A DNA stretch of 64,000 bases. Origin: Halomonas sp. A11-A. Lineage in GTDB: Bacteria > Pseudomonadota > Gammaproteobacteria > Pseudomonadales > Halomonadaceae. The DNA lies in NCBI RefSeq assembly GCF_003182195.1, contig NZ_QGTM01000003.1, positions 124,001-188,000 on the forward strand, written 5' to 3'. Within the stretch, counting starts at the first letter, position 1. Each line of letters begins with the position of its first letter. The position numbers and the translations under genes are program-made. Positions 1 to 64,000 of this stretch are shown here, in pieces. Under the pieces are notes generated by a model. That model worked only from the letters and a program-made list of their open reading frames with translations. It made no database searches and was not told the origin of the DNA.

Positions 1-1
1 G

Positions 2-967
2 CTGGTGACGCCCTCGCTGCTGCAGGTGCGTGGCGAGGTACGGGTGCCCTGGGCGAGGCTGGAGGTGAGCGAGCTGCCGCCCTCCGCCGTGTCGCCGAGC
101 CCGGACGAGATCATCATCACCCGCCGCGACGAGGAGCGCGCGCGGCGCCAGGCCCAGCGGGCCGCCGAGGCGGCCGCGGGCGAACCCGGTGAGGAGGCCG
201 CCGAGGCCCTGGCCCGCGCCGGCATGGCGGTCGATGTACAGCTGAACCTGCGCCTGGGCCCCGATATGCAGCTGTCGGCCTATGGCCTGGAGTCCGGCCT
301 CTCCGGCACCCTGGAGGTACGCCAGCAGAGCGGGCCGGTGCAGCTGTTCGGCGATGTCAGCCTGGTGGACGGCCGCTTCCGGGCCTACGGCCAGGACCTG
401 CTGATTCGCGAGGGGCAACTGCTGTTCAGCGGCCCGCCGGACCAGCCGCTGCTCAGCTTCGAGGCGATCCGCAACCCCAACGTCACCCAGGACGGCGTGA
501 TCGCCGGGCTGCGCGTCACCGGCACCGCCGCGGAGCCGCAGCTGCGGGTCTTCTCCGAGCCGGCCATGGACGAGGCGCGGGCGCTCTCCTACCTGTTGCG
601 TGGGCGCGCCCCGGACGGCGGCGATACCGACGGCGCCCTGACCCAGGCCCTGATCGGCCTGACCCTGGGCCAGACCGGTGGTGCCGTGGGCGCCATCGGC
701 GAGGCCTTCGGCATCTCCGATCTCGCCCTTGAGACCGCCGGTACCGGCGACGAGAGCCAGGTGGTGGTGGCCGGGCAGCTCACCGATGACCTGCGCATCA
801 GCTACGGGGTCGGGGTCTTCTCGCCGATCGCCGAGCTGACGCTACGCTATACCCTGTGGCGCAACCTCTACTTGGAGGCGATCTCCGGGGCGGCCCAGGC
901 GGTGGACCTGGTCTACGCCTTCAGCCGTCCCGGAGATCCGCCGAGGATCTCCGAGCAAGACCGATAG
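2..967 (+). CDS. tamB: TamB, C-terminal part (translocation and assembly module)
   Basis: This is the 3' end of a larger gene whose start lies before the window; about 321 codons are visible. TamB is an inner-membrane-anchored periplasmic protein that works with the outer-membrane protein TamA in envelope assembly and lipid transport. The visible part matches the conserved C-terminal TamB domain (DUF490): alternating beta-strand-like segments, a phrase of the type GRFRAYGQDLLIREG, and a terminal beta-rich stretch ending in a short tail. A charged Arg/Glu/Ala-rich stretch lies at about residues 40-70 of the fragment. The gene ends 24 bp before msrA. The family call is firm; full length cannot be judged. 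Confidence 0.88.
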   Translation: MVTPSLLQVRGEVRVPWARLEVSELPPSAVSPSPDEIIITRRDEERARRQAQRAAEAAAGEPGEEAAEALARAGMAVDVQLNLRLGPDMQLSAYGLESGLSGTLEVRQQSGPVQLFGDVSLVDGRFRAYGQDLLIREGQLLFSGPPDQPLLSFEAIRNPNVTQDGVIAGLRVTGTAAEPQLRVFSEPAMDEARALSYLLRGRAPDGGDTDGALTQALIGLTLGQTGGAVGAIGEAFGISDLALETAGTGDESQVVVAGQLTDDLRISYGVGVFSPIAELTLRYTLWRNLYLEAISGAAQAVDLVYAFSRPGDPPRISEQDR

Positions 968-991
968 CGACAACCCGGGAGGGACGAGACG

Positions 992-1522
992 ATGGCGATG
1001 GAAACCTGCGTGCTGGGCGGCGGCTGCTTCTGGTGCCTGGATGCCAGCTTCCGCCTGGTGGAGGGCGTGGAGCAGGTGGTGTGTGGCTATGCCGGGGGCG
1101 ATGACCCGGCGCCGACCTACGAGGCGGTCTGCCGCGGCACCACCGGCCACGCCGAGGTGGTCGAGCTGACCTATGACCCGGCGGTGATCGGATTTCGCGA
1201 CCTGCTGATGATCTTCTTCGCCCTGCATGACCCCACCACGCCAAACCGCCAGGGCAATGACGTGGGTACCCAGTACCGCTCGGTGATCTACACCCTGGAC
1301 GAGGAGCAGGCCCGGGAGGCTCGGGAGATGATCGATGCGCTGGCGGTCGACTACGCGGCCCCCATCGTCACCGAGGTGGCCCCCCTGGCGGTGTTCTATC
1401 CCGCCGAGGACTATCACCAGGACTACTTCACGAAGAACCCCGGCAATGCCTACTGCCAGTTCGTGATTCCCCCCAAGCGCCAGAAGCTGGCCCAGCACTT
1501 CGGCCACCGGCTCAAGGGCTGA
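992..1522 (+). CDS. msrA: Peptide methionine-S-sulfoxide reductase MsrA
   Basis: MsrA reduces the S epimer of methionine sulfoxide in proteins, repairing oxidative damage in the cytoplasm. The 176-residue protein has the hallmark GCFWC motif near the N-terminus, with catalytic Cys12. It also has the conserved GYAGG and GTQYRS blocks and the EDYHQDYF segment. The start is supported by a GGGAGG-type ribosome site just upstream. A possible resolving cysteine lies in the C-terminal NAYCQF segment. It follows tamB closely and may be co-transcribed. There is no adjacent msrB. The gene looks intact. Confidence 0.96.
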   Translation: MAMETCVLGGGCFWCLDASFRLVEGVEQVVCGYAGGDDPAPTYEAVCRGTTGHAEVVELTYDPAVIGFRDLLMIFFALHDPTTPNRQGNDVGTQYRSVIYTLDEEQAREAREMIDALAVDYAAPIVTEVAPLAVFYPAEDYHQDYFTKNPGNAYCQFVIPPKRQKLAQHFGHRLKG

Positions 1523-1535
1523 GGGCCACCCTCGC

Positions 1536-1617
1536 CCTGGGGCAGCAGGGCCTGGACGTGGCGGTTGGGCAGCCCCGCGGGAGGGACGAAGTCAGCGCGA
1601 TGCAGCTGACCGGTCAT
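1536..1617 (-). pseudogene. Remnant of a YheT-family alpha/beta hydrolase (N-terminus only)
   Basis: Directly after the X-Pro dipeptidase on the minus strand, an ATG at 1617-1615 opens a frame of about 27 residues. It contains FVPPAGLPNRHVQALLP, which resembles the conserved N-terminal signature of YheT-type hydrolases (F-x-P-x(3)-L-x-N-x-H-x-Q-x-L-x-P). Resemblance stops there, and the frame runs into the 3' end of msrA and ends soon after. I infer that a hydrolase gene once followed the peptidase and that a deletion fused its first codons to the msrA end. The match is short and made by eye, so chance resemblance remains possible. Confidence 0.42.
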
Positions 1618-1624
1618 GGCGGGC

Positions 1625-2920
1625 TCACGCCTCCTGGGGAGTGAGGTTGTCCGGGCCCTCGGCGGTCACCAGCACGTTGTCCTCGATGCGGATGCCGCCG
1701 TGGTCCGCCAGGCGCTCCACCCGTCCCCAGTTCACCTCGGTCCGGTGGCGATGGGCCTCCAGCAGCATGGGGATGACATAGAGCCCCGGCTCCATGGTGA
1801 CCACCATGCCGGCTTCCAGTTCCCGGGTGAGGCGCAGCGCCGGGTGCTCGGCGGGGGGCGGTAGCGGCGCGCCCTCGGCACTCACCCGGCCGGCCACGTC
1901 GTGGACCTGCACGCCGAGCAGGTGGCCGAGCCCGTGGGGGCAAAAAGCGCGGGTCAGGCCGCTGGCCAGCACCGCCTCCGGCGAGGCCGCCACCAGGTCG
2001 TGGAAGACCAGCAGGGCCGCGAGCTCCTCGTGCATCCGCTGGTGCAGACCCACGTAGCTCACCCCGGGGGCGAGCCCGGCGATCAGCCGCTGCTGCAGCG
2101 CGGTGACGCCCTCGATCAGCGGCGCGAACTCGGGCGCCGCCGCGGGGCCGGCCCAGGTGCGGGTGATGTCGGCGCAGTAGCCCCGGAAGCGCCTGCCGCC
2201 ATCCAGTAGCAGGCTGTGCCGTACCGGTGGCGGCGCCGTATCGTAGTGCTGGTAGTGGAGCACCCCGGCGTGGGCGTTGAGCCCGACGATGTTGGGGTAG
2301 GGCAGCTCGCTCTCACGCTGGCGGGCCGCGGCCAGGTACGCCAGCTGGATATCGAACTCAGCGCCGCCTGCCTCGAACGCCTCCCGCGCGGCCAGGTGGC
2401 CGGCCAGGGCGCGGCGGTTGGCCTCGCGCAGGCAGCTCACCTCGTAGTCGCTCTTGCGCACGCGTAGCTCATCGAGCGCGGCCACAAGGCCCGGGGGATT
2501 GGCTTCGGCGCCCAGCGCCCTTGCCATCCCGCAGTCGAGATCCCCCAGCACCGCGAAGCGCCCGGGGGGCAGCGCCGGCGCCTCGCGCGTCTCGCGCCGC
2601 ACCACCCGAAAGCGCGTGACCCAGGGCTCCTCGGGCAGCTCGGCGGGGAGGTGCCAGAAGTCCTGAGGGGCATGCAGATAGAGGGTCGGCGGCTCGCCCG
2701 GGCGGATCAGCAGCCAGCTGTGGGCGAGCTGCGCCTGGCTGCTCCAGTGCACGAAATGGCCGTAGGCGGCGAAGCTGGCATGCTGGTCATCGCCGAAATG
2801 GCGGGCCGGCCGGCCGCTGTAGAGCAGCACGCCATCGAACCCCTGGGCCGCCAGCACTTCGGCGTAGGCCTGGGTCAGGGCGCTCAGATGAGCGTGCTGC
2901 TGGCGATCACGTTCGGTCAT
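1625..2920 (-). CDS. pepQ: Xaa-Pro dipeptidase (M24 family, PepQ-like)
   Basis: This 431-residue cytoplasmic metallopeptidase would cleave dipeptides with proline at the C-terminal position. An N-terminal creatinase/prolidase-like domain of about 160 residues precedes the pita-bread M24 domain. The five metal ligands can be read: two Asp in LLLDGG and CADITRTW, His in PHGLGHLLG, and Glu in TMEPGLY and RIEDNVLV. Length fits PepQ (about 440 residues). Some PepQ relatives hydrolyse organophosphate esters; nothing in the sequence decides that here. The start lacks a strong ribosome site. It is divergent from the cytochrome c' gene. Confidence 0.92.
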   Translation of the reverse strand: MTERDRQQHAHLSALTQAYAEVLAAQGFDGVLLYSGRPARHFGDDQHASFAAYGHFVHWSSQAQLAHSWLLIRPGEPPTLYLHAPQDFWHLPAELPEEPWVTRFRVVRRETREAPALPPGRFAVLGDLDCGMARALGAEANPPGLVAALDELRVRKSDYEVSCLREANRRALAGHLAAREAFEAGGAEFDIQLAYLAAARQRESELPYPNIVGLNAHAGVLHYQHYDTAPPPVRHSLLLDGGRRFRGYCADITRTWAGPAAAPEFAPLIEGVTALQQRLIAGLAPGVSYVGLHQRMHEELAALLVFHDLVAASPEAVLASGLTRAFCPHGLGHLLGVQVHDVAGRVSAEGAPLPPPAEHPALRLTRELEAGMVVTMEPGLYVIPMLLEAHRHRTEVNWGRVERLADHGGIRIEDNVLVTAEGPDNLTPQEA

Positions 2921-3062
2921 GGGGTCGGAATCCTGGCGGGTGGGTGAGCCGATGCGCTGCCTAGTCGCATTGTAGCCCTCCTTAGGTATGACGGGCAGGG
3001 CAGACAGGGCACGGTTCGGCTGGCATCATGCGCAGCGCATGAGTCACACGGGGAGGATCACG

Positions 3063-3544
3063 ATGCAGAGGCTGTGGAAATCGCTGATGGCCGTCCTGGC
3101 GACAGGCGTGGCCCTGGCGCTGGCCGGTCCGCTGCAGGCCGAGTCGCCGAACGGGGAGGGACCCCGCTTCGAGGATCCGCGCGAGGCCGTCACCTGGCGC
3201 CGCGAGGAGTTCAAGGGCATCGAGCGGCTGGTGCGCCAGCTGCGCTTCGACCTGGTCAACAACCAGGACGCCCGGGGCGCCGCGCCGCGCCTGGCGGAAC
3301 TCGCCGAGGTCGCCAGCGGCGCACACCTGCTGCCCGCCTTCATCGAGGGCAGCCACGGACGGGGCTCCGAGGCCCGCGCGCGCATCTGGGAGGAGTGGGA
3401 GCAGTTCGAGGCGGGGTTCACGGCCCTGGAGGAGCGGGTCGCGGCCCTGCGCGAGGCCGCCGAGGCGGAGGACTACCGCCTGGCGACCCGGGAGCTGTCC
3501 GATCTCAGCCTGACCTGCCGCAGCTGCCACCGGCGCTACCGCTA

Positions 3545-3548
<4 letters not shown>
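3063..3548 (+). CDS. Cytochrome c'-like (class II) periplasmic protein
   Basis: A 161-residue secreted protein: residues 1-23 form a signal peptide (MQRLWKSLM, hydrophobic core, LQAES cleavage region). The rest is Arg/Glu-rich helices ending in the heme-attachment motif CRSCH, only a few residues from the C-terminus. That is the class II cytochrome c arrangement (cytochrome c'/c556). I chose the ATG at 3063 because GGGAGGA precedes it and because it puts the signal peptide at the N-terminus; an upstream in-frame start would add an unlikely tail. The position normally holding the Met axial ligand in c556 (RQxxM) reads RREEF here. Electron transfer or NO binding are family possibilities. It overlaps the end of the carbonic anhydrase gene by 4 bp. 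Confidence 0.83.
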
Positions 3549-4192
<644 letters not shown>

Positions 4193-4303
4193 GGCGGGGG
4201 CTCTTATCATGGGGCGGGGGCCGTACGACCGTTGGCGGAGGGTTTTACCCGGTCGAGACGCGCTGGGTCAAATCGCCGCCTGCCGGGGCCGGGAGTCGGC
4301 TGC

Positions 4304-4309
4304 TATCAT
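4304..4309 (+). promoter_or_regulatory. Candidate extended -10 element for gor
   Basis: TGCTATCAT (TGn followed by TATCAT) lies about 50 bp before the gor start, in the 165-bp divergent gap with can. No good -35 hexamer is visible at the right distance, which is normal for extended -10 promoters. No OxyR-type operator was recognised. Confidence 0.35.
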
Positions 4310-4357
4310 GCCGCCACGATCGTATCGGGCCCAGGCCCCAAGCAACAGGAGAATCTC

Positions 4358-5737
4358 GTGTCCGAGCCTACCGACTCCCACTATGACTGGGACCTCTTTG
4401 TCATCGGCGCCGGCTCCGGCGGCGTACGGGCGGCGCGTACCGCCGCGGCCACTGGTGCCCGGGTCGCCGTGGCCGAGGATCGCTATCTCGGCGGCACCTG
4501 CGTGAACGTGGGTTGTGTGCCCAAGAAACTCTACTCCTATGCCGCCCACTTCCATGACGCCTTCGAGGACGCCGCCGGCTTCGGCTGGCAGCTCGACGTG
4601 GCGCCACGGTTCGACTGGGCCACCCTGCGCGACAACAAGGTCGGCGAGATCAAGCGCCTCAACGGCATCTACGGACGCCTGCTGGAGGGCGCCGGGGTCC
4701 GCCTGATCAACGGGCGTGCGCGGATCCTTGATGCCCACACCGTCGAGGTAGCCGGCGAGACCCACCGTGCCGAGAAGATCCTGGTGGCGGTGGGCGGCTG
4801 GCCCTTCGTACCGGAGTTCCCGGGCAGCGAGCTGGCCCTGACCTCCAACGAGGTGTTCGATCTCGATGCCTTCCCCGAGCGCTTCCTGGTGCTGGGGGGC
4901 GGCTACATCGCCGTGGAGTTCGCCAGTATCTTCAACGGCCTGGGCAGCCAGACCCATCTAGTCTACCGCGGCGAGCTGTTCCTGCGTGGCTTCGACCGCG
5001 AGGTGCGTGAGTTCACCCGCGACCAGATGGCCGCCAAGGGTGTCGACCTGCGCTTCGAGGTCAATATCGAGCGCATCGAGCGCAGCGAAGGCGGCCTGGC
5101 GGTGACCCTGACCAGCGGCGAGGTACTGGAGGTGGACGCCGTGCTGGCCGCCACCGGTCGCCGACCGCACCTGGCGGGGCTCGGTCTCGATGCCCTGGGG
5201 GTCGAACTCGCCGAGAGCGGCCATGTGAGGGTCAACGACCGCTTCGAGAGCTCGGTGCCCTCGATCCTGGCGATCGGCGACGTCACCGGCGGCCTCGAAC
5301 TGACCCCGGTGGCCCTGGCCGAGGCGATGCACCTGGTGGCCCACCACTTCAGCGACACCCCGCCGGCGGCCCCCCTGGACTACCGCAACATTGCCACCGC
5401 GGTGTTCTGCCACCCGAATATCGGCACCGTGGGGCTCTCCGAGGAGCAGGCCCGCGAGCAGTGCGGCGAGATTCGCGTCTACGTCACCGACTTCCGCCCC
5501 ATGAAGCACACCCTCTCGGGGAGCCAGGAGCGCTGCCTGATGAAACTGGTGGTGGATGACGCAAGCGACGTGGTGGTGGGCGCCCATATGGTGGGCGAGG
5601 AGGCCGGGGAGGTGATCCAGGGCATCGCCATCGCCGTGCGGGCAGGCCTCACCAAGGCCGATTTCGACGCCACCGTTGGCATCCACCCCACCGGGGCCGA
5701 GGAGTTCGTCACCCTGCGTACGCTGACGCGGCGCTGA
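4358..5737 (+). CDS. gor: Glutathione-disulfide reductase
   Basis: This FAD enzyme uses NADPH to reduce glutathione disulfide. The 459-residue protein has the FAD-binding [11 protein letters not shown] motif, the redox-active pair in [13 protein letters not shown], the NADPH-binding [10 protein letters not shown], the second FAD motif [10 protein letters not shown], and the C-terminal HPTGAEEFV with the active-site His. The start is a GTG at 4358, preceded by CAGGAGA; the same frame stays open far upstream only because it lies antisense to can. The family includes related disulfide reductases, but the length and motifs fit Gor. A strong hairpin follows the stop. Confidence 0.94.
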
Positions 5738-5762
5738 GTCTTCCTCCTTACACGGTACCTAC

Positions 5763-5792
5763 CCATCGGGCCACCTTCGGGTGGCCCGATGG
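5763..5792 (+). terminator. Terminator hairpin after gor
   Basis: A perfect 13-bp stem with a TTCG tetraloop (CCATCGGGCCACC / GGTGGCCCGATGG) lies 25 bp after the gor stop. It is followed by a short GTTT rather than a long T tract. It separates gor from the ectoine promoter region. Confidence 0.75.
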
Positions 5793-5892
5793 CGTTTGGA
5801 TGGCGGCCCCGAACACAGCAGGCTGAACTAGGCTGCGGAGGAGGGCGATAGGCGGAAGGGCACGACTCCTCTGGCCCCGGCAGGCGGTTTCG

Positions 5893-6014
5893 CTGTCGAC
5901 AGCGTACATTGCATAATTTTTTATTATAGATAATGGCATGGAAAATAACCCCAAATTTGAATTATCGCCCGCCGCTGGTATAATCATTCCCAAATTCGCA
6001 CAGCGAACCTGCCC
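5893..6014 (+). promoter_or_regulatory. ectABC promoter region
   Basis: This is one of the most AT-rich stretches in the window. It holds a near-consensus sigma-70 promoter: -35 TTGAAT at 5957-5962, a 16-bp spacer, and -10 TATAAT at 5979-5984, 30 bp before the ectA ATG. A second AT-rich cluster (TTTTTTATTATAGATAAT) lies further upstream and could serve another sigma factor. Ectoine operons in related halophiles are known to have several osmotically controlled promoters. No clear ribosome site precedes ectA. Confidence 0.72.
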
Positions 6015-7951
<1,937 letters not shown>

Positions 7952-7954
7952 TAG

Positions 7955-8010
7955 GCTGCGCTGCGGGGGAGCCGCGCAGCTGACACCGGCTCGGGCGAAA
8001 GAGCGCCCGA
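7955..8010 (+). other. Two intercistronic hairpins between ectB and ectC
   Basis: The 88-bp gap holds two stem-loops: GCTGCGC (7955-7961) pairing with GCGCAGC (7974-7980), and TCGGGCG (7991-7997) pairing with CGCCCGA (8004-8010). Neither is followed by a T tract, so a full terminator is unlikely. They could stabilise or process the mRNA or reduce read-through into ectC. The effect is inferred, not shown. Confidence 0.45.
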
Positions 8011-8039
8011 CCGGACAGGATCTATTACGGAGACATCAT

Positions 8040-8435
8040 ATGATCGTTCGCAATCTCGAGGAGTGCCGCAAGACCGACCGCCTGGTCAAGGCTGAGAATG
8101 GCAACTGGGACAGCACCCGCCTGAGCCTGGCTGACGACGGTGGCAACTGCTCCTTCCATATCACGCGGATCTTCGAAGGCACCGAGACCCATATCCACTA
8201 CAAGCACCACTTCGAGGCAGTCTACTGCATCGAAGGGGAAGGCGAGGTGGAGACCCTGGCCGACGGCAAGATCTGGCCGATCAAGCCGGGCGACATCTAT
8301 ATCCTCGACCAGCACGACGAGCACCTGCTGCGCGCCCACAAGACCATGCACCTCGCCTGTGTGTTCACGCCGGGCCTGACCGGCAAGGAGGTCCACCGCG
8401 AGGATGGCTCCTACGCGCCGGCCGACGAAGGCTGA
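8040..8435 (+). CDS. ectC: Ectoine synthase EctC
   Basis: EctC is a small cupin that dehydrates and cyclises N-gamma-acetyl-diaminobutyrate to ectoine. The 131-residue protein begins [14 protein letters not shown] and has the cupin metal-site region [19 protein letters not shown] and the second cupin block [15 protein letters not shown]. Length and motifs are exactly those of EctC. No ectD hydroxylase or aspartate kinase follows, so hydroxyectoine genes, if present, lie elsewhere. A terminator follows. Confidence 0.97.
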
Positions 8436-8465
8436 GCCGGGGCCTGCGCGCCCGGCCGCATGATG

Positions 8466-8498
8466 ACGCCCCCGGCACCTCAGGTGTCGGGGGCGTTT
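8466..8498 (+). terminator. Terminator after ectC
   Basis: A 14-bp stem with one G-T pair (ACGCCCCCGGCACC / GGTGTCGGGGGCGT), a TCA loop and a short T run lies 30 bp after ectC. It probably ends the ectABC transcript. Confidence 0.78.
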
Positions 8499-8771
8499 GG
8501 TAGAGGTATTGTCATCCTAGCCCCGGGAGGGTCCTCCGGCGGCCAGAGGAGACGCCGGAGTGAGAGGGTCAACTCGCCCTCGGCATCTTTAAGTGCGCAT
8601 AATGTATATTATGTTAAATGCAGTAGCTCCCGGGGGGATCCATCCCGTCCTCGGTGGTACTTTTTCGCTCCTGTGGCCGAAATCTTCACCCCCTTTGGCC
8701 CTCCCCGGTTGGACAAGCCGGCCGGCGACTCCTTATCATCACGCGACCGCTACAAGGAATACTCCTGCCCC
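8499..8771 (+). promoter_or_regulatory. Leader and likely promoter of the rlo-type operon
   Basis: This 273-bp stretch carries no convincing gene. It contains an isolated AT-rich patch at about 8586-8620 with several possible -10 hexamers (CATAAT at 8598, TATATT at 8605, TATTAT at 8607) but no good -35. The protein start at 8772 has no strong ribosome site. I infer a promoter here independent of ectABC. Confidence 0.4.
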
Positions 8772-9611
8772 ATGTCCCGACCCCTGCTGTTCACCGGAGC
8801 CCTCTCCCTCGGCCTGTTGCTCTCCGGCTGCGCCCTGACCCATCAGTCGCCGGAACCGGAGCCCGTGCTGGGCCCGGAGGAGTTCGCGCTGCGCATCGAC
8901 CGACTCGAGTCGGAACTGGCGGCCCGCTGCGAGCTGCAGCAGGCGCAGTTCGGTGAGCACGCCCGCCGCCAGGACACCCTGGTGGCCGACGTGCGTGAGG
9001 TCGGCAGCCTGGTGCGCCACCTGCGCGCCGATATCGAGCGCCTGGAGCGCACCGATGGCGAGCCGACCCTGATTCCCCAGGAGTGCGCCACCGTCGAGCC
9101 TGCCATGGGCGGCAAGACCGTGGTCGGTCGCAGCGAGTGGATCGGCCTGCCCGATGTGGGCACCTACCTGAAGGCGCGCGTCGATTCCGGCGCCAACACC
9201 TCGTCGCTCTCGGCCAGCGAGATCACCCGGTTCGAGCGCGACGGCGCCAGCTGGGTGCGCTTCAAGCTGGGGCTCACCGACGATGACGTGGTGGTCGACG
9301 GCGTGCGCGACGAGTGGATCGAGGCGCCGGTGGAGCGCCGGGTGCGGATCGTGCAGGCCTTCGGCGAGGGAACTCGCCCGGTGGTCAGCCTGATGATGAC
9401 CCTGGGGCCGATCCGCGAGTCCGTGGAGTTCACCCTCAACGACCGTACGCACCTCAACTACCCGGTGCTGCTCGGCCGGCGCTTCCTGATGGACATCGCG
9501 ATGATCGATGTCGCGGAGACCTACCTGCACGAGCGCCCCGAGTTTCCCGGCGGCCGCCCGGCCGACGAGGCCGAAGCCGACGAGAACGATCGGGAAGACG
9601 AGGAGCGCTGA
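8772..9611 (+). CDS. Retropepsin-like lipoprotein (RloA-type, DUF/PF05618 protease domain)
   Basis: A 279-residue predicted lipoprotein. Residues 1-19 form a lipoprotein signal with lipobox LLLSGC. A helical, probably coiled segment follows (about 40-95). The C-terminal half is the putative ATP-dependent zinc protease/retropepsin-like domain, with the catalytic-type motif RVDSGANTSSLSA and the closing NYPVLLGRRFL. Such domains occur beside RimK/ATP-grasp ligases and inactive transglutaminase membrane proteins; the trio has been linked to osmotic stress tolerance in Pseudomonas and named RloA/RloB/RloC. The next two genes are exactly those partners. The start at MSRPLL gives the intact lipobox. 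The substrate is unknown. Confidence 0.82.
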   Translation: MSRPLLFTGALSLGLLLSGCALTHQSPEPEPVLGPEEFALRIDRLESELAARCELQQAQFGEHARRQDTLVADVREVGSLVRHLRADIERLERTDGEPTLIPQECATVEPAMGGKTVVGRSEWIGLPDVGTYLKARVDSGANTSSLSASEITRFERDGASWVRFKLGLTDDDVVVDGVRDEWIEAPVERRVRIVQAFGEGTRPVVSLMMTLGPIRESVEFTLNDRTHLNYPVLLGRRFLMDIAMIDVAETYLHERPEFPGGRPADEAEADENDREDEER

Positions 9612-9658
9612 GGCGCCCTGTCCGCCCCGTCTCGTCCTGAACTCGCCAAGGAAGCCCC

Positions 9659-11164
9659 ATGTCACGACTCCCCTTCTATCTGCTGGTCGGCCTGCTGCTG
9701 GTGACCGGCATCGGCCTCAGCGTACACCGTCATATCACCCTCGAAGTCCCCTGGACCCCCGGCGAACAGCGTGAGGTATGGGAGGTCGAGGCGCTGGTCA
9801 GCTTCACCGCCCAGGGAGGGCCGGTGCTGGTCAACATGGCACTGCCGTCGAATCAACAGGCGTATCGGCTGCTCACCGAACACACCGCGTCCCCCGGCTA
9901 CGGCCTGGCCTTCCTGGAGGAGAACGGCGGCCGTCGCGCCCAGTGGTCGATTCGCGAGGCCTCCGGGCCCCAGCAGCTCTACTACACCGCCCAGATACTG
10001 GCGACCCCGAATGCCGCCCCTACCAAGCTCGAGCCGCCTGAACTACGCCGCGACATCGTCTGGGAGCGCCCCTACGACACCGCGGCGACCCAGGTGATCG
10101 AACGCGCCTGGAACCGCAGCGCCGATGCCTTCACCTTCGCCCGGGAGCTGATCCGCGACTTCGGCGACGAGCGCCAGGGCGAGAATTCGCGCCTGCTGCT
10201 GACCCAGTTCGAGCGCGGCCCGCTGCTGGTGCGCCTGCTCAACCAGGCCGGTGTGCCGGCCCGGGAGGTCAGCGGCCTGCTGCTGGAGGATGGCCGTCGC
10301 CGCCAGTCCCTCAGCCAGTGGGTCCAGGTGTTCGACGGCGACCGCTGGAGCCTGTTCAACCCCATCACCGGCGAGCAGGGTCGCCCTGACAACCTGCTGC
10401 TATGGGAGTCCTCCGGCCAGGCGGTACTGGAGGTCCAGGGTGGCACCAACTCCCGGGTCACCTTCTCGATGCTCAACCGCAATCAGCCGGCGGCGGCCGC
10501 GGTGCGCAGCCAGATGGCCGAGGACACCCTGCTCAACTTCTCCATCCACAGCCTGCCGCTGGAGGAGCAGGCACTGTTCCAGACCATTCTGCTGATCCCC
10601 ATCGGTGCCCTGGTGGTGGTGGTGCTGCGCATTCTGGTGGGCATCAAGACCTCCGGCACCTTCATGCCGGTGCTGATCGCGCTGGCCTTCATCCAGACCT
10701 CCCTGATCACCGGGCTGGTGGGTTTCCTTCTGGTGGTGGCGGTGGGCCTGGTGATCCGCAACTACCTCTCCTACCTCAACCTGCTGCTGGTGGCGAGGGT
10801 CTCGGCGGTGATCATCACGGTGATCGCCATCATCTCGCTCTTCTCGGTGCTCTCCTACCGCTTCGGCCTCAACGCGGGCCTGACCATCACCTTCTTCCCC
10901 ATGATCATCCTCTCCTGGACCATCGAGCGCATGTCGATCCTCTGGGAGGAGGAGGGTCCCAAGGAGGTGCTGATTCAGGGCGGCGGCAGCCTGCTCACCG
11001 CGGTGCTCGCCTACCTGGCCATGAACAACCCCTGGGTGCGTCACATCACCTTCAATTTCCTGGGGGTGCAGCTGATCCTGATGGCGCTGATCCTGCTGCT
11101 CGGCAACTACACCGGCTACCGGCTGCTCGAGCTGCGCCGCTTCAAGCCCGTGACCGAGGATTGA
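9659..11164 (+). CDS. Inactive transglutaminase-fused 7TM membrane protein (RloB-type)
   Basis: A 501-residue inner-membrane protein. One N-terminal TM helix (about 5-25) is followed by a periplasmic region of about 260 residues that resembles a transglutaminase domain lacking a clear catalytic Cys. About seven C-terminal TM helices follow (from about residue 305: QTILLIPIGALVVVVLRILVG onward). This is the UUP1/7TM-transglutaminase architecture. It lies 47 bp after the retropepsin-like lipoprotein and 5 bp before the ATP-grasp gene, matching the RloB position. A role in a membrane-bound peptide or amino-acid ligase system for osmotic tolerance is inferred from family context. Confidence 0.84.
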   Translation: MSRLPFYLLVGLLLVTGIGLSVHRHITLEVPWTPGEQREVWEVEALVSFTAQGGPVLVNMALPSNQQAYRLLTEHTASPGYGLAFLEENGGRRAQWSIREASGPQQLYYTAQILATPNAAPTKLEPPELRRDIVWERPYDTAATQVIERAWNRSADAFTFARELIRDFGDERQGENSRLLLTQFERGPLLVRLLNQAGVPAREVSGLLLEDGRRRQSLSQWVQVFDGDRWSLFNPITGEQGRPDNLLLWESSGQAVLEVQGGTNSRVTFSMLNRNQPAAAAVRSQMAEDTLLNFSIHSLPLEEQALFQTILLIPIGALVVVVLRILVGIKTSGTFMPVLIALAFIQTSLITGLVGFLLVVAVGLVIRNYLSYLNLLLVARVSAVIITVIAIISLFSVLSYRFGLNAGLTITFFPMIILSWTIERMSILWEEEGPKEVLIQGGGSLLTAVLAYLAMNNPWVRHITFNFLGVQLILMALILLLGNYTGYRLLELRRFKPVTED

Positions 11165-11169
11165 GCGCC

Positions 11170-12159
11170 ATGTTGAACTGGACCACCCCGGAAAAGCTGC
11201 GCCTGAAGGGCATCGTCGGCATGAATCGGCGCAACATCCGCTACATCGGCCGCTACAACGATCGGCGCCTCTACCCGCTGGTGGACGACAAGCTCAAGAC
11301 CAAGCTGCTGGCCCAGAAGCACGGCATCACCACGCCGGCGCTGATCGGCACGGTGACGACCCAGTTCGGGGTCAAGCACCTCGACGAGATGCTGCGCGGC
11401 CACAACGGCTTCGTGATCAAGCCGGCCAAGGGCAGCGGTGGCAAGGGGATCCTGGTGATCGACCACGTCGACGGCGGCGCCTTCGTCAAGCCGAGTGGCG
11501 CCCGGCTCACCCTGGAGGACATCGAGCGCCACACCTCCAATATCCTCTCGGGGCTCTACTCCCTGGGCGGCTCGCCCGACGTGGCGGTGGTCGAGGCGCT
11601 GATCAACTTCGACGAGCGGCTCTCAGAGTACACCTACGAGGGGGTGCCCGATATCCGCGTCATCGTCTTCCTGGGCTACCCGGTGATGGCGATGATGCGG
11701 CTCTCCACCGCGGCCTCGGATGGCAAGGCCAACCTCCATCAGGGGGCCGTGGGGGTGGGGCTGGACATCGCCACCGGCACCGCCATCCGCGGCGTGCAGT
11801 TCGATCGCATCCGAGTCGACCACCCGGATACCGGCCACGAACTGGCCAGCCTGCATATCCCCGACTGGCGCACCCTGCTGCTGCTGGCCGCCGGCTGCTT
11901 TGAAATGACCGGGCTTGGCTACCTCGGCACCGATATGGTGCTGGACCGCGACCAGGGGCCCATGCTGCTGGAGCTCAACGCCCGCCCGGGGCTCGCCATC
12001 CAGATGGCCAACGGCGAGGGGCTGCGCCGCCGGCTCGACCTGATCGAGCGCCAGGCCCCGGGCGCCTCCCCCGAGGCGCGTGTGGCCTTCGCCCAACGCC
12101 ACTTCGCCAGACGCAGCGAACTCGAGCCCACCGCCGAGACGACGGCCGAGGCCGTCTGA
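11170..12159 (+). CDS. Alpha-L-glutamate ligase-like ATP-grasp protein (RloC-type)
   Basis: A 329-residue ATP-grasp enzyme related to RimK, which adds glutamate or similar amino acids to an acceptor. The ATP-binding block reads GFVIKPAKGSGGKGILVI, and the metal-binding C-terminal motif is LLELNARPGLAIQMAN. The subgroup start MLNWTTPEKLRLKGIVGMNRRN is typical of proteins encoded after the inactive transglutaminase gene. The ATG at 11170 follows the previous stop by 5 bp, implying translational coupling. The acceptor and amino acid are not known. The C-terminal tail is rich in Ala/Glu/Thr. Confidence 0.85.
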   Translation: MLNWTTPEKLRLKGIVGMNRRNIRYIGRYNDRRLYPLVDDKLKTKLLAQKHGITTPALIGTVTTQFGVKHLDEMLRGHNGFVIKPAKGSGGKGILVIDHVDGGAFVKPSGARLTLEDIERHTSNILSGLYSLGGSPDVAVVEALINFDERLSEYTYEGVPDIRVIVFLGYPVMAMMRLSTAASDGKANLHQGAVGVGLDIATGTAIRGVQFDRIRVDHPDTGHELASLHIPDWRTLLLLAAGCFEMTGLGYLGTDMVLDRDQGPMLLELNARPGLAIQMANGEGLRRRLDLIERQAPGASPEARVAFAQRHFARRSELEPTAETTAEAV

Positions 12160-12226
12160 CAGCGGCTGGCCGGGCCGCGGTGCGGCGCGTAGAATAGGCC
12201 TTCCATTTCGCCACACGACGGTCGTC

Positions 12227-12670
12227 ATGTCAGACTCCCGCGCCCTGCTCGACCAGGCCGCCCAGCAGTGCCAGCAGCGCGGCGTGCGCTTCACCCCGAT
12301 CCGGCGACGGGTGCTGGAGATGATCGCCGAGGCCTCCGGCGGCCTCAAGGCCTATGACCTGCTCGACCGCCTGGCCGAGGAGCATGCCGCCGCCCGCCCA
12401 CCCACCGTCTACCGTGCCCTGGATTTCCTGATCGAACAGGGCCTGGTGCACCGCATCGAATCGCTCAACGCCTACGTGGCCTGCCCCTGCCCGGAGCACG
12501 CCCATGGCTTCCAGCTGCTGATCTGCCGGCTCTGCGGGCGGGTCGAGGAGCTGCATCTTGACGACGTCAACGCTCAGCTTTCGCGGCGGGCCCGCGACCT
12601 GGGCTTTCGCGTGGAGCGCCAGACCATCGAACTGCTGGGCCACTGCGAGGCGTGCCACACCACGTCTTGA
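12227..12670 (+). CDS. zur: Fur-family regulator, probably Zur
   Basis: A 147-residue Fur-family repressor. It has the N-terminal winged helix ([16 protein letters not shown] ... [22 protein letters not shown]) and the C-terminal dimerisation domain with two zinc-binding pairs, CRLC and CEAC. The [14 protein letters not shown] block and the lack of the His-rich Fur segment favour Zur (zinc uptake control). The ATG at 12227 is chosen because the winged-helix domain starts shortly after. No znuABC genes are adjacent, so the Zur assignment rests on sequence alone. Confidence 0.8.
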
Positions 12671-12714
12671 GCCGACCACCCTGCCCCTTTCCACCACTGC
12701 CAGCCGGACCGACC

Positions 12715-13161
12715 ATGAGCGAACCCTTCAAGGCCCTCGAGCGGGCCCCCCACGATAGCCGCTACCCCCTGGCCGAGCTCCTCGATGCCGCGGGCTTCAA
12801 TGCCGACGGACTGATTCCCGCCATCGCCCAGCAGCATGATTCCGGCGAGGTGCTGATGATGGCCTGGATGAATCGTGAGGCGCTGGAGGAGACCCTGCGC
12901 ACCGGCCGGGTCTGCTACTGGTCTCGCTCGCGGGGCAAACTGTGGCGCAAGGGCGAGAGCTCCGGCCAGCAGCAGCACCTGAAGAGCGCCGCCCTGGACT
13001 GCGACGGCGATACCCTGCTGCTGCAGGTGGAGCAGACCGGTCCGGCCTGCCACACCGGCAGGCGCAGCTGCTTCTATGTGGCTCTGGAGAACAACGAGGC
13101 GTGCATCACCGCGGAACCGCTGATCGATCCCGACACCCTCTATGGCAACGGCAAGGGATAG
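12715..13161 (+). CDS. hisI: Phosphoribosyl-AMP cyclohydrolase HisI
   Basis: HisI opens the purine ring of phosphoribosyl-AMP, the third step of histidine synthesis. The 148-residue stand-alone protein shows [10 protein letters not shown], the [12 protein letters not shown] block, the metal-binding DCDGDTLLL and [10 protein letters not shown]. There is no fused HisE (phosphoribosyl-ATP pyrophosphohydrolase) domain. Stand-alone hisI is usual in this group, but the rest of the histidine operon is not here. yidD follows after 2 bp. Confidence 0.95.
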
Positions 13162-13163
13162 CG

Positions 13164-13529
13164 ATGCCCTACCCCACCGCCTGGCTGGTCCGCCTGCTGC
13201 GCGCCCTGCGCCGGGGCATGGCCTGGCTGATGGTCGCGCTGGTGCGGGTCTACCAGGTCACCCTGAGCCCGCTGCTGGGGCCGCGCTGCCGCTACTGGCC
13301 GAGCTGCTCCCACTACACGGTGGAGGCGATCCAGGTGCATGGCCCCTTGCGGGGCGGGCTACTGGCCGCGCGGCGCATCGTGCGCTGTCACCCCGGTTGC
13401 GAGGGTGGCATCGACCCGGTGCCGGGCGGGCCCAGCGAACGACTGTGCCGTGAGGACCCGGAGCTGGATGAGCAGTTCCGCCCCCGGGACTCCGCGGATC
13501 CGGCGCGGGAGCGGAAGAAGGCAGAGTGA
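13164..13529 (+). CDS. yidD: Membrane protein insertion efficiency factor YidD
   Basis: A 121-residue small protein of the YidD family, which assists YidC-dependent membrane protein insertion. Features are an N-terminal amphipathic/hydrophobic helix, the [27 protein letters not shown] signature with its cysteines, and the [14 protein letters not shown] motif. The C-terminal 30 residues are charged and variable. It usually sits between rnpA and yidC near the origin; here it is coupled to hisI (2-bp gap). The gene itself looks intact. Confidence 0.93.
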
Positions 13530-13557
13530 GTCCCCTGCCTGACTAGCCAGCCCGGTG

Positions 13558-13983
13558 TCAGGCCGCCTCCTGCTCGGCCACCTCGTAGATGCGCTTGAGC
13601 ATGGCGTGAAGGCCGTTGCTGCGGGTCGGCGAGAGGTGCTTGTCGAGACCCAGGTCCGTGAGGAAGTGCGGGCTGGTGGCGCGGATCTCGGCGGCTGGCC
13701 GGTCGTTGTAGATGCGCATCAGCACGGCGATCAGCCCGGAGACGATGGCGGCATCGGAGATGGCGTCGAAGTGGATCCGCTCTCCTTCGCGCTCATGGCG
13801 CATCCAGACGTTGGACTGGCACCCCTGGATCTTCAGCTCGTCGCTCTTCCACGCCTCGGGAAACTCCGGCAGCGCCTTGCCCATGTCGATGATGTACTGG
13901 TAGCGATCCATCCAGTTGTCGAACATCTCGAACTCTTCGAGTAGCGCCTGTTGTGCCTGCTCGGTGGTGGCTTCGGTCGTCAT
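13558..13983 (-). CDS. sufE: SufE/CsdE-type sulfur acceptor protein
   Basis: SufE accepts sulfane sulfur from a SufS-type cysteine desulfurase and passes it to Fe-S cluster assembly. The 141-residue protein carries the active cysteine in the conserved IQGCQSNVW block and the typical C-terminal LSPTRSNGLHAML. The start at 13983 has a clear AAGGAG site. No sufS or sufBCD lies nearby. nfuA, another Fe-S protein gene, lies 2.6 kb away beyond the recombinase pair. Confidence 0.93.
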   Translation of the reverse strand: MTTEATTEQAQQALLEEFEMFDNWMDRYQYIIDMGKALPEFPEAWKSDELKIQGCQSNVWMRHEREGERIHFDAISDAAIVSGLIAVLMRIYNDRPAAEIRATSPHFLTDLGLDKHLSPTRSNGLHAMLKRIYEVAEQEAA

Positions 13984-14010
13984 GGGGGCTCCTTGGTCAT
14001 TTTCGCGCTG

Positions 14011-14016
14011 ATTATA
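14011..14016 (-). promoter_or_regulatory. Probable -10 element of sufE overlapping the recombinase stop codon
   Basis: Reading the minus strand, a perfect TATAAT lies 28 bp before the sufE start, and its bases overlap the TAA stop of the recombinase gene. The -35 region is poor. This suggests sufE has its own promoter even though the recombinase gene lies directly upstream on the same strand. Confidence 0.45.
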
Positions 14017-15196
14017 CCGGCTGGTTGCTGTCCTCGTCCGCCCCTGTGGCCAGGCGATGGGCCGACTGCTGGCGGTGCCAGGCCTCGTCCTCGGCATGCA
14101 GGTAGCGCGCCGTGGTATCCAGCCGCGAATGGCGCGCGGTGGCGGCCAGGTAGCGCAGCTCCACCCCGGCCTGGGCCTGGTGGGTCAGTGCGGTGTGGCG
14201 TAGCCAGTGGGGGGTGGCGGCGCGCAGCCGCATGGCCCATGGCCTGCCCTCCTCCCCCTGCTCAGCCTCCAGCGCCTCCGCGGCCTCGCCGAACGCCTCG
14301 CGGATAAGCCGATAAAGCCGGTTGTCGCCGAGGCCGCGCCGGCCGTCCAGGGCGCGCAGCACCGGTGTGGCGTCGTCCGGCAGCGGTTCGGCGGCGAGCC
14401 CCAGTGTCCGGCGCCACTCGGTGAGCAGCGTGACCATGTCGGGCGGCACCGGAATGGTCGCCGTCTTGCTGCCCTTGCCCGTCACTCGCCACCACCAGCG
14501 CCCCTCGCGGCGGTGAAAGTCTCCCATGCGGGCCGCGCTCATCTCGCCGATCCGCGGGGCCAACAGGTAGGCGAAGCCGAATGCCAGGCGGCGACGCTGC
14601 CACTCGTAGTGCTGCCTGGGCGAAGTGCCCTCCTCCACCGGCCGGCCGAGCCAGGCCCAGAACCACTCCCATAGCGGGCGCTCCAGGTAGCGCTCGACCC
14701 CTCCCTGGCGGTTGTCGAGGCGTCGGCGCTTGTCGCGCATCAGTCGGAAGGGGTTGTGGGCCACCCAGCCCGCCTCCACCAGCCAGGCGAACATCCCCTG
14801 CAGGATCACCAGGCTCTGGCGTCGGCTGGCGGGGGCCAGCGGGCCACGGAAGGGGCGCCACGCCTCATCCTGGCGCGGCCTGGGTGGCCCAACCCAGCGC
14901 TTTCGCGGGCGCGGGTCGGCCAGGAAGGCCTCAAAGGCATCCAGATGGTCGCGCCGCACCTCGCCAAGGCTGAGCCCCTGCTCCGCCAGCCACAGCAACA
15001 GCCGCTGCGCCTCGCGGCGGTAGGCGCGCTGCGTGCGAGGGCTCGCGCGGTACTCGGCAAGCCACAGCCCCACCGCCTCGGCGTCGCTGCGCGCACTGAT
15101 ATGGGCGCTGCGCACGGGGGGCGCGGCGGGAAGCAGCTCTCCTGCCGGCGCGGGCAGGAGCTCGCTGCTCGTCTCGTCACGGGTCTGGCGATCCAC
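14012..15196 (-). CDS. Tyrosine recombinase/integrase
   Basis: A 394-residue site-specific recombinase. The N-terminal core-binding (SAM-like) domain spans about 35-150 (RTQRAYRREAQRLLLWLAEQG). The catalytic domain holds the full set of residues: Arg in APRIGEMSAARM, Lys in TGKGSKT, His-x-x-Arg in PHWLRHTALTHQ, His in ARHSRLDTTARYL and the Tyr nucleophile in the same block. It starts with GTG at 15196 after a GGGG-rich ribosome site. No tRNA, phage or cargo genes are near, so it does not look like the integrase of a local island. It is divergent from a KfrA-like gene, with AT-rich dyads between. The target site is unknown. Confidence 0.86.
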   Translation of the reverse strand: MDRQTRDETSSELLPAPAGELLPAAPPVRSAHISARSDAEAVGLWLAEYRASPRTQRAYRREAQRLLLWLAEQGLSLGEVRRDHLDAFEAFLADPRPRKRWVGPPRPRQDEAWRPFRGPLAPASRRQSLVILQGMFAWLVEAGWVAHNPFRLMRDKRRRLDNRQGGVERYLERPLWEWFWAWLGRPVEEGTSPRQHYEWQRRRLAFGFAYLLAPRIGEMSAARMGDFHRREGRWWWRVTGKGSKTATIPVPPDMVTLLTEWRRTLGLAAEPLPDDATPVLRALDGRRGLGDNRLYRLIREAFGEAAEALEAEQGEEGRPWAMRLRAATPHWLRHTALTHQAQAGVELRYLAATARHSRLDTTARYLHAEDEAWHRQQSAHRLATGADEDSNQPV

Positions 15197-15247
15197 CCCT
15201 TTCCCCTTCTGCTAGTCCTTGCGCCCTAGTATCCCGACTCCATGCAC

Positions 15248-15283
15248 ATAAAATCAAGATAATCCGCGTAATCTTGCTTTTAT
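15248..15283. promoter_or_regulatory. Inverted repeat 1 in the recombinase/KfrA-like intergenic region
   Basis: Arms ATAAAATCAAGAT (15248-15260) and ATCTTGCTTTTAT (15271-15283) match as an inverted repeat with one mismatch, around a 10-bp centre AATCCGCGTA. It lies 52-87 bp before the recombinase start in a strongly AT-rich gap. It is a likely operator or recombination site; the binding protein is not known. Confidence 0.6.
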
Positions 15284-15301
15284 CACCTATTTCATATCAT
15301 A

Positions 15302-15327
15302 AATTACGTATAACGTATTATGTAATT
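15302..15327. promoter_or_regulatory. Inverted repeat 2 in the recombinase/KfrA-like intergenic region
   Basis: AATTACGTA (15302-15310) and TATGTAATT (15319-15327) form 9-bp arms with one mismatch around TAACGTAT. The inner sequence also contains ACGTATAACGT. It lies about 110 bp before the KfrA-like start, and a TATTAT hexamer within it could be a -10. This is a likely autoregulatory operator. Confidence 0.55.
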
Positions 15328-15434
15328 ATCTTCCCTTTCACCCCTCCACGGGATATGCTGCGCCCCATCGGCGCTTGCGGCCGCGCCCCATCTCGAGGTG
15401 GCCCACAGGCGAGAGCAGAGCAAGGAGAGGCGAT

Positions 15435-16463
15435 ATGGCGCGCACCGGCGTGCAGTACGAGGACGTGCAGCGGGCGATCGATGACCTGCTGGCACGGGGC
15501 GAGGCGCCCAGCGTGCAGAAGGTGCGCGAGGTGCTGGGCACCGGCAGCTTCACCACCATCAGCGATCATCTGCGCGAGTGGCGCCAGCGGCGCGACGAGA
15601 ACCGCGACGTGCCGCCGCCCCGCGGCATGCCGGCGGCCCTGCAGGAGCTGGCAGAGGCGCTGTGGCACAGGGCCCAGGAGAGTGCCAACGAGGCCCTCGC
15701 CCACTACCGGGAGGAGGCAGACCGTCGCATCGCGGCGGCCGACGAGGCGGTGGCCGAGGCGCGCCGCCAGGCCGAGGACGCCGAGCAGCGGGAATCGGCC
15801 CTGGCGGCCCACCTGGCCAGCACCGAGCAGCGCCTGGAGGAGCGCAGCACGGCCCTGGCCCGCAGCGAGGCGCAGCGGGAACAGCTCATCGAGAAGGGTC
15901 ACCGCCTGGAGACCCGCCACGCCGAGCTTGAGGGGCTGCTCGAGCGGATCCGCGGCGAGATGGCCCAGCAGGGCCGGGAGCACCAGCAGGCCATGGAGAC
16001 CCTGGAGGCGGCGCAGCGCGAGCGCCTGGCCCGGGAGGAGCAGCGCCACGAGAGCGCCGAAGCGCGGCTGATGGGGCTGCTGGACGAGGCGCGCCAGGAA
16101 CGCCTGGCCGGCGAGAAGGCCGCCGCGGATCGGGAGAAGCAGGTCGCGGTCCGCCTGGAGCGCCTGGAGCAGCAGCTGCAGGAGGCCCGCGGGCGCCTGG
16201 CCGAGGAGGAGAAGCAGCACCGGGAGACCGACTGGGCGCGCCGCCAGGCCGAGACCCTGGCCGATACCCGCCAGCACGAGCAGGCCCTGCAGCAGGCGCG
16301 CATCGACGAGCAGAAGCGCCTGCTGGAGGAGCAGGCCCGCCGCCTGCGCGACCTGGAGCAGCAGCTCCATCGCTGCCTGTGGCAGACCCCACCGACGCCT
16401 GATGGCAAGGAGGAGGTCGACAACGACGAAGGCCCCGCCATGGCGGAGCCTTCAGAGAAATAG
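15435..16463 (+). CDS. KfrA-like DNA-binding protein with long coiled coil
   Basis: A 342-residue protein. Residues 1-60 match the KfrA N-terminal DNA-binding domain (VQRAIDDLLARGEAPSVQKVREVLGTGSFTTISDHLREWR). Residues about 75-325 are an almost uninterrupted Glu/Arg/Ala/Gln coiled coil. KfrA proteins of plasmids bind their own promoters and can form filaments through the tail; chromosomal versions are poorly described. The ATG at 15435 follows AAGGAGAGG. Divergent from a tyrosine recombinase, so it may be a regulator or architectural partner of it. Function in the cell is not known. Confidence 0.78.
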   Translation: MARTGVQYEDVQRAIDDLLARGEAPSVQKVREVLGTGSFTTISDHLREWRQRRDENRDVPPPRGMPAALQELAEALWHRAQESANEALAHYREEADRRIAAADEAVAEARRQAEDAEQRESALAAHLASTEQRLEERSTALARSEAQREQLIEKGHRLETRHAELEGLLERIRGEMAQQGREHQQAMETLEAAQRERLAREEQRHESAEARLMGLLDEARQERLAGEKAAADREKQVAVRLERLEQQLQEARGRLAEEEKQHRETDWARRQAETLADTRQHEQALQQARIDEQKRLLEEQARRLRDLEQQLHRCLWQTPPTPDGKEEVDNDEGPAMAEPSEK

Positions 16464-16467
16464 CCGA

Positions 16468-16487
16468 GGGCGGGCGCCTGCCCGCCC
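16468..16487 (+). terminator. GC-rich hairpin after the KfrA-like gene
   Basis: GGGCGGGC / GCCCGCCC with a GCCT loop lies 5 bp after the stop codon. There is no T tract. It may act with the palindromic element that follows as a transcription barrier. Confidence 0.5.
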
Positions 16488-16494
16488 GGCCTGC

Positions 16495-16641
16495 CTAGGC
16501 TTTGCCTGAAACGTCGGCGAGCGAAGGTCAGACAAGGCAAAAATCAGCGAAAAGACGGAGTTTACGGGGTGTAAATGAGTACTTTGAGCTGATTTTTAAC
16601 GCCGTATGGTCGAGCGCAGCCAGTTTTCGGGCAGAGCCTAG
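16495..16641. repeat. 147-bp imperfect palindrome, MITE-like or BIME-like element
   Basis: The stretch begins and ends with CTAG. Its terminal arms match over about 17 bases: CTAGGCTTTGCCTGAAA at the left against the complement of TTTTCGGGCAGAGCCTAG at the right. Pairing continues in patches, notably AAAATCAGC against GCTGATTTTT. It closes at a central hairpin TTTAC-GGGGT-GTAAA. It is more AT-rich than its surroundings. The right end supplies the stop codon of nfuA. It lies between two convergent genes. Copy number elsewhere cannot be seen from this window. Confidence 0.65.
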
Positions 16642-17228
16642 CGGTAGTAGGCGTTGGTGGTGTCGGTATGGTCGGTCACGTCGCGGATGCCGGCCAGCTC
16701 CGGAATGCGCTCCATGAGGGTCTTCTCGACACCCTCCTTGAGGGTCAGGTCCACCGCGGCGCAGCCCTGACAGCCACCGCCGAAGGCCAGCACCGCCACC
16801 TGCTCCTCGGTGAGCTCGATCAGCTTGATCTCGCCGCCGTGGGCGGCAAGGCCGGGGTTGATTTCGCTGTAGAGGATGTAATTGATGCGGTCCTCCAGCG
16901 GGCTGTCGGCGTTGACCTTGGGCATCTTGGCGTTGGGCGCCTTGATGGTGAGCTGGCCGCCCATGCGATCCTTGTTGAAGTCGACCACCGCCTCCTCGAG
17001 AAACGGCAGGCTGTTCTTGTCCAGGTAGACCGCGAGTTTCGGCAGCTCGAGACGCTCATCCGTCGGCTCCTCCTCACCGGGGCGGCAGTAGGCCAGGCAG
17101 GTCTCGGCATAGGGGGTGCCGGGCTGCGTGATGAAGATGCGCACGGCGATGCCCTCGACGTTCTGCTTTTCGAGCAGCTCGGCAAGGTAGTCCTGGGCAC
17201 TGTCGGTGATCTGGATCGGGTTGCTCAT
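16638..17228 (-). CDS. nfuA: Fe-S biogenesis protein NfuA
   Basis: NfuA carries and delivers 4Fe-4S clusters to client enzymes. The 196-residue protein has an N-terminal degenerate A-type carrier domain and a C-terminal Nfu domain with the cluster-binding CxxC in [16 protein letters not shown]. Length fits the family (about 190). The start at [12 protein letters not shown] gives the standard N-terminus. The TAG stop lies within the right end of the palindromic element, so the last codons (NAYYR) border or overlap it. It is divergent from metH. Confidence 0.95.
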
Positions 17229-17527
17229 GATGTTCTCGCTGGTCGGGCTGCGGCCTGGTGCGTTCCCTCGGCAGGCCACGCGTCGGGGGTTGACTGTCTC
17301 CCATGGTAAGACAGCGGGCCGGAACTGACAATCCCGAGTGAATTGGTTGGTCTTTGCGCAACGGCCTGCCTTTGGGCGCGCCTTTTGGTAACATGGGCCG
17401 CCATCCCTGGCCGCCCCTGACTGACACCGCCGGCTCTGCCGGAGCGCTGCAGCAGGCAGAAGACGCCCCGAGGCGTCCGTGCGGCCCTGCCCCTGGATGC
17501 GACTTTCGCTGGAGACAAGACCTGCCC
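17229..17527 (+). promoter_or_regulatory. nfuA-metH intergenic region and metH leader
   Basis: This 299-bp divergent gap holds no gene. A possible extended -10 for metH (TG at 17386, TAACAT at 17389-17394) lies about 135 bp before the start. Two leader hairpins follow: CCGGC/GCCGG at 17430-17442 and GACGCC/GGCGTC at 17462-17477. I looked for cobalamin or SAM riboswitch signatures and saw none. Confidence 0.35.
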
Positions 17528-21241
<3,714 letters not shown>

Positions 21242-21250
21242 TCAGCCGCC

Positions 21251-21274
21251 CAGGGGCCCGCTTTGCGGGCCCTG
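21251..21274 (+). terminator. Hairpin after metH
   Basis: CAGGGGCCCGC, a TTT loop and GCGGGCCCTG form a stem of about 10 bp with one bulged G, 10 bp after the metH stop. There is no long T tract. It ends 16 bp before the MATE gene, so it may only partly separate the two. Confidence 0.55.
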
Positions 21275-21289
21275 ACTCGACGGACCCCC

Positions 21290-22618
21290 ATGCTGCCCGA
21301 GCCCACTCGCCGCAAGACGATCCTGCGCCTCGCCCTGCCGATCATCGCCGGCATGCTCTCCCAGAGCCTGATCAACCTGATCGACGCCGCCATGGTGGGG
21401 TCGCTGGGCGAGGTGCCCCTGGCCGGCGTCGGCATCGGCGGCTATGCCATGTTCCTGATCACCGCCCTGGTGTTCGGCCTCTCCTCCGGGGTTCAGGCCC
21501 AGACTGCCCGGCGTCACGGCGAGGAGGCCTGGGAGCGGCGCGCGGTGCCGCTCAATGCGGGGCTGGTGATCGCGCTCATCGCATCGCTGCCCATCACGCT
21601 GCTCTGCCTGTGGCAGGCGCCGCGGCTGCTGGCGCTGATCAACCAGGACCCGGCGGTTAACGCCGTGGCGGTGGAGTACTTCCGCTGGCGGGTAGTGTCG
21701 CTTACCGCCGTGGCGATGATCTTCTGCTTTCGCGGCTACTGGAACGGTATCCAGCAGACCGGCATCTACCTGCGCATCATTCTAGTGATGCACGCCGTCA
21801 ACGTAGCGGCGAGCCTGGCGCTGATCTTCGGCTACCTGGGCCTGCCGGCCATGGGAGCCGCCGGCGCCGGGGCCGGCACCAGCCTGTCGCTGTTCCTGGG
21901 GCTGGCCATCTGGGCGTTTCTCAGCGCGCGCCATGCCAGGGGCAGCGGCTTCCTCGCCGGCCTGCCACGGCGCTTCACCTTCGCGACCACCCTGCGCCTG
22001 GCGACCCCCCACTCCTTTCAGCAGCTGTGGTTCGCCGCCGGCTACGCGGTGCTGTTCTGGATCCTCGGCCAGATCGATACCCGCAGCGTCGCCGTGGGCC
22101 ACGTGCTGGTGAACCTCTCGCTGCTGCTGATCCTGCCTGGGGTTGGGCTCGGCATGGCCGCCATGAGCCTGGTAGGCCAGGCGCTGGGCCGCGAGGCCCA
22201 TGGCGATGCCCATCGCTGGGGCTGGGAGGTGGTGCACCTGGCCTGGCTGTGCCTCGCGGCCCTGGCGCTGCCCATGGCCCTGTTTCCCGAGGCGGTGCTG
22301 GGGCTCTTCCTGCATGACCCGGCGCTGATCGAGCTGGGCCGGCTGCCCCTGCAGCTCACCGCGCTGATGATCGTGCTGGATGCCGCCGCCCTGGTGCTGG
22401 CCCAGGCGCTGCTCGGCGCCGGCGCCAATCGCACCGTGATGACCACCACCCTCGGCCTGCAGTGGCTGGTGTTCCTGCCGCTGGCGTGGTGGATCGGCGT
22501 GGGCCTCGAGCAGGGCCTGCTCGGCATCTGGTGGGCGCAGCTCGGCTATCGCTGCCTCAACTCCGCCTGGTTCGCGGTGATCTGGCAGCGCCGTCGCTGG
22601 CAGCGCCTCAGGGTGTGA
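21290..22618 (+). CDS. MATE-family efflux transporter (DinF subgroup)
   Basis: A 442-residue inner-membrane protein with about 12 TM helices, the size and repeat pattern of MATE exporters. These use Na+ or H+ gradients to expel organic compounds. The N-terminal RKTILRLALPIIAGMLSQSLINLIDAAMVGSLG is typical, as is the second-half equivalent LATPHSFQQLWFAAGYAVLFWILGQIDT. The subgroup resembles DinF/NorM-type proteins; the substrate cannot be predicted. The start MLPEPTRRK is chosen over an upstream in-frame codon that lies within the metH terminator hairpin. Confidence 0.88.
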   Translation: MLPEPTRRKTILRLALPIIAGMLSQSLINLIDAAMVGSLGEVPLAGVGIGGYAMFLITALVFGLSSGVQAQTARRHGEEAWERRAVPLNAGLVIALIASLPITLLCLWQAPRLLALINQDPAVNAVAVEYFRWRVVSLTAVAMIFCFRGYWNGIQQTGIYLRIILVMHAVNVAASLALIFGYLGLPAMGAAGAGAGTSLSLFLGLAIWAFLSARHARGSGFLAGLPRRFTFATTLRLATPHSFQQLWFAAGYAVLFWILGQIDTRSVAVGHVLVNLSLLLILPGVGLGMAAMSLVGQALGREAHGDAHRWGWEVVHLAWLCLAALALPMALFPEAVLGLFLHDPALIELGRLPLQLTALMIVLDAAALVLAQALLGAGANRTVMTTTLGLQWLVFLPLAWWIGVGLEQGLLGIWWAQLGYRCLNSAWFAVIWQRRRWQRLRV

Positions 22619-22640
22619 CGGGCCGCCCCTGCCGCGGTCC

Positions 22641-22700
22641 GGTAATTACTTTTCGCATAAAAACTATAAGTATTTATTCTTTCCAAGTATAACGCGGGGC
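22641..22700 (+). promoter_or_regulatory. cysI promoter region
   Basis: An AT-rich stretch sits before cysI with a good -10 TATAAC at 22688-22693 and no good -35. The run CATAAAAACTATAAGTATTTATTC is the kind of sequence found under CysB-type activators, which act at promoters with weak -35 boxes. Activation by a CysB-like protein is an inference. Confidence 0.45.
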
Positions 22701-22754
22701 GCGTATGGTGCACCTTCAGGCTCCGCCACCCTTCACTGCAGCAGGAACGGCTGA

Positions 22755-24407
22755 ATGTACCGCTACGACACCCACGACCAGACCCTCGTCAATGAACGCG
22801 TCGCCCAGTTCCGCGACCAGATGGAGCGCTATCTGGCCGGCCGCCTCAGCGAGGAGGAGTTCCTTCCGCTGCGCGTGCAGAATGGGCTCTATGTGCAGCG
22901 TCACGCCCCCATGCTGCGTATCGCCATCCCCTACGGGATGCTGGCCTCCTATCAGCTGCGCAAGCTCGGCGACCTGGCACGCGACTATGATCGCGGCTAT
23001 GGCCACTTCACCACCCGCACCAACCTGCAGCTGAACTGGCCGAAGCTCGAGACGGTGCCGGACATGCTGGCGGAGCTGGCCAGCGTGGAGATGCATGCGA
23101 TCCAGACCAGCGGCAACGACATCCGCAACACCACCACCGACCAGTTCGCCGGGGTGGCCGAGGATGAGGAGGTCGATCCGCGCCCCTGGTGCGAGCTGAT
23201 CCGCCAGTGGTCGACCTTCCACCCGGAGTTCGCCTACCTGCCGCGCAAGTTCAAGATCGCCGTCACCGGTGCCGCAGAGGATCGCGCGGCCATCCAGGTC
23301 CATGACGTGGGCCTGCGCCTGTGGCGCGACGACAGCGGCGAGGTGCGCGTTCGGGTGCTGGCCGGTGGGGGCCTGGGCCGCACGCCGATGATCGGCGACG
23401 TGGTGCGCGAGGACCTCCCCTGGCGCCACCTGCTGACCTACCTCGAGGCGCTGGTGCGGGTCTACAACCAGTTCGGTCGCCGCGACAACAAGTTCAAGGC
23501 GCGCATCAAGATCCTGGTCAAGGCGCTGGGCATCGAGGAGTTCCGCCGCCGGGTCGACGCCGAGTGGGCCCACCTCAAGGATGGCCCCCAGACCCTCACC
23601 CACGAAACCGTCGAGGCGGTCGCCGGCCACTTCGTCGACCCCGAACGCCGCCCGGTCAGCGCCGAGGCCATCGAGGCCTTCCAGCGGCTGCGCGGCGAGA
23701 ATCGCGCCTTCGCCCGCTTCGTGACCAACAACGTCACCGGCCACAAGGTGCCCGGCTACAAGGCGGTGACCCTGTCGCTCAAGCGAGCCGGTCAGTCCCC
23801 CGGCGACGTGACCGCCGAGCAGATGCACCAGATCGCCGATCTCGCCGACGAGTACAGCTTCGGCGAGCTACGGGTCACCCACGAGCAGAACCTGGTGCTC
23901 TCCGACGTGCCGGTGGATCGCCTCCACGAGCTATGGCAGCGCCTGGATGCCCTGGGCCTGGCCAACCCCACCGTGGGCACCCTGGCCGACCTGATCTGCT
24001 GCCCGGGGGGCGACTACTGCGCCCTGGCCAATGCCAAGTCCATCCCGGTGGCTCAGGCGATCCAGGAACGCTTCGATGACCTCGACTTCCTCTATGACCT
24101 GGGCCCGCTGGAGCTGAACATCTCGGGCTGCATGAACGCCTGTGGCCACCACCATGTGGGGCACATCGGCATCCTCGGCGTCGACAAGAAGGGCGAGGAG
24201 TGGTACCAGATCTCGCTCGGCGGCGCCCAGGGCAACGCCACCTCGCTGGGCAAGATCCTCGGTCCCTCCTTCAGCCGCGAAAGCGTGCCCGAGGTGATCG
24301 ACAAGCTGCTCAAGGTCTACGTCGGCGAGCGCAGTGACGGCGAGACCTTCCTCGACACCTACCGCCGTATCGGCCTCAAACCCTTCAAGGAGCGGGTCTA
24401 TGCCTGA
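22755..24407 (+). CDS. cysI: Sulfite reductase hemoprotein (CysI, ferredoxin/NADPH type)
   Basis: This enzyme reduces sulfite to sulfide by six electrons for cysteine synthesis, using siroheme and a 4Fe-4S cluster. The 550-residue protein has two nitrite/sulfite reductase repeats. The C-terminal half contains cysteines in LICCPGGDYC and NISGCMNACGHHH for the cluster and siroheme. It resembles Pseudomonas-type CysI proteins annotated as nitrite/sulfite reductase. The next gene is DUF934, the usual partner of this type, which favours the assimilatory sulfite role over nitrite. No flavoprotein CysJ is adjacent. Confidence 0.9.
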   Translation: MYRYDTHDQTLVNERVAQFRDQMERYLAGRLSEEEFLPLRVQNGLYVQRHAPMLRIAIPYGMLASYQLRKLGDLARDYDRGYGHFTTRTNLQLNWPKLETVPDMLAELASVEMHAIQTSGNDIRNTTTDQFAGVAEDEEVDPRPWCELIRQWSTFHPEFAYLPRKFKIAVTGAAEDRAAIQVHDVGLRLWRDDSGEVRVRVLAGGGLGRTPMIGDVVREDLPWRHLLTYLEALVRVYNQFGRRDNKFKARIKILVKALGIEEFRRRVDAEWAHLKDGPQTLTHETVEAVAGHFVDPERRPVSAEAIEAFQRLRGENRAFARFVTNNVTGHKVPGYKAVTLSLKRAGQSPGDVTAEQMHQIADLADEYSFGELRVTHEQNLVLSDVPVDRLHELWQRLDALGLANPTVGTLADLICCPGGDYCALANAKSIPVAQAIQERFDDLDFLYDLGPLELNISGCMNACGHHHVGHIGILGVDKKGEEWYQISLGGAQGNATSLGKILGPSFSRESVPEVIDKLLKVYVGERSDGETFLDTYRRIGLKPFKERVYA

Positions 24408-24948
24408 TCAAGCCCCCAACGCACGCCCCGAGTCACGCCCCTACCTGTTCCGCGGCCAGCCCGCCGCGGACGCCTGGACCCTGGTTCGCGAGGGCGAGGC
24501 GCCGGCCGGTGCCGCCGCCATCGTGCCCCTCGCCGACTGGCTCGAGGCCGCACCGAGCGCCACCCTGGCCCCCTGGCTCCCGGCCGACACCGAGTTGACC
24601 GACGCCCTGGCCGAGCGGTTGGCCGAGGCGCCGCTGATCGCCGTGGACTTCCCGAAGTTCACCGACGGGCGCGGCTACAGCCTGGCGCGGCTGCTGCGAG
24701 AGCGCCACGGATTTGGCGGCGAGATTCGTGCGGTGGGCGACGTGCTGGTGGATCAGCTCTATTTCATGACGCGCTGCGGCTTCGATGGCCTCTCGCTGCG
24801 CGAGGACCAGTGGCTGGAGGATGCCCAGCGCGCCCTGGGCGCCTTCAGCCGCGCCTACCAACCGGCCGTGGACCAGCCGGAGCCGCTGTTCCGCCGCCGC
24901 GAGCGGGAGTGGGCCCAGGCCCGCGAAGAGGCCGCTGCCTTCGCCTGA
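24400..24948 (+). CDS. DUF934 protein, sulfite reductase partner
   Basis: A 182-residue DUF934-family protein. The core signature is IAVDFPKFTDGRGYSLARLLRERHGFGGEIRAVGDVLVDQLYFMTRCGFD. Family members are almost always encoded after a sulfite reductase gene and are thought to help that enzyme, possibly in electron transfer or assembly; the biochemical role is not established. The ATG at 24400 overlaps the end of cysI by 8 bp and has an AAGGAGCGG ribosome site inside cysI, so translation is probably coupled. Confidence 0.9.
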   Translation: MPDQAPNARPESRPYLFRGQPAADAWTLVREGEAPAGAAAIVPLADWLEAAPSATLAPWLPADTELTDALAERLAEAPLIAVDFPKFTDGRGYSLARLLRERHGFGGEIRAVGDVLVDQLYFMTRCGFDGLSLREDQWLEDAQRALGAFSRAYQPAVDQPEPLFRRREREWAQAREEAAAFA

Positions 24949-24994
24949 CCATCATCAGGGCCTGTCGCCAGCAAGGGCTTGCTCACGCTTGAGG

Positions 24995-25186
24995 CGGGGC
25001 GCCGGGGGCAGGCCTGAAGGGGGTCTTTTTCCAGGGGTGAGGAGCATTGCTCCGAACGGGCTGGCCAAGGATGGCCAGCACCGGCCCTGCAAGCGGAGCA
25101 GGATGCGAGAGCGCCGCAGGGAAAAAGTAGCGTACAGGGAGGTATTCACAGCGCCCCCGTACAGGCCTGGCGCCGGGAAAGCCCCG
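24995..25186. repeat. 192-bp nested palindromic element
   Basis: The gap between DUF934 and the Smr gene holds an imperfect palindrome. It starts CGGGGC and ends GCCCCG, with CAGGCCTG in each arm (25009-25016 and 25162-25169) next to GCGCCGG-type blocks, then GGGGG/CCCCC and CTTTTTCC/GGAAAAAG further in. Inside are two smaller perfect dyads: GGAGCA-T-TGCTCC (25041-25053) and GCTGGCCA-AGGA-TGGCCAGC (25060-25079). No gene fits. It resembles dispersed REP/BIME-type or MITE-type repeats. Copies elsewhere cannot be tested here. Confidence 0.6.
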
Positions 25187-25215
25187 CAATCACCAACCTC
25201 ACCTACATTACCCGC

Positions 25216-25809
25216 TTACCCCCTTCGCTTCTGCTGCCGCTCGCGGTTGGCCGCCTTCGCCCGCTCGCTCTTGCGCAGCATCACCCAGGTAGCGCCGAGG
25301 CCGCCGTCCGATGGCTGGGCGGAGACGTAGGCCTGCACCTCCGGAAACTGCAGCAGCCACTTGGCCAGGTAGGAGCGCAGCACGTTGGCCGGGCTGTCGA
25401 TCGCCTGGCCGCGGCCATGGACGATCAGCACCGAGCGCAGGTCGTGGGCGAAGGCCTCGTGGATGAAGGGCGGCAGCGCTCGCCGGCACTCTTCCAGCGG
25501 GCGACGCAGCAGGTGCAGGCGCGCCTGGTCCGCGTAGCCGCCATGGCGCAGGCGGTCCACCACCCCCTGCTGGATGCCGTCGCGCCGGTACTCGAGGGGG
25601 TCGAAGGGAGGCACCAGGTCGACGAAATCATCGGAGAGAAAGCCATGGCCTGCTGGCGCAGCGGCGGCGCTTTCCCGCCTGGCCAGCTGTGCCTCGCTGG
25701 GCGCGCGACGCGTGCGGCCGGGGTCGGCGCGATTGAGGTCCCGGGAGAGCGGGCGTACGTCACCCATCAGGGCCTGGAAGTCGAGGTCATAACACGCCTG
25801 CCGGGTCAT
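25216..25809 (-). CDS. Smr-domain protein (MutS2-related nuclease domain)
   Basis: A protein of 197 residues. The C-terminal Smr domain spans about 95-185 and contains HLLRRPLEECRRALPPFIHEA, the SVLIVHGRG motif and the closing GGLGATWVML. The N-terminal half is charged and probably linker. Stand-alone Smr proteins (SmrA/SmrB type) are nucleic-acid nucleases; SmrB cleaves mRNA at collided ribosomes. Which activity applies here is not clear, as the DxH-type residues must be compared by alignment. I prefer ATG 25809 (GAGG site upstream); ATG 25830 is also in frame. Confidence 0.82.
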   Translation of the reverse strand: MTRQACYDLDFQALMGDVRPLSRDLNRADPGRTRRAPSEAQLARRESAAAAPAGHGFLSDDFVDLVPPFDPLEYRRDGIQQGVVDRLRHGGYADQARLHLLRRPLEECRRALPPFIHEAFAHDLRSVLIVHGRGQAIDSPANVLRSYLAKWLLQFPEVQAYVSAQPSDGGLGATWVMLRKSERAKAANRERQQKRRG

Positions 25810-25947
25810 GGGGCACCTCACGATCGTCATGGGGAGACTCCATCCTAGCAGAGCCCTCGGCCCGGCTTAAGCCGCCCGGCGGCGAAGACCGGACAATGCC
25901 CTCGCGGCATGGCAGGATGGGACGCCCCCCTTCTCGGAAGGAGCCCC

Positions 25948-26391
25948 ATGCGACGCCGACATCTGCTGCTCGCCACCCTGCTCGGCCTGCCCCTTGCCCT
26001 CGTCGGCTGGCTCTGGCTCACCATGCTCAGCCCCTTCACCTACGACCGTCCCGACCACCTGCCTCCCATCGAGGCGGGGCCTCATGAGGTCTTCGTCTAT
26101 GGCACCCTGCGCTCGGGGCTGGTGCGCTGGATCGTCACTGGCCGCGCCGGCGAGTCGCGACCGGCCACGCTCGAGGGCTTCCGCCGCAGCGCCCTCGACC
26201 TGGAGGAGGCCCCCGGTGAGCGCGTCGAGGGCGAGGTCATCACGGTGAGCGCCGAGGAGCTCGCCCGGCTCGATCGCTACGAGCGCCTTGGCCTACGCTA
26301 CGAACGGGTGTGCCTCACCCTGGCGGACGGCAGCGACGCCTGGGTCTACCGGCGCCTGCCCGAGGAGGCCCTCGACGGGGCTCGGTTGTGA
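25948..26391 (+). CDS. Membrane-anchored gamma-glutamylcyclotransferase-like protein
   Basis: A 147-residue protein. Residues 6-27 form a strong hydrophobic helix after MRRRH, a membrane anchor or uncleaved signal. The rest is a GGCT/AIG2-like domain: substrate loop VYGTLRSG, then EVITVSAEELARLDRYE with a candidate catalytic Glu, ending in VWVYRR-type strands. Soluble GGCT enzymes release 5-oxoproline from gamma-glutamyl compounds. An anchored version would act at or outside the inner membrane, and its substrate is not known. AAGGAG precedes the start. Confidence 0.75.
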   Translation: MRRRHLLLATLLGLPLALVGWLWLTMLSPFTYDRPDHLPPIEAGPHEVFVYGTLRSGLVRWIVTGRAGESRPATLEGFRRSALDLEEAPGERVEGEVITVSAEELARLDRYERLGLRYERVCLTLADGSDAWVYRRLPEEALDGARL

Positions 26392-26474
26392 GCGCCCCAC
26401 GCCGCCGAATACAATGGCCGCTGCCACGCCCCGGGCCGGTCCCGGCGGCGAACTGCCCTCGACAAGGAGTCGCC

Positions 26475-27479
<1,005 letters not shown>

Positions 27480-27480
<1 letters not shown>

Positions 27481-27872
27481 TGAGGCGCTGGCTCGAGACC
27501 CTGGAGGCCGAGAAGGGGCTGGATCACCTGACCGACCGGTCGCGCCGCTGGGTGCTGGGCAGCTACGGGATCCTGGTTCTGGCCCTGCTGGCCTGGGGTC
27601 TTCTGCTGGCTCGCGACGATGGCAACCTGCGTCCACTGCTGGCCTTCCTGCTGCCACTGGCGCTGTTCCTGCCCTCCCTGCTGGCGAAGCGACCCCGCGG
27701 GCACGCCTGGCTGGCCTTCGTCAGCCTGCTCTACTTCATGATCGGGGTGAACGTCGCGATCCTGCCCGGGCTCGGCTGGCTGGGCTGGCTGATCGCCCTG
27801 GCGGCGCTGGCGCTGTTCGGCGGCTGCACCTTCTATGCCCGCTTTCGCAGCCGCCAGCAGCGCGCGAACTGA
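27480..27872 (+). CDS. DUF2069 inner-membrane protein
   Basis: A 130-residue DUF2069-family protein with about four TM helices between residues 25 and 120 (WVLGSYGILVLALLAWGLLLA; LLAFLLPLALFLPSLL; FVSLLYFMIGVNVAI; LGWLIALAALALFGGCTFYA). Function unknown. Its start codon overlaps the wrbA stop as TGATG, so it is translationally coupled. The pairing with wrbA is conserved in pseudomonads, suggesting a shared membrane redox role, which is inference. Confidence 0.85.
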
Positions 27873-27914
27873 GATGAGACAGGGTCCCGGCTGCGGTTGC
27901 GGCGTCAACATCGC

Positions 27915-27948
27915 GCGGGGCGGCCTAAGTGCCGCCCCGCTCTTTTTT
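27915..27948 (+). terminator. Rho-independent terminator after DUF2069
   Basis: A perfect 10-bp GC stem (GCGGGGCGGC / GCCGCCCCGC) with a 6-base loop is followed by TCTTTTTT. This is a textbook terminator ending the arsC-wrbA-DUF2069 unit, and the best T tract in the window. Confidence 0.93.
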
Positions 27949-27981
27949 GCATCTGCCATGACCTTGCCGCACGGATGGCGA

Positions 27982-28668
27982 TCAGGCGCTCCAGAGCCAG
28001 AGCACCGGCAGCGCGGCGATGGCGATCACCCCCAGGGCCAGCCAGGGACGGGCGGGACGCTGGCCCCGGGCGCCAGTGGCCGGGGCGTCCTCGGGCTCGC
28101 CCGCCAGCGACTTGCGGCCGGTGATCATCGCCCCCACCAGGCGCTCGCCCTTCAGGCGATGCACCACCAGGGCCAGCAGGTGCGCCGCGATCAGCCCCAT
28201 CAGCAGGTTGGCGTTGAGGTGATGCAGCCCGGCCAGGGTGCGGGCGGTGCTGCGGTCCACCAGGCCATGCAGGGGGGCATTGAAGAAGATGTCGTCGGTC
28301 AGGAAGAGGCCGCTGACGGCCTGGAAGGTCAGCGACAGCAGCATCACCATCACCATGAGGCCGCCCAGGGGATTGTGGCCGGCGAAGAGGGGCAGACGCC
28401 CGCTCATCAGGCGCCGGGCATAGCCCCACAGGGTGGCCGGCGAATAGAGGAAGCTGCCGAAGCGGGCGTGATGGCTGCCCACCAGGCCCCACAGCCAGCG
28501 GAACAGCAGCAGGCCGATCAGCACGTAGCCGCCCCGGGCGTGGATATCGATCGGGAAGATGAAGGGCGCCCCGTCAGTCTTCATGGTGTAGAACGCCAGC
28601 GCCACGCAGCCGACCAGCCCCCAGTGAAAGAGCCGTGTCGGCACATCCCAGACTTTCAGTCGCGTCAT
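27982..28668 (-). CDS. Cytochrome b561-type membrane protein
   Basis: A 228-residue inner-membrane diheme cytochrome b of the b561/Ni-Fe hydrogenase-type family. It begins MTRLKVWDVPTRLFHWGLV, where the first heme His lies, and has about four to five TM helices. Further His ligands are likely in DIHARGGYVLIG and GLIAAHLLALVVHRLKGE. Such proteins pass electrons from quinol to soluble cytochromes or reductases. No cytochrome c partner is adjacent. A strong AAGGAGG precedes the ATG at 28668. Confidence 0.85.
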   Translation of the reverse strand: MTRLKVWDVPTRLFHWGLVGCVALAFYTMKTDGAPFIFPIDIHARGGYVLIGLLLFRWLWGLVGSHHARFGSFLYSPATLWGYARRLMSGRLPLFAGHNPLGGLMVMVMLLSLTFQAVSGLFLTDDIFFNAPLHGLVDRSTARTLAGLHHLNANLLMGLIAAHLLALVVHRLKGERLVGAMITGRKSLAGEPEDAPATGARGQRPARPWLALGVIAIAALPVLWLWSA

Positions 28669-28794
28669 CTTGCCTCCTTGCTGATTGCAGTGGATTCTCC
28701 GGCCCGGGGCTGCCAAAGCCAGTTTTTTGGCTTACCATGAGCGATTCCATGGACACCACCCCCATGCCGGTGGCCCGCAGAAGGAGTGTACCTC

Positions 28795-29499
28795 TTGTCA
28801 TCGCCCAACGCCTGGCGCGAGGCCGGCACGCTGACCGTGCCGGTGATGTTCGGCTACCTGCCGCTGGGGGCCGCCTTCGGCATCCTGGCCATCGAGGTGG
28901 GCATCCCGGTCTGGGCCGCCCTGCTGATGTCGCTGGCCATCTACGCCGGGGCCGGCCAGTTCCTGGCGGTGGCGCTTCTTGCCGCCGGTGCCGGCCTGGT
29001 CGAGGTGGCGGTGGCCACCCTGATGCTCAACTCGCGGCACCTGTTCTACGGGCTCTCGCTGCTCAGGCGCTTCAAGGGCGCCGGCTGGCGCAAGCCCTAC
29101 CTGATCTTCTCGCTCACCGATGAGACCTACTCGCTGTTGACCACCCTGCCGCCGGAGCGCGCCCGGGACCATGCCCTGGCCTTTCGCATCGGCCTGCTGA
29201 ACCAGGCCTGGTGGGTGCTCGGCTCCCTGGCCGGGGCGCTGATCGGCAGCACCCTGGCATTCGACAGCCGCGGCATCGAGTTCGCCCTCACCGCGCTCTT
29301 CATCGTGCTCACCCTGGAGCAGGCGCGCCGGCTGCGCCAGGCGCTGCCCTTCGTGATTGCCCTGGCAACGGGCATCGGAGCCCTGCTGCTGGTGCCCGAC
29401 CGCCACCTGCTGCTTGGAGCGATCGGCGCGGCGAGCCTGGTACTGCTGGCCCACTACCGGTTCCAGCGCCCGGCCCGGCCCCAGGAGAGTCGCCCATGA
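28795..29499 (+). CDS. azlC: AzlC family branched-chain amino acid exporter, large subunit
   Basis: AzlC with AzlD exports branched-chain amino acids or analogues. The 234-residue protein has about five to six TM helices and the signature VPVMFGYLPLGAAFGILA and TLMLNSRHLFYGLSLL. I set the start at TTG 28795 because AAGGAG (28781-28786) lies 8 bp upstream; the in-frame GTG at 28786 overlaps that ribosome site. The stop overlaps the azlD start (ATGA). Confidence 0.87.
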   Translation: MSSPNAWREAGTLTVPVMFGYLPLGAAFGILAIEVGIPVWAALLMSLAIYAGAGQFLAVALLAAGAGLVEVAVATLMLNSRHLFYGLSLLRRFKGAGWRKPYLIFSLTDETYSLLTTLPPERARDHALAFRIGLLNQAWWVLGSLAGALIGSTLAFDSRGIEFALTALFIVLTLEQARRLRQALPFVIALATGIGALLLVPDRHLLLGAIGAASLVLLAHYRFQRPARPQESRP

Positions 29500-29843
29500 G
29501 CCACACCACCCTGCTGCTGTTCATCGCGGTGTGCGCCCTGGCCACCTTCGCCACCCGGGTGATCCCCTTCGTGGCCCTGGCCCGTCAGGCCGAGCACCCG
29601 CTGATCCTGCACCTGGGCCGCTATCTGCCCCCCACGGTGATGATGATCCTGGTGATCTATGCGCTGCGCGACTTCCGCCCGCTGGCCGAGGGCCAGCTCA
29701 ACGCCGCGGCCAATGGCTGGCCGATGATCCTGGCCTCCCTGGCGGTGGTCACGCTGCACCTGTGGCGGCGCAACGCCCTGCTCTCCATCATCGGCGGCAC
29801 CGCGGCCTACATGGCCATGGTGCAGCTGGGCTGGACACCTTGA
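29496..29843 (+). CDS. azlD: AzlD family branched-chain amino acid exporter, small subunit
   Basis: A 115-residue protein with about four TM helices, containing ATFATRVIPFVAL and LPPTVMMILVIYALRDF, which are typical of AzlD. It is the obligate partner of AzlC. Its ATG overlaps the azlC TGA stop, and a GGAGAG site lies inside the azlC end, so the two are coupled. No Lrp-type regulator gene is next to the pair. Confidence 0.9.
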   Translation: MSHTTLLLFIAVCALATFATRVIPFVALARQAEHPLILHLGRYLPPTVMMILVIYALRDFRPLAEGQLNAAANGWPMILASLAVVTLHLWRRNALLSIIGGTAAYMAMVQLGWTP

Positions 29844-29952
29844 GCGCGCATCGTCATATGCTTAGGGTCACAAAACCCGCCCGATAAAGGTAAAGGGTGT
29901 TGAGCTGAAGGCGCGCAGAGGCGACCATGCAAGAAACTTCGAGGAGATTTCC

Positions 29953-30594
29953 ATGACACGCAACATCGCCGATATCCGCCGCGACTATGAAGGGGGACAG
30001 CTCGACGAGGCCCAGGCCACCGAGAACCCCATGGAGCTGTTCGAGGAGTGGCTGGCACTCGCGCTCGAGAGCGAGGGCGATGACGGCAACGCCATGACCC
30101 TTGCCACCGTGGACAGCCAGGGGCTGCCGCACGCGCGCATCGTCCTGCTCAAGGGCATCGACGACCAGGGCCTGGTCTTCTACACCAACTACCACAGCCA
30201 CAAGGGCAGCGAGCTCACCAATGTCCCGAATGCCGCCCTGGTATTCTGGTGGCCCAGCCTGGCGCGCCAGGTGCGGGTCGAGGGCAGCGTCGAACAGGTC
30301 AGCGCCGAGGAGTCCGACGCCTATTTCGCCAGCCGTCCGCGGGCCAGTCAGCTGGGCGCCTGGGTGGCCACCCAGAGCGTGGTGATCCCCGGACGCACCT
30401 GGATTGAGGAGCGCCAGAGCCGCTTCGAGCAGGCCTACGAGGGACAGGAGATCCCGCGCCCCGTGCACTGGGGCGGCTACCGCGTGGTACCCACCATGAT
30501 CGAGTTCTGGCAGGGCCAGCCCAGCCGCCTCCACGACCGCATCCGCTACGAGGCCCGCGATGGCCAGTGGCAGCACTTCCGCATGGCCCCCTGA
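29953..30594 (+). CDS. pdxH: Pyridoxamine/pyridoxine 5'-phosphate oxidase
   Basis: PdxH is the FMN enzyme that makes pyridoxal 5'-phosphate, the cofactor used for example by EctB. The 213-residue protein shows ENPMELFEEWLALAL, the FMN-binding ARIVLLKGIDDQGLVFYTNYHSHKG, and the C-terminal HDRIRYEARDGQWQHFRMAP with the terminal proline typical of PdxH. A GAGGAG site precedes the start. It is convergent with the pat-like gene across a strong terminator. Confidence 0.96.
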   Translation: MTRNIADIRRDYEGGQLDEAQATENPMELFEEWLALALESEGDDGNAMTLATVDSQGLPHARIVLLKGIDDQGLVFYTNYHSHKGSELTNVPNAALVFWWPSLARQVRVEGSVEQVSAEESDAYFASRPRASQLGAWVATQSVVIPGRTWIEERQSRFEQAYEGQEIPRPVHWGGYRVVPTMIEFWQGQPSRLHDRIRYEARDGQWQHFRMAP

Positions 30595-30629
30595 GCGACC
30601 CGGCGGCCAACACGGGCCCGCTGATCGGC

Positions 30630-30666
30630 AACGCGAGACCCCCGCCACCGGCGGGGGTCTCGCGTT
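30630..30666. terminator. Bidirectional terminator between pdxH and the acetyltransferase gene
   Basis: A perfect 17-bp stem (AACGCGAGACCCCCGCC and its complement) closes on an ACC loop. Its symmetry and position between converging genes suggest it works in both directions, although T tracts are short. Confidence 0.82.
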
Positions 30667-30689
30667 GGGGCAGTTCGTGCCGGGCGCCC

Positions 30690-33437
30690 TCAGTCGGGCA
30701 GGCTTTCCAGGCGATGGCGCTGCCATTCGCTCTGGGGCTCGTTGAGGCGCAGCACCGCATCCACCACCTGCTCCTCCATGTTGTAGCGCTGGCTGAACCC
30801 CAGATGCTTCATCAGGGCGCGCATCGGGTGGTTGTCCACCATGATCTTGCCGACCATCTCCAGGGTGCCGATGCTGCGGCAGTAGTCGATCATCTTGTTC
30901 ATCAGCAGGCTGCCGATCCCCAGCCCCTGGAGGTCGTCGCGGATGATGATCGAGAACTCGGTGCGGATGTTGTCGGGGTCGTTCCAGACCCGCACCACGC
31001 CAAGCATCTCCTTGCTGCCGTCCTCCCGGTGGTGTTCGGCGATGAAGGCCATCTGCCGGTCGTAATTGATGTGCGAGAGCATCGACAGGTCGCGCTGGGT
31101 CAGGTCCGACTTGTTGTGGAAGTAGCGGAAGCGGATGCTCTCCTCGGAGAGCTGCTCGTGGAAGCGGGTGATCAGCGGGGCATCCTCGGCCCGGATGGGG
31201 CGCACCTCTACCTCCCAGCCGTTCTTGAGGGTCACCCACTCTCGCAGCTCCTCCGGGTAGGGCATGATCGCGAAGCGCGCCGGCTGCCCCAGGTCCATGG
31301 CGAAGTCCACCGCCACCATCTCGTCACGGTTGAGCAGCAGCGGGTTGATCTCCATGCCGCGCAGCTCCAGCAGGTCGCTTGCCATCTGCGACAGCTTGAC
31401 CAGCAGCTGGCAGAGCCGGTCGATGTCGCGCTGCGGGTCGCTGGAGTGCTCGTGGATCAGGCGTGCCGCGTGAGTGCGGTCCACCATGTCCTCGGCCAGG
31501 GTCATGTTGAGGGGGGGCAGCGCCACCTGGCGGTCGGCCAGGATATTGACCTTGTAGCCGCCGATACCGAAGACGATCACCGGGCCGAACACCGGGTCCC
31601 GGGTGACCCCGGCGCACACCTGCAGCGAGTGCTTGCCGCGCTGCATGGGCTGCAGGCAGTACTCACGAACCCTGAAGGCGGGATACTTCTCGCTCACCTG
31701 TTCGCCAAGCAGCGCGATCCCCTCGGCCACCTGCTCGGGGCTCTTCAGGTCCTGCAGCAGCCCCGCCGAGATCCGGTGGGGATGCTTGCGATAGCGAAAC
31801 GGCCGGCAGTTCCCCTCGTGCACCACCTTGAGCGCCATGGCGCCATCGAACGCCTCCGCCGCCTCGGCACCCTCCTCGGGGGTTGCCACGTAGCGACTCT
31901 GGGCCACCGGAATGCCGTAGGCCTCCAGCACCTGGGCGGTCTCCGAGTGGGAGAGCGTCTCGCGCCCCTCGGCCTTGGCCTCCTGGATCAGGGTACGGCA
32001 GCGCGCGCGGATGTCCGGTGTGGTGGCAAACGGCAGGCTGGGCGGCGTCTCCTGCAGCAGCGCCTGCACCCGCTGGTAGTCCACCATGTGCATGAAGGCG
32101 CTGATCGCCTTCTCGGGGGAGACATAGGTGGGAATCCCCGCCAGGTTGCACTCGTGGCGCGCCGAGAGCGCCTCCTCGAGCCCCATGAAGCTGGTCAGCA
32201 GGTTGCGGCGAAAGCGCTTGCGGTTGGCCACCACCGCCTCGGCGGTGGTCCGGGAGGGCGCCAGGCGGGTCGGCGCATGCACCACCAGCACGGCATCGAC
32301 GCCGGGGTCGGCGGCCACGATCTCGATGGCATCGACGAACTTCTCGGGGGTGGCGTTGCCGCCCAGGTCCACCGGGTTCTCCCCTGGCTTGCTCATGTCG
32401 AAGTCGCCCTGCCTGAGGGCGCGGCGCGTCTCCTCGGTGAACAAGGCCAGCTTGCCCCCGGCGTGGATCAGCTTGTCGATGGCCAGCATGGCGGGGCCCA
32501 GGCCGTTGGAGACGATCGCCAGGCGGTCGCCGCGCAGCGGTTTCATGCGCGACAGGGTCATCAGCGCATCGAAGAGCTCGTCGGAGTCGTGGACGCGCAC
32601 CACCCCGGCCCGGGAGAAGGCCGCATCGAAGATCTGGTCGCGGTTGGCGACCCCCGGCGTGGGCGGCAGGCCGGTAAGGTCCGACTGAGGCGTGCGGCCG
32701 CTCTTGATGGCCAGCACCAGGCGGTTGCGCGAGGCGTCGCGCAGCGCGGTCATGAAGTGCAGGGCGTCGTGGATCTTCTCCAGGTGGAGCAGGATCGCCT
32801 GGGTCGGCGAGAACTGATTGATGTAGTCGAGCAGGTCGGGAAGCATCACATCGACGCTGTCGCCGAGGGTGATCAGGTGTGAGAAGCCGACGCCGCGCCC
32901 CGCCGCCCAGTCGATCATCGCCGTGCCGAGCATGCCCGACTGGCCCAGGTAGGCCACCTTGCCGGCCTTGATCGGCCGGTTGGCATAGGAGGCGTTGAGC
33001 TTGCGGCCCGGCACGATCAGCCCCATGCACTCGGGCCCCAGCACGCGGATCCCCGACTGGCGAGCGGCATCGAGCATGCGCTGGCGGATCGAGGCCTTGC
33101 CGTCGCGGACCTCGTCCAGATGGGAGCCACCGGAGAGCACCAGGGCGGCGCGCACCCCGATGCTGCCCAGCCGTGCGATGCGCCCCGGCACCGTGGCCAC
33201 CGGCGAGCAGATGACGGCGAGGTCCGGGGCCTCGGGAAGCTGGCCGATGCGCGCGAAGGCGGGCTGGCCGAAGACGCTCTCGTACCCCTTGGGGTTCACC
33301 GCCCAGATGGTGCCCGGAAAGCCAGCCTCCTGCAGGTTACGGATCACCAACCCGCCCAGGGAACTGGCCTTTTCCGAGGCGCCGATCACGGCGATGGTGC
33401 GAGGTTCGAAGAAGTGACGCAGGAAACGGGTGCTCAA
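30690..33437 (-). CDS. Pat-type protein lysine acetyltransferase (NDP-acyl-CoA synthetase-like fused to GNAT)
   Basis: A 915-residue two-part protein. The N-terminal about 700 residues resemble ADP-forming acyl-CoA synthetase: CoA-binding Rossmann domain (RTIAVIGASEKASSLGGLVIRNL), succinyl-CoA-ligase-like domain (GKVAYLGQSGMLGTAMIDW), and an ATP-grasp region (ALKVVHEGNC ... INPLLLNRDEMVAVD). The C-terminal about 170 residues are a GNAT acetyltransferase with acetyl-CoA motif DDLQGLGIGSLLMNKM. This is the architecture of Pat/PatZ (YfiQ), which acetylates lysines of metabolic enzymes such as acyl-CoA synthetases. The synthetase part is catalytically inactive in studied Pats. It is divergent from an HDAC-family gene, which suggests an acylation/deacylation pair. 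Confidence 0.88.
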   Translation of the reverse strand: MSTRFLRHFFEPRTIAVIGASEKASSLGGLVIRNLQEAGFPGTIWAVNPKGYESVFGQPAFARIGQLPEAPDLAVICSPVATVPGRIARLGSIGVRAALVLSGGSHLDEVRDGKASIRQRMLDAARQSGIRVLGPECMGLIVPGRKLNASYANRPIKAGKVAYLGQSGMLGTAMIDWAAGRGVGFSHLITLGDSVDVMLPDLLDYINQFSPTQAILLHLEKIHDALHFMTALRDASRNRLVLAIKSGRTPQSDLTGLPPTPGVANRDQIFDAAFSRAGVVRVHDSDELFDALMTLSRMKPLRGDRLAIVSNGLGPAMLAIDKLIHAGGKLALFTEETRRALRQGDFDMSKPGENPVDLGGNATPEKFVDAIEIVAADPGVDAVLVVHAPTRLAPSRTTAEAVVANRKRFRRNLLTSFMGLEEALSARHECNLAGIPTYVSPEKAISAFMHMVDYQRVQALLQETPPSLPFATTPDIRARCRTLIQEAKAEGRETLSHSETAQVLEAYGIPVAQSRYVATPEEGAEAAEAFDGAMALKVVHEGNCRPFRYRKHPHRISAGLLQDLKSPEQVAEGIALLGEQVSEKYPAFRVREYCLQPMQRGKHSLQVCAGVTRDPVFGPVIVFGIGGYKVNILADRQVALPPLNMTLAEDMVDRTHAARLIHEHSSDPQRDIDRLCQLLVKLSQMASDLLELRGMEINPLLLNRDEMVAVDFAMDLGQPARFAIMPYPEELREWVTLKNGWEVEVRPIRAEDAPLITRFHEQLSEESIRFRYFHNKSDLTQRDLSMLSHINYDRQMAFIAEHHREDGSKEMLGVVRVWNDPDNIRTEFSIIIRDDLQGLGIGSLLMNKMIDYCRSIGTLEMVGKIMVDNHPMRALMKHLGFSQRYNMEEQVVDAVLRLNEPQSEWQRHRLESLPD

Positions 33438-33552
33438 GACGCTCTCCCGACGGCTGGTGGCTGGATTGGCTGCCTACTGTGTACGACCTATTGACACTGT
33501 CTGGCAAGGGATTGGGCCAAGTAAAGTGACGCCAGTCAGCCTGGAGGCACCG
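33438..33552. promoter_or_regulatory. Divergent promoter region between pat-like and HDAC-like genes
   Basis: The 115-bp gap contains a consensus -35, TTGACA, at 33491-33496 on the plus strand. The best downstream -10-like hexamer (TAAAGT at 33522) is too far away at 25 bp, so no complete promoter can be claimed. A GGAGG ribosome site lies at 33543-33547 before the deacetylase start. Confidence 0.35.
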
Positions 33553-34506
33553 ATGATCACCGGTTACATCACCCATCCCCACTGCCAGCTCCACCACATG
33601 GGCCCCGAGCACCCCGAGAGCCCGCTGCGGCTGGAGGCGATCCGCGCCAGGCTGTCCCTTTCCGGGCTGCTGCAGCAGACCATGCAGTCCGAGGCCCGCG
33701 AGATCACCGAGGAGGAGCTGGCGCGGGTCCACCCCCTGCGCCACCTGCGCGCCCTGGACAAGTGCGTGCCCGAAGAGGGTATCGTCACCCTGGACAGCGA
33801 CACCATGATGAACCCGGATAGCCTCAACGCCGCCCGAGTGGCCGCGGGGGCGGTGATCCGCGGCGTCGACCAGGTCTTTCGCCAGCAGGCCGACAACGTT
33901 TTCTGTGCGGTGCGCCCCCCCGGCCACCATGCCGAGGCCACCGATGCCATGGGCTTCTGCTTCTACAACAACGTAGCGGTGGGGGCCGCCCACGCCCGCG
34001 CCAAGTACGGGGTGCGGCGCATCGCCATCCTCGACTTCGACGTGCACCAGTGCAACGGCACCATCGACATCTTCAAGGATGACCCCGATGTGCTGGTCTG
34101 TACCAGCTTTCAGTACCCCTTCTACCCCTGGCGCTACCTGCGTAGCGAGTGGCAGAACGTGGTCAATACCCCGCTGGAGGCCGGCACCGACGGCGCCGCC
34201 TTCCGCCGCGCCATCGAGGATGACTGGCTGCCTGCTCTGCACCGCTTCAAGCCGGAGCTTGTGCTGCTCTCCTCGGGCTTCGATGCCCACCGCGAGGACG
34301 AGATGGCCGAGCTGTGCCTAGAGGAGGAGGACTTCTACTGGATCACCCATATGGCCATGGAGATCGCCGCCCTCTACGCGGATAACCGGCTGGTCTCGGT
34401 GCTCGAGGGCGGCTATCACCTGGACTCCCTGGGCCGCAGCGTCGAGGCCCACCTCAAGGCGCTGCTCGGCCAGCCCTTCGGCGACGCCCCCGCACCCTCG
34501 GCCTGA
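33553..34506 (+). CDS. Histone deacetylase-family zinc hydrolase
   Basis: A 317-residue arginase/deacetylase-fold enzyme that would remove acetyl groups from lysine side chains or acetylpolyamines. Visible active-site residues are the His pair in RPPGHHAEA (His125, His126), zinc ligands Asp163 and His165 in DFDVHQCNGT, and a third Asp in SSGFDAHRED. The usual HHGNGT reads HQCNGT here; the zinc-ligand His is kept but the next His and Gly are replaced. The catalytic Tyr region is LEGGYHL. It is divergent from a Pat-like acetyltransferase and followed by a PuuR-like regulator, so protein deacetylation and polyamine deacetylation are both open. Confidence 0.87.
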   Translation: MITGYITHPHCQLHHMGPEHPESPLRLEAIRARLSLSGLLQQTMQSEAREITEEELARVHPLRHLRALDKCVPEEGIVTLDSDTMMNPDSLNAARVAAGAVIRGVDQVFRQQADNVFCAVRPPGHHAEATDAMGFCFYNNVAVGAAHARAKYGVRRIAILDFDVHQCNGTIDIFKDDPDVLVCTSFQYPFYPWRYLRSEWQNVVNTPLEAGTDGAAFRRAIEDDWLPALHRFKPELVLLSSGFDAHREDEMAELCLEEEDFYWITHMAMEIAALYADNRLVSVLEGGYHLDSLGRSVEAHLKALLGQPFGDAPAPSA

Positions 34507-34517
34507 GGTTTCCTGTC

Positions 34518-34537
34518 GGCGGGAAACGTTCCCCGCC
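34518..34537. promoter_or_regulatory. 20-bp near-palindrome after the deacetylase gene
   Basis: GGCGGG, a centre containing AACGTT, then CCCGCC: a 20-bp sequence symmetrical except at one pair of positions. A GTTTCC/GGAAAC pair overlaps it (34508-34513, 34522-34527). It may be the deacetylase terminator or an operator for the XRE-cupin gene. Confidence 0.4.
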
Positions 34538-34598
34538 AACAGCAGCGCCGGGGCGGCCTGAGAACGACGTTATCGCCGACGGGCTGTGATAAGCTTGA

Positions 34599-34612
34599 GG
34601 AAACCTGTTTCC
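34599..34612. promoter_or_regulatory. Perfect dyad upstream of the XRE-cupin regulator
   Basis: GGAAAC-CT-GTTTCC is a perfect 14-bp inverted repeat 18 bp before the regulator's ATG. The same half-sites occur about 85 bp upstream with wider spacing. Small HTH repressors often bind their own promoters, so autoregulation is the simplest reading. Confidence 0.55.
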
Positions 34613-34630
34613 GATAGTGAATTTCTGCCG

Positions 34631-35263
34631 ATGACCGCCACCACCGATCAGGACGCCGCCCTGCGCATCGCCTCGGGCCGCAAGCCGCTCGTCGAACCGC
34701 TGCGCCTCGGCGATCGCCTGCGCGAGATCCGCCTGGCCAACCAGTGGACCCTGGAAGACGTCAGCCAGCGCACCGGGCTCGCCCGCTCCACCCTCTCCAA
34801 GATCGAGAACGACCAGATCTCGCCCACCTTCACCGCCGTGCAGAAGCTGATCGGCGGGCTCGGTATCGACCTGCCCCAGCTGCTCACGCCGCCTCGCCAG
34901 CAGAGCCGTACCATGGGCCGCCGCGACCTGACCCGCCGCGGCCACGGGCAGCAGCACCCCACCCCCACCTATGAGCACGAGCTGCTCAGTTGCGAGCTGG
35001 CCCAGAAGCGCATGATTCCCTTCAAAACCATTGTGCGGGCGCGCAGCTTCGATGAGTTCGGCGAGTGGGTGCGCCACGACGGCGAGGAGTTCCTGATGGT
35101 GCTCGACGGCGAGATCCTGCTCTACACCGAGTTCTACGAGCCGCTGCGGCTCGAGCAGGGCGACAGCATCTACTTCGACAGCGACATGGGCCACGCCCTG
35201 ATCTCGGTGAGCGATGAGGATGCCGTGGTGCTGTCGGTCTGCACCCGCGTCGACGCCGCCTGA
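34631..35263 (+). CDS. XRE-family regulator with C-terminal cupin domain (PuuR-like)
   Basis: A 210-residue transcription factor. The HTH spans about 28-82 (LRLGDRLREIRLANQWTLEDVSQRTGLARSTLSKIENDQISPT), followed by a charged linker (about 95-120) and a cupin domain (GEEFLMVLDGEILLYTEFYEPLRLEQGDSIYFDSDMGHAL). The architecture is that of PuuR and related sensors of polyamines or amino acids. The neighbouring HDAC-family gene could be its target. The ligand cannot be read from the sequence. Both dyads upstream are candidate operators. Confidence 0.88.
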   Translation: MTATTDQDAALRIASGRKPLVEPLRLGDRLREIRLANQWTLEDVSQRTGLARSTLSKIENDQISPTFTAVQKLIGGLGIDLPQLLTPPRQQSRTMGRRDLTRRGHGQQHPTPTYEHELLSCELAQKRMIPFKTIVRARSFDEFGEWVRHDGEEFLMVLDGEILLYTEFYEPLRLEQGDSIYFDSDMGHALISVSDEDAVVLSVCTRVDAA

Positions 35264-35264
35264 G

Positions 35265-36116
35265 TCAGCCCCTGGCGCCGGCCGCCCGGTCTCCCGGGCG
35301 GCGCTGAGGGATGGCATCCAGCACCAGGCGCTCGCCGGCGTGGATCGCCTGGAAGTGGCGCCCCTTGGCGCGGGCGATCAGCATCACCCCGAAACGGCTG
35401 GCGAGCTCGACCCCCTTCTGGGTCACCCCGGAGCGCGACACCAGCACCCCGATGCCCATCTGGGCCACCTTGAGCACCATCTCCGAGGTGAGCCGCCCGG
35501 TGGTGTAGAAGATATCCGCCTGCCCCGAATCCGCCTCCGCCAGCCACTGCCGCCCCGCCAGGGTATCCACGGCGTTGTGGCGGCCCACGTCCTCCACGAA
35601 GTCCAGCACCCGGGCCTGATGGCACAGCGCACAGCCGTGCACCGCTCCGGCGCTGCGGTAGGTCTGGTTGTACTCGCCGAGGTTCTCCAGCAGCGCATAG
35701 AGGGTCGACTGGCGCAGCGGCGTCTCGGCCAGGGGGCGGCGAGGTACCGCATCGAGCAGTCGGCCGAACACCGTGCCCTGGCCGCAGCCGGTGGTCACGG
35801 TGCGATGCCCCAGACGCTCCTCGAGATCCTCCGGCAGGTGTCGGGTCACCACCGCCGCGGCCTCGACCTCCCAGTCCACGTGCACCGCCACGAGATCGTC
35901 GCCGCGGGTCAGCAGCCCCTGGTTGCGCAGGTAGCCCACCACCAGCGCCTCGGGGTCATCGCCCAGGGTCATCAGGGTGACAATCTCGCGTCTGTTGAGA
36001 TAGAGGGTCAGCGCGCGCTCGGCGGCGATGGCCTGGCGACGGGGCTCGCCGAACTCGTCGAGGACCTCGATCTCCAGGGTGGCGGGCAGGCGGGCATGGC
36101 TGCGGGTGAACGGCAT
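35265..36116 (-). CDS. fdhD: FdhD, sulfurtransferase for formate dehydrogenase
   Basis: FdhD transfers sulfur to the molybdenum cofactor of formate dehydrogenase, a step needed for activity. The 283-residue protein has the catalytic-type CxxC in AVHGCALCHQ, with TGCGQGTVFG, DVGRHNAVDTLAG, TTGRLTSEMVLK and RSGVTQKGVELA. The frame stays open upstream only because it lies antisense to the DUF3305 gene; I start at MPFTRSHARLP (36116). It is divergent from the formate dehydrogenase gene cluster it serves. Confidence 0.95.
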   Translation of the reverse strand: MPFTRSHARLPATLEIEVLDEFGEPRRQAIAAERALTLYLNRREIVTLMTLGDDPEALVVGYLRNQGLLTRGDDLVAVHVDWEVEAAAVVTRHLPEDLEERLGHRTVTTGCGQGTVFGRLLDAVPRRPLAETPLRQSTLYALLENLGEYNQTYRSAGAVHGCALCHQARVLDFVEDVGRHNAVDTLAGRQWLAEADSGQADIFYTTGRLTSEMVLKVAQMGIGVLVSRSGVTQKGVELASRFGVMLIARAKGRHFQAIHAGERLVLDAIPQRRPGDRAAGARG

Positions 36117-36248
36117 GAGGCGTCTCGTCTGTGGTGGGTGGGTGCCGACGGCGACTTGACCATCATGGCACCCTGGCGCCTTACTGTCTCCAGTACCGCC
36201 GCCATCACCGCCCTCGGCTCCCCCCATCCACAACAACAGGAGCGTGCC

Positions 36249-36680
36249 GTGACAGACGCCCACCATCTGCGCCCCGTCGGCATCACCCTGGCGGCCCGTG
36301 AGCACACCATCAACGGCTTCCGGGCTACCCAGTGGCACATCGCGGACCTGACCCCGGAGCGGGGCGGCGATGCCACCCTGTGGCTGCAGCTCACCATGAC
36401 CGAGCGCGCCGCCTACCGCTTCAATCTCTCCTCGGGCAACCCTCGCCTCTTCGTGCGCGCCGGCTTTACCGGCGGCCCCGCCAGCGCCGCCGCCATCACC
36501 GCCAGCCAGGACGTGGCCGCCGCCTGGATGGACGGCGAGCAGCAGGTGCTCGAAGCCCCCATGCCCCTGGCCATCCAGGTGTGGATCGAGGCCTATCTGG
36601 CCCGCCACGGCGAGGCGCCCGTGGAGGAGCGCAAGAAGAAGCGCAAGGGCGCCGGACGCGCCCGGGAGGCGCAGCCATGA
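36249..36680 (+). CDS. DUF3305 protein of the formate dehydrogenase locus
   Basis: A 143-residue protein of the DUF3305 family, found with DUF3306 in formate dehydrogenase loci. It contains ITLAAREHTINGFRATQWHIADLTP and a Lys/Arg-rich tail. Function is unknown; no cofactor motif is visible. The start is the GTG at 36249, 4 bp after a CAGGAG-type site; the long frame upstream is antisense to fdhD. The stop overlaps the next start (ATGA). Confidence 0.82.
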   Translation: MTDAHHLRPVGITLAAREHTINGFRATQWHIADLTPERGGDATLWLQLTMTERAAYRFNLSSGNPRLFVRAGFTGGPASAAAITASQDVAAAWMDGEQQVLEAPMPLAIQVWIEAYLARHGEAPVEERKKKRKGAGRAREAQP

Positions 36681-37210
36681 ACCGCCTGGAGCGTTGGTCG
36701 CGCCGCAAGCGCGGCCTGGAGGCCGAGCCCGCCGCCTCGGCGGAGGCGGTGCCACCTCCGCACGAGGCAGCGGCCGCCAGCGACGAGCCGGACGCCCCGC
36801 CCCCCCTGCTGGACGATACCCTCCCCGACCCCGAGAGCCTGCCGCCCGGCAGCGAGGTCAGCCGCTATCTGCAGGAGGGGGTCAGCCAGGCGCTGCGCCG
36901 CCGTGCCCTTCGCCGCCTCTGGCAGGCCGACCACTACCAGGTCCGCGACGGCCTCGACGACTACGACGGCGACTACAGCCAGCTCGAGCCCATGACCCGG
37001 GAGGTCGCCGAACGCCTGCGACACTGGAGCCGGCGGGTCAACGAGGCCCTCGAGCCCGAAGAAGCCATCGAGGAGGCCGCCCCTGACGAGGAGCAGGCGC
37101 GGGTCGCCGACGACGAGGCTCACCCTCCGGTCGAGCCCGCCCCGGACGCGGCACCGGTCGGACGCGACCAAGGTGGCATAGGTCATATTAGCGATTCTCG
37201 ACAAGACTGA
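36677..37210 (+). CDS. DUF3306 protein of the formate dehydrogenase locus
   Basis: A 177-residue acidic protein of the DUF3306 family. The conserved core (about 75-120) includes LRRLWQADHYQVRDGLDDYDGDYSQLEP; the ends are Ala/Glu/Pro-rich and probably disordered. It starts MNRLERWSRRKRG, overlapping the DUF3305 stop. Family members co-occur with FDH polyferredoxins and TorD-type chaperones, implying an assembly role that has not been proved. Confidence 0.83.
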   Translation: MNRLERWSRRKRGLEAEPAASAEAVPPPHEAAAASDEPDAPPPLLDDTLPDPESLPPGSEVSRYLQEGVSQALRRRALRRLWQADHYQVRDGLDDYDGDYSQLEPMTREVAERLRHWSRRVNEALEPEEAIEEAAPDEEQARVADDEAHPPVEPAPDAAPVGRDQGGIGHISDSRQD

Positions 37211-37244
37211 GAGGAGCCCTACCCCCCAACAACAAGAGGTGTTC

Positions 37245-38954
37245 ATGCCCCCCCCCATCGCCCTCACGTCGCTGGATGACCGGCGCAACCGTGCCGCCCG
37301 CGACGCCGCCAGGCGCCGCATCTCCTGGCCGGCCAACCTGGCTCCCGAGACCGTGGAGTTCGAGAGCCAGGGCCATCTGCTGATCCTGGGCAGCGAACTC
37401 GACGCTCGGCGCGCCGCCGCCACGCTGATCGACCGGCTGCCGGGCATCGCCCTGCTGGTGACCGAGCGCTCCAGCGCCGAGGATGACCCGGCGCTGGAGC
37501 AGATCTGGCAGGCTACCGCCGCCCTGCCCTGCCATACCGCCGCCAACGCCGACGCCCTGCGCCTCGAGGGCTACCTGGGCCGCTTCCTGGCCACCCTGGC
37601 GCTGGACGGGGAGAGTGTGAACCTGGCCCAGGCCACCCTGGGGCGGCCCCGCTTCGACCAGGTCCTCGACCTCGGCACCCGGCCGCATCTGACCCTGGAG
37701 CTGCCCCCGCCGGGCTACCATGCCGTGCGCTGGGGCAGCGCCGAGGTCGACCAGGCGCTGGAGACGCTGGCCGCCTCCGTCGGCGTCTTCGAGGCCCCTC
37801 GTCACGTTCAGATCAACGCCGAGCTCTGCGCCCACCAGCGCAGCGGCCTGCCCGGCTGCACCCGCTGTCTGGAGACCTGCCCGGCCGATGCCCTGGCCAG
37901 CCGCCAGGGCCGGGTCGAGGCCTGGATCGAGGTCGACCCTTACCGCTGCCACGGGGCGGGCAGCTGTGCCAGTGCCTGCCCCACCGGGGCCATCGAGTAC
38001 CGCCTGCCGCACCCTGCGCCTCTGGAGGGCTACCTCGCGGGCCTGCTCGGCGCCTATGCCGAGGCCGGCGGCGAACAGCCGGTGGTGCGCTTCGTCACCG
38101 CGGCGCGGCGCCGCTGTGAAGCCACCGAGCCGGCCGGCCATGTGCTCGACATCGAGCTGGAGGAGCTCGGCGCCGCCGGGCTCGATCACTGGCTCGCCGC
38201 CCTGGCGGCTGGCGCCGCCGAGGTGCGCCTGCAGCGTGATGCGGAGACCCCTCCGACCCTGCAGCAGCAGCTCGAGGCCCAGGTTGTCCAGGCCAGGGAG
38301 CTGCTCGCGGCTCTCGGGCACCGCCCCGAGCGCCTGGCGTGGCTCTCCATCGAGGACGACGGCAGCGCTCGCGACGCCCTGCCCCGGGAGGCGGCGCTGG
38401 TCGCGCGCCCCCGGGCCGAGGCTGCGAGTGGCAAGCGCGAACGCCTCAACGCCACCCTCGACTGGCTGGCCGCCCAGGGGGCCCCGAGCGGCGAGAGCCA
38501 CGCCCTGCCCGCCGGTGCGTCCTTCGGCGCCATCGAGGTGGACACCGAGCGCTGCACGCTGTGCCAGGGCTGCGTGTCGCTCTGTCCCACCCCGGCGCTC
38601 TCCGGCGGCGACGACACCACCCCGCGCCTGGCCTTCCGCGAGGCCGACTGCATCCAGTGCGGCCTGTGTGCGGCCGGCTGCCCGGAGCAGGCGATCCGCC
38701 TCGCGCCGGGGTTCCTCGCCGCGCCCGAGCGGTGCGAGACCCGTGTGATCAAGGAGGAGCCGGCCTTCGCCTGCATCCGCTGCGGCAAGCCCTTCGCCTC
38801 CGCCAGCACCATCGCCAGCATCCAGCGCAAGCTGGCCGACCACCCCTATTTCGCCGGCGAGGCCCGCGCACGCCTCGAGATGTGCGAGGACTGCCGCGTC
38901 CAGGACGTCTGGCAGGAGCTCGCCCGCGACCCCGAACGCCAGCTGAAGGTGTAG
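37245..38954 (+). CDS. 4Fe-4S polyferredoxin of the formate dehydrogenase locus
   Basis: A 569-residue protein with two ferredoxin regions. The first (about 190-250) has C-x(n) clusters CTRCLETCPADAL and CHGAGSCASACPTGAI. The second (about 430-500) has CTLCQGCVSLCPTPA and CIQCGLCAAGCPEQAI, followed by a C-terminal CIRCG and CEDC pair that may bind another metal. It has no signal peptide, so it is cytoplasmic. Such proteins are encoded with DUF3305/3306 and TorD-like chaperones before fdhA. A role in electron supply or maturation is inferred. The ATG at 37245 follows AGAGG. Confidence 0.85.
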   Translation: MPPPIALTSLDDRRNRAARDAARRRISWPANLAPETVEFESQGHLLILGSELDARRAAATLIDRLPGIALLVTERSSAEDDPALEQIWQATAALPCHTAANADALRLEGYLGRFLATLALDGESVNLAQATLGRPRFDQVLDLGTRPHLTLELPPPGYHAVRWGSAEVDQALETLAASVGVFEAPRHVQINAELCAHQRSGLPGCTRCLETCPADALASRQGRVEAWIEVDPYRCHGAGSCASACPTGAIEYRLPHPAPLEGYLAGLLGAYAEAGGEQPVVRFVTAARRRCEATEPAGHVLDIELEELGAAGLDHWLAALAAGAAEVRLQRDAETPPTLQQQLEAQVVQARELLAALGHRPERLAWLSIEDDGSARDALPREAALVARPRAEAASGKRERLNATLDWLAAQGAPSGESHALPAGASFGAIEVDTERCTLCQGCVSLCPTPALSGGDDTTPRLAFREADCIQCGLCAAGCPEQAIRLAPGFLAAPERCETRVIKEEPAFACIRCGKPFASASTIASIQRKLADHPYFAGEARARLEMCEDCRVQDVWQELARDPERQLKV

Positions 38955-38956
38955 CC

Positions 38957-39589
38957 ATGCATGACAACCGCCAGACCGTGGCCTCGGTGGATGAGCGAGA
39001 GGCCCTGCGTGCCGATATCTACCGCCTGCTTGCCCGTCTCCTGCTCGCGCCGCCGGATAGCGAGCTGCTCGACTTTCTTGCCCATCTGGAGCCCGACGAG
39101 GACGGCGGCGAGATGAGCGCCGCCTGGCAGGAGCTGGCCGATGCCGCCCGGATGTCCTCCCCCGAGGTGGCCGCCCGGGCGCATTTCGAACTGCTGGTCG
39201 GGGTGATCCAGGGACAGATCACGCCCTACGCCTCCTGGTACCTGCACGGCACCCTGATGGACGAGCCTCTGGTGGCCCTGCGCCGCGACCTGCGCCGGCT
39301 GGGCATCGCCCGGGCCGAGGCGAGCCGAGATCCCGAAGACCACCTGGGCGCCCTGCTCGAAGTGATGGCGCTGCTGGTGGAGGGCGGCTCGCCTGACCAG
39401 GCGGCCTTCTTCCAGCGGCACCTGGCTCCGTGGGCCCAGCGTTGTCTGGGCGACCTGGCGAGGGTGCCCCCCCCTATCTACGCTGGTAGTGGGCGCCTGG
39501 GCCTCGCCTTTCTGGCGCAGGAACGGCAGCGCTTCGAGGCCATGGCCGCGGAGTCGCCGATGCGCATGATCGACCCGACGGCCGGCTAG
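38957..39589 (+). CDS. TorD/DmsD-family molybdoenzyme chaperone
   Basis: A 210-residue all-helical protein of the TorD (cytoplasmic chaperone) family. It has the N-terminal REALRADIYRLLARLLLAPP and the family core HFELLVGVIQGQITPYASWYLHGTLMDEPL. Chaperones of this type bind the Tat signal of a molybdoenzyme until the cofactor is in place. The obvious client is the Tat-signal FDH catalytic subunit two genes downstream. It starts 2 bp after the polyferredoxin stop. Confidence 0.9.
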   Translation: MHDNRQTVASVDEREALRADIYRLLARLLLAPPDSELLDFLAHLEPDEDGGEMSAAWQELADAARMSSPEVAARAHFELLVGVIQGQITPYASWYLHGTLMDEPLVALRRDLRRLGIARAEASRDPEDHLGALLEVMALLVEGGSPDQAAFFQRHLAPWAQRCLGDLARVPPPIYAGSGRLGLAFLAQERQRFEAMAAESPMRMIDPTAG

Positions 39590-39665
39590 CCGCACCAGAC
39601 CGGCGACTGGTCCGACCAATAACAACCCACAACATGTCCCACTGCCTGACTCGAGGAAACACGCC

Positions 39666-39869
39666 ATGAACCGACCCCATGACGCCCAGCGTCGCCGCTT
39701 CCTCCGCACCCTGGGAGCCGGTGGCGCCCTGGCCGGCACCACCGCTGTCATCGGCCACGTCAGCCTCAGCCAGGCAGACGCCCCACCTTCCCCTGAGCGC
39801 GAACCGGCGGAGAGGAACTACCGGGAAACCGAGCATATCCGCACCTACTACGCCACCCTGCGCGACTGA
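39666..39869 (+). CDS. Small Tat-signal protein of the formate dehydrogenase operon
   Basis: A 67-residue protein consisting almost entirely of a twin-arginine signal: RRRFLRTLGAGGALAGTTAVIGHVSL, then a short mature tail with NYRETEHIRTYYATLRD. It belongs to the formate dehydrogenase region Tat-signal family (sometimes called FdhX). It lies just before the catalytic subunit and may accompany it through Tat or form a very small accessory subunit. Its role is not known. Confidence 0.85.
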   Translation: MNRPHDAQRRRFLRTLGAGGALAGTTAVIGHVSLSQADAPPSPEREPAERNYRETEHIRTYYATLRD

Positions 39870-39900
39870 GCGCCCCGCCCAGGTCAGGAGGTAAGACACC

Positions 39901-42753
39901 ATGCGTCTGACACGCAAGCAAGACACCTCGCGCCCGGCAGGGCTCGGCATCTCCCGTCGCCAGTTCCTCAAGCGCAGCGGCGCGGCCACCGGGGGCCTGG
40001 CGGCCGCCGGCTTCATGGGCCACGGGATGATGCGACCCGTCGAGGCAAGCGGCAAGACACCGGTGCTCGACTCCCCGGTCGAGGTCAAGCGCACCATCTG
40101 CTCCCACTGCTCGGTGGGCTGCGGCACCTACGCCGAGGTGCAGGAGGGTATCTGGACTCGCCAGGAGCCCGCCTTCGACCACCCCATCAACCGCGGCGCC
40201 CACTGCGCCAAGGGGGCCTCGCTGCGGCAGCATGGCCACTCCAGCCGACGCCTCAAGTACCCCATGAAGCTGGTCGGCGGCCAGTGGCAGCGGATGAGCT
40301 GGGACGAAGCCATCGAGGAGATCGGCGACAAGGTCCTGGCCCTGCGCGAGGCCCACGGCCCCGACAGCATCTACTGGCTCGGCTCGGCCAAGTTCAACAA
40401 TGAGCAGGCCTACCTGCTGCGCAAGTTTGCCTCCCTGTGGGGCACCAACAATACCGACCACCAGGCGCGCATCTGCCACTCCACGACCGTCGCCGGGGTG
40501 GCCAACACCTGGGGCTACGGGGCGATGACCAACTCGCTCAACGACATGCACAACAGCCGCTCGATGCTGTTCATCGGCTCCAACCCCGCCGAGGCCCACC
40601 CGGTGGCGATGCAGCACTTCCTGATCGCCAAGGAGCGCAACAACTGCGACATCATCGTTGCCGACCCCCGCTTCACCCGCACCGCGGCCAAGGCCGATAC
40701 CCATGTGCGCATCCGCCCCGGCTCCGATGTCGCCTTCATCTGGGGCCTCCTGTGGCACATCTTCGAGAACGGCTGGGAGGATCGCCAGTACATCCAGCAG
40801 CGCGTCTACGGCATGGACGAGGTACGCGCCGAGGTGGCGACCTTCACCCCGGCGGTTGTGGAGGACGTCACCGGCGTGCCGGAGGCGACCATGCGCGACG
40901 TGGCCCAGCGCCTGGCCACCAAGAAGCCGGGCTGCATCGTCTGGTGCATGGGCGGCACCCAGCACACCACCGGCAACAACAACACCCGCGCCTACTGCAT
41001 CCTCGAGCTGGCCCTCGGCAACATCGGCAGGTCCGGCGGCGGGGCGAACATCCTGCGCGGCCACGACAACGTCCAGGGCGCCACCGACATGGGCCTCGAC
41101 TCCAGCTCCCTGCCGGCCTACTACGGTCTGGCCGAGGGGGCCTGGCAGCACTGGGCGCGGGTCTGGGACGTCGACTACGAGTGGCTCAAGAGCCGCTTCG
41201 ACCAGACCGAGTACCACGACGGCCTGCCCATGAACAGCAGCGGCATCACGGTCTCCCGCTGGGTCGACGGGGTGCTCGAGGAGGACGAGGCGATCTCGCA
41301 GCGCACCGCACTCAAGGCGATGTTCTACTGGGGCCATGCGGTCAACTCCCAGACCCGCGGTCCCGAGATGCGCCGCGCCATGCAGAAGCTCGAGATGATG
41401 GTGATCGTCGACCCCTACCCCACGGTGGCCGCGGTCATGCATGACCGGACCGACGGCGTCTATCTGCTGCCCGCCTGCACGCAGTTCGAGACCACCGGCA
41501 GCGTGACGGCCACCAACCGCTCGCTGCAGTGGCGCGACAGGGTGATCGAGCCGCTGTTCGAGTCCAAGCCCGACCACGAGATCATGTACCTGCTGGCCGA
41601 GAAGTTCGGCTTCGCCGATGAGCTCACTCGCCATATCCAGGTCAATGGCAAGGAGCCGCTGATCGAGGACATCCTGCGTGAGATCAACCGCGGCACCTGG
41701 ACCATCGGCTACACCGGCCAGAGCCCGGAGCGACTCAAGGAGCACCAGAAGAACTGGCATACCTTCAGCTTCGAGAACCTGCGCGCCGAGGGCGGTCCCG
41801 CCGACGGCGACTATTACGGCCTGCCCTGGCCCTGCTGGGGCACGCCGGAGTTCGCCCACCCCGGCTCGCCCAACCTCTACGACCCCAGCGTGCCGGTCAA
41901 GGAGGGCGGCATGGGCTTCCGGGCGCGCTTCGGCATCGAGCGCAACGGCGTGAACCTGCTGGCCGAGGGCTCGGCCCCGGTCGCCGGCGAGCTCGACGAT
42001 GGCTATCCCGAGTTCACCGACCAGATGCTCAAGGACTTGGGCTGGTGGGACGACCTCACCGACGAGGAGAAGGCTGCCGCCGAGGGCGAGAACTGGAAGA
42101 CGGACCTCTCCGGGGGCATCCAGCGGGTGGCCATCGAGCACGGCTGCGCCCCCTACGGCAACGCCAAGGCGCGTGCCGTGGTGTGGACCTTCCCGGACCA
42201 GGTGCCCAAGCACCGCGAGCCGCTCTACACCACCCGTCGCGATCTGGTCGAGCAGTTCCCCACCTGGGACGACTTTCGCTCACTGTTCCGGCTGCCCACC
42301 CTCTATCGCAGCATCCAGGAGAACGACAACTCCGACCGCTATCCGATCATCCTCACCTCGGGGCGCCTGGTGGAGTACGAGGGCGGCGGCGAGGAGACCC
42401 GCTCCATGTCGTGGCTGGCCGAGTTGCAGCAGGAGATGTTCGTCGAGGTCAATCCGGCGGATGCCAACGACATCGGCATTCGCGACGGCGACACCGTCTG
42501 GGTCGAGGGCGCCGAGGGCGGCCGCGTGCGGGTCAAGGCGCTGGTCACGCCGCGGATGGGCCGTGGGGTGGCCTTCATGCCCTTCCACTTCGGCGGCATC
42601 TTCCAGGGCGAGAACCTCCACGACCGCTACCCGGAGGGCACTGCCCCCTATGTACTGGGCGAGGCGGCCAACACGGCGACCACCTACGGCTATGACCCTG
42701 TGACCATGATGCAGGAAACCAAGTGCACCATTTGCCGGATCGAGCGCGCCTAA
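39901..42753 (+). CDS. fdhA: Formate dehydrogenase catalytic subunit (Mo/W-bisPGD)
   Basis: This 950-residue molybdopterin oxidoreductase oxidises formate to CO2. It carries a Tat signal (SRRQFLKRSGAATGG), so it works in the periplasm. A 4Fe-4S site is formed by Cys67, Cys70, Cys74 and Cys102. The metal-ligand position is Cys192 (ARICHSTTVAG), encoded by TGC, so this is the cysteine rather than the selenocysteine form. The C-terminal pterin-binding domain is recognisable (YPIILTSGRLVEYEGGGEETRS). An AGGAGG site precedes the start. The Fe-S and cytochrome b subunits follow. Confidence 0.96.
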   Translation: MRLTRKQDTSRPAGLGISRRQFLKRSGAATGGLAAAGFMGHGMMRPVEASGKTPVLDSPVEVKRTICSHCSVGCGTYAEVQEGIWTRQEPAFDHPINRGAHCAKGASLRQHGHSSRRLKYPMKLVGGQWQRMSWDEAIEEIGDKVLALREAHGPDSIYWLGSAKFNNEQAYLLRKFASLWGTNNTDHQARICHSTTVAGVANTWGYGAMTNSLNDMHNSRSMLFIGSNPAEAHPVAMQHFLIAKERNNCDIIVADPRFTRTAAKADTHVRIRPGSDVAFIWGLLWHIFENGWEDRQYIQQRVYGMDEVRAEVATFTPAVVEDVTGVPEATMRDVAQRLATKKPGCIVWCMGGTQHTTGNNNTRAYCILELALGNIGRSGGGANILRGHDNVQGATDMGLDSSSLPAYYGLAEGAWQHWARVWDVDYEWLKSRFDQTEYHDGLPMNSSGITVSRWVDGVLEEDEAISQRTALKAMFYWGHAVNSQTRGPEMRRAMQKLEMMVIVDPYPTVAAVMHDRTDGVYLLPACTQFETTGSVTATNRSLQWRDRVIEPLFESKPDHEIMYLLAEKFGFADELTRHIQVNGKEPLIEDILREINRGTWTIGYTGQSPERLKEHQKNWHTFSFENLRAEGGPADGDYYGLPWPCWGTPEFAHPGSPNLYDPSVPVKEGGMGFRARFGIERNGVNLLAEGSAPVAGELDDGYPEFTDQMLKDLGWWDDLTDEEKAAAEGENWKTDLSGGIQRVAIEHGCAPYGNAKARAVVWTFPDQVPKHREPLYTTRRDLVEQFPTWDDFRSLFRLPTLYRSIQENDNSDRYPIILTSGRLVEYEGGGEETRSMSWLAELQQEMFVEVNPADANDIGIRDGDTVWVEGAEGGRVRVKALVTPRMGRGVAFMPFHFGGIFQGENLHDRYPEGTAPYVLGEAANTATTYGYDPVTMMQETKCTICRIERA

Positions 42754-42782
42754 GCGATCGACAGCGACCAGGAGAACAAGAC

Positions 42783-43427
42783 ATGGCACAGATGAAATTC
42801 ATGTGCGACGCCGAGCGCTGCATCGACTGCAACGGCTGCGTCACCGCCTGCAAGAACGCCAACGATGTCCCCTGGGGCATCCAGCGCCGGCGGGTGGTGA
42901 CCCTCAACGACGGCCTGGCCAACGAGGTCTCGATCTCGGTGGCCTGCATGCATTGCGATGACGCGCCCTGCATGGCGGTCTGCCCCACGGACTGCTTCTA
43001 CAAGACCGACGACGGCATCGTCCTGCACGACAAGGACCTCTGTATCGGCTGCGGCTACTGCCTCTACGCCTGCCCCTTCGGGGCCCCTCAGTTCCCCAAG
43101 CAGAACGCCTTCGGCGAGCGCGGCAAGATGGACAAGTGCACCTTCTGCGCCGGCGGACCGGCAGACAGCAAGGAGGAGGAGTACGAGAAGTACGGGGCCA
43201 ACCGCATTGCCGAGGGCAAGCTGCCGCTGTGTGCCGAGATGTGCTCCACCAAGGCGTTGCTCGCCGGCGACGCCCAGACGGTGGCCGATATCTTCCGTCA
43301 GCGGGTCATCCATCGCGGTCATCCCGACGGTGGCTGGTCGGGCAATCCGCGCAGCGAGCAGGAACGCGGCGCCGCCGAACTCTCCCAGGCCGATGCGCTG
43401 GCCTATGACGCGACCCGCCAGGGCTAG
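42783..43427 (+). CDS. fdhB: Formate dehydrogenase Fe-S subunit
   Basis: A 214-residue four-cluster ferredoxin subunit that passes electrons from the catalytic subunit to the membrane cytochrome. Cysteine motifs are CIDCNGCVTAC, CMHCDDAPCMAVC, CIGCGYCLYAC and CTFC...CAEMC. It has no Tat signal, so it is presumably exported attached to the catalytic subunit. Length and motifs match the beta subunit of three-subunit formate dehydrogenases. A CAGGAGAAC-type site precedes the ATG. Confidence 0.95.
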   Translation: MAQMKFMCDAERCIDCNGCVTACKNANDVPWGIQRRRVVTLNDGLANEVSISVACMHCDDAPCMAVCPTDCFYKTDDGIVLHDKDLCIGCGYCLYACPFGAPQFPKQNAFGERGKMDKCTFCAGGPADSKEEEYEKYGANRIAEGKLPLCAEMCSTKALLAGDAQTVADIFRQRVIHRGHPDGGWSGNPRSEQERGAAELSQADALAYDATRQG

Positions 43428-43438
43428 GAGGTGATGCC

Positions 43439-44494
43439 ATGAGCCTGTGCCGAAATGGGCCCCTGGGGGGACTGCTGCTGGCGGTGCTGCTTGCCCTGAC
43501 CGCCCTGCTCGCCTCCCCCGTCCTGGCCCAGACGGAACCCCAGCGCGAGGCGGCCACCGCGGTGGGTGGTGTGAGTCCCGACACCTGGCGCCAGGTGCGC
43601 AGCGGTGAGGTAGACGCCAACTTCCGCGACAGTCGCTTCGATTCCAACTACAACCTGATCAACGCCAGCGGCGAGCGCTGGCGGCAGCTGCGCAACCGCT
43701 GGGTCTCCCCCTTCGGCCTCATCGCCGTGGGCGGGATGACCGTGGCGATTGCGCTCTTCTACGTGATCATCGGCCGCAAGGAGCTCAGCGAGCCTCGCAC
43801 CGGGCGCAAGCTGCTGCGCTGGCCGCTGTTCGTGCGCGCCCTCCACTGGACGGTGGCGACCCTGTTCCTCATCCTCGCCCTGACGGGACTCAACCTGCTC
43901 TACGGCAAGTTCGTGTTTCGCTCGCTGTTCGGCGACGCAATCTGGGGCTCGATGATCTCGGCCTCGAAGCTCGCCCACAACTATCTGGGCCCGCTGTTCG
44001 GGGTGCTGCTGATCGTGCTGCTGGCCAGGATGCTCAAGCACAACTGGCCCAAGCGTCATGACCTGGAGTGGTTTCGCCAGGGTGGCGGCCTGGTGGGCAA
44101 GGGCCATCCCGATGCCGGCTTCGCCAACGGCGGCGAGAAGCTCTGGTTCTGGCTGCTGGCCACCGCCGGCCTGGCCGTGGTGGCCAGCGGCTTCGTGCTG
44201 GATTTCCCCAACTATGGCCAGAGCCGCGACACCATGCAGTGGGCCAACCTGATCCACAGCGTCGGCGCCCTGGGGCTCACCGCGGTGGCGCTGGGCCATA
44301 TCTACATCGGCACCATCGGCTCGGAGGGATCGCTGGAGGGGATGACCACCGGCTACGTGGACGAGACCTGGGCCAAGGACCACCACAACCTCTGGTACGA
44401 GGAGGTCAAGGAGCAGGCGGTGCCCGAGGGGCAGGTCGGCGACCAGCCGGCTCCCTCCGGCGATACCGGTGAAACGGCCTCTCGCCCGGGATGA
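43439..44494 (+). CDS. Formate dehydrogenase cytochrome b556 subunit
   Basis: A 351-residue gamma subunit that anchors the enzyme and passes electrons to quinone. Residues 1-31 form a signal peptide (ASPVLAQ cleavage region). A periplasmic segment of about 65 residues follows (DTWRQVRSGEVDANFRDSRFDSNYNLINASGERWRQLRNRW). The four-helix cytochrome b domain is next, with likely heme His residues in FVRALHWTVATLF, KLAHNYLGPLFG and NLIHSVGALG. The C-terminal tail is hydrophilic. It starts 11 bp after fdhB. A terminator follows. Confidence 0.93.
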   Translation: MSLCRNGPLGGLLLAVLLALTALLASPVLAQTEPQREAATAVGGVSPDTWRQVRSGEVDANFRDSRFDSNYNLINASGERWRQLRNRWVSPFGLIAVGGMTVAIALFYVIIGRKELSEPRTGRKLLRWPLFVRALHWTVATLFLILALTGLNLLYGKFVFRSLFGDAIWGSMISASKLAHNYLGPLFGVLLIVLLARMLKHNWPKRHDLEWFRQGGGLVGKGHPDAGFANGGEKLWFWLLATAGLAVVASGFVLDFPNYGQSRDTMQWANLIHSVGALGLTAVALGHIYIGTIGSEGSLEGMTTGYVDETWAKDHHNLWYEEVKEQAVPEGQVGDQPAPSGDTGETASRPG

Positions 44495-44519
44495 GTCGCG
44501 CCCTCGTCACGGCCTCCAC

Positions 44520-44548
44520 GACACCGCCTACGGGCGGTGTCTTTTGTT
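44520..44548 (+). terminator. Rho-independent terminator after the formate dehydrogenase operon
   Basis: A perfect 9-bp stem (GACACCGCC / GGCGGTGTC) with a TACG loop is followed by TTTTGTT. It ends the FDH transcript 26 bp after the cytochrome gene. Confidence 0.88.
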
Positions 44549-44605
44549 ATGCTGGTTCCATCCTGACCCAACTCACCCAACTCACCCAGGGAGAACGAGA
44601 GCGCC

Positions 44606-44923
44606 ATGGACCATCTCGACGACGCCACCCGCACCGAACTCGAGGCCGCCGCCTTCCGCCGCCTGCTCAGGCACCTCGACGAGCACAAGGAGGTGCAGAA
44701 CATCGACCTGATGAACCTGGCCGATTTCTGCCGCAATTGCCTCTCCAAGTGGCTGGTCAGCGCCGCCGAAGAGCGTGGGGAGACGCTCGACTACGAACGC
44801 GCCCGGGAGTACGTCTACGGCATGCCCTACGCGGAGTGGAAGGAGAAGTACCAGCTGGAGGCCACGCCGGAGCAGCAGGCCGCCTTCCAGGCGCGCCAGG
44901 CACAGAAGCAGGAGAAGGCATGA
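44606..44923 (+). CDS. DUF1244 family protein
   Basis: A 105-residue protein of the DUF1244 family. The conserved block is AAFRRLLRHLDEHKEVQNIDLMNLADFCRNCLSKWLVSAAEERG, with two nearby cysteines (CRNC), then YVYGMPYAEWKEKYQ. The function is not known. A GGGAGAACGAGAG region precedes the ATG. The moaB start overlaps its stop (ATGA), so it is coupled to molybdopterin genes, which hints at a role in cofactor or metal handling without proving it. Confidence 0.88.
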   Translation: MDHLDDATRTELEAAAFRRLLRHLDEHKEVQNIDLMNLADFCRNCLSKWLVSAAEERGETLDYERAREYVYGMPYAEWKEKYQLEATPEQQAAFQARQAQKQEKA

Positions 44924-45444
44924 TGGCCGAACCGATGATTCCCCTCGCCGTTGCGGTGCTGACGATCTCCGACACCCGTAACGAGGAGACCGACCGCAGC
45001 GGCCTGGCCCTGGTGAGCTGCCTGACCGATGCCGGCCACCGCCTGGCCGACAAGCGCATCGTGCCGGACGACATCTACCGCATCCGCGCCGTGGTGGCCG
45101 AATGGATCGCCGACCCTGCCATCCAGGTGGTGCTGACCACCGGAGGGACGGGCTTCACCGGCCGCGACTCCACCCCGGAGGCGGTCGGCGTGCTGCTCGA
45201 CAAGGAGATCGAGGGGTTCGGCGAGCTGTTCCGCCAGCTCAGCTGGGAGGAGATCGGCAGCTCCACGGTGCAGAGCCGCTGCCTTGGCGGCCTGGCCAAC
45301 GCCACCGTGGTGTTCTGCCTGCCCGGCTCCACCGGCGCCTGCCTCACCGCCTGGAACGGCATCCTGGCCGAACAGCTGGATAGCCGACACAAGCCCTGCA
45401 ACTTTGCCAATATTGTGATCCCCGAGCGAGGCCAGCATGGCTGA
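44920..45444 (+). CDS. moaB: Molybdenum cofactor biosynthesis protein MoaB
   Basis: A 174-residue MoaB/Mog-family protein; members adenylylate molybdopterin before metal insertion, although E. coli MoaB itself is poorly active. The core motifs TISDTRNEETDRSG, LTTGGTGFTGRDSTPEA and LPGSTGACLTAWNGIL are present. Two ATG codons (44920 and 44923) could start it; the first overlaps the DUF1244 stop. moeA overlaps its end by 8 bp. It is next to FDH, a molybdenum or tungsten enzyme. Confidence 0.93.
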   Translation: MMAEPMIPLAVAVLTISDTRNEETDRSGLALVSCLTDAGHRLADKRIVPDDIYRIRAVVAEWIADPAIQVVLTTGGTGFTGRDSTPEAVGVLLDKEIEGFGELFRQLSWEEIGSSTVQSRCLGGLANATVVFCLPGSTGACLTAWNGILAEQLDSRHKPCNFANIVIPERGQHG

Positions 45445-46642
45445 GCTCAAGCCCGTGGAGGCGGCACTCTCTGCCCTGCTCGAGGGCGTACAGCCGCTGG
45501 GAAGCGAGCGAATCCCCTGCGACCGGGCCGCCGGCAGGATCCTGGCCGAGCCGGTGGCGGCGACTCTCGACGTGCCCCCCTTCGACAACAGCGCCATGGA
45601 TGGCTATGCCCTGCACCACCGGGACGCCGGCCGCTGGCTGCGGGTCAACCAGCGCATCGCCGCAGGCGCCACCGGTGAACCCCTGGCCGCCGACAGCTGC
45701 GCACGGATCTTCACCGGCGGGGCCATTCCAGAGGGCGCCGACTGCGTGGTCATGCAGGAGAGCGTCGAGGTCGACGGCGATTGGGTGCGGGTCCCTGAGG
45801 GAGTGCCGGCCGGGGACAATATCCGCCGCCGGGGCCGGGATGTCACCGCGGGGAGCGAGCTGCTGCCGGCCGGTGAGCCGCTGGAAGCCGCGGCCCTGGG
45901 CCACCTGGCCGGCCAGGGCATCACCGAGGTCACGGTGCGCCGCCGCCCCCGAGTGGCCCTGCTCTCCACCGGCGACGAGATCGTGGACCCCGGCCAGCCC
46001 CTGGGCCCCGGGCAGATCTACAACTCCAACCGCCCCATGCTGCGTCGATTGCTGGAGCGATTCGGGGCCGAGGTGGTGCACCTTGCCGCGATTCCCGACG
46101 AGCCCGAAGGCACTCGCCGTGCCCTCGAGGACGCCGCCCGCCGTGCCGACCTGGTGGTAAGCACCGGTGGCGTCAGCGTCGGCGAGGAGGATCACGTCAA
46201 GGCGGCGGTGGAGGCGCTCGGGCAGCTGGACCTGTGGCGCCTGGCTATCCGGCCTGGCAAGCCGCTGGCCCTGGGGCGGCTCCCCGCCGAGGGTCACGAG
46301 GCCCGCTTTGTGGGCCTGCCGGGAAATCCGGTATCGAGCTTCGTGGGGGCCTGGCTGTTCCTGCGCCCACTGATGGGCGCCCTGCTCGGCGCACCAGCTT
46401 TGCTCGAGCTGCCGCGCCTGGCGGCGCGCGCCGCCTTTGCTACCCAGACCGGACCCCGCGCGCACTACATGCGGGTTCGCCTCGAATTCGGCACGGAGGG
46501 CATCAGTGCCCACGCCTTCCGTGACCAGAACTCCGGGGTGCTCTCCTCCTGCATCGCGGCGGATGCTCTGGCGGTGGTCTCGCCAGAGACGCGCCTCGAG
46601 GTGGGCGATAGGGTCGACTGCCTCTGGATCGGCGGGGCCTGA
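45437..46642 (+). CDS. moeA: Molybdopterin molybdenumtransferase MoeA
   Basis: MoeA inserts molybdate into adenylylated molybdopterin. The 401-residue protein shows the family blocks LDVPPFDNSAMDGYAL, IFTGGAIPEGADCVVMQE, LLSTGDEIVDPGQPLGPGQIYNSN, VSTGGVSVGEEDHVK and LPGNPVSSFVGAWLF. The start overlaps the moaB end, so the two are co-translated. The gene is full length. Together with FdhD it supplies the final steps of FDH cofactor maturation in this locus. Confidence 0.96.
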   Translation: MAELKPVEAALSALLEGVQPLGSERIPCDRAAGRILAEPVAATLDVPPFDNSAMDGYALHHRDAGRWLRVNQRIAAGATGEPLAADSCARIFTGGAIPEGADCVVMQESVEVDGDWVRVPEGVPAGDNIRRRGRDVTAGSELLPAGEPLEAAALGHLAGQGITEVTVRRRPRVALLSTGDEIVDPGQPLGPGQIYNSNRPMLRRLLERFGAEVVHLAAIPDEPEGTRRALEDAARRADLVVSTGGVSVGEEDHVKAAVEALGQLDLWRLAIRPGKPLALGRLPAEGHEARFVGLPGNPVSSFVGAWLFLRPLMGALLGAPALLELPRLAARAAFATQTGPRAHYMRVRLEFGTEGISAHAFRDQNSGVLSSCIAADALAVVSPETRLEVGDRVDCLWIGGA

Positions 46643-46654
46643 GCGCCTCGCCGG

Positions 46655-47227
46655 CTAGGGATGTGCCGGCACCTCCAGCGCCCTGCGCACCTCCGGCCAG
46701 AGCCGCTCGAATCCCTGGCCGAGACGCTTGTGCTCCCGCTCGAGCCAGGGCACCAGCTCCTCCAGCCGGTTGGGGCCGGAGAGACGGCGCCCGATGCCGG
46801 CAATCGCCCGACAGGTGAAGGCGAAATCCGCATAGCAATGCAGCCAATCCTGCTCCACCAGCACCGGCACCAGCGTGGCCAGGCGGGCTGGCGCCGGCCG
46901 GGCCCGAAGCACCCGGTAGGTGCGGGCCACCAGGGGGGAGTGCCCGGCCTGAAGGCCCAGTTCCCGCGCCACGAAGTGATCCCACACCAGGTCCAGGGCG
47001 ATCCCGGCATAGCGTCGCTGGCGATCGGGCACCCGGCGACGGATCCGCGCCACAACGGGATGCGCATCCACGAAGGCGTCCACCCGACGGTGGTGGCGAA
47101 TGCCAGCGGCAACCCCCTCCGGCCAGGCGGAGAGGTCGCTCCCCTTGACCCCGTCGGCGATCAGGTTACCCCACAGGAAGTCATCGCTGCCGCCACGGGC
47201 CAGCCAGGCATGGGCGAGGAAGTTCAC
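46655..47227 (-). CDS. acpH: Acyl carrier protein phosphodiesterase AcpH
   Basis: AcpH removes the 4'-phosphopantetheine arm from acyl carrier protein. The 190-residue protein (DUF479/HD-like) begins MNFLAHAWLARGGSDDFLWGNLIADGVKG and has AGIRHHRRVDAFVDAHPVV and ALDLVWDHFVAR, where His/Asp residues form the metal site. It lies 7 bp after tusE on the same strand and probably shares its transcript. Confidence 0.9.
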   Translation of the reverse strand: MNFLAHAWLARGGSDDFLWGNLIADGVKGSDLSAWPEGVAAGIRHHRRVDAFVDAHPVVARIRRRVPDRQRRYAGIALDLVWDHFVARELGLQAGHSPLVARTYRVLRARPAPARLATLVPVLVEQDWLHCYADFAFTCRAIAGIGRRLSGPNRLEELVPWLEREHKRLGQGFERLWPEVRRALEVPAHP

Positions 47228-47234
47228 GAGTGGC

Positions 47235-47588
47235 TCACAGGCAGTGGGTGGGCTTGGGCAGCCCGGCGATGCGCGCGGCGAGCTTGGCCGGGCTGCCGGG
47301 GAAGAGCCGCATCAGGTGGATCGAACGGCCCTTCTCCTCGCCCAGGGCCATGGCCACGGCCTTCACCAGGGGCCGCATCGCCGGCGCCTGCTCGAAGCGC
47401 TGGTAGAAGTCACGCAGCACCTGGATCACCTCCCAGTGCTCATCGGTTAGCGTGATGCCTTCCTCTTCGGCCAGGCTCCTGGCGACTTCGGGTGTCCAGT
47501 CAGCGAGGACGACCAGGTATCCTTCGGGATCCAGTGCCACCTGTTGCTCGTTAACAGCAAGATAACGGTATATTTCTGTGGTCGCCAT
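47235..47588 (-). CDS. tusE: TusE/DsrC-type sulfur carrier
   Basis: TusE accepts sulfur from TusBCD and hands it to MnmA for 2-thiouridine in tRNA. The 117-residue protein ends KPTHCL, with the essential penultimate cysteine. The second C-terminal cysteine of dissimilatory DsrC is absent, which favours tRNA thiolation over sulfur respiration. The start codon overlaps the tusB stop (TGATG). It follows tusD-tusC-tusB. Confidence 0.93.
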   Translation of the reverse strand: MATTEIYRYLAVNEQQVALDPEGYLVVLADWTPEVARSLAEEEGITLTDEHWEVIQVLRDFYQRFEQAPAMRPLVKAVAMALGEEKGRSIHLMRLFPGSPAKLAARIAGLPKPTHCL

Positions 47589-47878
47589 CAGAACCAGCTC
47601 ACCGTGCGCTGCGCCTCTTCGGTGAGCGTGACAAAGCCCTCCATATCGACCCGAATCACCGAGTCGGCGCTGAGCGGCACCAGCCCGCGGGCGGCGAGGT
47701 CCTCCTCCAGCACGTAGAGGCGCCCCTGCAGGTCACCGAAGCGGCCCGCCAGGCTTTCCAGGGCGCCCTGCACCCCGTCCTCGATCATCAGGAGTCGATC
47801 GGCCGGCCCCATGGCGGCCAGCGCCTGGCGGTAGACCTCGCTGGTAGCCGGCGAGCGATTGAGAATATGCAGTAGCAT
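47588..47878 (-). CDS. tusB: TusB/DsrH sulfur relay subunit
   Basis: A 96-residue subunit of the TusBCD complex. It begins MLLHILNRSPATSEVYRQALAAMGPADRLLMIEDGVQGAL, the typical DsrH pattern, and ends VSWF. The family's cysteine is not needed for transfer, and none is visible here. I start at 47878, with a GGAGAG site upstream; an in-frame start 11 codons earlier is unlikely. It is coupled to tusE. Confidence 0.88.
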   Translation of the reverse strand: MLLHILNRSPATSEVYRQALAAMGPADRLLMIEDGVQGALESLAGRFGDLQGRLYVLEEDLAARGLVPLSADSVIRVDMEGFVTLTEEAQRTVSWF

Positions 47879-47907
47879 CAGGGTCTCTCCGGGCGGCCCC
47901 GCCGCCT

Positions 47908-48291
47908 TCAAAAGGTCAGTACCAGTGAATGGGCGGCGGTCAGCGCAGGCAGCTCCGCGGCCGCGACCGCCCTGGCGGAAAGCATCAACCCTTCGACCAC
48001 CAGGCCAAAGCGCGCCAGCGCCTCCTCCTCCACCAGCAGGGTATCGATATCGTACATCTCGAGCATCTCGAGGGTGGGCGCGGTGCCCTTCTGCCCCAGG
48101 GGGCCGCCCGCCTGGCCGGGCACCAGAGCGGTGACGCCCTCGCCCATGAAGAGCAGCGTCACCCGGCGCCCGAAGGCGGCGGCCACCAGGGCGGCATCCA
48201 GGCCCTCGCGCAGCCAGCTGGTGCCGTGGGGGGCGTGACGCAGGATGACCAGTAGATCCCCGTCGACGCCTTGCAGCTTGTCGTTTGACAT
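47908..48291 (-). CDS. tusC: TusC/DsrF sulfur relay subunit
   Basis: A 127-residue DsrE/F-fold subunit of TusBCD. It shows LLVILRHAPHGTSWLREGLDAALVAAAFGRRVTLLFMGEGV and MYDIDTLLVEEEALARFGL, typical of TusC. Start at MSNDKLQG with GGAG upstream. It sits 9 bp after tusD and 29 bp before tusB, in the standard order. Confidence 0.9.
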   Translation of the reverse strand: MSNDKLQGVDGDLLVILRHAPHGTSWLREGLDAALVAAAFGRRVTLLFMGEGVTALVPGQAGGPLGQKGTAPTLEMLEMYDIDTLLVEEEALARFGLVVEGLMLSARAVAAAELPALTAAHSLVLTF

Positions 48292-48300
48292 GGGCACTCC

Positions 48301-48693
48301 TCAGGGTCCGAAGGTGACCAGGCGATCGCAGTGCAGGCCAAGATCCACCAGCTGCCCCAGCCCGGTCAGCTCGAAGGGGGGCTCGATGCTGTGGCCCTGC
48401 TTGCCGTGGCGTGCCGCCTCGCGCTCATCGAGCAGGCCGCGGCGCAGCGCCGCGGCGATGCAGACCTGCAGCGGCACGCCGTGCTCGGCGGCCAGCGCCG
48501 CCCAACCGTCCACCAGGTGCGGCTCGTCCTGCGGCGGCGTGGCCAGGCGCGCGGCATTGTGCACACCGTCATGGTAGAAGAATACCCCCTCCAGGCGGTG
48601 GCCACGCCCCACCAGCGCCCGGGCAAAGCGCAGGGCGGAATGGGCGGCCTGGCTGCTGTAGGGCGCCCCCATCAACAGAATCGCGTAGCGCAT
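48301..48693 (-). CDS. tusD: TusD/DsrE sulfurtransferase subunit
   Basis: A 130-residue subunit that accepts persulfide sulfur from TusA. It shows YAILLMGAPYSSQAAHSALRFARALVGRGHRLEGVFFYHDGVHNA and the active cysteine in VPLQVCIAAALRRGL. Two adjacent ATG codons (48696 and 48693) are possible starts. It is the first gene of tusDCBE-acpH. tusA is not in the window. Confidence 0.91.
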   Translation of the reverse strand: MRYAILLMGAPYSSQAAHSALRFARALVGRGHRLEGVFFYHDGVHNAARLATPPQDEPHLVDGWAALAAEHGVPLQVCIAAALRRGLLDEREAARHGKQGHSIEPPFELTGLGQLVDLGLHCDRLVTFGP

Positions 48694-48718
48694 CATCGCA
48701 CTCGACACTCCACAAACA

Positions 48719-48746
48719 GGCTGGCCCCGCCGAGGCGGGGCCAGCC
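48719..48746 (-). terminator. Terminator after the BI-1-like gene
   Basis: A perfect 13-bp stem (GGCTGGCCCCGCC and its complement) lies 23 bp after the gene at 48770 on the minus strand, and TGTTTGT follows in that direction. It separates the membrane protein gene from tusD. Confidence 0.85.
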
Positions 48747-48769
48747 GAGGTCCTCGTGACCCGCCAGGA

Positions 48770-49438
48770 TCAGTCGTTGCTCATGATGCCGAGCAGCGAC
48801 AGCAGGCTGATGAAGAGGTTGTAGATCGACACATAGAGGGTGATGGTGGCGAGGATATAGTTGGTCTCGCCGGCCCGGTGCACGATCTCGCTGGTCTGGT
48901 AGAGGATCGCCGCCGAGGCGAACAGCACGAAGCCGGCGGAGACCATCAGCATCAGGGTCGGAATCTGGAAGATCAGCCCGGCGACCATGGCCAGGATCAG
49001 CACGATGGCACCGGCCATCAGGAAGTTGCTTAGGAAGCTGAAGTCCTTTTTGGAGACCAGCGCCACGGCGGAGAGACCGATGAAGGTCAGGCTGGTCATG
49101 GCCAGGGCGTTCATGACCAGGGCGGCACCGTTGGGAAGCGCCAGGTAGGTGTTGAGGATCGGCCCCAGGGTGAAGCCCATGAAGCCGGTGAAGGCGAAGG
49201 TCGCCAGCAGGCCGGCGGCCGAATTGGCGGTCTTGTGCACCAGGAACATCAGGCCGTAGGCGCCGATGAAGAACACGAAGATGTTGAGCCGTTCAACGCC
49301 CATGGCCATGGCGGCGCCAGCGGTCACCGCCGAGAACATCAACGTCATGGCGAGCAGGCCATAGGTGTTGCGCAGCACCTTGTTGGTGCTGAGCGCCTGG
49401 CTCTGCTGATGGCTAAGCTGGGTGTCTTGGTATGCCAT
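48770..49438 (-). CDS. Bax inhibitor-1/YccA family membrane protein
   Basis: A 222-residue protein with about seven TM helices, of the YccA subgroup. It shows NTYGLLAMTLMFSAVTAGAAMA, TFAFTGFMGFTLGPILN and the C-terminal YVSIYNLFISLLSLLGIMSND with acidic residues near the pore in the family. E. coli YccA interacts with the FtsH protease; other members are pH-sensitive calcium leak channels. The exact role here is not known. It is monocistronic, ending at a strong terminator. Confidence 0.9.
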   Translation of the reverse strand: MAYQDTQLSHQQSQALSTNKVLRNTYGLLAMTLMFSAVTAGAAMAMGVERLNIFVFFIGAYGLMFLVHKTANSAAGLLATFAFTGFMGFTLGPILNTYLALPNGAALVMNALAMTSLTFIGLSAVALVSKKDFSFLSNFLMAGAIVLILAMVAGLIFQIPTLMLMVSAGFVLFASAAILYQTSEIVHRAGETNYILATITLYVSIYNLFISLLSLLGIMSND

Positions 49439-49530
49439 GGATCCAGTGCTCCCTGTGTTTGGTTGGTCGTGGCAGTGGACCTAGAATGCCGACTCGAGGT
49501 TCCCCGCGCAAGCCCTTGATGGGGCATCGC

Positions 49531-49794
49531 TCAACGCTGTTTCCCTGCGCCCGGCAGCCGGGCGGCCGTCGCGTAGCCCCCATCGCCGGCCGCTGTCAGG
49601 GCCTCGAGCTCCATCCAGCGGGCTTCGCTGGCGTCATCGCCGGCTACCGGCTCGCCCGCTTCCCACGCCATGCGCATCACCACCACCGCGAAGTGGAGTG
49701 GCGCCGGCGCACGCACCATCAATAGCCGCCCTCCTCTCACCACCGCACAGGAGACGGCGGCGCCGGGAAAGGCGTTGGATTCACTCCCGGTCAT
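49531..49794 (-). pseudogene. NUDIX hydrolase lacking the Nudix box (internal in-frame deletion)
   Basis: An 87-residue frame with a good GGGAG start signal. It begins like a NUDIX protein (AVSCAVVRGGRLLMVRA) and ends like one (HFAVVVMRMAWEAGEPVAGDDASEARWMELEAL). The segment that should lie between, including the catalytic GX5EX7REUXEEXGU box and about 50 residues in total, is missing. The frame is still open, so the loss was in frame. The product cannot be an active NUDIX enzyme. It could be a remnant or a small protein kept for another reason. Confidence 0.62.
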
Positions 49795-49870
49795 GGCACG
49801 CTCCCTGGTCGCGGAATGACGTCTGGCACCCTGACGGCATCCTGGCTAACGCCTTGATCCCAAGGCCCTC

Positions 49871-49898
49871 TTGACCCGGGACCGAAAGCTGGTAATAT
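49871..49898 (+). promoter_or_regulatory. Promoter of tRNA-Ser
   Basis: -35 TTGACC (49871-49876), a 16-bp spacer and -10 TAATAT (49893-49898) lie 15 bp before the tRNA 5' end. Spacing and sequence fit a strong sigma-70 promoter. Confidence 0.8.
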
Positions 49899-49913
49899 TC
49901 ACCGCCGTAAGCC

Positions 49914-50003
49914 GGAGGGATGGCAGAGCGGTTGAATGCACCGGTCTTGAAAACCGGCAAAGGTGAAAGCCTTTCCAGGGTTCGAATCCCTGTCCCTCCG
50001 CCA
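49914..50003 (+). tRNA. tRNA-Ser (anticodon UGA)
   Basis: A 90-base class II tRNA. The acceptor stem GGAGGGA pairs with TCCCTCC, followed by a discriminator G and an encoded CCA. The anticodon stem CCGGT/ACCGG encloses the loop CTTGAAA, giving anticodon TGA. A long variable arm and a TTCGAAT T-loop are present. Serine tRNAs have exactly this form. It has its own promoter and terminator. No integrated element abuts its 3' end. Confidence 0.97.
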
Positions 50004-50019
50004 CTTCCTATTCAGAATC

Positions 50020-50042
50020 AGGCACCTGCGGGTGCCTTTTTC
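50020..50042 (+). terminator. Rho-independent terminator after tRNA-Ser
   Basis: AGGCACC, a TGCG loop, GGTGCCT, then a T-rich tract lie 16 bp after the tRNA CCA end. Confidence 0.9.
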
Positions 50043-50083
50043 GTTTCTGGCCATCCACCCCCCACCATTCCCAGGAGGGCGCC

Positions 50084-50638
50084 ATGGCGCTGAAGGCTAC
50101 TATCTGCAAGGCGCGCCTGCAGGTTGCCGACATGGATCGGCACTACTACGGCGAGCACGTGCTGACCGTTGCCCGCCACCCATCGGAGACCGACGAGCGC
50201 ATGATGCTGCGCCTGCTGGCCTTCGCGCGTCACGCCCATCCGGACCTGGCCTTCGGGCGCGGCGTCAGCACCGATGACGAGCCGGACCTGTGGCTCAGGA
50301 GCCTCACCGGCGAGATCGAGCTGTGGGTCCAGCTCGGCCAGCCGGACGAGCGGGAGATTCGCCGGGCCTGCGGCCGTTCGCGGCAGGTGGTGATCTACAC
50401 CTATGGCGGCCACGGCTCCCGGCTCTGGTGGGAGCAACTCGCCGGCAAGCTGAGGAGCCTTGCCAACCTCACGGTCATCGATGTCGCGCCCGAGACCGTT
50501 GCCGAGCTCGGCAGGCTGGCCGCCCGGGGGATGGACCTCAATGCGACCCTGCAGGACGGCATGATGTGGCTGGCCACGCCGGAGGCCTCCGTGGAGGTCG
50601 GCGTCGAGATCCGCCAGCAGGCCAGCGCGGCTCAGTAG
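50084..50638 (+). CDS. yaeQ: YaeQ family protein
   Basis: A 184-residue protein of the YaeQ family (PD-(D/E)XK nuclease-like fold). It begins MALKATICKARLQVADMDRHYYGEHVLTVARHPSETDERMMLRLLAFA and has WLRSLTGEIELWVQLGQPDEREIRRACGRSRQVVIYTYGG, which holds the fold's core. A biochemical activity has not been settled for the family. A CAGGAGGGCGCC site precedes the start. It overlaps the antiporter gene by 7 bp at its 3' end. Confidence 0.93.
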   Translation: MALKATICKARLQVADMDRHYYGEHVLTVARHPSETDERMMLRLLAFARHAHPDLAFGRGVSTDDEPDLWLRSLTGEIELWVQLGQPDEREIRRACGRSRQVVIYTYGGHGSRLWWEQLAGKLRSLANLTVIDVAPETVAELGRLAARGMDLNATLQDGMMWLATPEASVEVGVEIRQQASAAQ

Positions 50639-52338
50639 AGCCTCAGCCCCACCTTGGTCACGGTGTTGCCCTCCATCTCGCTGACCACCCAGTGGATACC
50701 GTGCCAGTCCACGTCGTCCCCCACCACCGGATGCCCGCCCACCCGCAGGGAGATGAAATCCGCCAGAGTCATCTCCTTCTCCGCCTGGCTGAGCGTCAGG
50801 CCGTAGGCATCGGCGATATCCTGCATGCGCGCCTCCCCGGAGAAGGTGAAGGTGCCGAAGAAGGCGCGCTCCTGCTTGAGCTTGGCATCGCCGTTGAAGA
50901 GGCGGTTCAGCGCCGGCAGATCCTCGCTGCGGCCGATCACGCAGATCACGTCATTAAGCTGCAGGCGGGTGCTGCCCTTGGGGTGCAGCATCACATGGTC
51001 ACGGAACAGTGCCGAGATCAGCGCCCCCGAGGGGAAGCGCAGCAGCCGGATGGGCACATCCTCGAGGTCGGAGTTCTCCACCCGGTAGACGAACATCTCG
51101 AAGTCGTTTTCCGGCAGGATACCCAGCGGGCCGCGCTGGTTGGGGGTCACCGATGACGGCACCTCGACCTTCATCAGCCGCGCCATCCAGCCCAGGGTCC
51201 CCCCCTGAACCAGCAGCGAGAGCAGCACCACCGCAAAGGCTACGTTGAAGTAGAGTGAGGCGTTCTCCACCCCGCCGATCACCGGGAAGATCGCCAGCAC
51301 GATGGGCACCGCGCCGCGCAGGCCCACCCAGGCGATGAAACCGATCTCCCGCCAGCGAAACTTGAAGAAGGGCTTGATGCTGATCAGCACGGCGATCGGG
51401 CGCGCCACGAAGATCAGCGCCAGCGCCACCAGGCTGGCCGGTAGTGCATACTCGATCATCTCGCTGGGGGTCACCAGCAGCCCCAGCACCAGGAAGAGGC
51501 CGATCTGGCTGAGCCAGGCAAGGCCATCGTGTACCGGCAGGATGAAATTGAGGTGGCGCCCGGGCTGGTTGCCGATCATCAGCCCCGCCAGGTAGATCGC
51601 CAGGAAACCGCTGCCGCCGAGGAAGCTGGTCAGCCCGAATACACAGAAGCCCAGCGCCAGCGCCAGCAGCGAGTAGAGCCCGGGGGCCAGATCCACCCAG
51701 CGCAGCAGCTTGCCGCTGAGCCAGCCAGCACCCACGCCGATGGAGAGGCCCAGCCCGAACTGCTGGACCAGCAGCAGCAGGGTGTCGGCGGTGCCGCTCA
51801 CCTGCCCCACCAGCATCTCCACCAGCACCAGGGTCAGGAAGATCGCCATGGGGTCGTTGGTGCCGGACTCAATCTCGAGGGTCGCCCCCACCCGCTCGTT
51901 GAGGTTGACACCTCGCCCGCTGAGCATCGAGAACACCGCGGCGGCGTCGGTAGAGCCCACGATCGCCCCCACCAGCAGCCCCTGCAGCAGCGAGAGGTCG
52001 AAGATCCACATCGTCAGCAGCCCGATCAGCCCGCTGGTAATGAAGACGCCGAGAGTCGCCAGCGAGAGCGCCGGCCGGAAGCCGACCCGGAAGGTCTTGA
52101 GGCGGGTGCGCAGGCCTCCATCCAGCAGGATCATTGCCAGCGCCAGGTGGCCGATGGTGAAGGCCAGGGTATAGTCGTCGAACTGGATGCCGAGCAGGCC
52201 CTCCTCCCCCGCGAGCATGCCGAGGCCCAGGAAGATCAGCAGCAGAGGCAACCCCACCAGACTGGAGAGGCGACTGGCCAGCACGCTGAGCGCGATCAAC
52301 AGGCCACTTAGCATGAAGAGGGTATTGATAGCGTCCAT
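50632..52338 (-). CDS. CvrA/NhaP2-type K+/H+ (Na+/H+) antiporter
   Basis: A 568-residue CPA1-family exchanger that controls internal cation levels and volume, relevant to a halophile. About 12 TM helices fill residues 1-390, with the ion-site region GAIVGSTDAAAVF and IESGTNDPMAI. The cytoplasmic tail has a TrkA_C-like domain (EDVPIRLLRFPSGALISALFRDHVM) and a CorC/HlyC-type transporter-associated domain (ADFISLRVGGHPVVGDDVDWHGIHWVV). This layout matches NhaP2/CvrA, which prefers K+ in studied species. Ion choice is not certain. Confidence 0.91.
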   Translation of the reverse strand: MDAINTLFMLSGLLIALSVLASRLSSLVGLPLLLIFLGLGMLAGEEGLLGIQFDDYTLAFTIGHLALAMILLDGGLRTRLKTFRVGFRPALSLATLGVFITSGLIGLLTMWIFDLSLLQGLLVGAIVGSTDAAAVFSMLSGRGVNLNERVGATLEIESGTNDPMAIFLTLVLVEMLVGQVSGTADTLLLLVQQFGLGLSIGVGAGWLSGKLLRWVDLAPGLYSLLALALGFCVFGLTSFLGGSGFLAIYLAGLMIGNQPGRHLNFILPVHDGLAWLSQIGLFLVLGLLVTPSEMIEYALPASLVALALIFVARPIAVLISIKPFFKFRWREIGFIAWVGLRGAVPIVLAIFPVIGGVENASLYFNVAFAVVLLSLLVQGGTLGWMARLMKVEVPSSVTPNQRGPLGILPENDFEMFVYRVENSDLEDVPIRLLRFPSGALISALFRDHVMLHPKGSTRLQLNDVICVIGRSEDLPALNRLFNGDAKLKQERAFFGTFTFSGEARMQDIADAYGLTLSQAEKEMTLADFISLRVGGHPVVGDDVDWHGIHWVVSEMEGNTVTKVGLRLY

Positions 52339-52487
52339 GGCATCCCCGAGACGATGAAGGGGCCATTATCGCATAAGGCATGCAGCGGCGCGACGCCGCT
52401 CGCCCGGGCTGGCCAGCCCTTCCCGCGAGCGGATACACTCTGCTGCCGCCAGCCGGCCAGTTGCCGGCGCCACTGCCGGAGCCCTGC

Positions 52488-53873
52488 ATGCCCGACCCCG
52501 CCCAGCCCAGGCGACTGACCGCCGTCGCGACCGCCCTCACCCTGCTGATGGTGACACTCGCGAGCCTGGCGCCGATGACGAGCGTAGCGGCCGAGGAGCC
52601 CCCGCCCCTGGTCGTGCCCGACCTTCCTCGGGGGGATTCACCGCCCAGGACACTGGAGACGACCGTTCTGGTGCCCGAGATCCCGGCGCGGGAGCAGGCC
52701 CTCGAGGAGCCATCAGAGGCCCCGTCAGAAGAGACAGCCGAGGAGACGACCAAGAAGACGACCGAGAAGGCTCGGGAGGCAGGCAGTGAGTCCGCTGTTG
52801 TGAGGCCGGCACCGCCGCCCCCGGCCGGCGATGCCACCGGCCACACGGATGGAGAGGACGCCATCGGCGCCGCCCCGGCTCCCCAGGACAGCTCGGACTC
52901 ACCGGAGGCCGATGCGACGAGCGATCTGGTCGACGAAGGCCCCAGGGTGGTCCTCACGCCCCCCGAGCCCCTCGAGCCGCCGCCCCTAACGTCCCTGGAG
53001 ATCATGCTGGACTGGTACCCCGGCCCCCAGCACGCCGCCCTGCTGATCGCCCAGCACAAGGGCATGCTGGAACGCCGTGGCCTGCAGGTGACCCTGACCA
53101 CCCCCGCCGACCCCAGCCTGCCCACGCGGCTGCTGGCCGCCGGGCGCGTCGACCTGGCGGTGAGTCGCCAGCCGCTGCTGCATCTGCAGGTGGACCGCGG
53201 CCTGCCGCTGGTGCGGGTCGGCACCCTGGTCGAACTGCCCCTCGCGGGACTGCTGCTGCTCGACGACGGCGTGATGGAGTCACCGGCCCAACTGGCGGGC
53301 AGGCGCATCGGCTATTCGGTGGAAGAGAGCCGCGAGCTGCTGCTGCCGCTGCTGCTCAGGCCCCACGGCATCGTCATCGAGGAGCTGGAGCTGGTGGACG
53401 TCAACTTCAGCGCCGTGCATGAGATGGTCGATCAGGGACTGGACGGCGTGATGACCCCCCAGCGCCTCGGCCTGGCCCAGCGACTGGGCGACGTGGGCAT
53501 CTCCACCCGCCTGCTGCAGCTCGAGGAGCACGGGATTCCGCACCATGAGGGGCTGATCCTGGTGGCCAACCGCGACCGGGTAGCTGGGCAGCGGGAGAGC
53601 CTGCGGCGCCTGCTGGAGGCCCTCGCCGAGGCCACCGCCTGGAGCCTGGAGCGTCCGGAGGCGGCCTGGGCGCTGCTGGCGGAGCGGGAGCCCGCCATGG
53701 ACACCCCGGCGAATCGGGCCGCCTGGATGCCCATGCTGCTGCGCCTGAGCGCCAGGCCCGCCGCCATGGACCGGGCAGGCTACGCGCGCTTCGAGGCGCT
53801 CCTCCACGAGCGCGGCCTGATCGAGACCCTGACCCCGCCCGGCAGGCTGGGGATTGACCTGGGCGCGCCCTGA
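52488..53873 (+). CDS. NMT1/ThiY-like periplasmic binding protein with long low-complexity linker
   Basis: A 461-residue secreted protein. A signal peptide (about 10-37, ending SVAAEE) is followed by about 130 residues of Pro/Glu/Ala/Thr-rich, probably disordered sequence. From about residue 167 an NMT1/THI5-like substrate-binding domain begins (LTSLEIMLDWYPGPQHAALLIAQHKGMLERRGLQVTL). The family binds pyrimidine precursors, sulfonates or nitrate-like ligands for ABC importers. No permease or ATPase gene is near, and the linker is unusual. Ligand and partner are unknown. GGAG precedes the chosen ATG. Confidence 0.78.
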   Translation: MPDPAQPRRLTAVATALTLLMVTLASLAPMTSVAAEEPPPLVVPDLPRGDSPPRTLETTVLVPEIPAREQALEEPSEAPSEETAEETTKKTTEKAREAGSESAVVRPAPPPPAGDATGHTDGEDAIGAAPAPQDSSDSPEADATSDLVDEGPRVVLTPPEPLEPPPLTSLEIMLDWYPGPQHAALLIAQHKGMLERRGLQVTLTTPADPSLPTRLLAAGRVDLAVSRQPLLHLQVDRGLPLVRVGTLVELPLAGLLLLDDGVMESPAQLAGRRIGYSVEESRELLLPLLLRPHGIVIEELELVDVNFSAVHEMVDQGLDGVMTPQRLGLAQRLGDVGISTRLLQLEEHGIPHHEGLILVANRDRVAGQRESLRRLLEALAEATAWSLERPEAAWALLAEREPAMDTPANRAAWMPMLLRLSARPAAMDRAGYARFEALLHERGLIETLTPPGRLGIDLGAP

Positions 53874-53888
53874 TGGCGCCTTGGGGAA

Positions 53889-54662
53889 TCAGCGCTGGCC
53901 GAGGAAACGGTTGACCTCGTCGCGAAAGGCCTCGGGCTGTTCGGCATGCAGCCAGTGCCCGGCCTCCAGGGTCACCACCTCGGCCTCGGGGAGCACCTCC
54001 CGCAGGGCAGGCAGCATCGCATCGGTCACATAGGGAGAATGAGCGCCGCGCAGCACCAGGGTCGGCCCGCTGAAGGCGCCCTCCCCGGCCACCGGTCCCA
54101 TGATGGTCTCGTAGTCCTCCTGGATCTCGTCGAGGCCCAGGCGCAGCCTGAGCCCGCCCTCCTCGGCCCGCTCCAGGTTGGTGGCGAGGAAGAGCCTCAC
54201 CGCCCGCTCCTTGACGTGCTCGCCCAGCAGCTCGTCGGCCTCGCGGCGATTGGCCGGCTTCCCCTCCTCGAGGCGGCGCAGGCCGGCAAATACCGTGTCG
54301 TGGTCGTGGCCATAGGCCACCGGCGCGATATCGCCGACGATCAGCGAGGCCACCCGCTCGGGTGCCAGGCGCGCCAGCGAGATCACCACCTTGCCGCCCA
54401 TGGAGTGGCCGAGCAGATGGGCGCGGGGGACCTCCAGGCGATCGAGCAGGTGGAGCAGATCCTCGGCCATGGCGTCATAACCCATCCCGGCGACATGGGG
54501 AGAGCGGCCATGGTTGCGCAGGTCCACGGCAATCACCCGCCGCGTCGCCTCCCATGCCTTGACGTGGGAGCGCCAGTTGTCGGCGCTGCCGAACAGGCCG
54601 TGGACCACCACCAGCGGCACGCCATCGCCGCCGGTATCCAGATAGTTGAGCTCTACGGACAT
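53889..54662 (-). CDS. Alpha/beta hydrolase (YbfF-like esterase)
   Basis: A 257-residue alpha/beta hydrolase. The oxyanion region is VVVHGLFGSADNW, the nucleophile elbow is GHSMGGK (Ser), DLRNHGRSP is typical of YbfF esterases, and the catalytic His lies in EAGHWLHAEQP. E. coli YbfF hydrolyses acyl-CoA and palmitoyl esters in vitro. An AAGGAGAG site precedes the ATG at 54662. It lies 34 bp after the queuosine-precursor transporter gene on the same strand. Confidence 0.88.
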   Translation of the reverse strand: MSVELNYLDTGGDGVPLVVVHGLFGSADNWRSHVKAWEATRRVIAVDLRNHGRSPHVAGMGYDAMAEDLLHLLDRLEVPRAHLLGHSMGGKVVISLARLAPERVASLIVGDIAPVAYGHDHDTVFAGLRRLEEGKPANRREADELLGEHVKERAVRLFLATNLERAEEGGLRLRLGLDEIQEDYETIMGPVAGEGAFSGPTLVLRGAHSPYVTDAMLPALREVLPEAEVVTLEAGHWLHAEQPEAFRDEVNRFLGQR

Positions 54663-54696
54663 GGCACTCTCTCCTTGGCCGATTTCTCGGCCTGTG

Positions 54697-55377
54697 TCAG
54701 GGGCGCGGCCTTGCCGCGGTGGCGGCAGGCTCGGCATCGGTGGCCGCCACCAGGCGGCGGCTCAGGGTCGCCAGCAGCACGCCATACAGCGGCACGAAGA
54801 ACAACAGGCTGATGCCCAGTTTGATCACGTAGTCGACCCAGGCGATCTCCAGCCAGTTGGCCGCCATGAAGGGGTCGGGGCTGTTGTAGAAGGCGATCGA
54901 AAAGAAGGCGAAGGTGTCGGCCAGGTTGCCGAGCACGGTGGAGATCGCCGGCGCCACCCACCAGGCCCTCAGGCTGCGCAGGCGATCGAACACGTGCACG
55001 TCGAGGAGCTGGCCCAGCAGGTAGGCCATGAAGCTCGCCACCGCGATGCGAGCCACGAAGAGGTTCCACTCCCCGAGTGCCCCGAGGCCCGCATAGCTGC
55101 CCCGCGGGAAGACCACCGAGACCACATAGGAGATCACCAGGGCCGGTAGCATCACCCGCATCACGATGGCCCGGGCCGGCTCCTTGCCGAACAGCCGCAC
55201 GGTGAGGTCGGTGGCCAGGAAGATGAACGGAAAGCTGAAGGCGCCCCAGGTGGTATGGAAACCGAACAGGGTAAAGGGAAGCTGCACCAGGTAGTTGCTG
55301 GCGGCAATCACCAGGATATGGAAGCCGATCAGCAGGGTCAGCAGGCGGCGCTGCTGAGCATCGGAGAGCACAAACAT
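54697..55377 (-). CDS. yhhQ: Queuosine precursor transporter YhhQ (QueT-like)
   Basis: A 226-residue inner-membrane protein (COG1738/YhhQ) that takes up 7-cyano- or 7-aminomethyl-7-deazaguanine for tRNA queuosine. About six TM helices are visible. Signature parts include HILVIAASNYLVQLPFTLFGFHTTWGAFSFPFIFLATDLTVRLFG and the later TVLGNLADTFAFFSIAF. I start at MFVLSD (55377); the ATG two codons upstream lies inside the ribosome site. A preQ1-I-like riboswitch lies directly upstream and would shut off translation when the precursor is plentiful. Confidence 0.93.
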   Translation of the reverse strand: MFVLSDAQQRRLLTLLIGFHILVIAASNYLVQLPFTLFGFHTTWGAFSFPFIFLATDLTVRLFGKEPARAIVMRVMLPALVISYVVSVVFPRGSYAGLGALGEWNLFVARIAVASFMAYLLGQLLDVHVFDRLRSLRAWWVAPAISTVLGNLADTFAFFSIAFYNSPDPFMAANWLEIAWVDYVIKLGISLLFFVPLYGVLLATLSRRLVAATDAEPAATAARPRP

Positions 55378-55382
55378 GGGCA

Positions 55383-55415
55383 TCCTTTTTTTACGGGAGG
55401 GGTGAGGGAACCCTC
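55383..55415 (-). promoter_or_regulatory. PreQ1-I riboswitch controlling yhhQ
   Basis: On the minus strand, the 33 bases before yhhQ form a preQ1-I pattern. Stem P1 is GAGGG (55415-55411) with CCCTC (55401-55397). Loop L1 is TTCCCTCAC, with the ACCCC junction typical of the class. An A-rich tail (seven A) ends in GGA. TCC in L1 can pair with that GGA as pseudoknot P2, hiding the ribosome site. Gene identity and position fit known preQ1-I examples. A TATAAT -10 lies upstream at 55457-55452. Confidence 0.82.
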
Positions 55416-55451
55416 GTGGAACGGGCTGCCATGGGCAGCGGACGGTCGCGC

Positions 55452-55457
55452 ATTATA
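55452..55457 (-). promoter_or_regulatory. -10 element of the yhhQ transcript
   Basis: A perfect TATAAT on the minus strand lies about 37 bp before the riboswitch stem. The -35 region is GC-rich with no good match. Confidence 0.5.
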
Positions 55458-55494
55458 CGGGCCCGGGCCCGCGCTGGCCATGCCGCCAGCAAGA

Positions 55495-55516
55495 ACGCCG
55501 CCCCGAGGGGCGGCGT
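55495..55516 (-). terminator. Terminator after the CoA ligase gene
   Basis: ACGCCGCCC / GGGCGGCGT with a CGAG loop lies about 50 bp after the ligase stop on the minus strand, followed by TTCTTG. It separates that gene from the yhhQ promoter. Confidence 0.75.
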
Positions 55517-55565
55517 CATGGGTGGCGGTCTGGCACATGCCGTTGCGGCCTGTGTCGTCAGGGCA

Positions 55566-57476
55566 TCAGACCTGGCGCGCCTCATGGGCGGCGCCGACCT
55601 CACGGGCCTTCATGGCCTCGTGCACATCCTGCAGGCTGGCCGGATCGTCGATGGTGGAGGGCACGCCGTACTCCTTGCCATCGGCGATGTTGCGCAGCAG
55701 CTTGCGCAGGATCTTGCCGGAGCGGGTCTTGGGCAGGCGGTCCACCACCAGCACCTGCTTGAAGCAGGCGATGGGGCCGATCTTCTCGCGGACCAGGGCG
55801 ACCAGCTCCTGCTCGAGGTCCGCCTCGCGGCCCTCGAAGCCATCCTTGGGAATCACCAGCCCGACCGGCAGCTGCCCCTTCAGGGCGTCATGGATGCCGA
55901 TCACCGCGCACTCGGCCACCGCCGGATGGGCCCCGACGACCTCCTCCATCTCGCCGGTGGAGAGGCGGTGCCCGGCCACGTTGATGACGTCATCGGTGCG
56001 CCCCATGATGAACAGGTAGCCATCCTCGTCGAAGTAGCCGCCGTCGCCGGTCAGGTAGTAGCCCGGGAAGGCCGCCATGTAGGCCGCATGGAAGCGCTGG
56101 GGGTCGCCCCACACGCCCACCAGGCACCCTGGTGGCATGGGCTGCTTGATCACCACGCTGCCCTGTTCCATGGCACCGACCTGCTCGCCCTCGCGATCGA
56201 GGATCTGCACGTCAAAGCCCGGCACCGGCACGGTGGCACTGCCGGCCTTGGTGGGCATGGGCTCCAGGCCGTGCAGGTTGGCGGCAATGGGCCAGCCCGT
56301 CTCGGTCTGCCACCAGTGGTCGATCACCGGGACGTCGAGCAGATCGTCCAGCCAGTGGAAGGTGGGCGGGTCGAGGCGCTCGCCGGCCAGGAACAGCGCC
56401 TTGAGGCAGGAGATGTCATAGTCGGCCAGCAGCTTGCCGTCCGGATCCTCCTTCTTGATGGCCCGGAAGGCGGTGGGCGCGGTGAAGAAGCTCTTGACCC
56501 GGTACTCGCTGATCAGCCGCCAGAAGGCGCCGGCATCCGGGGTCTTCACCGGCTTGCCCTCGTAGACCACGCTGGTACAGCCGCGCAGCAGTGGCGCGTA
56601 GACGATATAGGAGTGGCCCACCACCCAACCCACGTCCGAGGCGGAGAAGAAGACCTCGCCCGGATCGACGTCGTAGATGGCGTCCATCGAGTAGGCCAGT
56701 GCCACGGCGTAGCCGCCGGTGTCACGCACCACCCCCTTGGGTTTGCCGGTGGTGCCGGAGGTGTAGAGCACGTAGAGCGGATCGGTGCCCTTCACCGGCA
56801 CGCAGTCGGCGGGCTCGGCCGAGGCCATCAGGGCGGCCCAGTCATGGTCGCGCTCGCTCAGTTCGGCGGTGTGCTGCTCGCGCTGGAAGATCACGCAGGC
56901 ATCCGGCTTGTGGCTGCTCTGCTCGACGGCCGAATCGATGATCCCCTTGTAGGGCAGGACCTTGTTGACCTCGACCCCGCAGGAGGCGGCCACCACCACC
57001 TTGGGGGTGGCGTCCTCGATGCGCACGGCGAGCTCGTGGGGCGCGAAGCCGCCGAACACCACCGAGTGGACGGCGCCCAGACGCGCACAAGCGTACATGG
57101 CCACCAGCGCCTCGGGGACCATGGGCATGTAGATCACCACGCGATCGCCCTTCTCCACGCCGAGCCCCCTGAGGGCACCGGCGAAGGTCGCCACCTGGTC
57201 GCGCATCTCGCGATAGGTCAGGGTGCGCTTGCTGTCGGTGACCGGCGAGTCCCAGAAGATCGCCGGCTGGTCGCCGCGGCCCTGCTCCACGTGGTGGTCC
57301 AGCGCCGCATGGCAGATGTTCAGCTCACCGTCGGCGAACCAGCGGGCGTGATTGGCCTCGTCATAGTGAAGGATCTGGGTCGGCGCCGTGAACCAGGGGA
57401 TACGACGGGCCTGCTCGGCCCAGAAGCTCTCCGGCTGCTCGATGGAGCGGCGAAATTCGTTGGCGTAGGTGCTCAT
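55566..57476 (-). CDS. prpE: Propionyl-CoA/acetyl-CoA synthetase (PrpE-like)
   Basis: A 636-residue AMP-forming acyl-CoA synthetase. It shows LYVLYTSGTTGKPKGVVRDTGGY (ATP loop), DHWWQTETGWPI, YLTGDGGYFDEDGYLFIMGRTDDVINVAGHR and the C-terminal catalytic lysine in PKTRSGKILRK (Lys588). The sequence VRDTGGYAVALAYSMDAIYD and the length are closer to PrpE than to Acs. Lysines at this position are acylated and inactivated by Pat enzymes in other bacteria; a Pat-like gene lies at 30690-33437. No prp methylcitrate genes are adjacent. The start MSTYANEF is chosen; upstream frame extension is unlikely. Confidence 0.87.
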   Translation of the reverse strand: MSTYANEFRRSIEQPESFWAEQARRIPWFTAPTQILHYDEANHARWFADGELNICHAALDHHVEQGRGDQPAIFWDSPVTDSKRTLTYREMRDQVATFAGALRGLGVEKGDRVVIYMPMVPEALVAMYACARLGAVHSVVFGGFAPHELAVRIEDATPKVVVAASCGVEVNKVLPYKGIIDSAVEQSSHKPDACVIFQREQHTAELSERDHDWAALMASAEPADCVPVKGTDPLYVLYTSGTTGKPKGVVRDTGGYAVALAYSMDAIYDVDPGEVFFSASDVGWVVGHSYIVYAPLLRGCTSVVYEGKPVKTPDAGAFWRLISEYRVKSFFTAPTAFRAIKKEDPDGKLLADYDISCLKALFLAGERLDPPTFHWLDDLLDVPVIDHWWQTETGWPIAANLHGLEPMPTKAGSATVPVPGFDVQILDREGEQVGAMEQGSVVIKQPMPPGCLVGVWGDPQRFHAAYMAAFPGYYLTGDGGYFDEDGYLFIMGRTDDVINVAGHRLSTGEMEEVVGAHPAVAECAVIGIHDALKGQLPVGLVIPKDGFEGREADLEQELVALVREKIGPIACFKQVLVVDRLPKTRSGKILRKLLRNIADGKEYGVPSTIDDPASLQDVHEAMKAREVGAAHEARQV

Positions 57477-57510
57477 GATCGTCCTGTGGCAGGTCAGTGA
57501 CATCGAAGGA

Positions 57511-57606
57511 TTGTTGACACTGTAATGCACCAGGCTGCCGACGCCCTCATACGATAGGCTAACTCTCGACAAAAGGAGGAGGCATCCGGGGAAGTATTGT
57601 CAACAA
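57511..57606. promoter_or_regulatory. Inverted 9-bp repeats flanking the CoA ligase promoter region
   Basis: TTGTTGACA (57511-57519) recurs as its exact complement TGTCAACAA (57598-57606), 78 bp apart, upstream of the ligase gene on the minus strand. The rest of the gap (57477-57691) has no gene. It could be a pair of operator half-sites; chance is not excluded. Confidence 0.35.
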
Positions 57607-57691
57607 CAGGAGCGCGCACCACCCCTTTCTCGACGCGCAGGGACGCTCTCCCACTCGCTGTCGGGTGATCTATGCTTTAATCAAGTCCTAA

Positions 57692-57850
57692 TTGACTGCT
57701 CCCCGCCCTGAAGGACGGGGATTCCCAATTCACCGAGAACCGGACACGGAGGCTGACTCCATGCCGCTTACATTCTCTCCAAGGGCTAACACCGCCAGCC
57801 CGGCGGCTTTAATGTTGACCGCGGCGTTGATGTCGCGGTCGTGTTCGGCT
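57692..57850 (-). ncRNA. Predicted omega RNA (TnpB guide RNA) at the element right end
   Basis: In studied IS200/IS605 elements the 3' part of tnpB and the right-end hairpin are transcribed as the guide RNA scaffold, with the guide taken from flanking DNA just past the element. Here the scaffold would end with the hairpin at 57701-57720 and TCAA. The guide would begin TTAGGACTTGATTAAAG on the minus strand from 57691 downward. The 5' limit is a guess based on typical size. Confidence 0.5.
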
Positions 57851-58875
57851 GCGCACTCGGGGCACGTCCAGGCGCGAACCTGCAGCGGTAGCGAGTCCAC
57901 GACGTGGCCGCAGCCGGAGCAGCGCTTGCTGGAGGGGTACCATTGGTCGATAGCGACCAGTGAGCGCTCGGCCCACTCTGCCTTGTACGCCAGTTGGCGC
58001 ACGAATTCGCCCCAACCGGCATCGCTGATCGACTTGGCCAGCGAGCGGTTGCGCAGCATGTTCTTCACCTTGAGGGACTCGACGCAGATCACTTGGTTCT
58101 CGTTAATCAATCTGCGGGACAGCTTGTGCAAGTTGTCCTGTCGGCAATCGGAGATTTTGGCGTGAAGTTTCGCCACCTTCTGTCGGGCCTTGGCGCGGTT
58201 GGCCGAGCCGAGCTTTTTCTTGCTCAGTCGGCGCTGTGCCTTGGCCAGTCTGGCGGCGTATCTCGCGGTATGGCGGGGATTGCCGATTCGATGTCCGTCG
58301 CTGGTGACGAACAGGTCTTTCAGGCCGAGGTCGATACCCACCATTTTCGGGGTGACGGGCAGCGTCTCGGGATCGAACTCACACAGGCAGCTCACAAAGT
58401 AGCGGCCTGCCGAGTCCTTGGACACGGTGACGGTGCTGGGTTCGCCGGGCAGTTCACGGCTCCAGCGAATGTCCAGCGGGGTTTTGCTCTTGGCCAGATA
58501 CAGCTTGCCGTCGCGGTATTTGAAGGCCGAGCGGGTGAACTCCGCCGACTGGCGGTGTCGCTTGCTCTTGAAGGTCGGGTACTTGGCGCGGCCCTCGAAA
58601 AAGTTCTTGAACGCGGTCTGTTGGTGCCGAAGACACTGCTGAAGCGGCACCGAGCTGACCTCGTTGAGGAAGGCTGTCTCTTCGACCTTCTTCATCCTCG
58701 ACAGCTCAGCGTTCGCGGCCACGTAGCCGATCTTCTCTCGGCGCTCGTAGAACGCATCGGTGCGGTAGCGAAGCACCGCGTTGTAGACGAAACGCACGCA
58801 GCCAAACGTCCGAGCCAGGAGCTGCTCTTGTTCGGGAGTCGGATAGAAGCGGTATTTGTAGGCGCGCTTCGTCAT
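57730..58875 (-). CDS. tnpB: TnpB, RNA-guided nuclease (IS200/IS605 OrfB)
   Basis: A 381-residue TnpB. The N-terminal OrfB helix-turn-helix domain reads KRAYKYRFYPTPEQEQLLARTFGCVRFVYN. The RuvC-like nuclease residues all appear intact: Asp in VGIDLGLKDL, Glu in VICVESLKVKN, and Asp in HDRDINAAVN. A zinc finger has CSGCG and CPEC. TnpB cleaves DNA next to a short motif using an omega RNA guide and can maintain the element at its site. There are no frameshifts, so it may be active. The gene stands between the CoA ligase gene and an ArsR-type regulator gene. Confidence 0.95.
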   Translation of the reverse strand: MTKRAYKYRFYPTPEQEQLLARTFGCVRFVYNAVLRYRTDAFYERREKIGYVAANAELSRMKKVEETAFLNEVSSVPLQQCLRHQQTAFKNFFEGRAKYPTFKSKRHRQSAEFTRSAFKYRDGKLYLAKSKTPLDIRWSRELPGEPSTVTVSKDSAGRYFVSCLCEFDPETLPVTPKMVGIDLGLKDLFVTSDGHRIGNPRHTARYAARLAKAQRRLSKKKLGSANRAKARQKVAKLHAKISDCRQDNLHKLSRRLINENQVICVESLKVKNMLRNRSLAKSISDAGWGEFVRQLAYKAEWAERSLVAIDQWYPSSKRCSGCGHVVDSLPLQVRAWTCPECAAEHDRDINAAVNIKAAGLAVLALGENVSGMESASVSGSR

Positions 58876-58940
58876 GTCTCACATGATACACCGTAAACTG
58901 TAAGATAGCGACCACCTGAGAAGGAGGTAGCGAGAACAGG

Positions 58941-58989
58941 GTCGTCCTACGGACGACGCGCTATCCCTCCCCGCACTAGAAGTACGGGG
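58941..58989. repeat. Left-end hairpins of the tnpB element
   Basis: Two stem-loops lie upstream of tnpB: GTCGTCC-TAC-GGACGAC (58941-58957, perfect) and the end-type hairpin CCCCGCACT/AGTACGGGG (58969-58989). The second matches the right-end hairpin in size and mismatch position. It is most simply the left end, though a remnant right end from an earlier insertion is possible. Confidence 0.6.
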
Positions 58990-59132
58990 TTTCTCGCGCA
59001 AAATCTGAGGACGATGAGAAAAGCACGCTCGCCAAGGAGCGATCACAACGGACTGATCGGAGCCGCTCGCCCCCGAGGGCAGGGGGCCAACACGGCATAC
59101 CACTTCTACACCTGCCAGCGCGGGGAATTCAC

Positions 59133-59456
59133 ATGGGCAATTCCAACAGCACGGCAGCGCGCCTCCTCGCCGGAGGCGACGCCACCATCGATCGGGCCAC
59201 GGCACTGCTCAAGGCCATGGCCAACGACAACCGGCTGCGCATCCTCTGCCTGCTAGACGGGCAGGAGCTCTCGGTGACCGAGCTCAACAGCCGGCTCACT
59301 CTCAGCCAGTCGGCCCTCTCCCAGCACCTGGCGATCCTACGCCGGGAGAACCTGGTCGCCACCAGACGAGCCTCCCAGACCATCTACTACTCCTGGCAGG
59401 GCGACAGCGCCCGAACCATCATCGAGGCCCTAGGCCAGCTCGGCATGGCCGACTAG
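59133..59456 (+). CDS. ArsR-type HTH regulator without metal-site cysteines
   Basis: A 107-residue winged-helix regulator: MANDNRLRILCLLDGQELSVTELNSRLTLSQSALSQHLAILRRENLVATRRASQTIYYSW. The usual ArsR metal site (ELCVCDL) reads ELSVTEL, so arsenic or heavy-metal sensing through that site is not expected. The only cysteine is in RILCLL. Its signal and targets are unknown. It overlaps the convergent sohB gene by 4 bp, and the tnpB element lies just upstream, where its promoter would be. Confidence 0.86.
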   Translation: MGNSNSTAARLLAGGDATIDRATALLKAMANDNRLRILCLLDGQELSVTELNSRLTLSQSALSQHLAILRRENLVATRRASQTIYYSWQGDSARTIIEALGQLGMAD

Positions 59457-60493
59457 CGGCGGCGCAGGGGACTCTGCTCCAGCACCTCGAGTCCCTTTTC
59501 CAGCGCTCGCTCCACACCGACCGAGACCGCCGCCCCGAGCCGATCCGCTAGGCGGCGGCGCGGTTCCAGGCGCAGGTGGATCACCCGGGCCTCCTTCATG
59601 CGCTCCACCAGGTAGGCCTCGCTGGTGCCCAGGGCGTCCACCAGGCCTCGCTCGAGGGCCTCGCGGCCGTACCAGGTCTCCCCGGTGGCCACCGCCTCGA
59701 TATCCAGCGACGGGCGACGCTCGGCCACGTGACGCTTGAACAGCGCGTGAACCCCCTCCAACTCGTCGATGAACTTCTCGCGCCCCTCCTCGCTGTTCTC
59801 GCCGAACACGGTCAGGGTGCGCTTGTAGCGCCCGGCGGTCAGCACCTCCACGTCGATATCGTGCCGCTTGAGCAGCCGGTGCACGTTGGGTACCTGGGCC
59901 ACCACGCCGATGGAGCCCACCACCGCCAGCGGCGCGGCGCGCAGCTGGTCCGCCCCGCAGGCCATCAGGTAGCCGCCGCTGGCCGCCACCTTGTCCACGC
60001 ATACCGTGGTGCTGAGACCCGCCTCGCGCAGCCGGTCGAGCTCGGCGGCCGCCAGCCCGTAGGCATGCACCAGCCCTCCGGCCGACTCCAGCCGCACGAT
60101 CACCTCGTCCCCCTGGTCGGCGGCATCGATCAGCGCCGAGACCTCCTCCGCCAGCCGGCCCGTGGCGCTGGCACGCAGATCGCCGTGGAAGTCGATCACC
60201 CAGGCGATGGACTGTCGCGTGTTCTCTCCCTTGCGCCCAGTCTTGTCGCGGGCCTTATCCTCGCGGCGAAAGGCCTTGATGAGGCGCTTGCGGGCCCCGG
60301 GCTCGCTGGCGGCCAAGATCAGCCGCCGGCGGCGGTAGTCCCGGGTACCGTTGAGTTCGTCCAGGCGCAGCCGGCTGCGCTCTCCCCCCTCGCCCCGAAC
60401 CCGGGCCACCAGCGCCACCGCCAGGGTGATGATCACCACCAGGCTCACCAGCTGAGCCAGGAACATGCCAAAATCGGCCAGCCAATCGTTCAT
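59453..60493 (-). CDS. sohB: SohB, S49-family inner-membrane peptidase
   Basis: A 346-residue membrane-anchored serine protease related to signal peptide peptidase SppA. An N-terminal TM helix (about 9-31) is followed by a charged segment and the S49 domain. The catalytic Ser lies in DKVAASGGYLMACGA and the Lys in TAGRYKRTLT, the Ser-Lys dyad. GSIGVVAQVPNVHRLLKRHDIDVEVL and ETWYGREALERGLVDALGTS are family blocks. Length fits SohB (about 350). A GGAGAG-type site precedes the ATG. Confidence 0.94.
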   Translation of the reverse strand: MNDWLADFGMFLAQLVSLVVIITLAVALVARVRGEGGERSRLRLDELNGTRDYRRRRLILAASEPGARKRLIKAFRREDKARDKTGRKGENTRQSIAWVIDFHGDLRASATGRLAEEVSALIDAADQGDEVIVRLESAGGLVHAYGLAAAELDRLREAGLSTTVCVDKVAASGGYLMACGADQLRAAPLAVVGSIGVVAQVPNVHRLLKRHDIDVEVLTAGRYKRTLTVFGENSEEGREKFIDELEGVHALFKRHVAERRPSLDIEAVATGETWYGREALERGLVDALGTSEAYLVERMKEARVIHLRLEPRRRLADRLGAAVSVGVERALEKGLEVLEQSPLRRR

Positions 60494-60635
60494 GATGCTC
60501 TCCTATCCGTGTCCGAGCGCCTGCCCATTTCGCTCCCAGCACGCCAGGCGGGTAAGGCAGCGTCAAGGTGCTTGAATGAAACAACCGTTTGAAATAACCT
60601 GATATGCGATGCCAACCCACACCCCAGGAGCCCCG

Positions 60636-60947
60636 ATGAGCCTCTCCACCCTCGACAAGCTGCAGTCCCGCTTCGACGCCCAGTCCGCCCAGGGCATGGA
60701 TGACGTCTTCCAATTCCACTTCAGCGATGCCGGCAGCCACTACCTGGTGGTCAAGGATGGCGCTCTCGACATCCAGGAGGGCGAGCATGACGACCCCTCC
60801 GTCAGCCTGAGCATGTCCACCGACACCCTCAAGGGCCTCATGAACGGTGAAGTCAACGGCATGACCGCCTTCATGACCGGCAAGCTCAAGGCCACCGGCA
60901 ACGTGATGCTGGCCACCAAGCTGACCAGCCTCTTCCCCAAGGAGTGA
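60636..60947 (+). CDS. SCP2 sterol-binding domain protein
   Basis: A 103-residue single-domain protein of the SCP2 lipid-carrier fold. It shows QGMDDVFQFHFSDAGSHYLVVKDGALDIQEGEHDDPSVSLSMSTDTLKGLMNGEVNGMTAFMTGKLKATGNVMLATKL, where the last part is the strongly conserved stretch. Such bacterial proteins may bind fatty acyl chains; the role is not known. AGGAG precedes the ATG at 60636. It is followed by a strong symmetrical hairpin. Confidence 0.9.
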   Translation: MSLSTLDKLQSRFDAQSAQGMDDVFQFHFSDAGSHYLVVKDGALDIQEGEHDDPSVSLSMSTDTLKGLMNGEVNGMTAFMTGKLKATGNVMLATKLTSLFPKE

Positions 60948-60965
60948 GGCAGTACGCCCCGCCAC

Positions 60966-60992
60966 CATCGGGCCGCCCAGGGCGGCCCGATG
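60966..60992. terminator. Bidirectional terminator between the SCP2 gene and nudC
   Basis: A perfect 12-bp stem (CATCGGGCCGCC / GGCGGCCCGATG) with a CAG loop lies between converging genes. Its sequence is close to that of the gor terminator. Confidence 0.8.
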
Positions 60993-60997
60993 TCGTT

Positions 60998-61768
60998 CTA
61001 GCGGGCCGCCACCTCGGCCAGGTGGGTCTCGATCAGCGCCCGCGAGATGGAGTAGAGCGGCGGAAGCTGCGGCAGCCGGCGCGGCGAGTACCAGGCCGCA
61101 TCGGCGATCTCCACGCCGTCGATGCGGATGCGCCGACTGGCCGCCTCGGCGAAGAAGCCCAGCATGAGCGAGTGCGGGAAGGGCCAGGCCTGGCTACGGA
61201 AGTAGCGTATGCGCCCCACCTGCAGCCCCACCTCCTCGAAGACCTCGCGACGCACCGCCTCCTCGGCGGACTCGCCGGGCTCGATGAAGCCGGCCAGGGT
61301 GGAGTAGCGCCCCGGCGGGAAGCGCGGGCTGCGCGCCAGCAGCAGCGCATCGCCATGGGTCACCAGGGTGATGATGCAGGGCGAGATGCGCGGATAGTTG
61401 CGGTGGCCGCAGGTGCGGCAGTGCATGGCGAATTCGGCGTCGAGCCGCTCGGCGGGGGTGCCGCAGCGGCCACAGAAGCGATGGTCGCGCAGCCAGGCGC
61501 CGACCTGCAGGGCAGTGGAGAGCAGCGCGAAGCGCGACTCCGGCAACCTGGCGAGCCAGCCCCGCCCATCCGGCCAGGTCTCTTCCGGCGCCGCCTCCAA
61601 CGACAGCGCCACCGGCTCGTCATGCCAGTAGCAGAGCGGCTGCATGGCCGGCGTCCAGGGCTGGGGCGGCTGCAGCAGGTCGCCATCGGGCCCCGGGGCG
61701 ATGCGCCCCTCGGCCAGGCGAATGACGCGCCCCGCCGCCGCCTCGAGGGGCAGCTCACGCCGCAGCAT
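60998..61768 (-). CDS. nudC: NAD+/NADH pyrophosphatase NudC
   Basis: NudC hydrolyses NADH and removes NAD caps from RNA. The 256-residue protein has a four-cysteine zinc site (CGRCGT ... CRTCGH), the Nudix box GFIEPGESAEEAVRREVFEEVGL and the NADH-family signature SQAWPFPHSLMLGF. The start at MLRRELPL (61768) overlaps the dnaQ stop (TGATG), so it is coupled to dnaQ. Confidence 0.95.
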   Translation of the reverse strand: MLRRELPLEAAAGRVIRLAEGRIAPGPDGDLLQPPQPWTPAMQPLCYWHDEPVALSLEAAPEETWPDGRGWLARLPESRFALLSTALQVGAWLRDHRFCGRCGTPAERLDAEFAMHCRTCGHRNYPRISPCIITLVTHGDALLLARSPRFPPGRYSTLAGFIEPGESAEEAVRREVFEEVGLQVGRIRYFRSQAWPFPHSLMLGFFAEAASRRIRIDGVEIADAAWYSPRRLPQLPPLYSISRALIETHLAEVAAR

Positions 61769-62517
61769 CAGTGCGGCACCCCCTCGCCCATGCGGTCCCA
61801 GCGACACTCCCCGGACGCCTCGCGGATCGCCGTCAGCTTGGCGCGGTGGGCGGCCAGCTCCTGCTCGCTGGGAGAAAGCACCGCCAGGCGGCCCGGCTCC
61901 AGGGCGAGGCGGCGAATCGCCATCCCGCCGCTGCCGGCCACGCCGCTGTCACCGCCGGCCGAGGCGTCCAGGGAGAGCGCGGTCTGGCCGCCGGTCATCG
62001 CCAGGTAGACGTCGGCGAGTATCTCGGCGTCCAGCAGGGCGCCGTGGAGCACCCGGTGGCCGTTGTCGATCTCGTAGCGCTTGCACAGGGCGTCGAGGCT
62101 ATTGCGCTGCCCCGGATGCTTCTCGCGGGCCATCACCAGGGTATCGAGGATCCCGCAGTGCGCCGCCACCGGGCCCAGGCGAGGTTCGCCGCGCGCCCGA
62201 TTGAGCCTCTCGAACTCGTGGTCGATGAAGCCGACGTCGAAGGGAGCGTTATGGATGACCAGCTCGGCGCCCTCGATGAAGGCCCAGAACGCATCGGCGA
62301 TCTCGGCGAACCGCGGCTCATTGGCCACGCGCTCGTCGGTGATGCCGTGCACGCCCACCGCCTCCGCATCGATCTGCCGCTCGGGGTTGATGTACTGGTG
62401 ATAGGTGTTGCCGGTGAGCCGGCGGTTGACCATCTCCACCGCCCCGATCTCGATCAGGCGGTGGCCTTCCCGGGGGTCGATGCCGGTGGTCTCGGTGTCG
62501 AGGATGATCTGGCGCAT
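61768..62517 (-). CDS. dnaQ: DNA polymerase III epsilon subunit (3'-5' exonuclease)
   Basis: DnaQ is the proofreading exonuclease of the replicase. The 249-residue protein has the three Exo motifs of the DnaQ/DEDDh family: ILDTETTGIDP, NAPFDVGFIDHEF and HGALLDAEILADVYL. The C-terminal tail (about 185-249) would bind the alpha subunit. It lies 45 bp after rnhA on the same strand, the classic gammaproteobacterial arrangement. Confidence 0.97.
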   Translation of the reverse strand: MRQIILDTETTGIDPREGHRLIEIGAVEMVNRRLTGNTYHQYINPERQIDAEAVGVHGITDERVANEPRFAEIADAFWAFIEGAELVIHNAPFDVGFIDHEFERLNRARGEPRLGPVAAHCGILDTLVMAREKHPGQRNSLDALCKRYEIDNGHRVLHGALLDAEILADVYLAMTGGQTALSLDASAGGDSGVAGSGGMAIRRLALEPGRLAVLSPSEQELAAHRAKLTAIREASGECRWDRMGEGVPH

Positions 62518-62562
62518 GGGAAACTCTCTGGCTCAGGAGGGATGGGGAGGATGGCGACCGGC

Positions 62563-63042
62563 TCAGGTCCGGGAGCGCGCCGCATCGATGGCCTCGTTGG
62601 CCAGCGCATCGGCGCGTTCGTTGCCCGGGTGGCCGCTGTGGCCCTTGACCCAGTGCCACTCGATGCGGTGGCGCTGGGTCTCCTTAAGCAGCTCGCGCCA
62701 CAGCTCGGCGTTCTTCACCGGCTGCTTGCCGGCCGTCTTCCAGCCCCGCTTGACCCAGTTGTGGATCCACTCGGTGATGCCGCGGCGCAGGTACTCGGAG
62801 TCGGTCCACAGCTGCACGCGACAGGGCCGCTTGAGCTCGCGCAGCGCCATGATCGCGGCCATCAGCTCCATGCGGTTGTTGGTGGTGGGGGACTCGAAGC
62901 CGTTCAGCGCCTTCTCGTGCTGACCGCTTCTGAGCAGGGCGCCCCAGCCGCCGGGGCCGGGATTGCCGCGGCAGGCGCCGTCGGTATAGATGATCACCTC
63001 GGGCAGGGCATCGGCCCCTGTCTCGGTCAGCGTCTCAGTCAA
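62563..63042 (-). CDS. rnhA: Ribonuclease HI
   Basis: RNase HI cuts the RNA strand of RNA-DNA hybrids. The 159-residue protein has the catalytic residues in [15 protein letters not shown] (Asp), NRMELMAAI (Glu), LWTDSEYL (Asp) and [13 protein letters not shown] (Asp), plus the basic region [11 protein letters not shown]. It overlaps the preceding methyltransferase gene by 8 bp and precedes dnaQ. Confidence 0.97.
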
Positions 63043-63838
63043 CCTCTGTCATCCTTTCGTGATCGTTTGGGGGACATGGCTCGGCCAGCCAGCGCGACTG
63101 GCCGAGCCGGGTCGCGCCCAGGGCCGAGCCACCGAAGGGCCTGGCGAAACCGAGCGAGCTCCCCTGGCGCTGGGCCAGCTGGGGGCGTCGGCTCGCCTGG
63201 ATCATATAGCTGTCGCCGAGCGGCAGGTTGTGCCGCCGCCCGAGGGTCTCGAGGGAGGCGTTGCGGGGCATGCCGCCGGGCAGATGAAAGCCGCAGTAGT
63301 CTACCCGCTCGATCTCGAAGTCGACAAATGCCAGCCAGTCGCGCAGGCGAGCCGGCGTGCGCCAGTGGCCGCGCCAGGGCAGCCGCTGCCGCCGGCCGGG
63401 CCACACCCGCGGCAGGGCCCCCGGCGAGAGGGGCATCCAGCCGAAGATGATCAGCCGGCCGTCATTGCGGGTTACCCGGGCGGCCTCCTGTAGCGTGCGG
63501 TGGGGGTCGGGCGCGACCTCGAGCAGGTGATGGATCACCACCAGGCTCAGGCAGCTGTCGGGCAGCGGCAGGGCGTCGAGAGGACAGATCAGGGTGGCGG
63601 GATGCTCGGCCAGCTCCCGGGTCGGCGCCCAGGCCATGGGATGGCGCACCGGGCACATGTCCGCCAGCGCCCCGCTCATGCCAAGCTCGAGGCTGTGCCC
63701 GCCGAACAGCCGCTCGCACACCGGCCCCAGGCAGGCGCGCTCGGCCTGACGCACCGCCTGACCACCGGGCGTGGCCCAGAAGCGGCGCCCGTCCCGCACC
63801 AGCGCGGCCAGGGACGAAACCGAGGGGGAAATTGACAT
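63035..63838 (-). CDS. Class I SAM-dependent methyltransferase, YafS-like
   Basis: A protein of about 267 residues with a methyltransferase fold. It has [54 protein letters not shown], typical of this family; the glycine-rich SAM loop is modest (LELGMSG). E. coli yafS occupies the same place between gloB and rnhA. The substrate is unknown. The ATG at 63838 is used; a GTG three codons upstream lies closer to a GGAGG site and could be the true start. Confidence 0.85.
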
Positions 63839-63913
63839 CGACAGCACGTTCCTCCATTCTGGGCGGATTTTGCGACCCGTTCATGCCAACCCTTCATGCC
63901 AATCAAGGACGCC

Positions 63914-64000
63914 ATGCCCATGTTGAGCGTGACACCGATTCCCGCGTTTGGCGACAACTATATCTGGCTGCTGCGCCAGGATACGAGTTCCGAAATCTGC
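63914..64000 (+). CDS. gloB: Hydroxyacylglutathione hydrolase GloB, N-terminal part
   Basis: The window ends inside this gene; 29 codons are visible. They read MPMLSVTPIPAFGDNYIWLL and then RQDTSSEIC, the characteristic N-terminus of glyoxalase II (metallo-beta-lactamase fold), which releases lactate and glutathione in methylglyoxal detoxification. An AGGA site precedes the ATG at 63914; a second ATG two codons on is also possible. The divergent position next to the yafS-like/rnhA/dnaQ genes supports the call. Confidence 0.85.
   Translation, partial: MPMLSVTPIPAFGDNYIWLLRQDTSSEIC

Follow-up and report, generated by a model that had tools for sequence, protein, structure and literature searches.

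Chromosome dimer resolution is usually described in terms of one Xer system and one dif site per chromosome. TnpS/TnpT-rst is the cointegrate resolution system of Tn4651-type transposons of the Tn3 family (PMC7157771, in the part of the article available to us). In the Legionellales, according to the accessible text of PMC9765430, a single recombinase of about 400 residues, XerL, is paired with a dyad site near the terminus, dif, which has been copied by a mobile element: LME-1 mimics the Legionella dif. The same text describes a plasmid and a chromosomal site for XerL in Coxiella. The KfrA proteins of RA3 and of IncP plasmids are described in the available sections as having a DNA-binding KfrA_N head, a long alpha-helical tail and a repeat-array operator, which in RA3 consists of five 9-bp repeats (PMC7783346, PMC7821693). 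Plasmid KfrA proteins are autoregulators that use such repeat operators (PMC7783346, same limit). Here we analyze a stretch of 64,000 nucleotides from Halomonas sp. A11-A (the window), in which dif has a second recombinase nearby, accompanied by a dif-like site of its own and by a plasmid-type KfrA partner. This arrangement extends through the family, with copies of the site on plasmids and phages. The features are listed in the table.

Table. Features of the locus and its surroundings, in window coordinates.
Feature	Position	Strand	Basis
Canonical gammaproteobacterial dif core, 24/24	8596..8619	+	Pattern match
Flanking ORF named sufE; conserved synteny, outside the system proper	13558..14097	-	ORF; beside the pair in relatives
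Tyrosine recombinase ORF, up to 394 aa	14012..15196	-	Phage_integrase match
Dyad 1, likely recombination core with AT-rich outer extensions	15248..15283		Conserved inverted repeat
Asymmetric 6-bp spacer TCCGCG	15263..15268		Alignment of family sites
TTACGTA-type repeat array (dyad 2), putative KfrA target	about 15302..15330		Repeats in intergenic region
KfrA_N protein of 342 aa; long coiled-coil tail	15435..16463	+	KfrA_N profile, aligned starts
Flanking ORF named nfuA; conserved synteny, outside the system proper	16638..17279	-	ORF; beside the pair in relatives

The recombinase matches the Phage_integrase profile with 51.7 bits (E = 1.2e-13). Its conserved part starts near residue 30, and the start codon is not fixed. 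Residues R215, K241, H330, R333, H356 and Y365, which we take to be the catalytic set, are invariant in a 15-row alignment and in 19 of 19 aligned relatives, the window included. The top NCBIfam match is XerC, at 57.7 bits far below the cut-off of 335; XerD follows with 39.1 bits (cut-off 329.6), and the XerS match is weaker still than that to XerC. In a rebuilt tree the protein branched outside the clade formed by XerC and XerD of its own and other genomes (support 100/100), without a clear placement inside its own family. Having missed both cut-offs and fallen outside the clade, it was rejected as a XerC or XerD. Its partner reaches 101.8 bits against the Pfam KfrA_N profile (cut-off 26.1) and is thus a KfrA_N protein; the tail is coiled-coil-like, as judged from the sequence and from weak SMC matches. 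An ATG is aligned with the kfrA start in all 29 regions examined, so that the TTG start given in the ORF list is unnecessary. Thus, the original prediction of a recombinase with all its catalytic residues, facing a protein with a KfrA-type head and a coiled coil, was borne out for both proteins. The names sufE, nfuA and metH come from that earlier reading and from inspection of the translations. By inspection likewise, no transposase was recognized among the ORFs of 9000 to 21000, and the adjoining genes are conserved.

The recombinase occurs in one copy in the genome of the window and, with 67-83% identity, in one copy each in 33 of 36 congeners; it was not found in G002 (79% complete), G025 (85%) or G028 (99%). 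kfrA is its divergent neighbor in 28 of 29 congener loci (the sequence of L004 ends first), and sufE is nearby in all 29. We also used named loci, the best 80 of 150 found, from Halomonas, Billgrantia, Chromohalobacter, Modicisalibacter, Onishia, Franzmannia, Litchfieldella and Bisbaumannia. kfrA is present in 78 of these 80, L065 and L071 ending before it, and an insertion separates it from the recombinase in L125, L129 and L137. The ORFs read as sufE and nfuA lie beside the pair in relatives, both in the congeners and among these best 80 of 150. A search of the order detected the recombinase in 17 of 18 genomes of the family, with no match at E 1e-40 in G165. The divergent pair thus recurs across relatives, as predicted, and the proposal of a resident two-protein system for site-specific recombination, DNA segregation or regulation, its dyads being recombination sites or operators, is supported, in that the genes co-occur through the family, dyad 1 is conserved and the genome has a single site. 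A decaying island integrase, for which patchy distribution, a second att copy and cargo would be expected, was rejected on the family-wide distribution, the conserved neighbors and the single copy of dyad 1 in the genome.

The arms of dyad 1 (15248-15260 and 15271-15283), correctly placed by the prediction, are 13 bp long with one mismatch and a 10-bp loop. Read inwards, the dyad is CAAGATAA-TCCGCG-TAATCTTG (15255-15276), with a 6-bp spacer, and CAAGATAA-N6-TAATCTTG is the register conserved across relatives. It is present in all 29 congener intergenic regions and in 126 of 128 family loci, as 101 distinct 38-mers; the two loci in which it was not found, L065 and L071, have almost no DNA upstream of the recombinase. 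The commonest spacer is GCCGCG (49 of 126), and none of the 126 is palindromic. Over the eight outermost pairs, 508 of 808 cells hold complementary bases, compared with a mean of 461 in shuffles (sd 9, maximum 489, n = 1000), which counts as support and not as proof since the site sequences are related. Among 37 genus genomes, 33 have sites with 0-1 mismatch (one each in 32, two in G014), G029 has one site with 2 mismatches, and no site was found in G002, G003 or G028. A reversed pattern, used as a control, matched once in each of 10 of 58 genomes, so most site-like matches with 2-3 mismatches are likely due to chance. The two tests that the prediction had proposed for the dyads, conservation and a search for further copies, gave for dyad 1 the retention just described and no second site in the genome. 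In G028, neither the recombinase nor dyad 1 was found, whereas a TTACGTA-type array is present along with dif, sufE and kfrA; this is a natural loss of recombinase and site together. In its covarying arms and its 6-bp, never palindromic spacer, dyad 1 resembles dif in geometry. It is likely to be the crossover site, and strand exchange by the recombinase would very probably take place there.

For dyad 2, the predicted repeats are present, but they are better described as a TTACGTA-like array than as a dyad. TTACGTA occurs once, at the locus, in the 204 kb of the contig that were scanned, and on this count a role for KfrA as a terminus organizer with many sites was rejected. The array is probably the target of KfrA, whose binding there we regard as quite likely.

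The gammaproteobacterial dif consensus, used as the pattern, matched once, 6.6 kb from dyad 1, and not at all in 100 shuffles. This core had escaped the earlier reading of the window. Most congeners have one dif match each. dif and dyad 1 share a contig in 29 of 37 genus genomes, 3.1-32.4 kb apart and within 13 kb in 27; in the other 8, one of them is missing or on a different contig. Both sites are found in 62 of the best 80 of 150 named loci (median distance 7.7 kb, range 3.1-13.2 kb), on the same strand in 57 of these 62, and 16 of the 80 have dyad 1 without dif in the available sequence, the flank being about 10 kb long in 14 of the 16. Part of this linkage may be plain synteny. Along the contig of the window, the cumulative GC skew is near its maximum from about 99 to 129 kb and then falls, and dif (132,596) and the core of dyad 1 (139,255) both lie just after this turning zone. 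In G384, with the locus at 2.09 Mb, the sampled skew is +0.097 at 2.04 Mb and -0.193 at 2.13 Mb, and at higher resolution the turn lies some kb off the site; in G646, with the locus at 2.07 Mb, it is +0.036 at 1.95 Mb and -0.049 at 2.13 Mb. In G169, dif is about 94 kb from the site. The window thus has the elements common to single-recombinase Xer systems, an intact tyrosine recombinase and a gene-linked, dif-like site near the terminus. Its genome also codes for a XerD above its cut-off and a XerC just below its curated cut-off, and dif is present.

The site also occurs outside chromosomes. A search of 72,556 plasmid records found it on three, all from Halomonas: pHAL40 (4.3 kb), pTHAF12_c and pTHAF12_a. 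As pTHAF12_a holds all of pTHAF12_c, these amount to two independent cases. The second good copy in G014 is on a plasmid-like contig that codes for a DUF6290/ribbon-helix-helix protein, a ParE toxin and, with a weak match under the cut-off, a RepL-like protein. Exact matches were found on three viral contigs, L162, L163 and L164. By our estimate of the size of the collection, about one viral match could arise from the pattern by chance; all three were accepted because their arms extend past the pattern and two carry a TTACGTA array. In L162, holin and tail-fiber genes are accompanied by genes for ParA and for a RepL-like protein; the end of L163 matches this RepL-like protein with 81% identity, and L164 codes for a phage nicking protein and a major head protein beside a replication initiator. 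In L162 and L163, the TTACGTA-type array is on that side of the core where the chromosome has it; the plasmids and L164 have no such array. Its presence in L162 and L163 without a detected kfrA suggests that the array is not just an operator but, more likely, belongs to the recombination site. No recombinase of the window's family was found in the five site-bearing records searched, and neither such a recombinase nor KfrA in the six covered by a second search; the virus records may be fragments. Matches to INPHARED phages (13 records with E no higher than 10, the best at E 1, from unrelated hosts) were taken as chance. Neither the 37 genus genomes nor the best 80 of 150 named loci showed an integrated element with a copy of the site at each end; the insertions in L125, L129 and L137, viewed as ORFs, are not so flanked. 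Two good copies occur in no examined genome except G014, with its plasmid-like contig.

Similar pairs are found outside the family. In a survey of distant homologues, with frames run from stop to stop and a KfrA profile seeded with L143, L200, L202, L203 and pWW0, 16 of the 46 examined had a divergent KfrA-like gene in the available sequence. By the Pfam KfrA_N model, which is independent of our profile, 9 of 10 partners tested passed the cut-off, including TnpT of pWW0 and plasmid partners, and the G367 partner (L142) gave no match; L143 reached 26.5 bits against 26.1. Dyads of the form TTCATGATWA-N6-TWATCATGAA lie beside such pairs in G367, G384, G169, G260, G615 and G479, and on the Halioglobus plasmid pRR3-57; G518 has a variant. 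Plasmids often carry homologues: 1636 of 72,556 records matched at E 1e-8, with related tyrosine recombinases of any kind counted in. Among them, pENH91 and plasmids of P. fungorum and Rhodanobacter carry a divergent KfrA_N partner.

Both XerC and XerD were absent at E 1e-40 from 10 of 28 genomes tested, and all ten have a homologue. In the order outside the family, XerD was absent from 9 of 11 genomes with a homologue, compared with 100 of 361 without, the genomes being related; several of them have a homologue of a KfrA-less subfamily B instead. No KfrA partner was found for the homologues of G259, G239, G274, G294 and G372; together with that of G054, those of G259, G274, G294 and G372 form this separate subfamily B in the trees, which did not include G239. 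G384 and G367 have both kinds of homologue, in one cluster. In G518, G449 and G470, a search at E 1e-30 gave a single homologue per genome, and one at E 1e-40 gave neither XerC nor XerD. These three are of the window's kind in a first tree and without clear placement in a second, and no KfrA partner was found in the available sequence of G470. Replacement of XerCD elsewhere by a recombinase of the window's type is therefore only partly tenable.

We favor, with reasonable confidence, the reading that the locus is a resident, single-recombinase, Xer-like module for multimer resolution near dif. The recombinase would bind both arms of dyad 1 and recombine two copies of the site by strand exchange across its 6-bp spacer; the two copies would be supplied by dimers of a chromosome, plasmid or phage-plasmid bearing the site. 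KfrA, on the array beside the core, would regulate the divergent genes and probably assist in assembling the productive complex, the part that TnpT plays for TnpS. The location near dif would place the chromosomal copies in the terminus region, which brings sister copies together late in division, and extrachromosomal replicons could make do with the bare site and the enzyme of their host. We infer DNA binding, recombination and the part played by KfrA from sequence. The weakest step, even a somewhat doubtful one, is to take chromosome dimer resolution as the main role, which competes with a role mainly in plasmids and phages.

Several findings argue for multimer resolution: the pair and its synteny throughout the family, the covarying arms and non-palindromic spacers, the proximity of dif and of the turning zone of the skew, the change of skew close to the locus in G384 and G646, the copies on replicons in which no recombinase of the family was detected, the array on two phage contigs in which kfrA was not detected, the joint loss in G028, and the similar pairs with 6-bp-spacer dyads in other families and on the Halioglobus plasmid, together with TnpT being a KfrA_N protein. 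Others argue against it. No recombination product was seen, two good copies being present only in G014, and the module is not obviously needed where XerC, XerD and dif are also present. G028 lives without it, and G165 without a match. The distance to dif in G169, the 14 flanked named loci with the site and no dif, the offset of the skew switch in G384, the plasmids without a TTACGTA array, and the divergent KfrA-like gene in only 16 of 46 distant homologues weigh in the same direction.

The copies on plasmids and phage contigs without a recombinase of the family would also be expected if the chromosomal site were mainly an attachment site, copied by mobile replicons that integrate near the terminus with the host enzyme, any resident function being secondary; the mimicry of the Legionella dif by LME-1, which acts in this way with XerL, is a precedent (PMC9765430, available text). 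However, the genus genomes and the best 80 of 150 named loci hold no element between two copies, and the phage contigs have plasmid-type replication or partition genes, which makes this account unlikely. Both dyads lie between divergent genes and could instead be operators at which the recombinase and KfrA repress the divergent promoters, with no strand exchange at the locus, in line with the autoregulation by plasmid KfrA proteins through repeat operators (PMC7783346, in the part available). We consider this more improbable still, as the catalytic residues are invariant, a non-palindromic 6-bp spacer is conserved and replicons without the genes carry the bare site. Least probable, in our view, is a domesticated resolution module of a transposon or plasmid with no present function. 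The abundance of homologues on plasmids and the divergent KfrA_N proteins on pENH91 and the P. fungorum and Rhodanobacter plasmids fit such an origin, but sequence, synteny and site are kept family-wide, and among near-complete congeners only G028 lacks recombinase and site.

If the locus does resolve multimers, it would explain how plasmids and phages bearing the site can stay monomeric, give a KfrA protein a chromosomal role, equip a genus of biotechnological use with a compact recombination site and allow a test of how a single-recombinase system arises beside XerCD before replacing it. The data suggest a shared second system for untangling circular DNA, of the chromosome as well as of plasmids and phages. 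Tentatively, and with the balance slightly against the whole conjunction, the Halomonadaceae may run two systems for chromosome dimer resolution at the terminus, one being XerCD/dif and the other, at a distance of about 7 kb, a single-recombinase system under the control of KfrA; the latter would be an old gammaproteobacterial Xer alternative, with members also where XerC and XerD are undetected, and its site would keep plasmids and phage-plasmids of the family monomeric. We found no description of a second dif-like system in Halomonadaceae in the titles and abstract openings of the open-access papers that our searches listed.

With XerCD/dif, dyad 1 shares paired arms, a 6-bp center, an inner ATAA and a terminus location; it differs in its arm sequences and in being gene-linked to a recombinase of a separate clade. 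XerS/difSL and XerH/difH, set apart here by description, serve in place of XerCD (PMC2731167, as far as the available text goes), whereas the window's recombinase coexists with XerCD. Unlike the KfrA proteins of RA3 and IncP plasmids, that of the window, known here from sequence, is chromosomal, is paired with a recombinase and has repeats with a period of about 7 bp. XerL/dif appears to be the closest chromosomal model, likened by description and not by sequence: it shares the single recombinase of about 400 residues, the dyad near the terminus and the copy on a mobile element (PMC9765430, in its accessible part). However, no XerC, XerD or dif was found in the XerL lineage according to that part, where KfrA is not mentioned either; the genome of the window has all three, and the window has KfrA. 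TnpS/TnpT-rst also consists of a divergent tyrosine recombinase and helper with the site between them, made up of core repeats and a second pair of repeats (PMC7157771, available part). TnpT of pWW0 is itself a KfrA_N protein (93 bits) and is 32% identical to the window's KfrA over 218 residues (E 3e-9), a figure that coiled-coil bias may inflate. TnpS of pWW0 (323 residues) shows no BLASTP similarity to the window's recombinase (E 0.47), and orthology with TnpS was rejected. The locus also differs in being chromosomal and near dif, with no transposase recognized. Like XerL/dif, TnpS/TnpT-rst is at most a putative relative. With its divergent recombinase and KfrA_N helper and the repeats between them, the module has the layout of TnpS/TnpT-rst, which seems the closest working model for it.

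The inverted repeat downstream of kfrA is possibly a terminator or a repeat element. A second KfrA_N protein (L033, G000:C12:61757-62119; 60 bits) is encoded in the same genome. In the congener G028, the recombinase and the candidate recombination site (dyad 1) have been naturally lost, and kfrA and a TTACGTA-type array are kept (L160, about 15200-15450).

At four loci (L090, L102, L104 and L111), the orientation of the dif core with respect to dyad 1 is the reverse of that found at most loci, which suggests local inversions around dif. The Halomonas plasmid pTHAF12_a (L169, 169 kb) holds the whole of the 23-kb plasmid pTHAF12_c (L168), and at their junction about 35 bp are repeated, apart from the dyad 1 site. 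Either this arrangement reflects another site-specific event, or it is a question of assembly.

A second recombinase subfamily, B, was seen in genomes in which XerD was not detected; we looked for a KfrA partner of these recombinases and found none. Because the subfamily B gene lies at 0.505-0.506 of the contig span in the single-contig genomes G259 and G274, dimer resolution there may depend mainly on its product.

Inverted repeat and subfamily B recombinase loci
Feature	Location	Remark
Inverted repeat	16539-16597	16-nt arms; between kfrA and nfuA-like ORF
Subfamily B recombinase	L143 6586-7839	
Subfamily B recombinase	L142 12278-13564	
Subfamily B recombinases	L148, L149, L150, L152, L153	further loci
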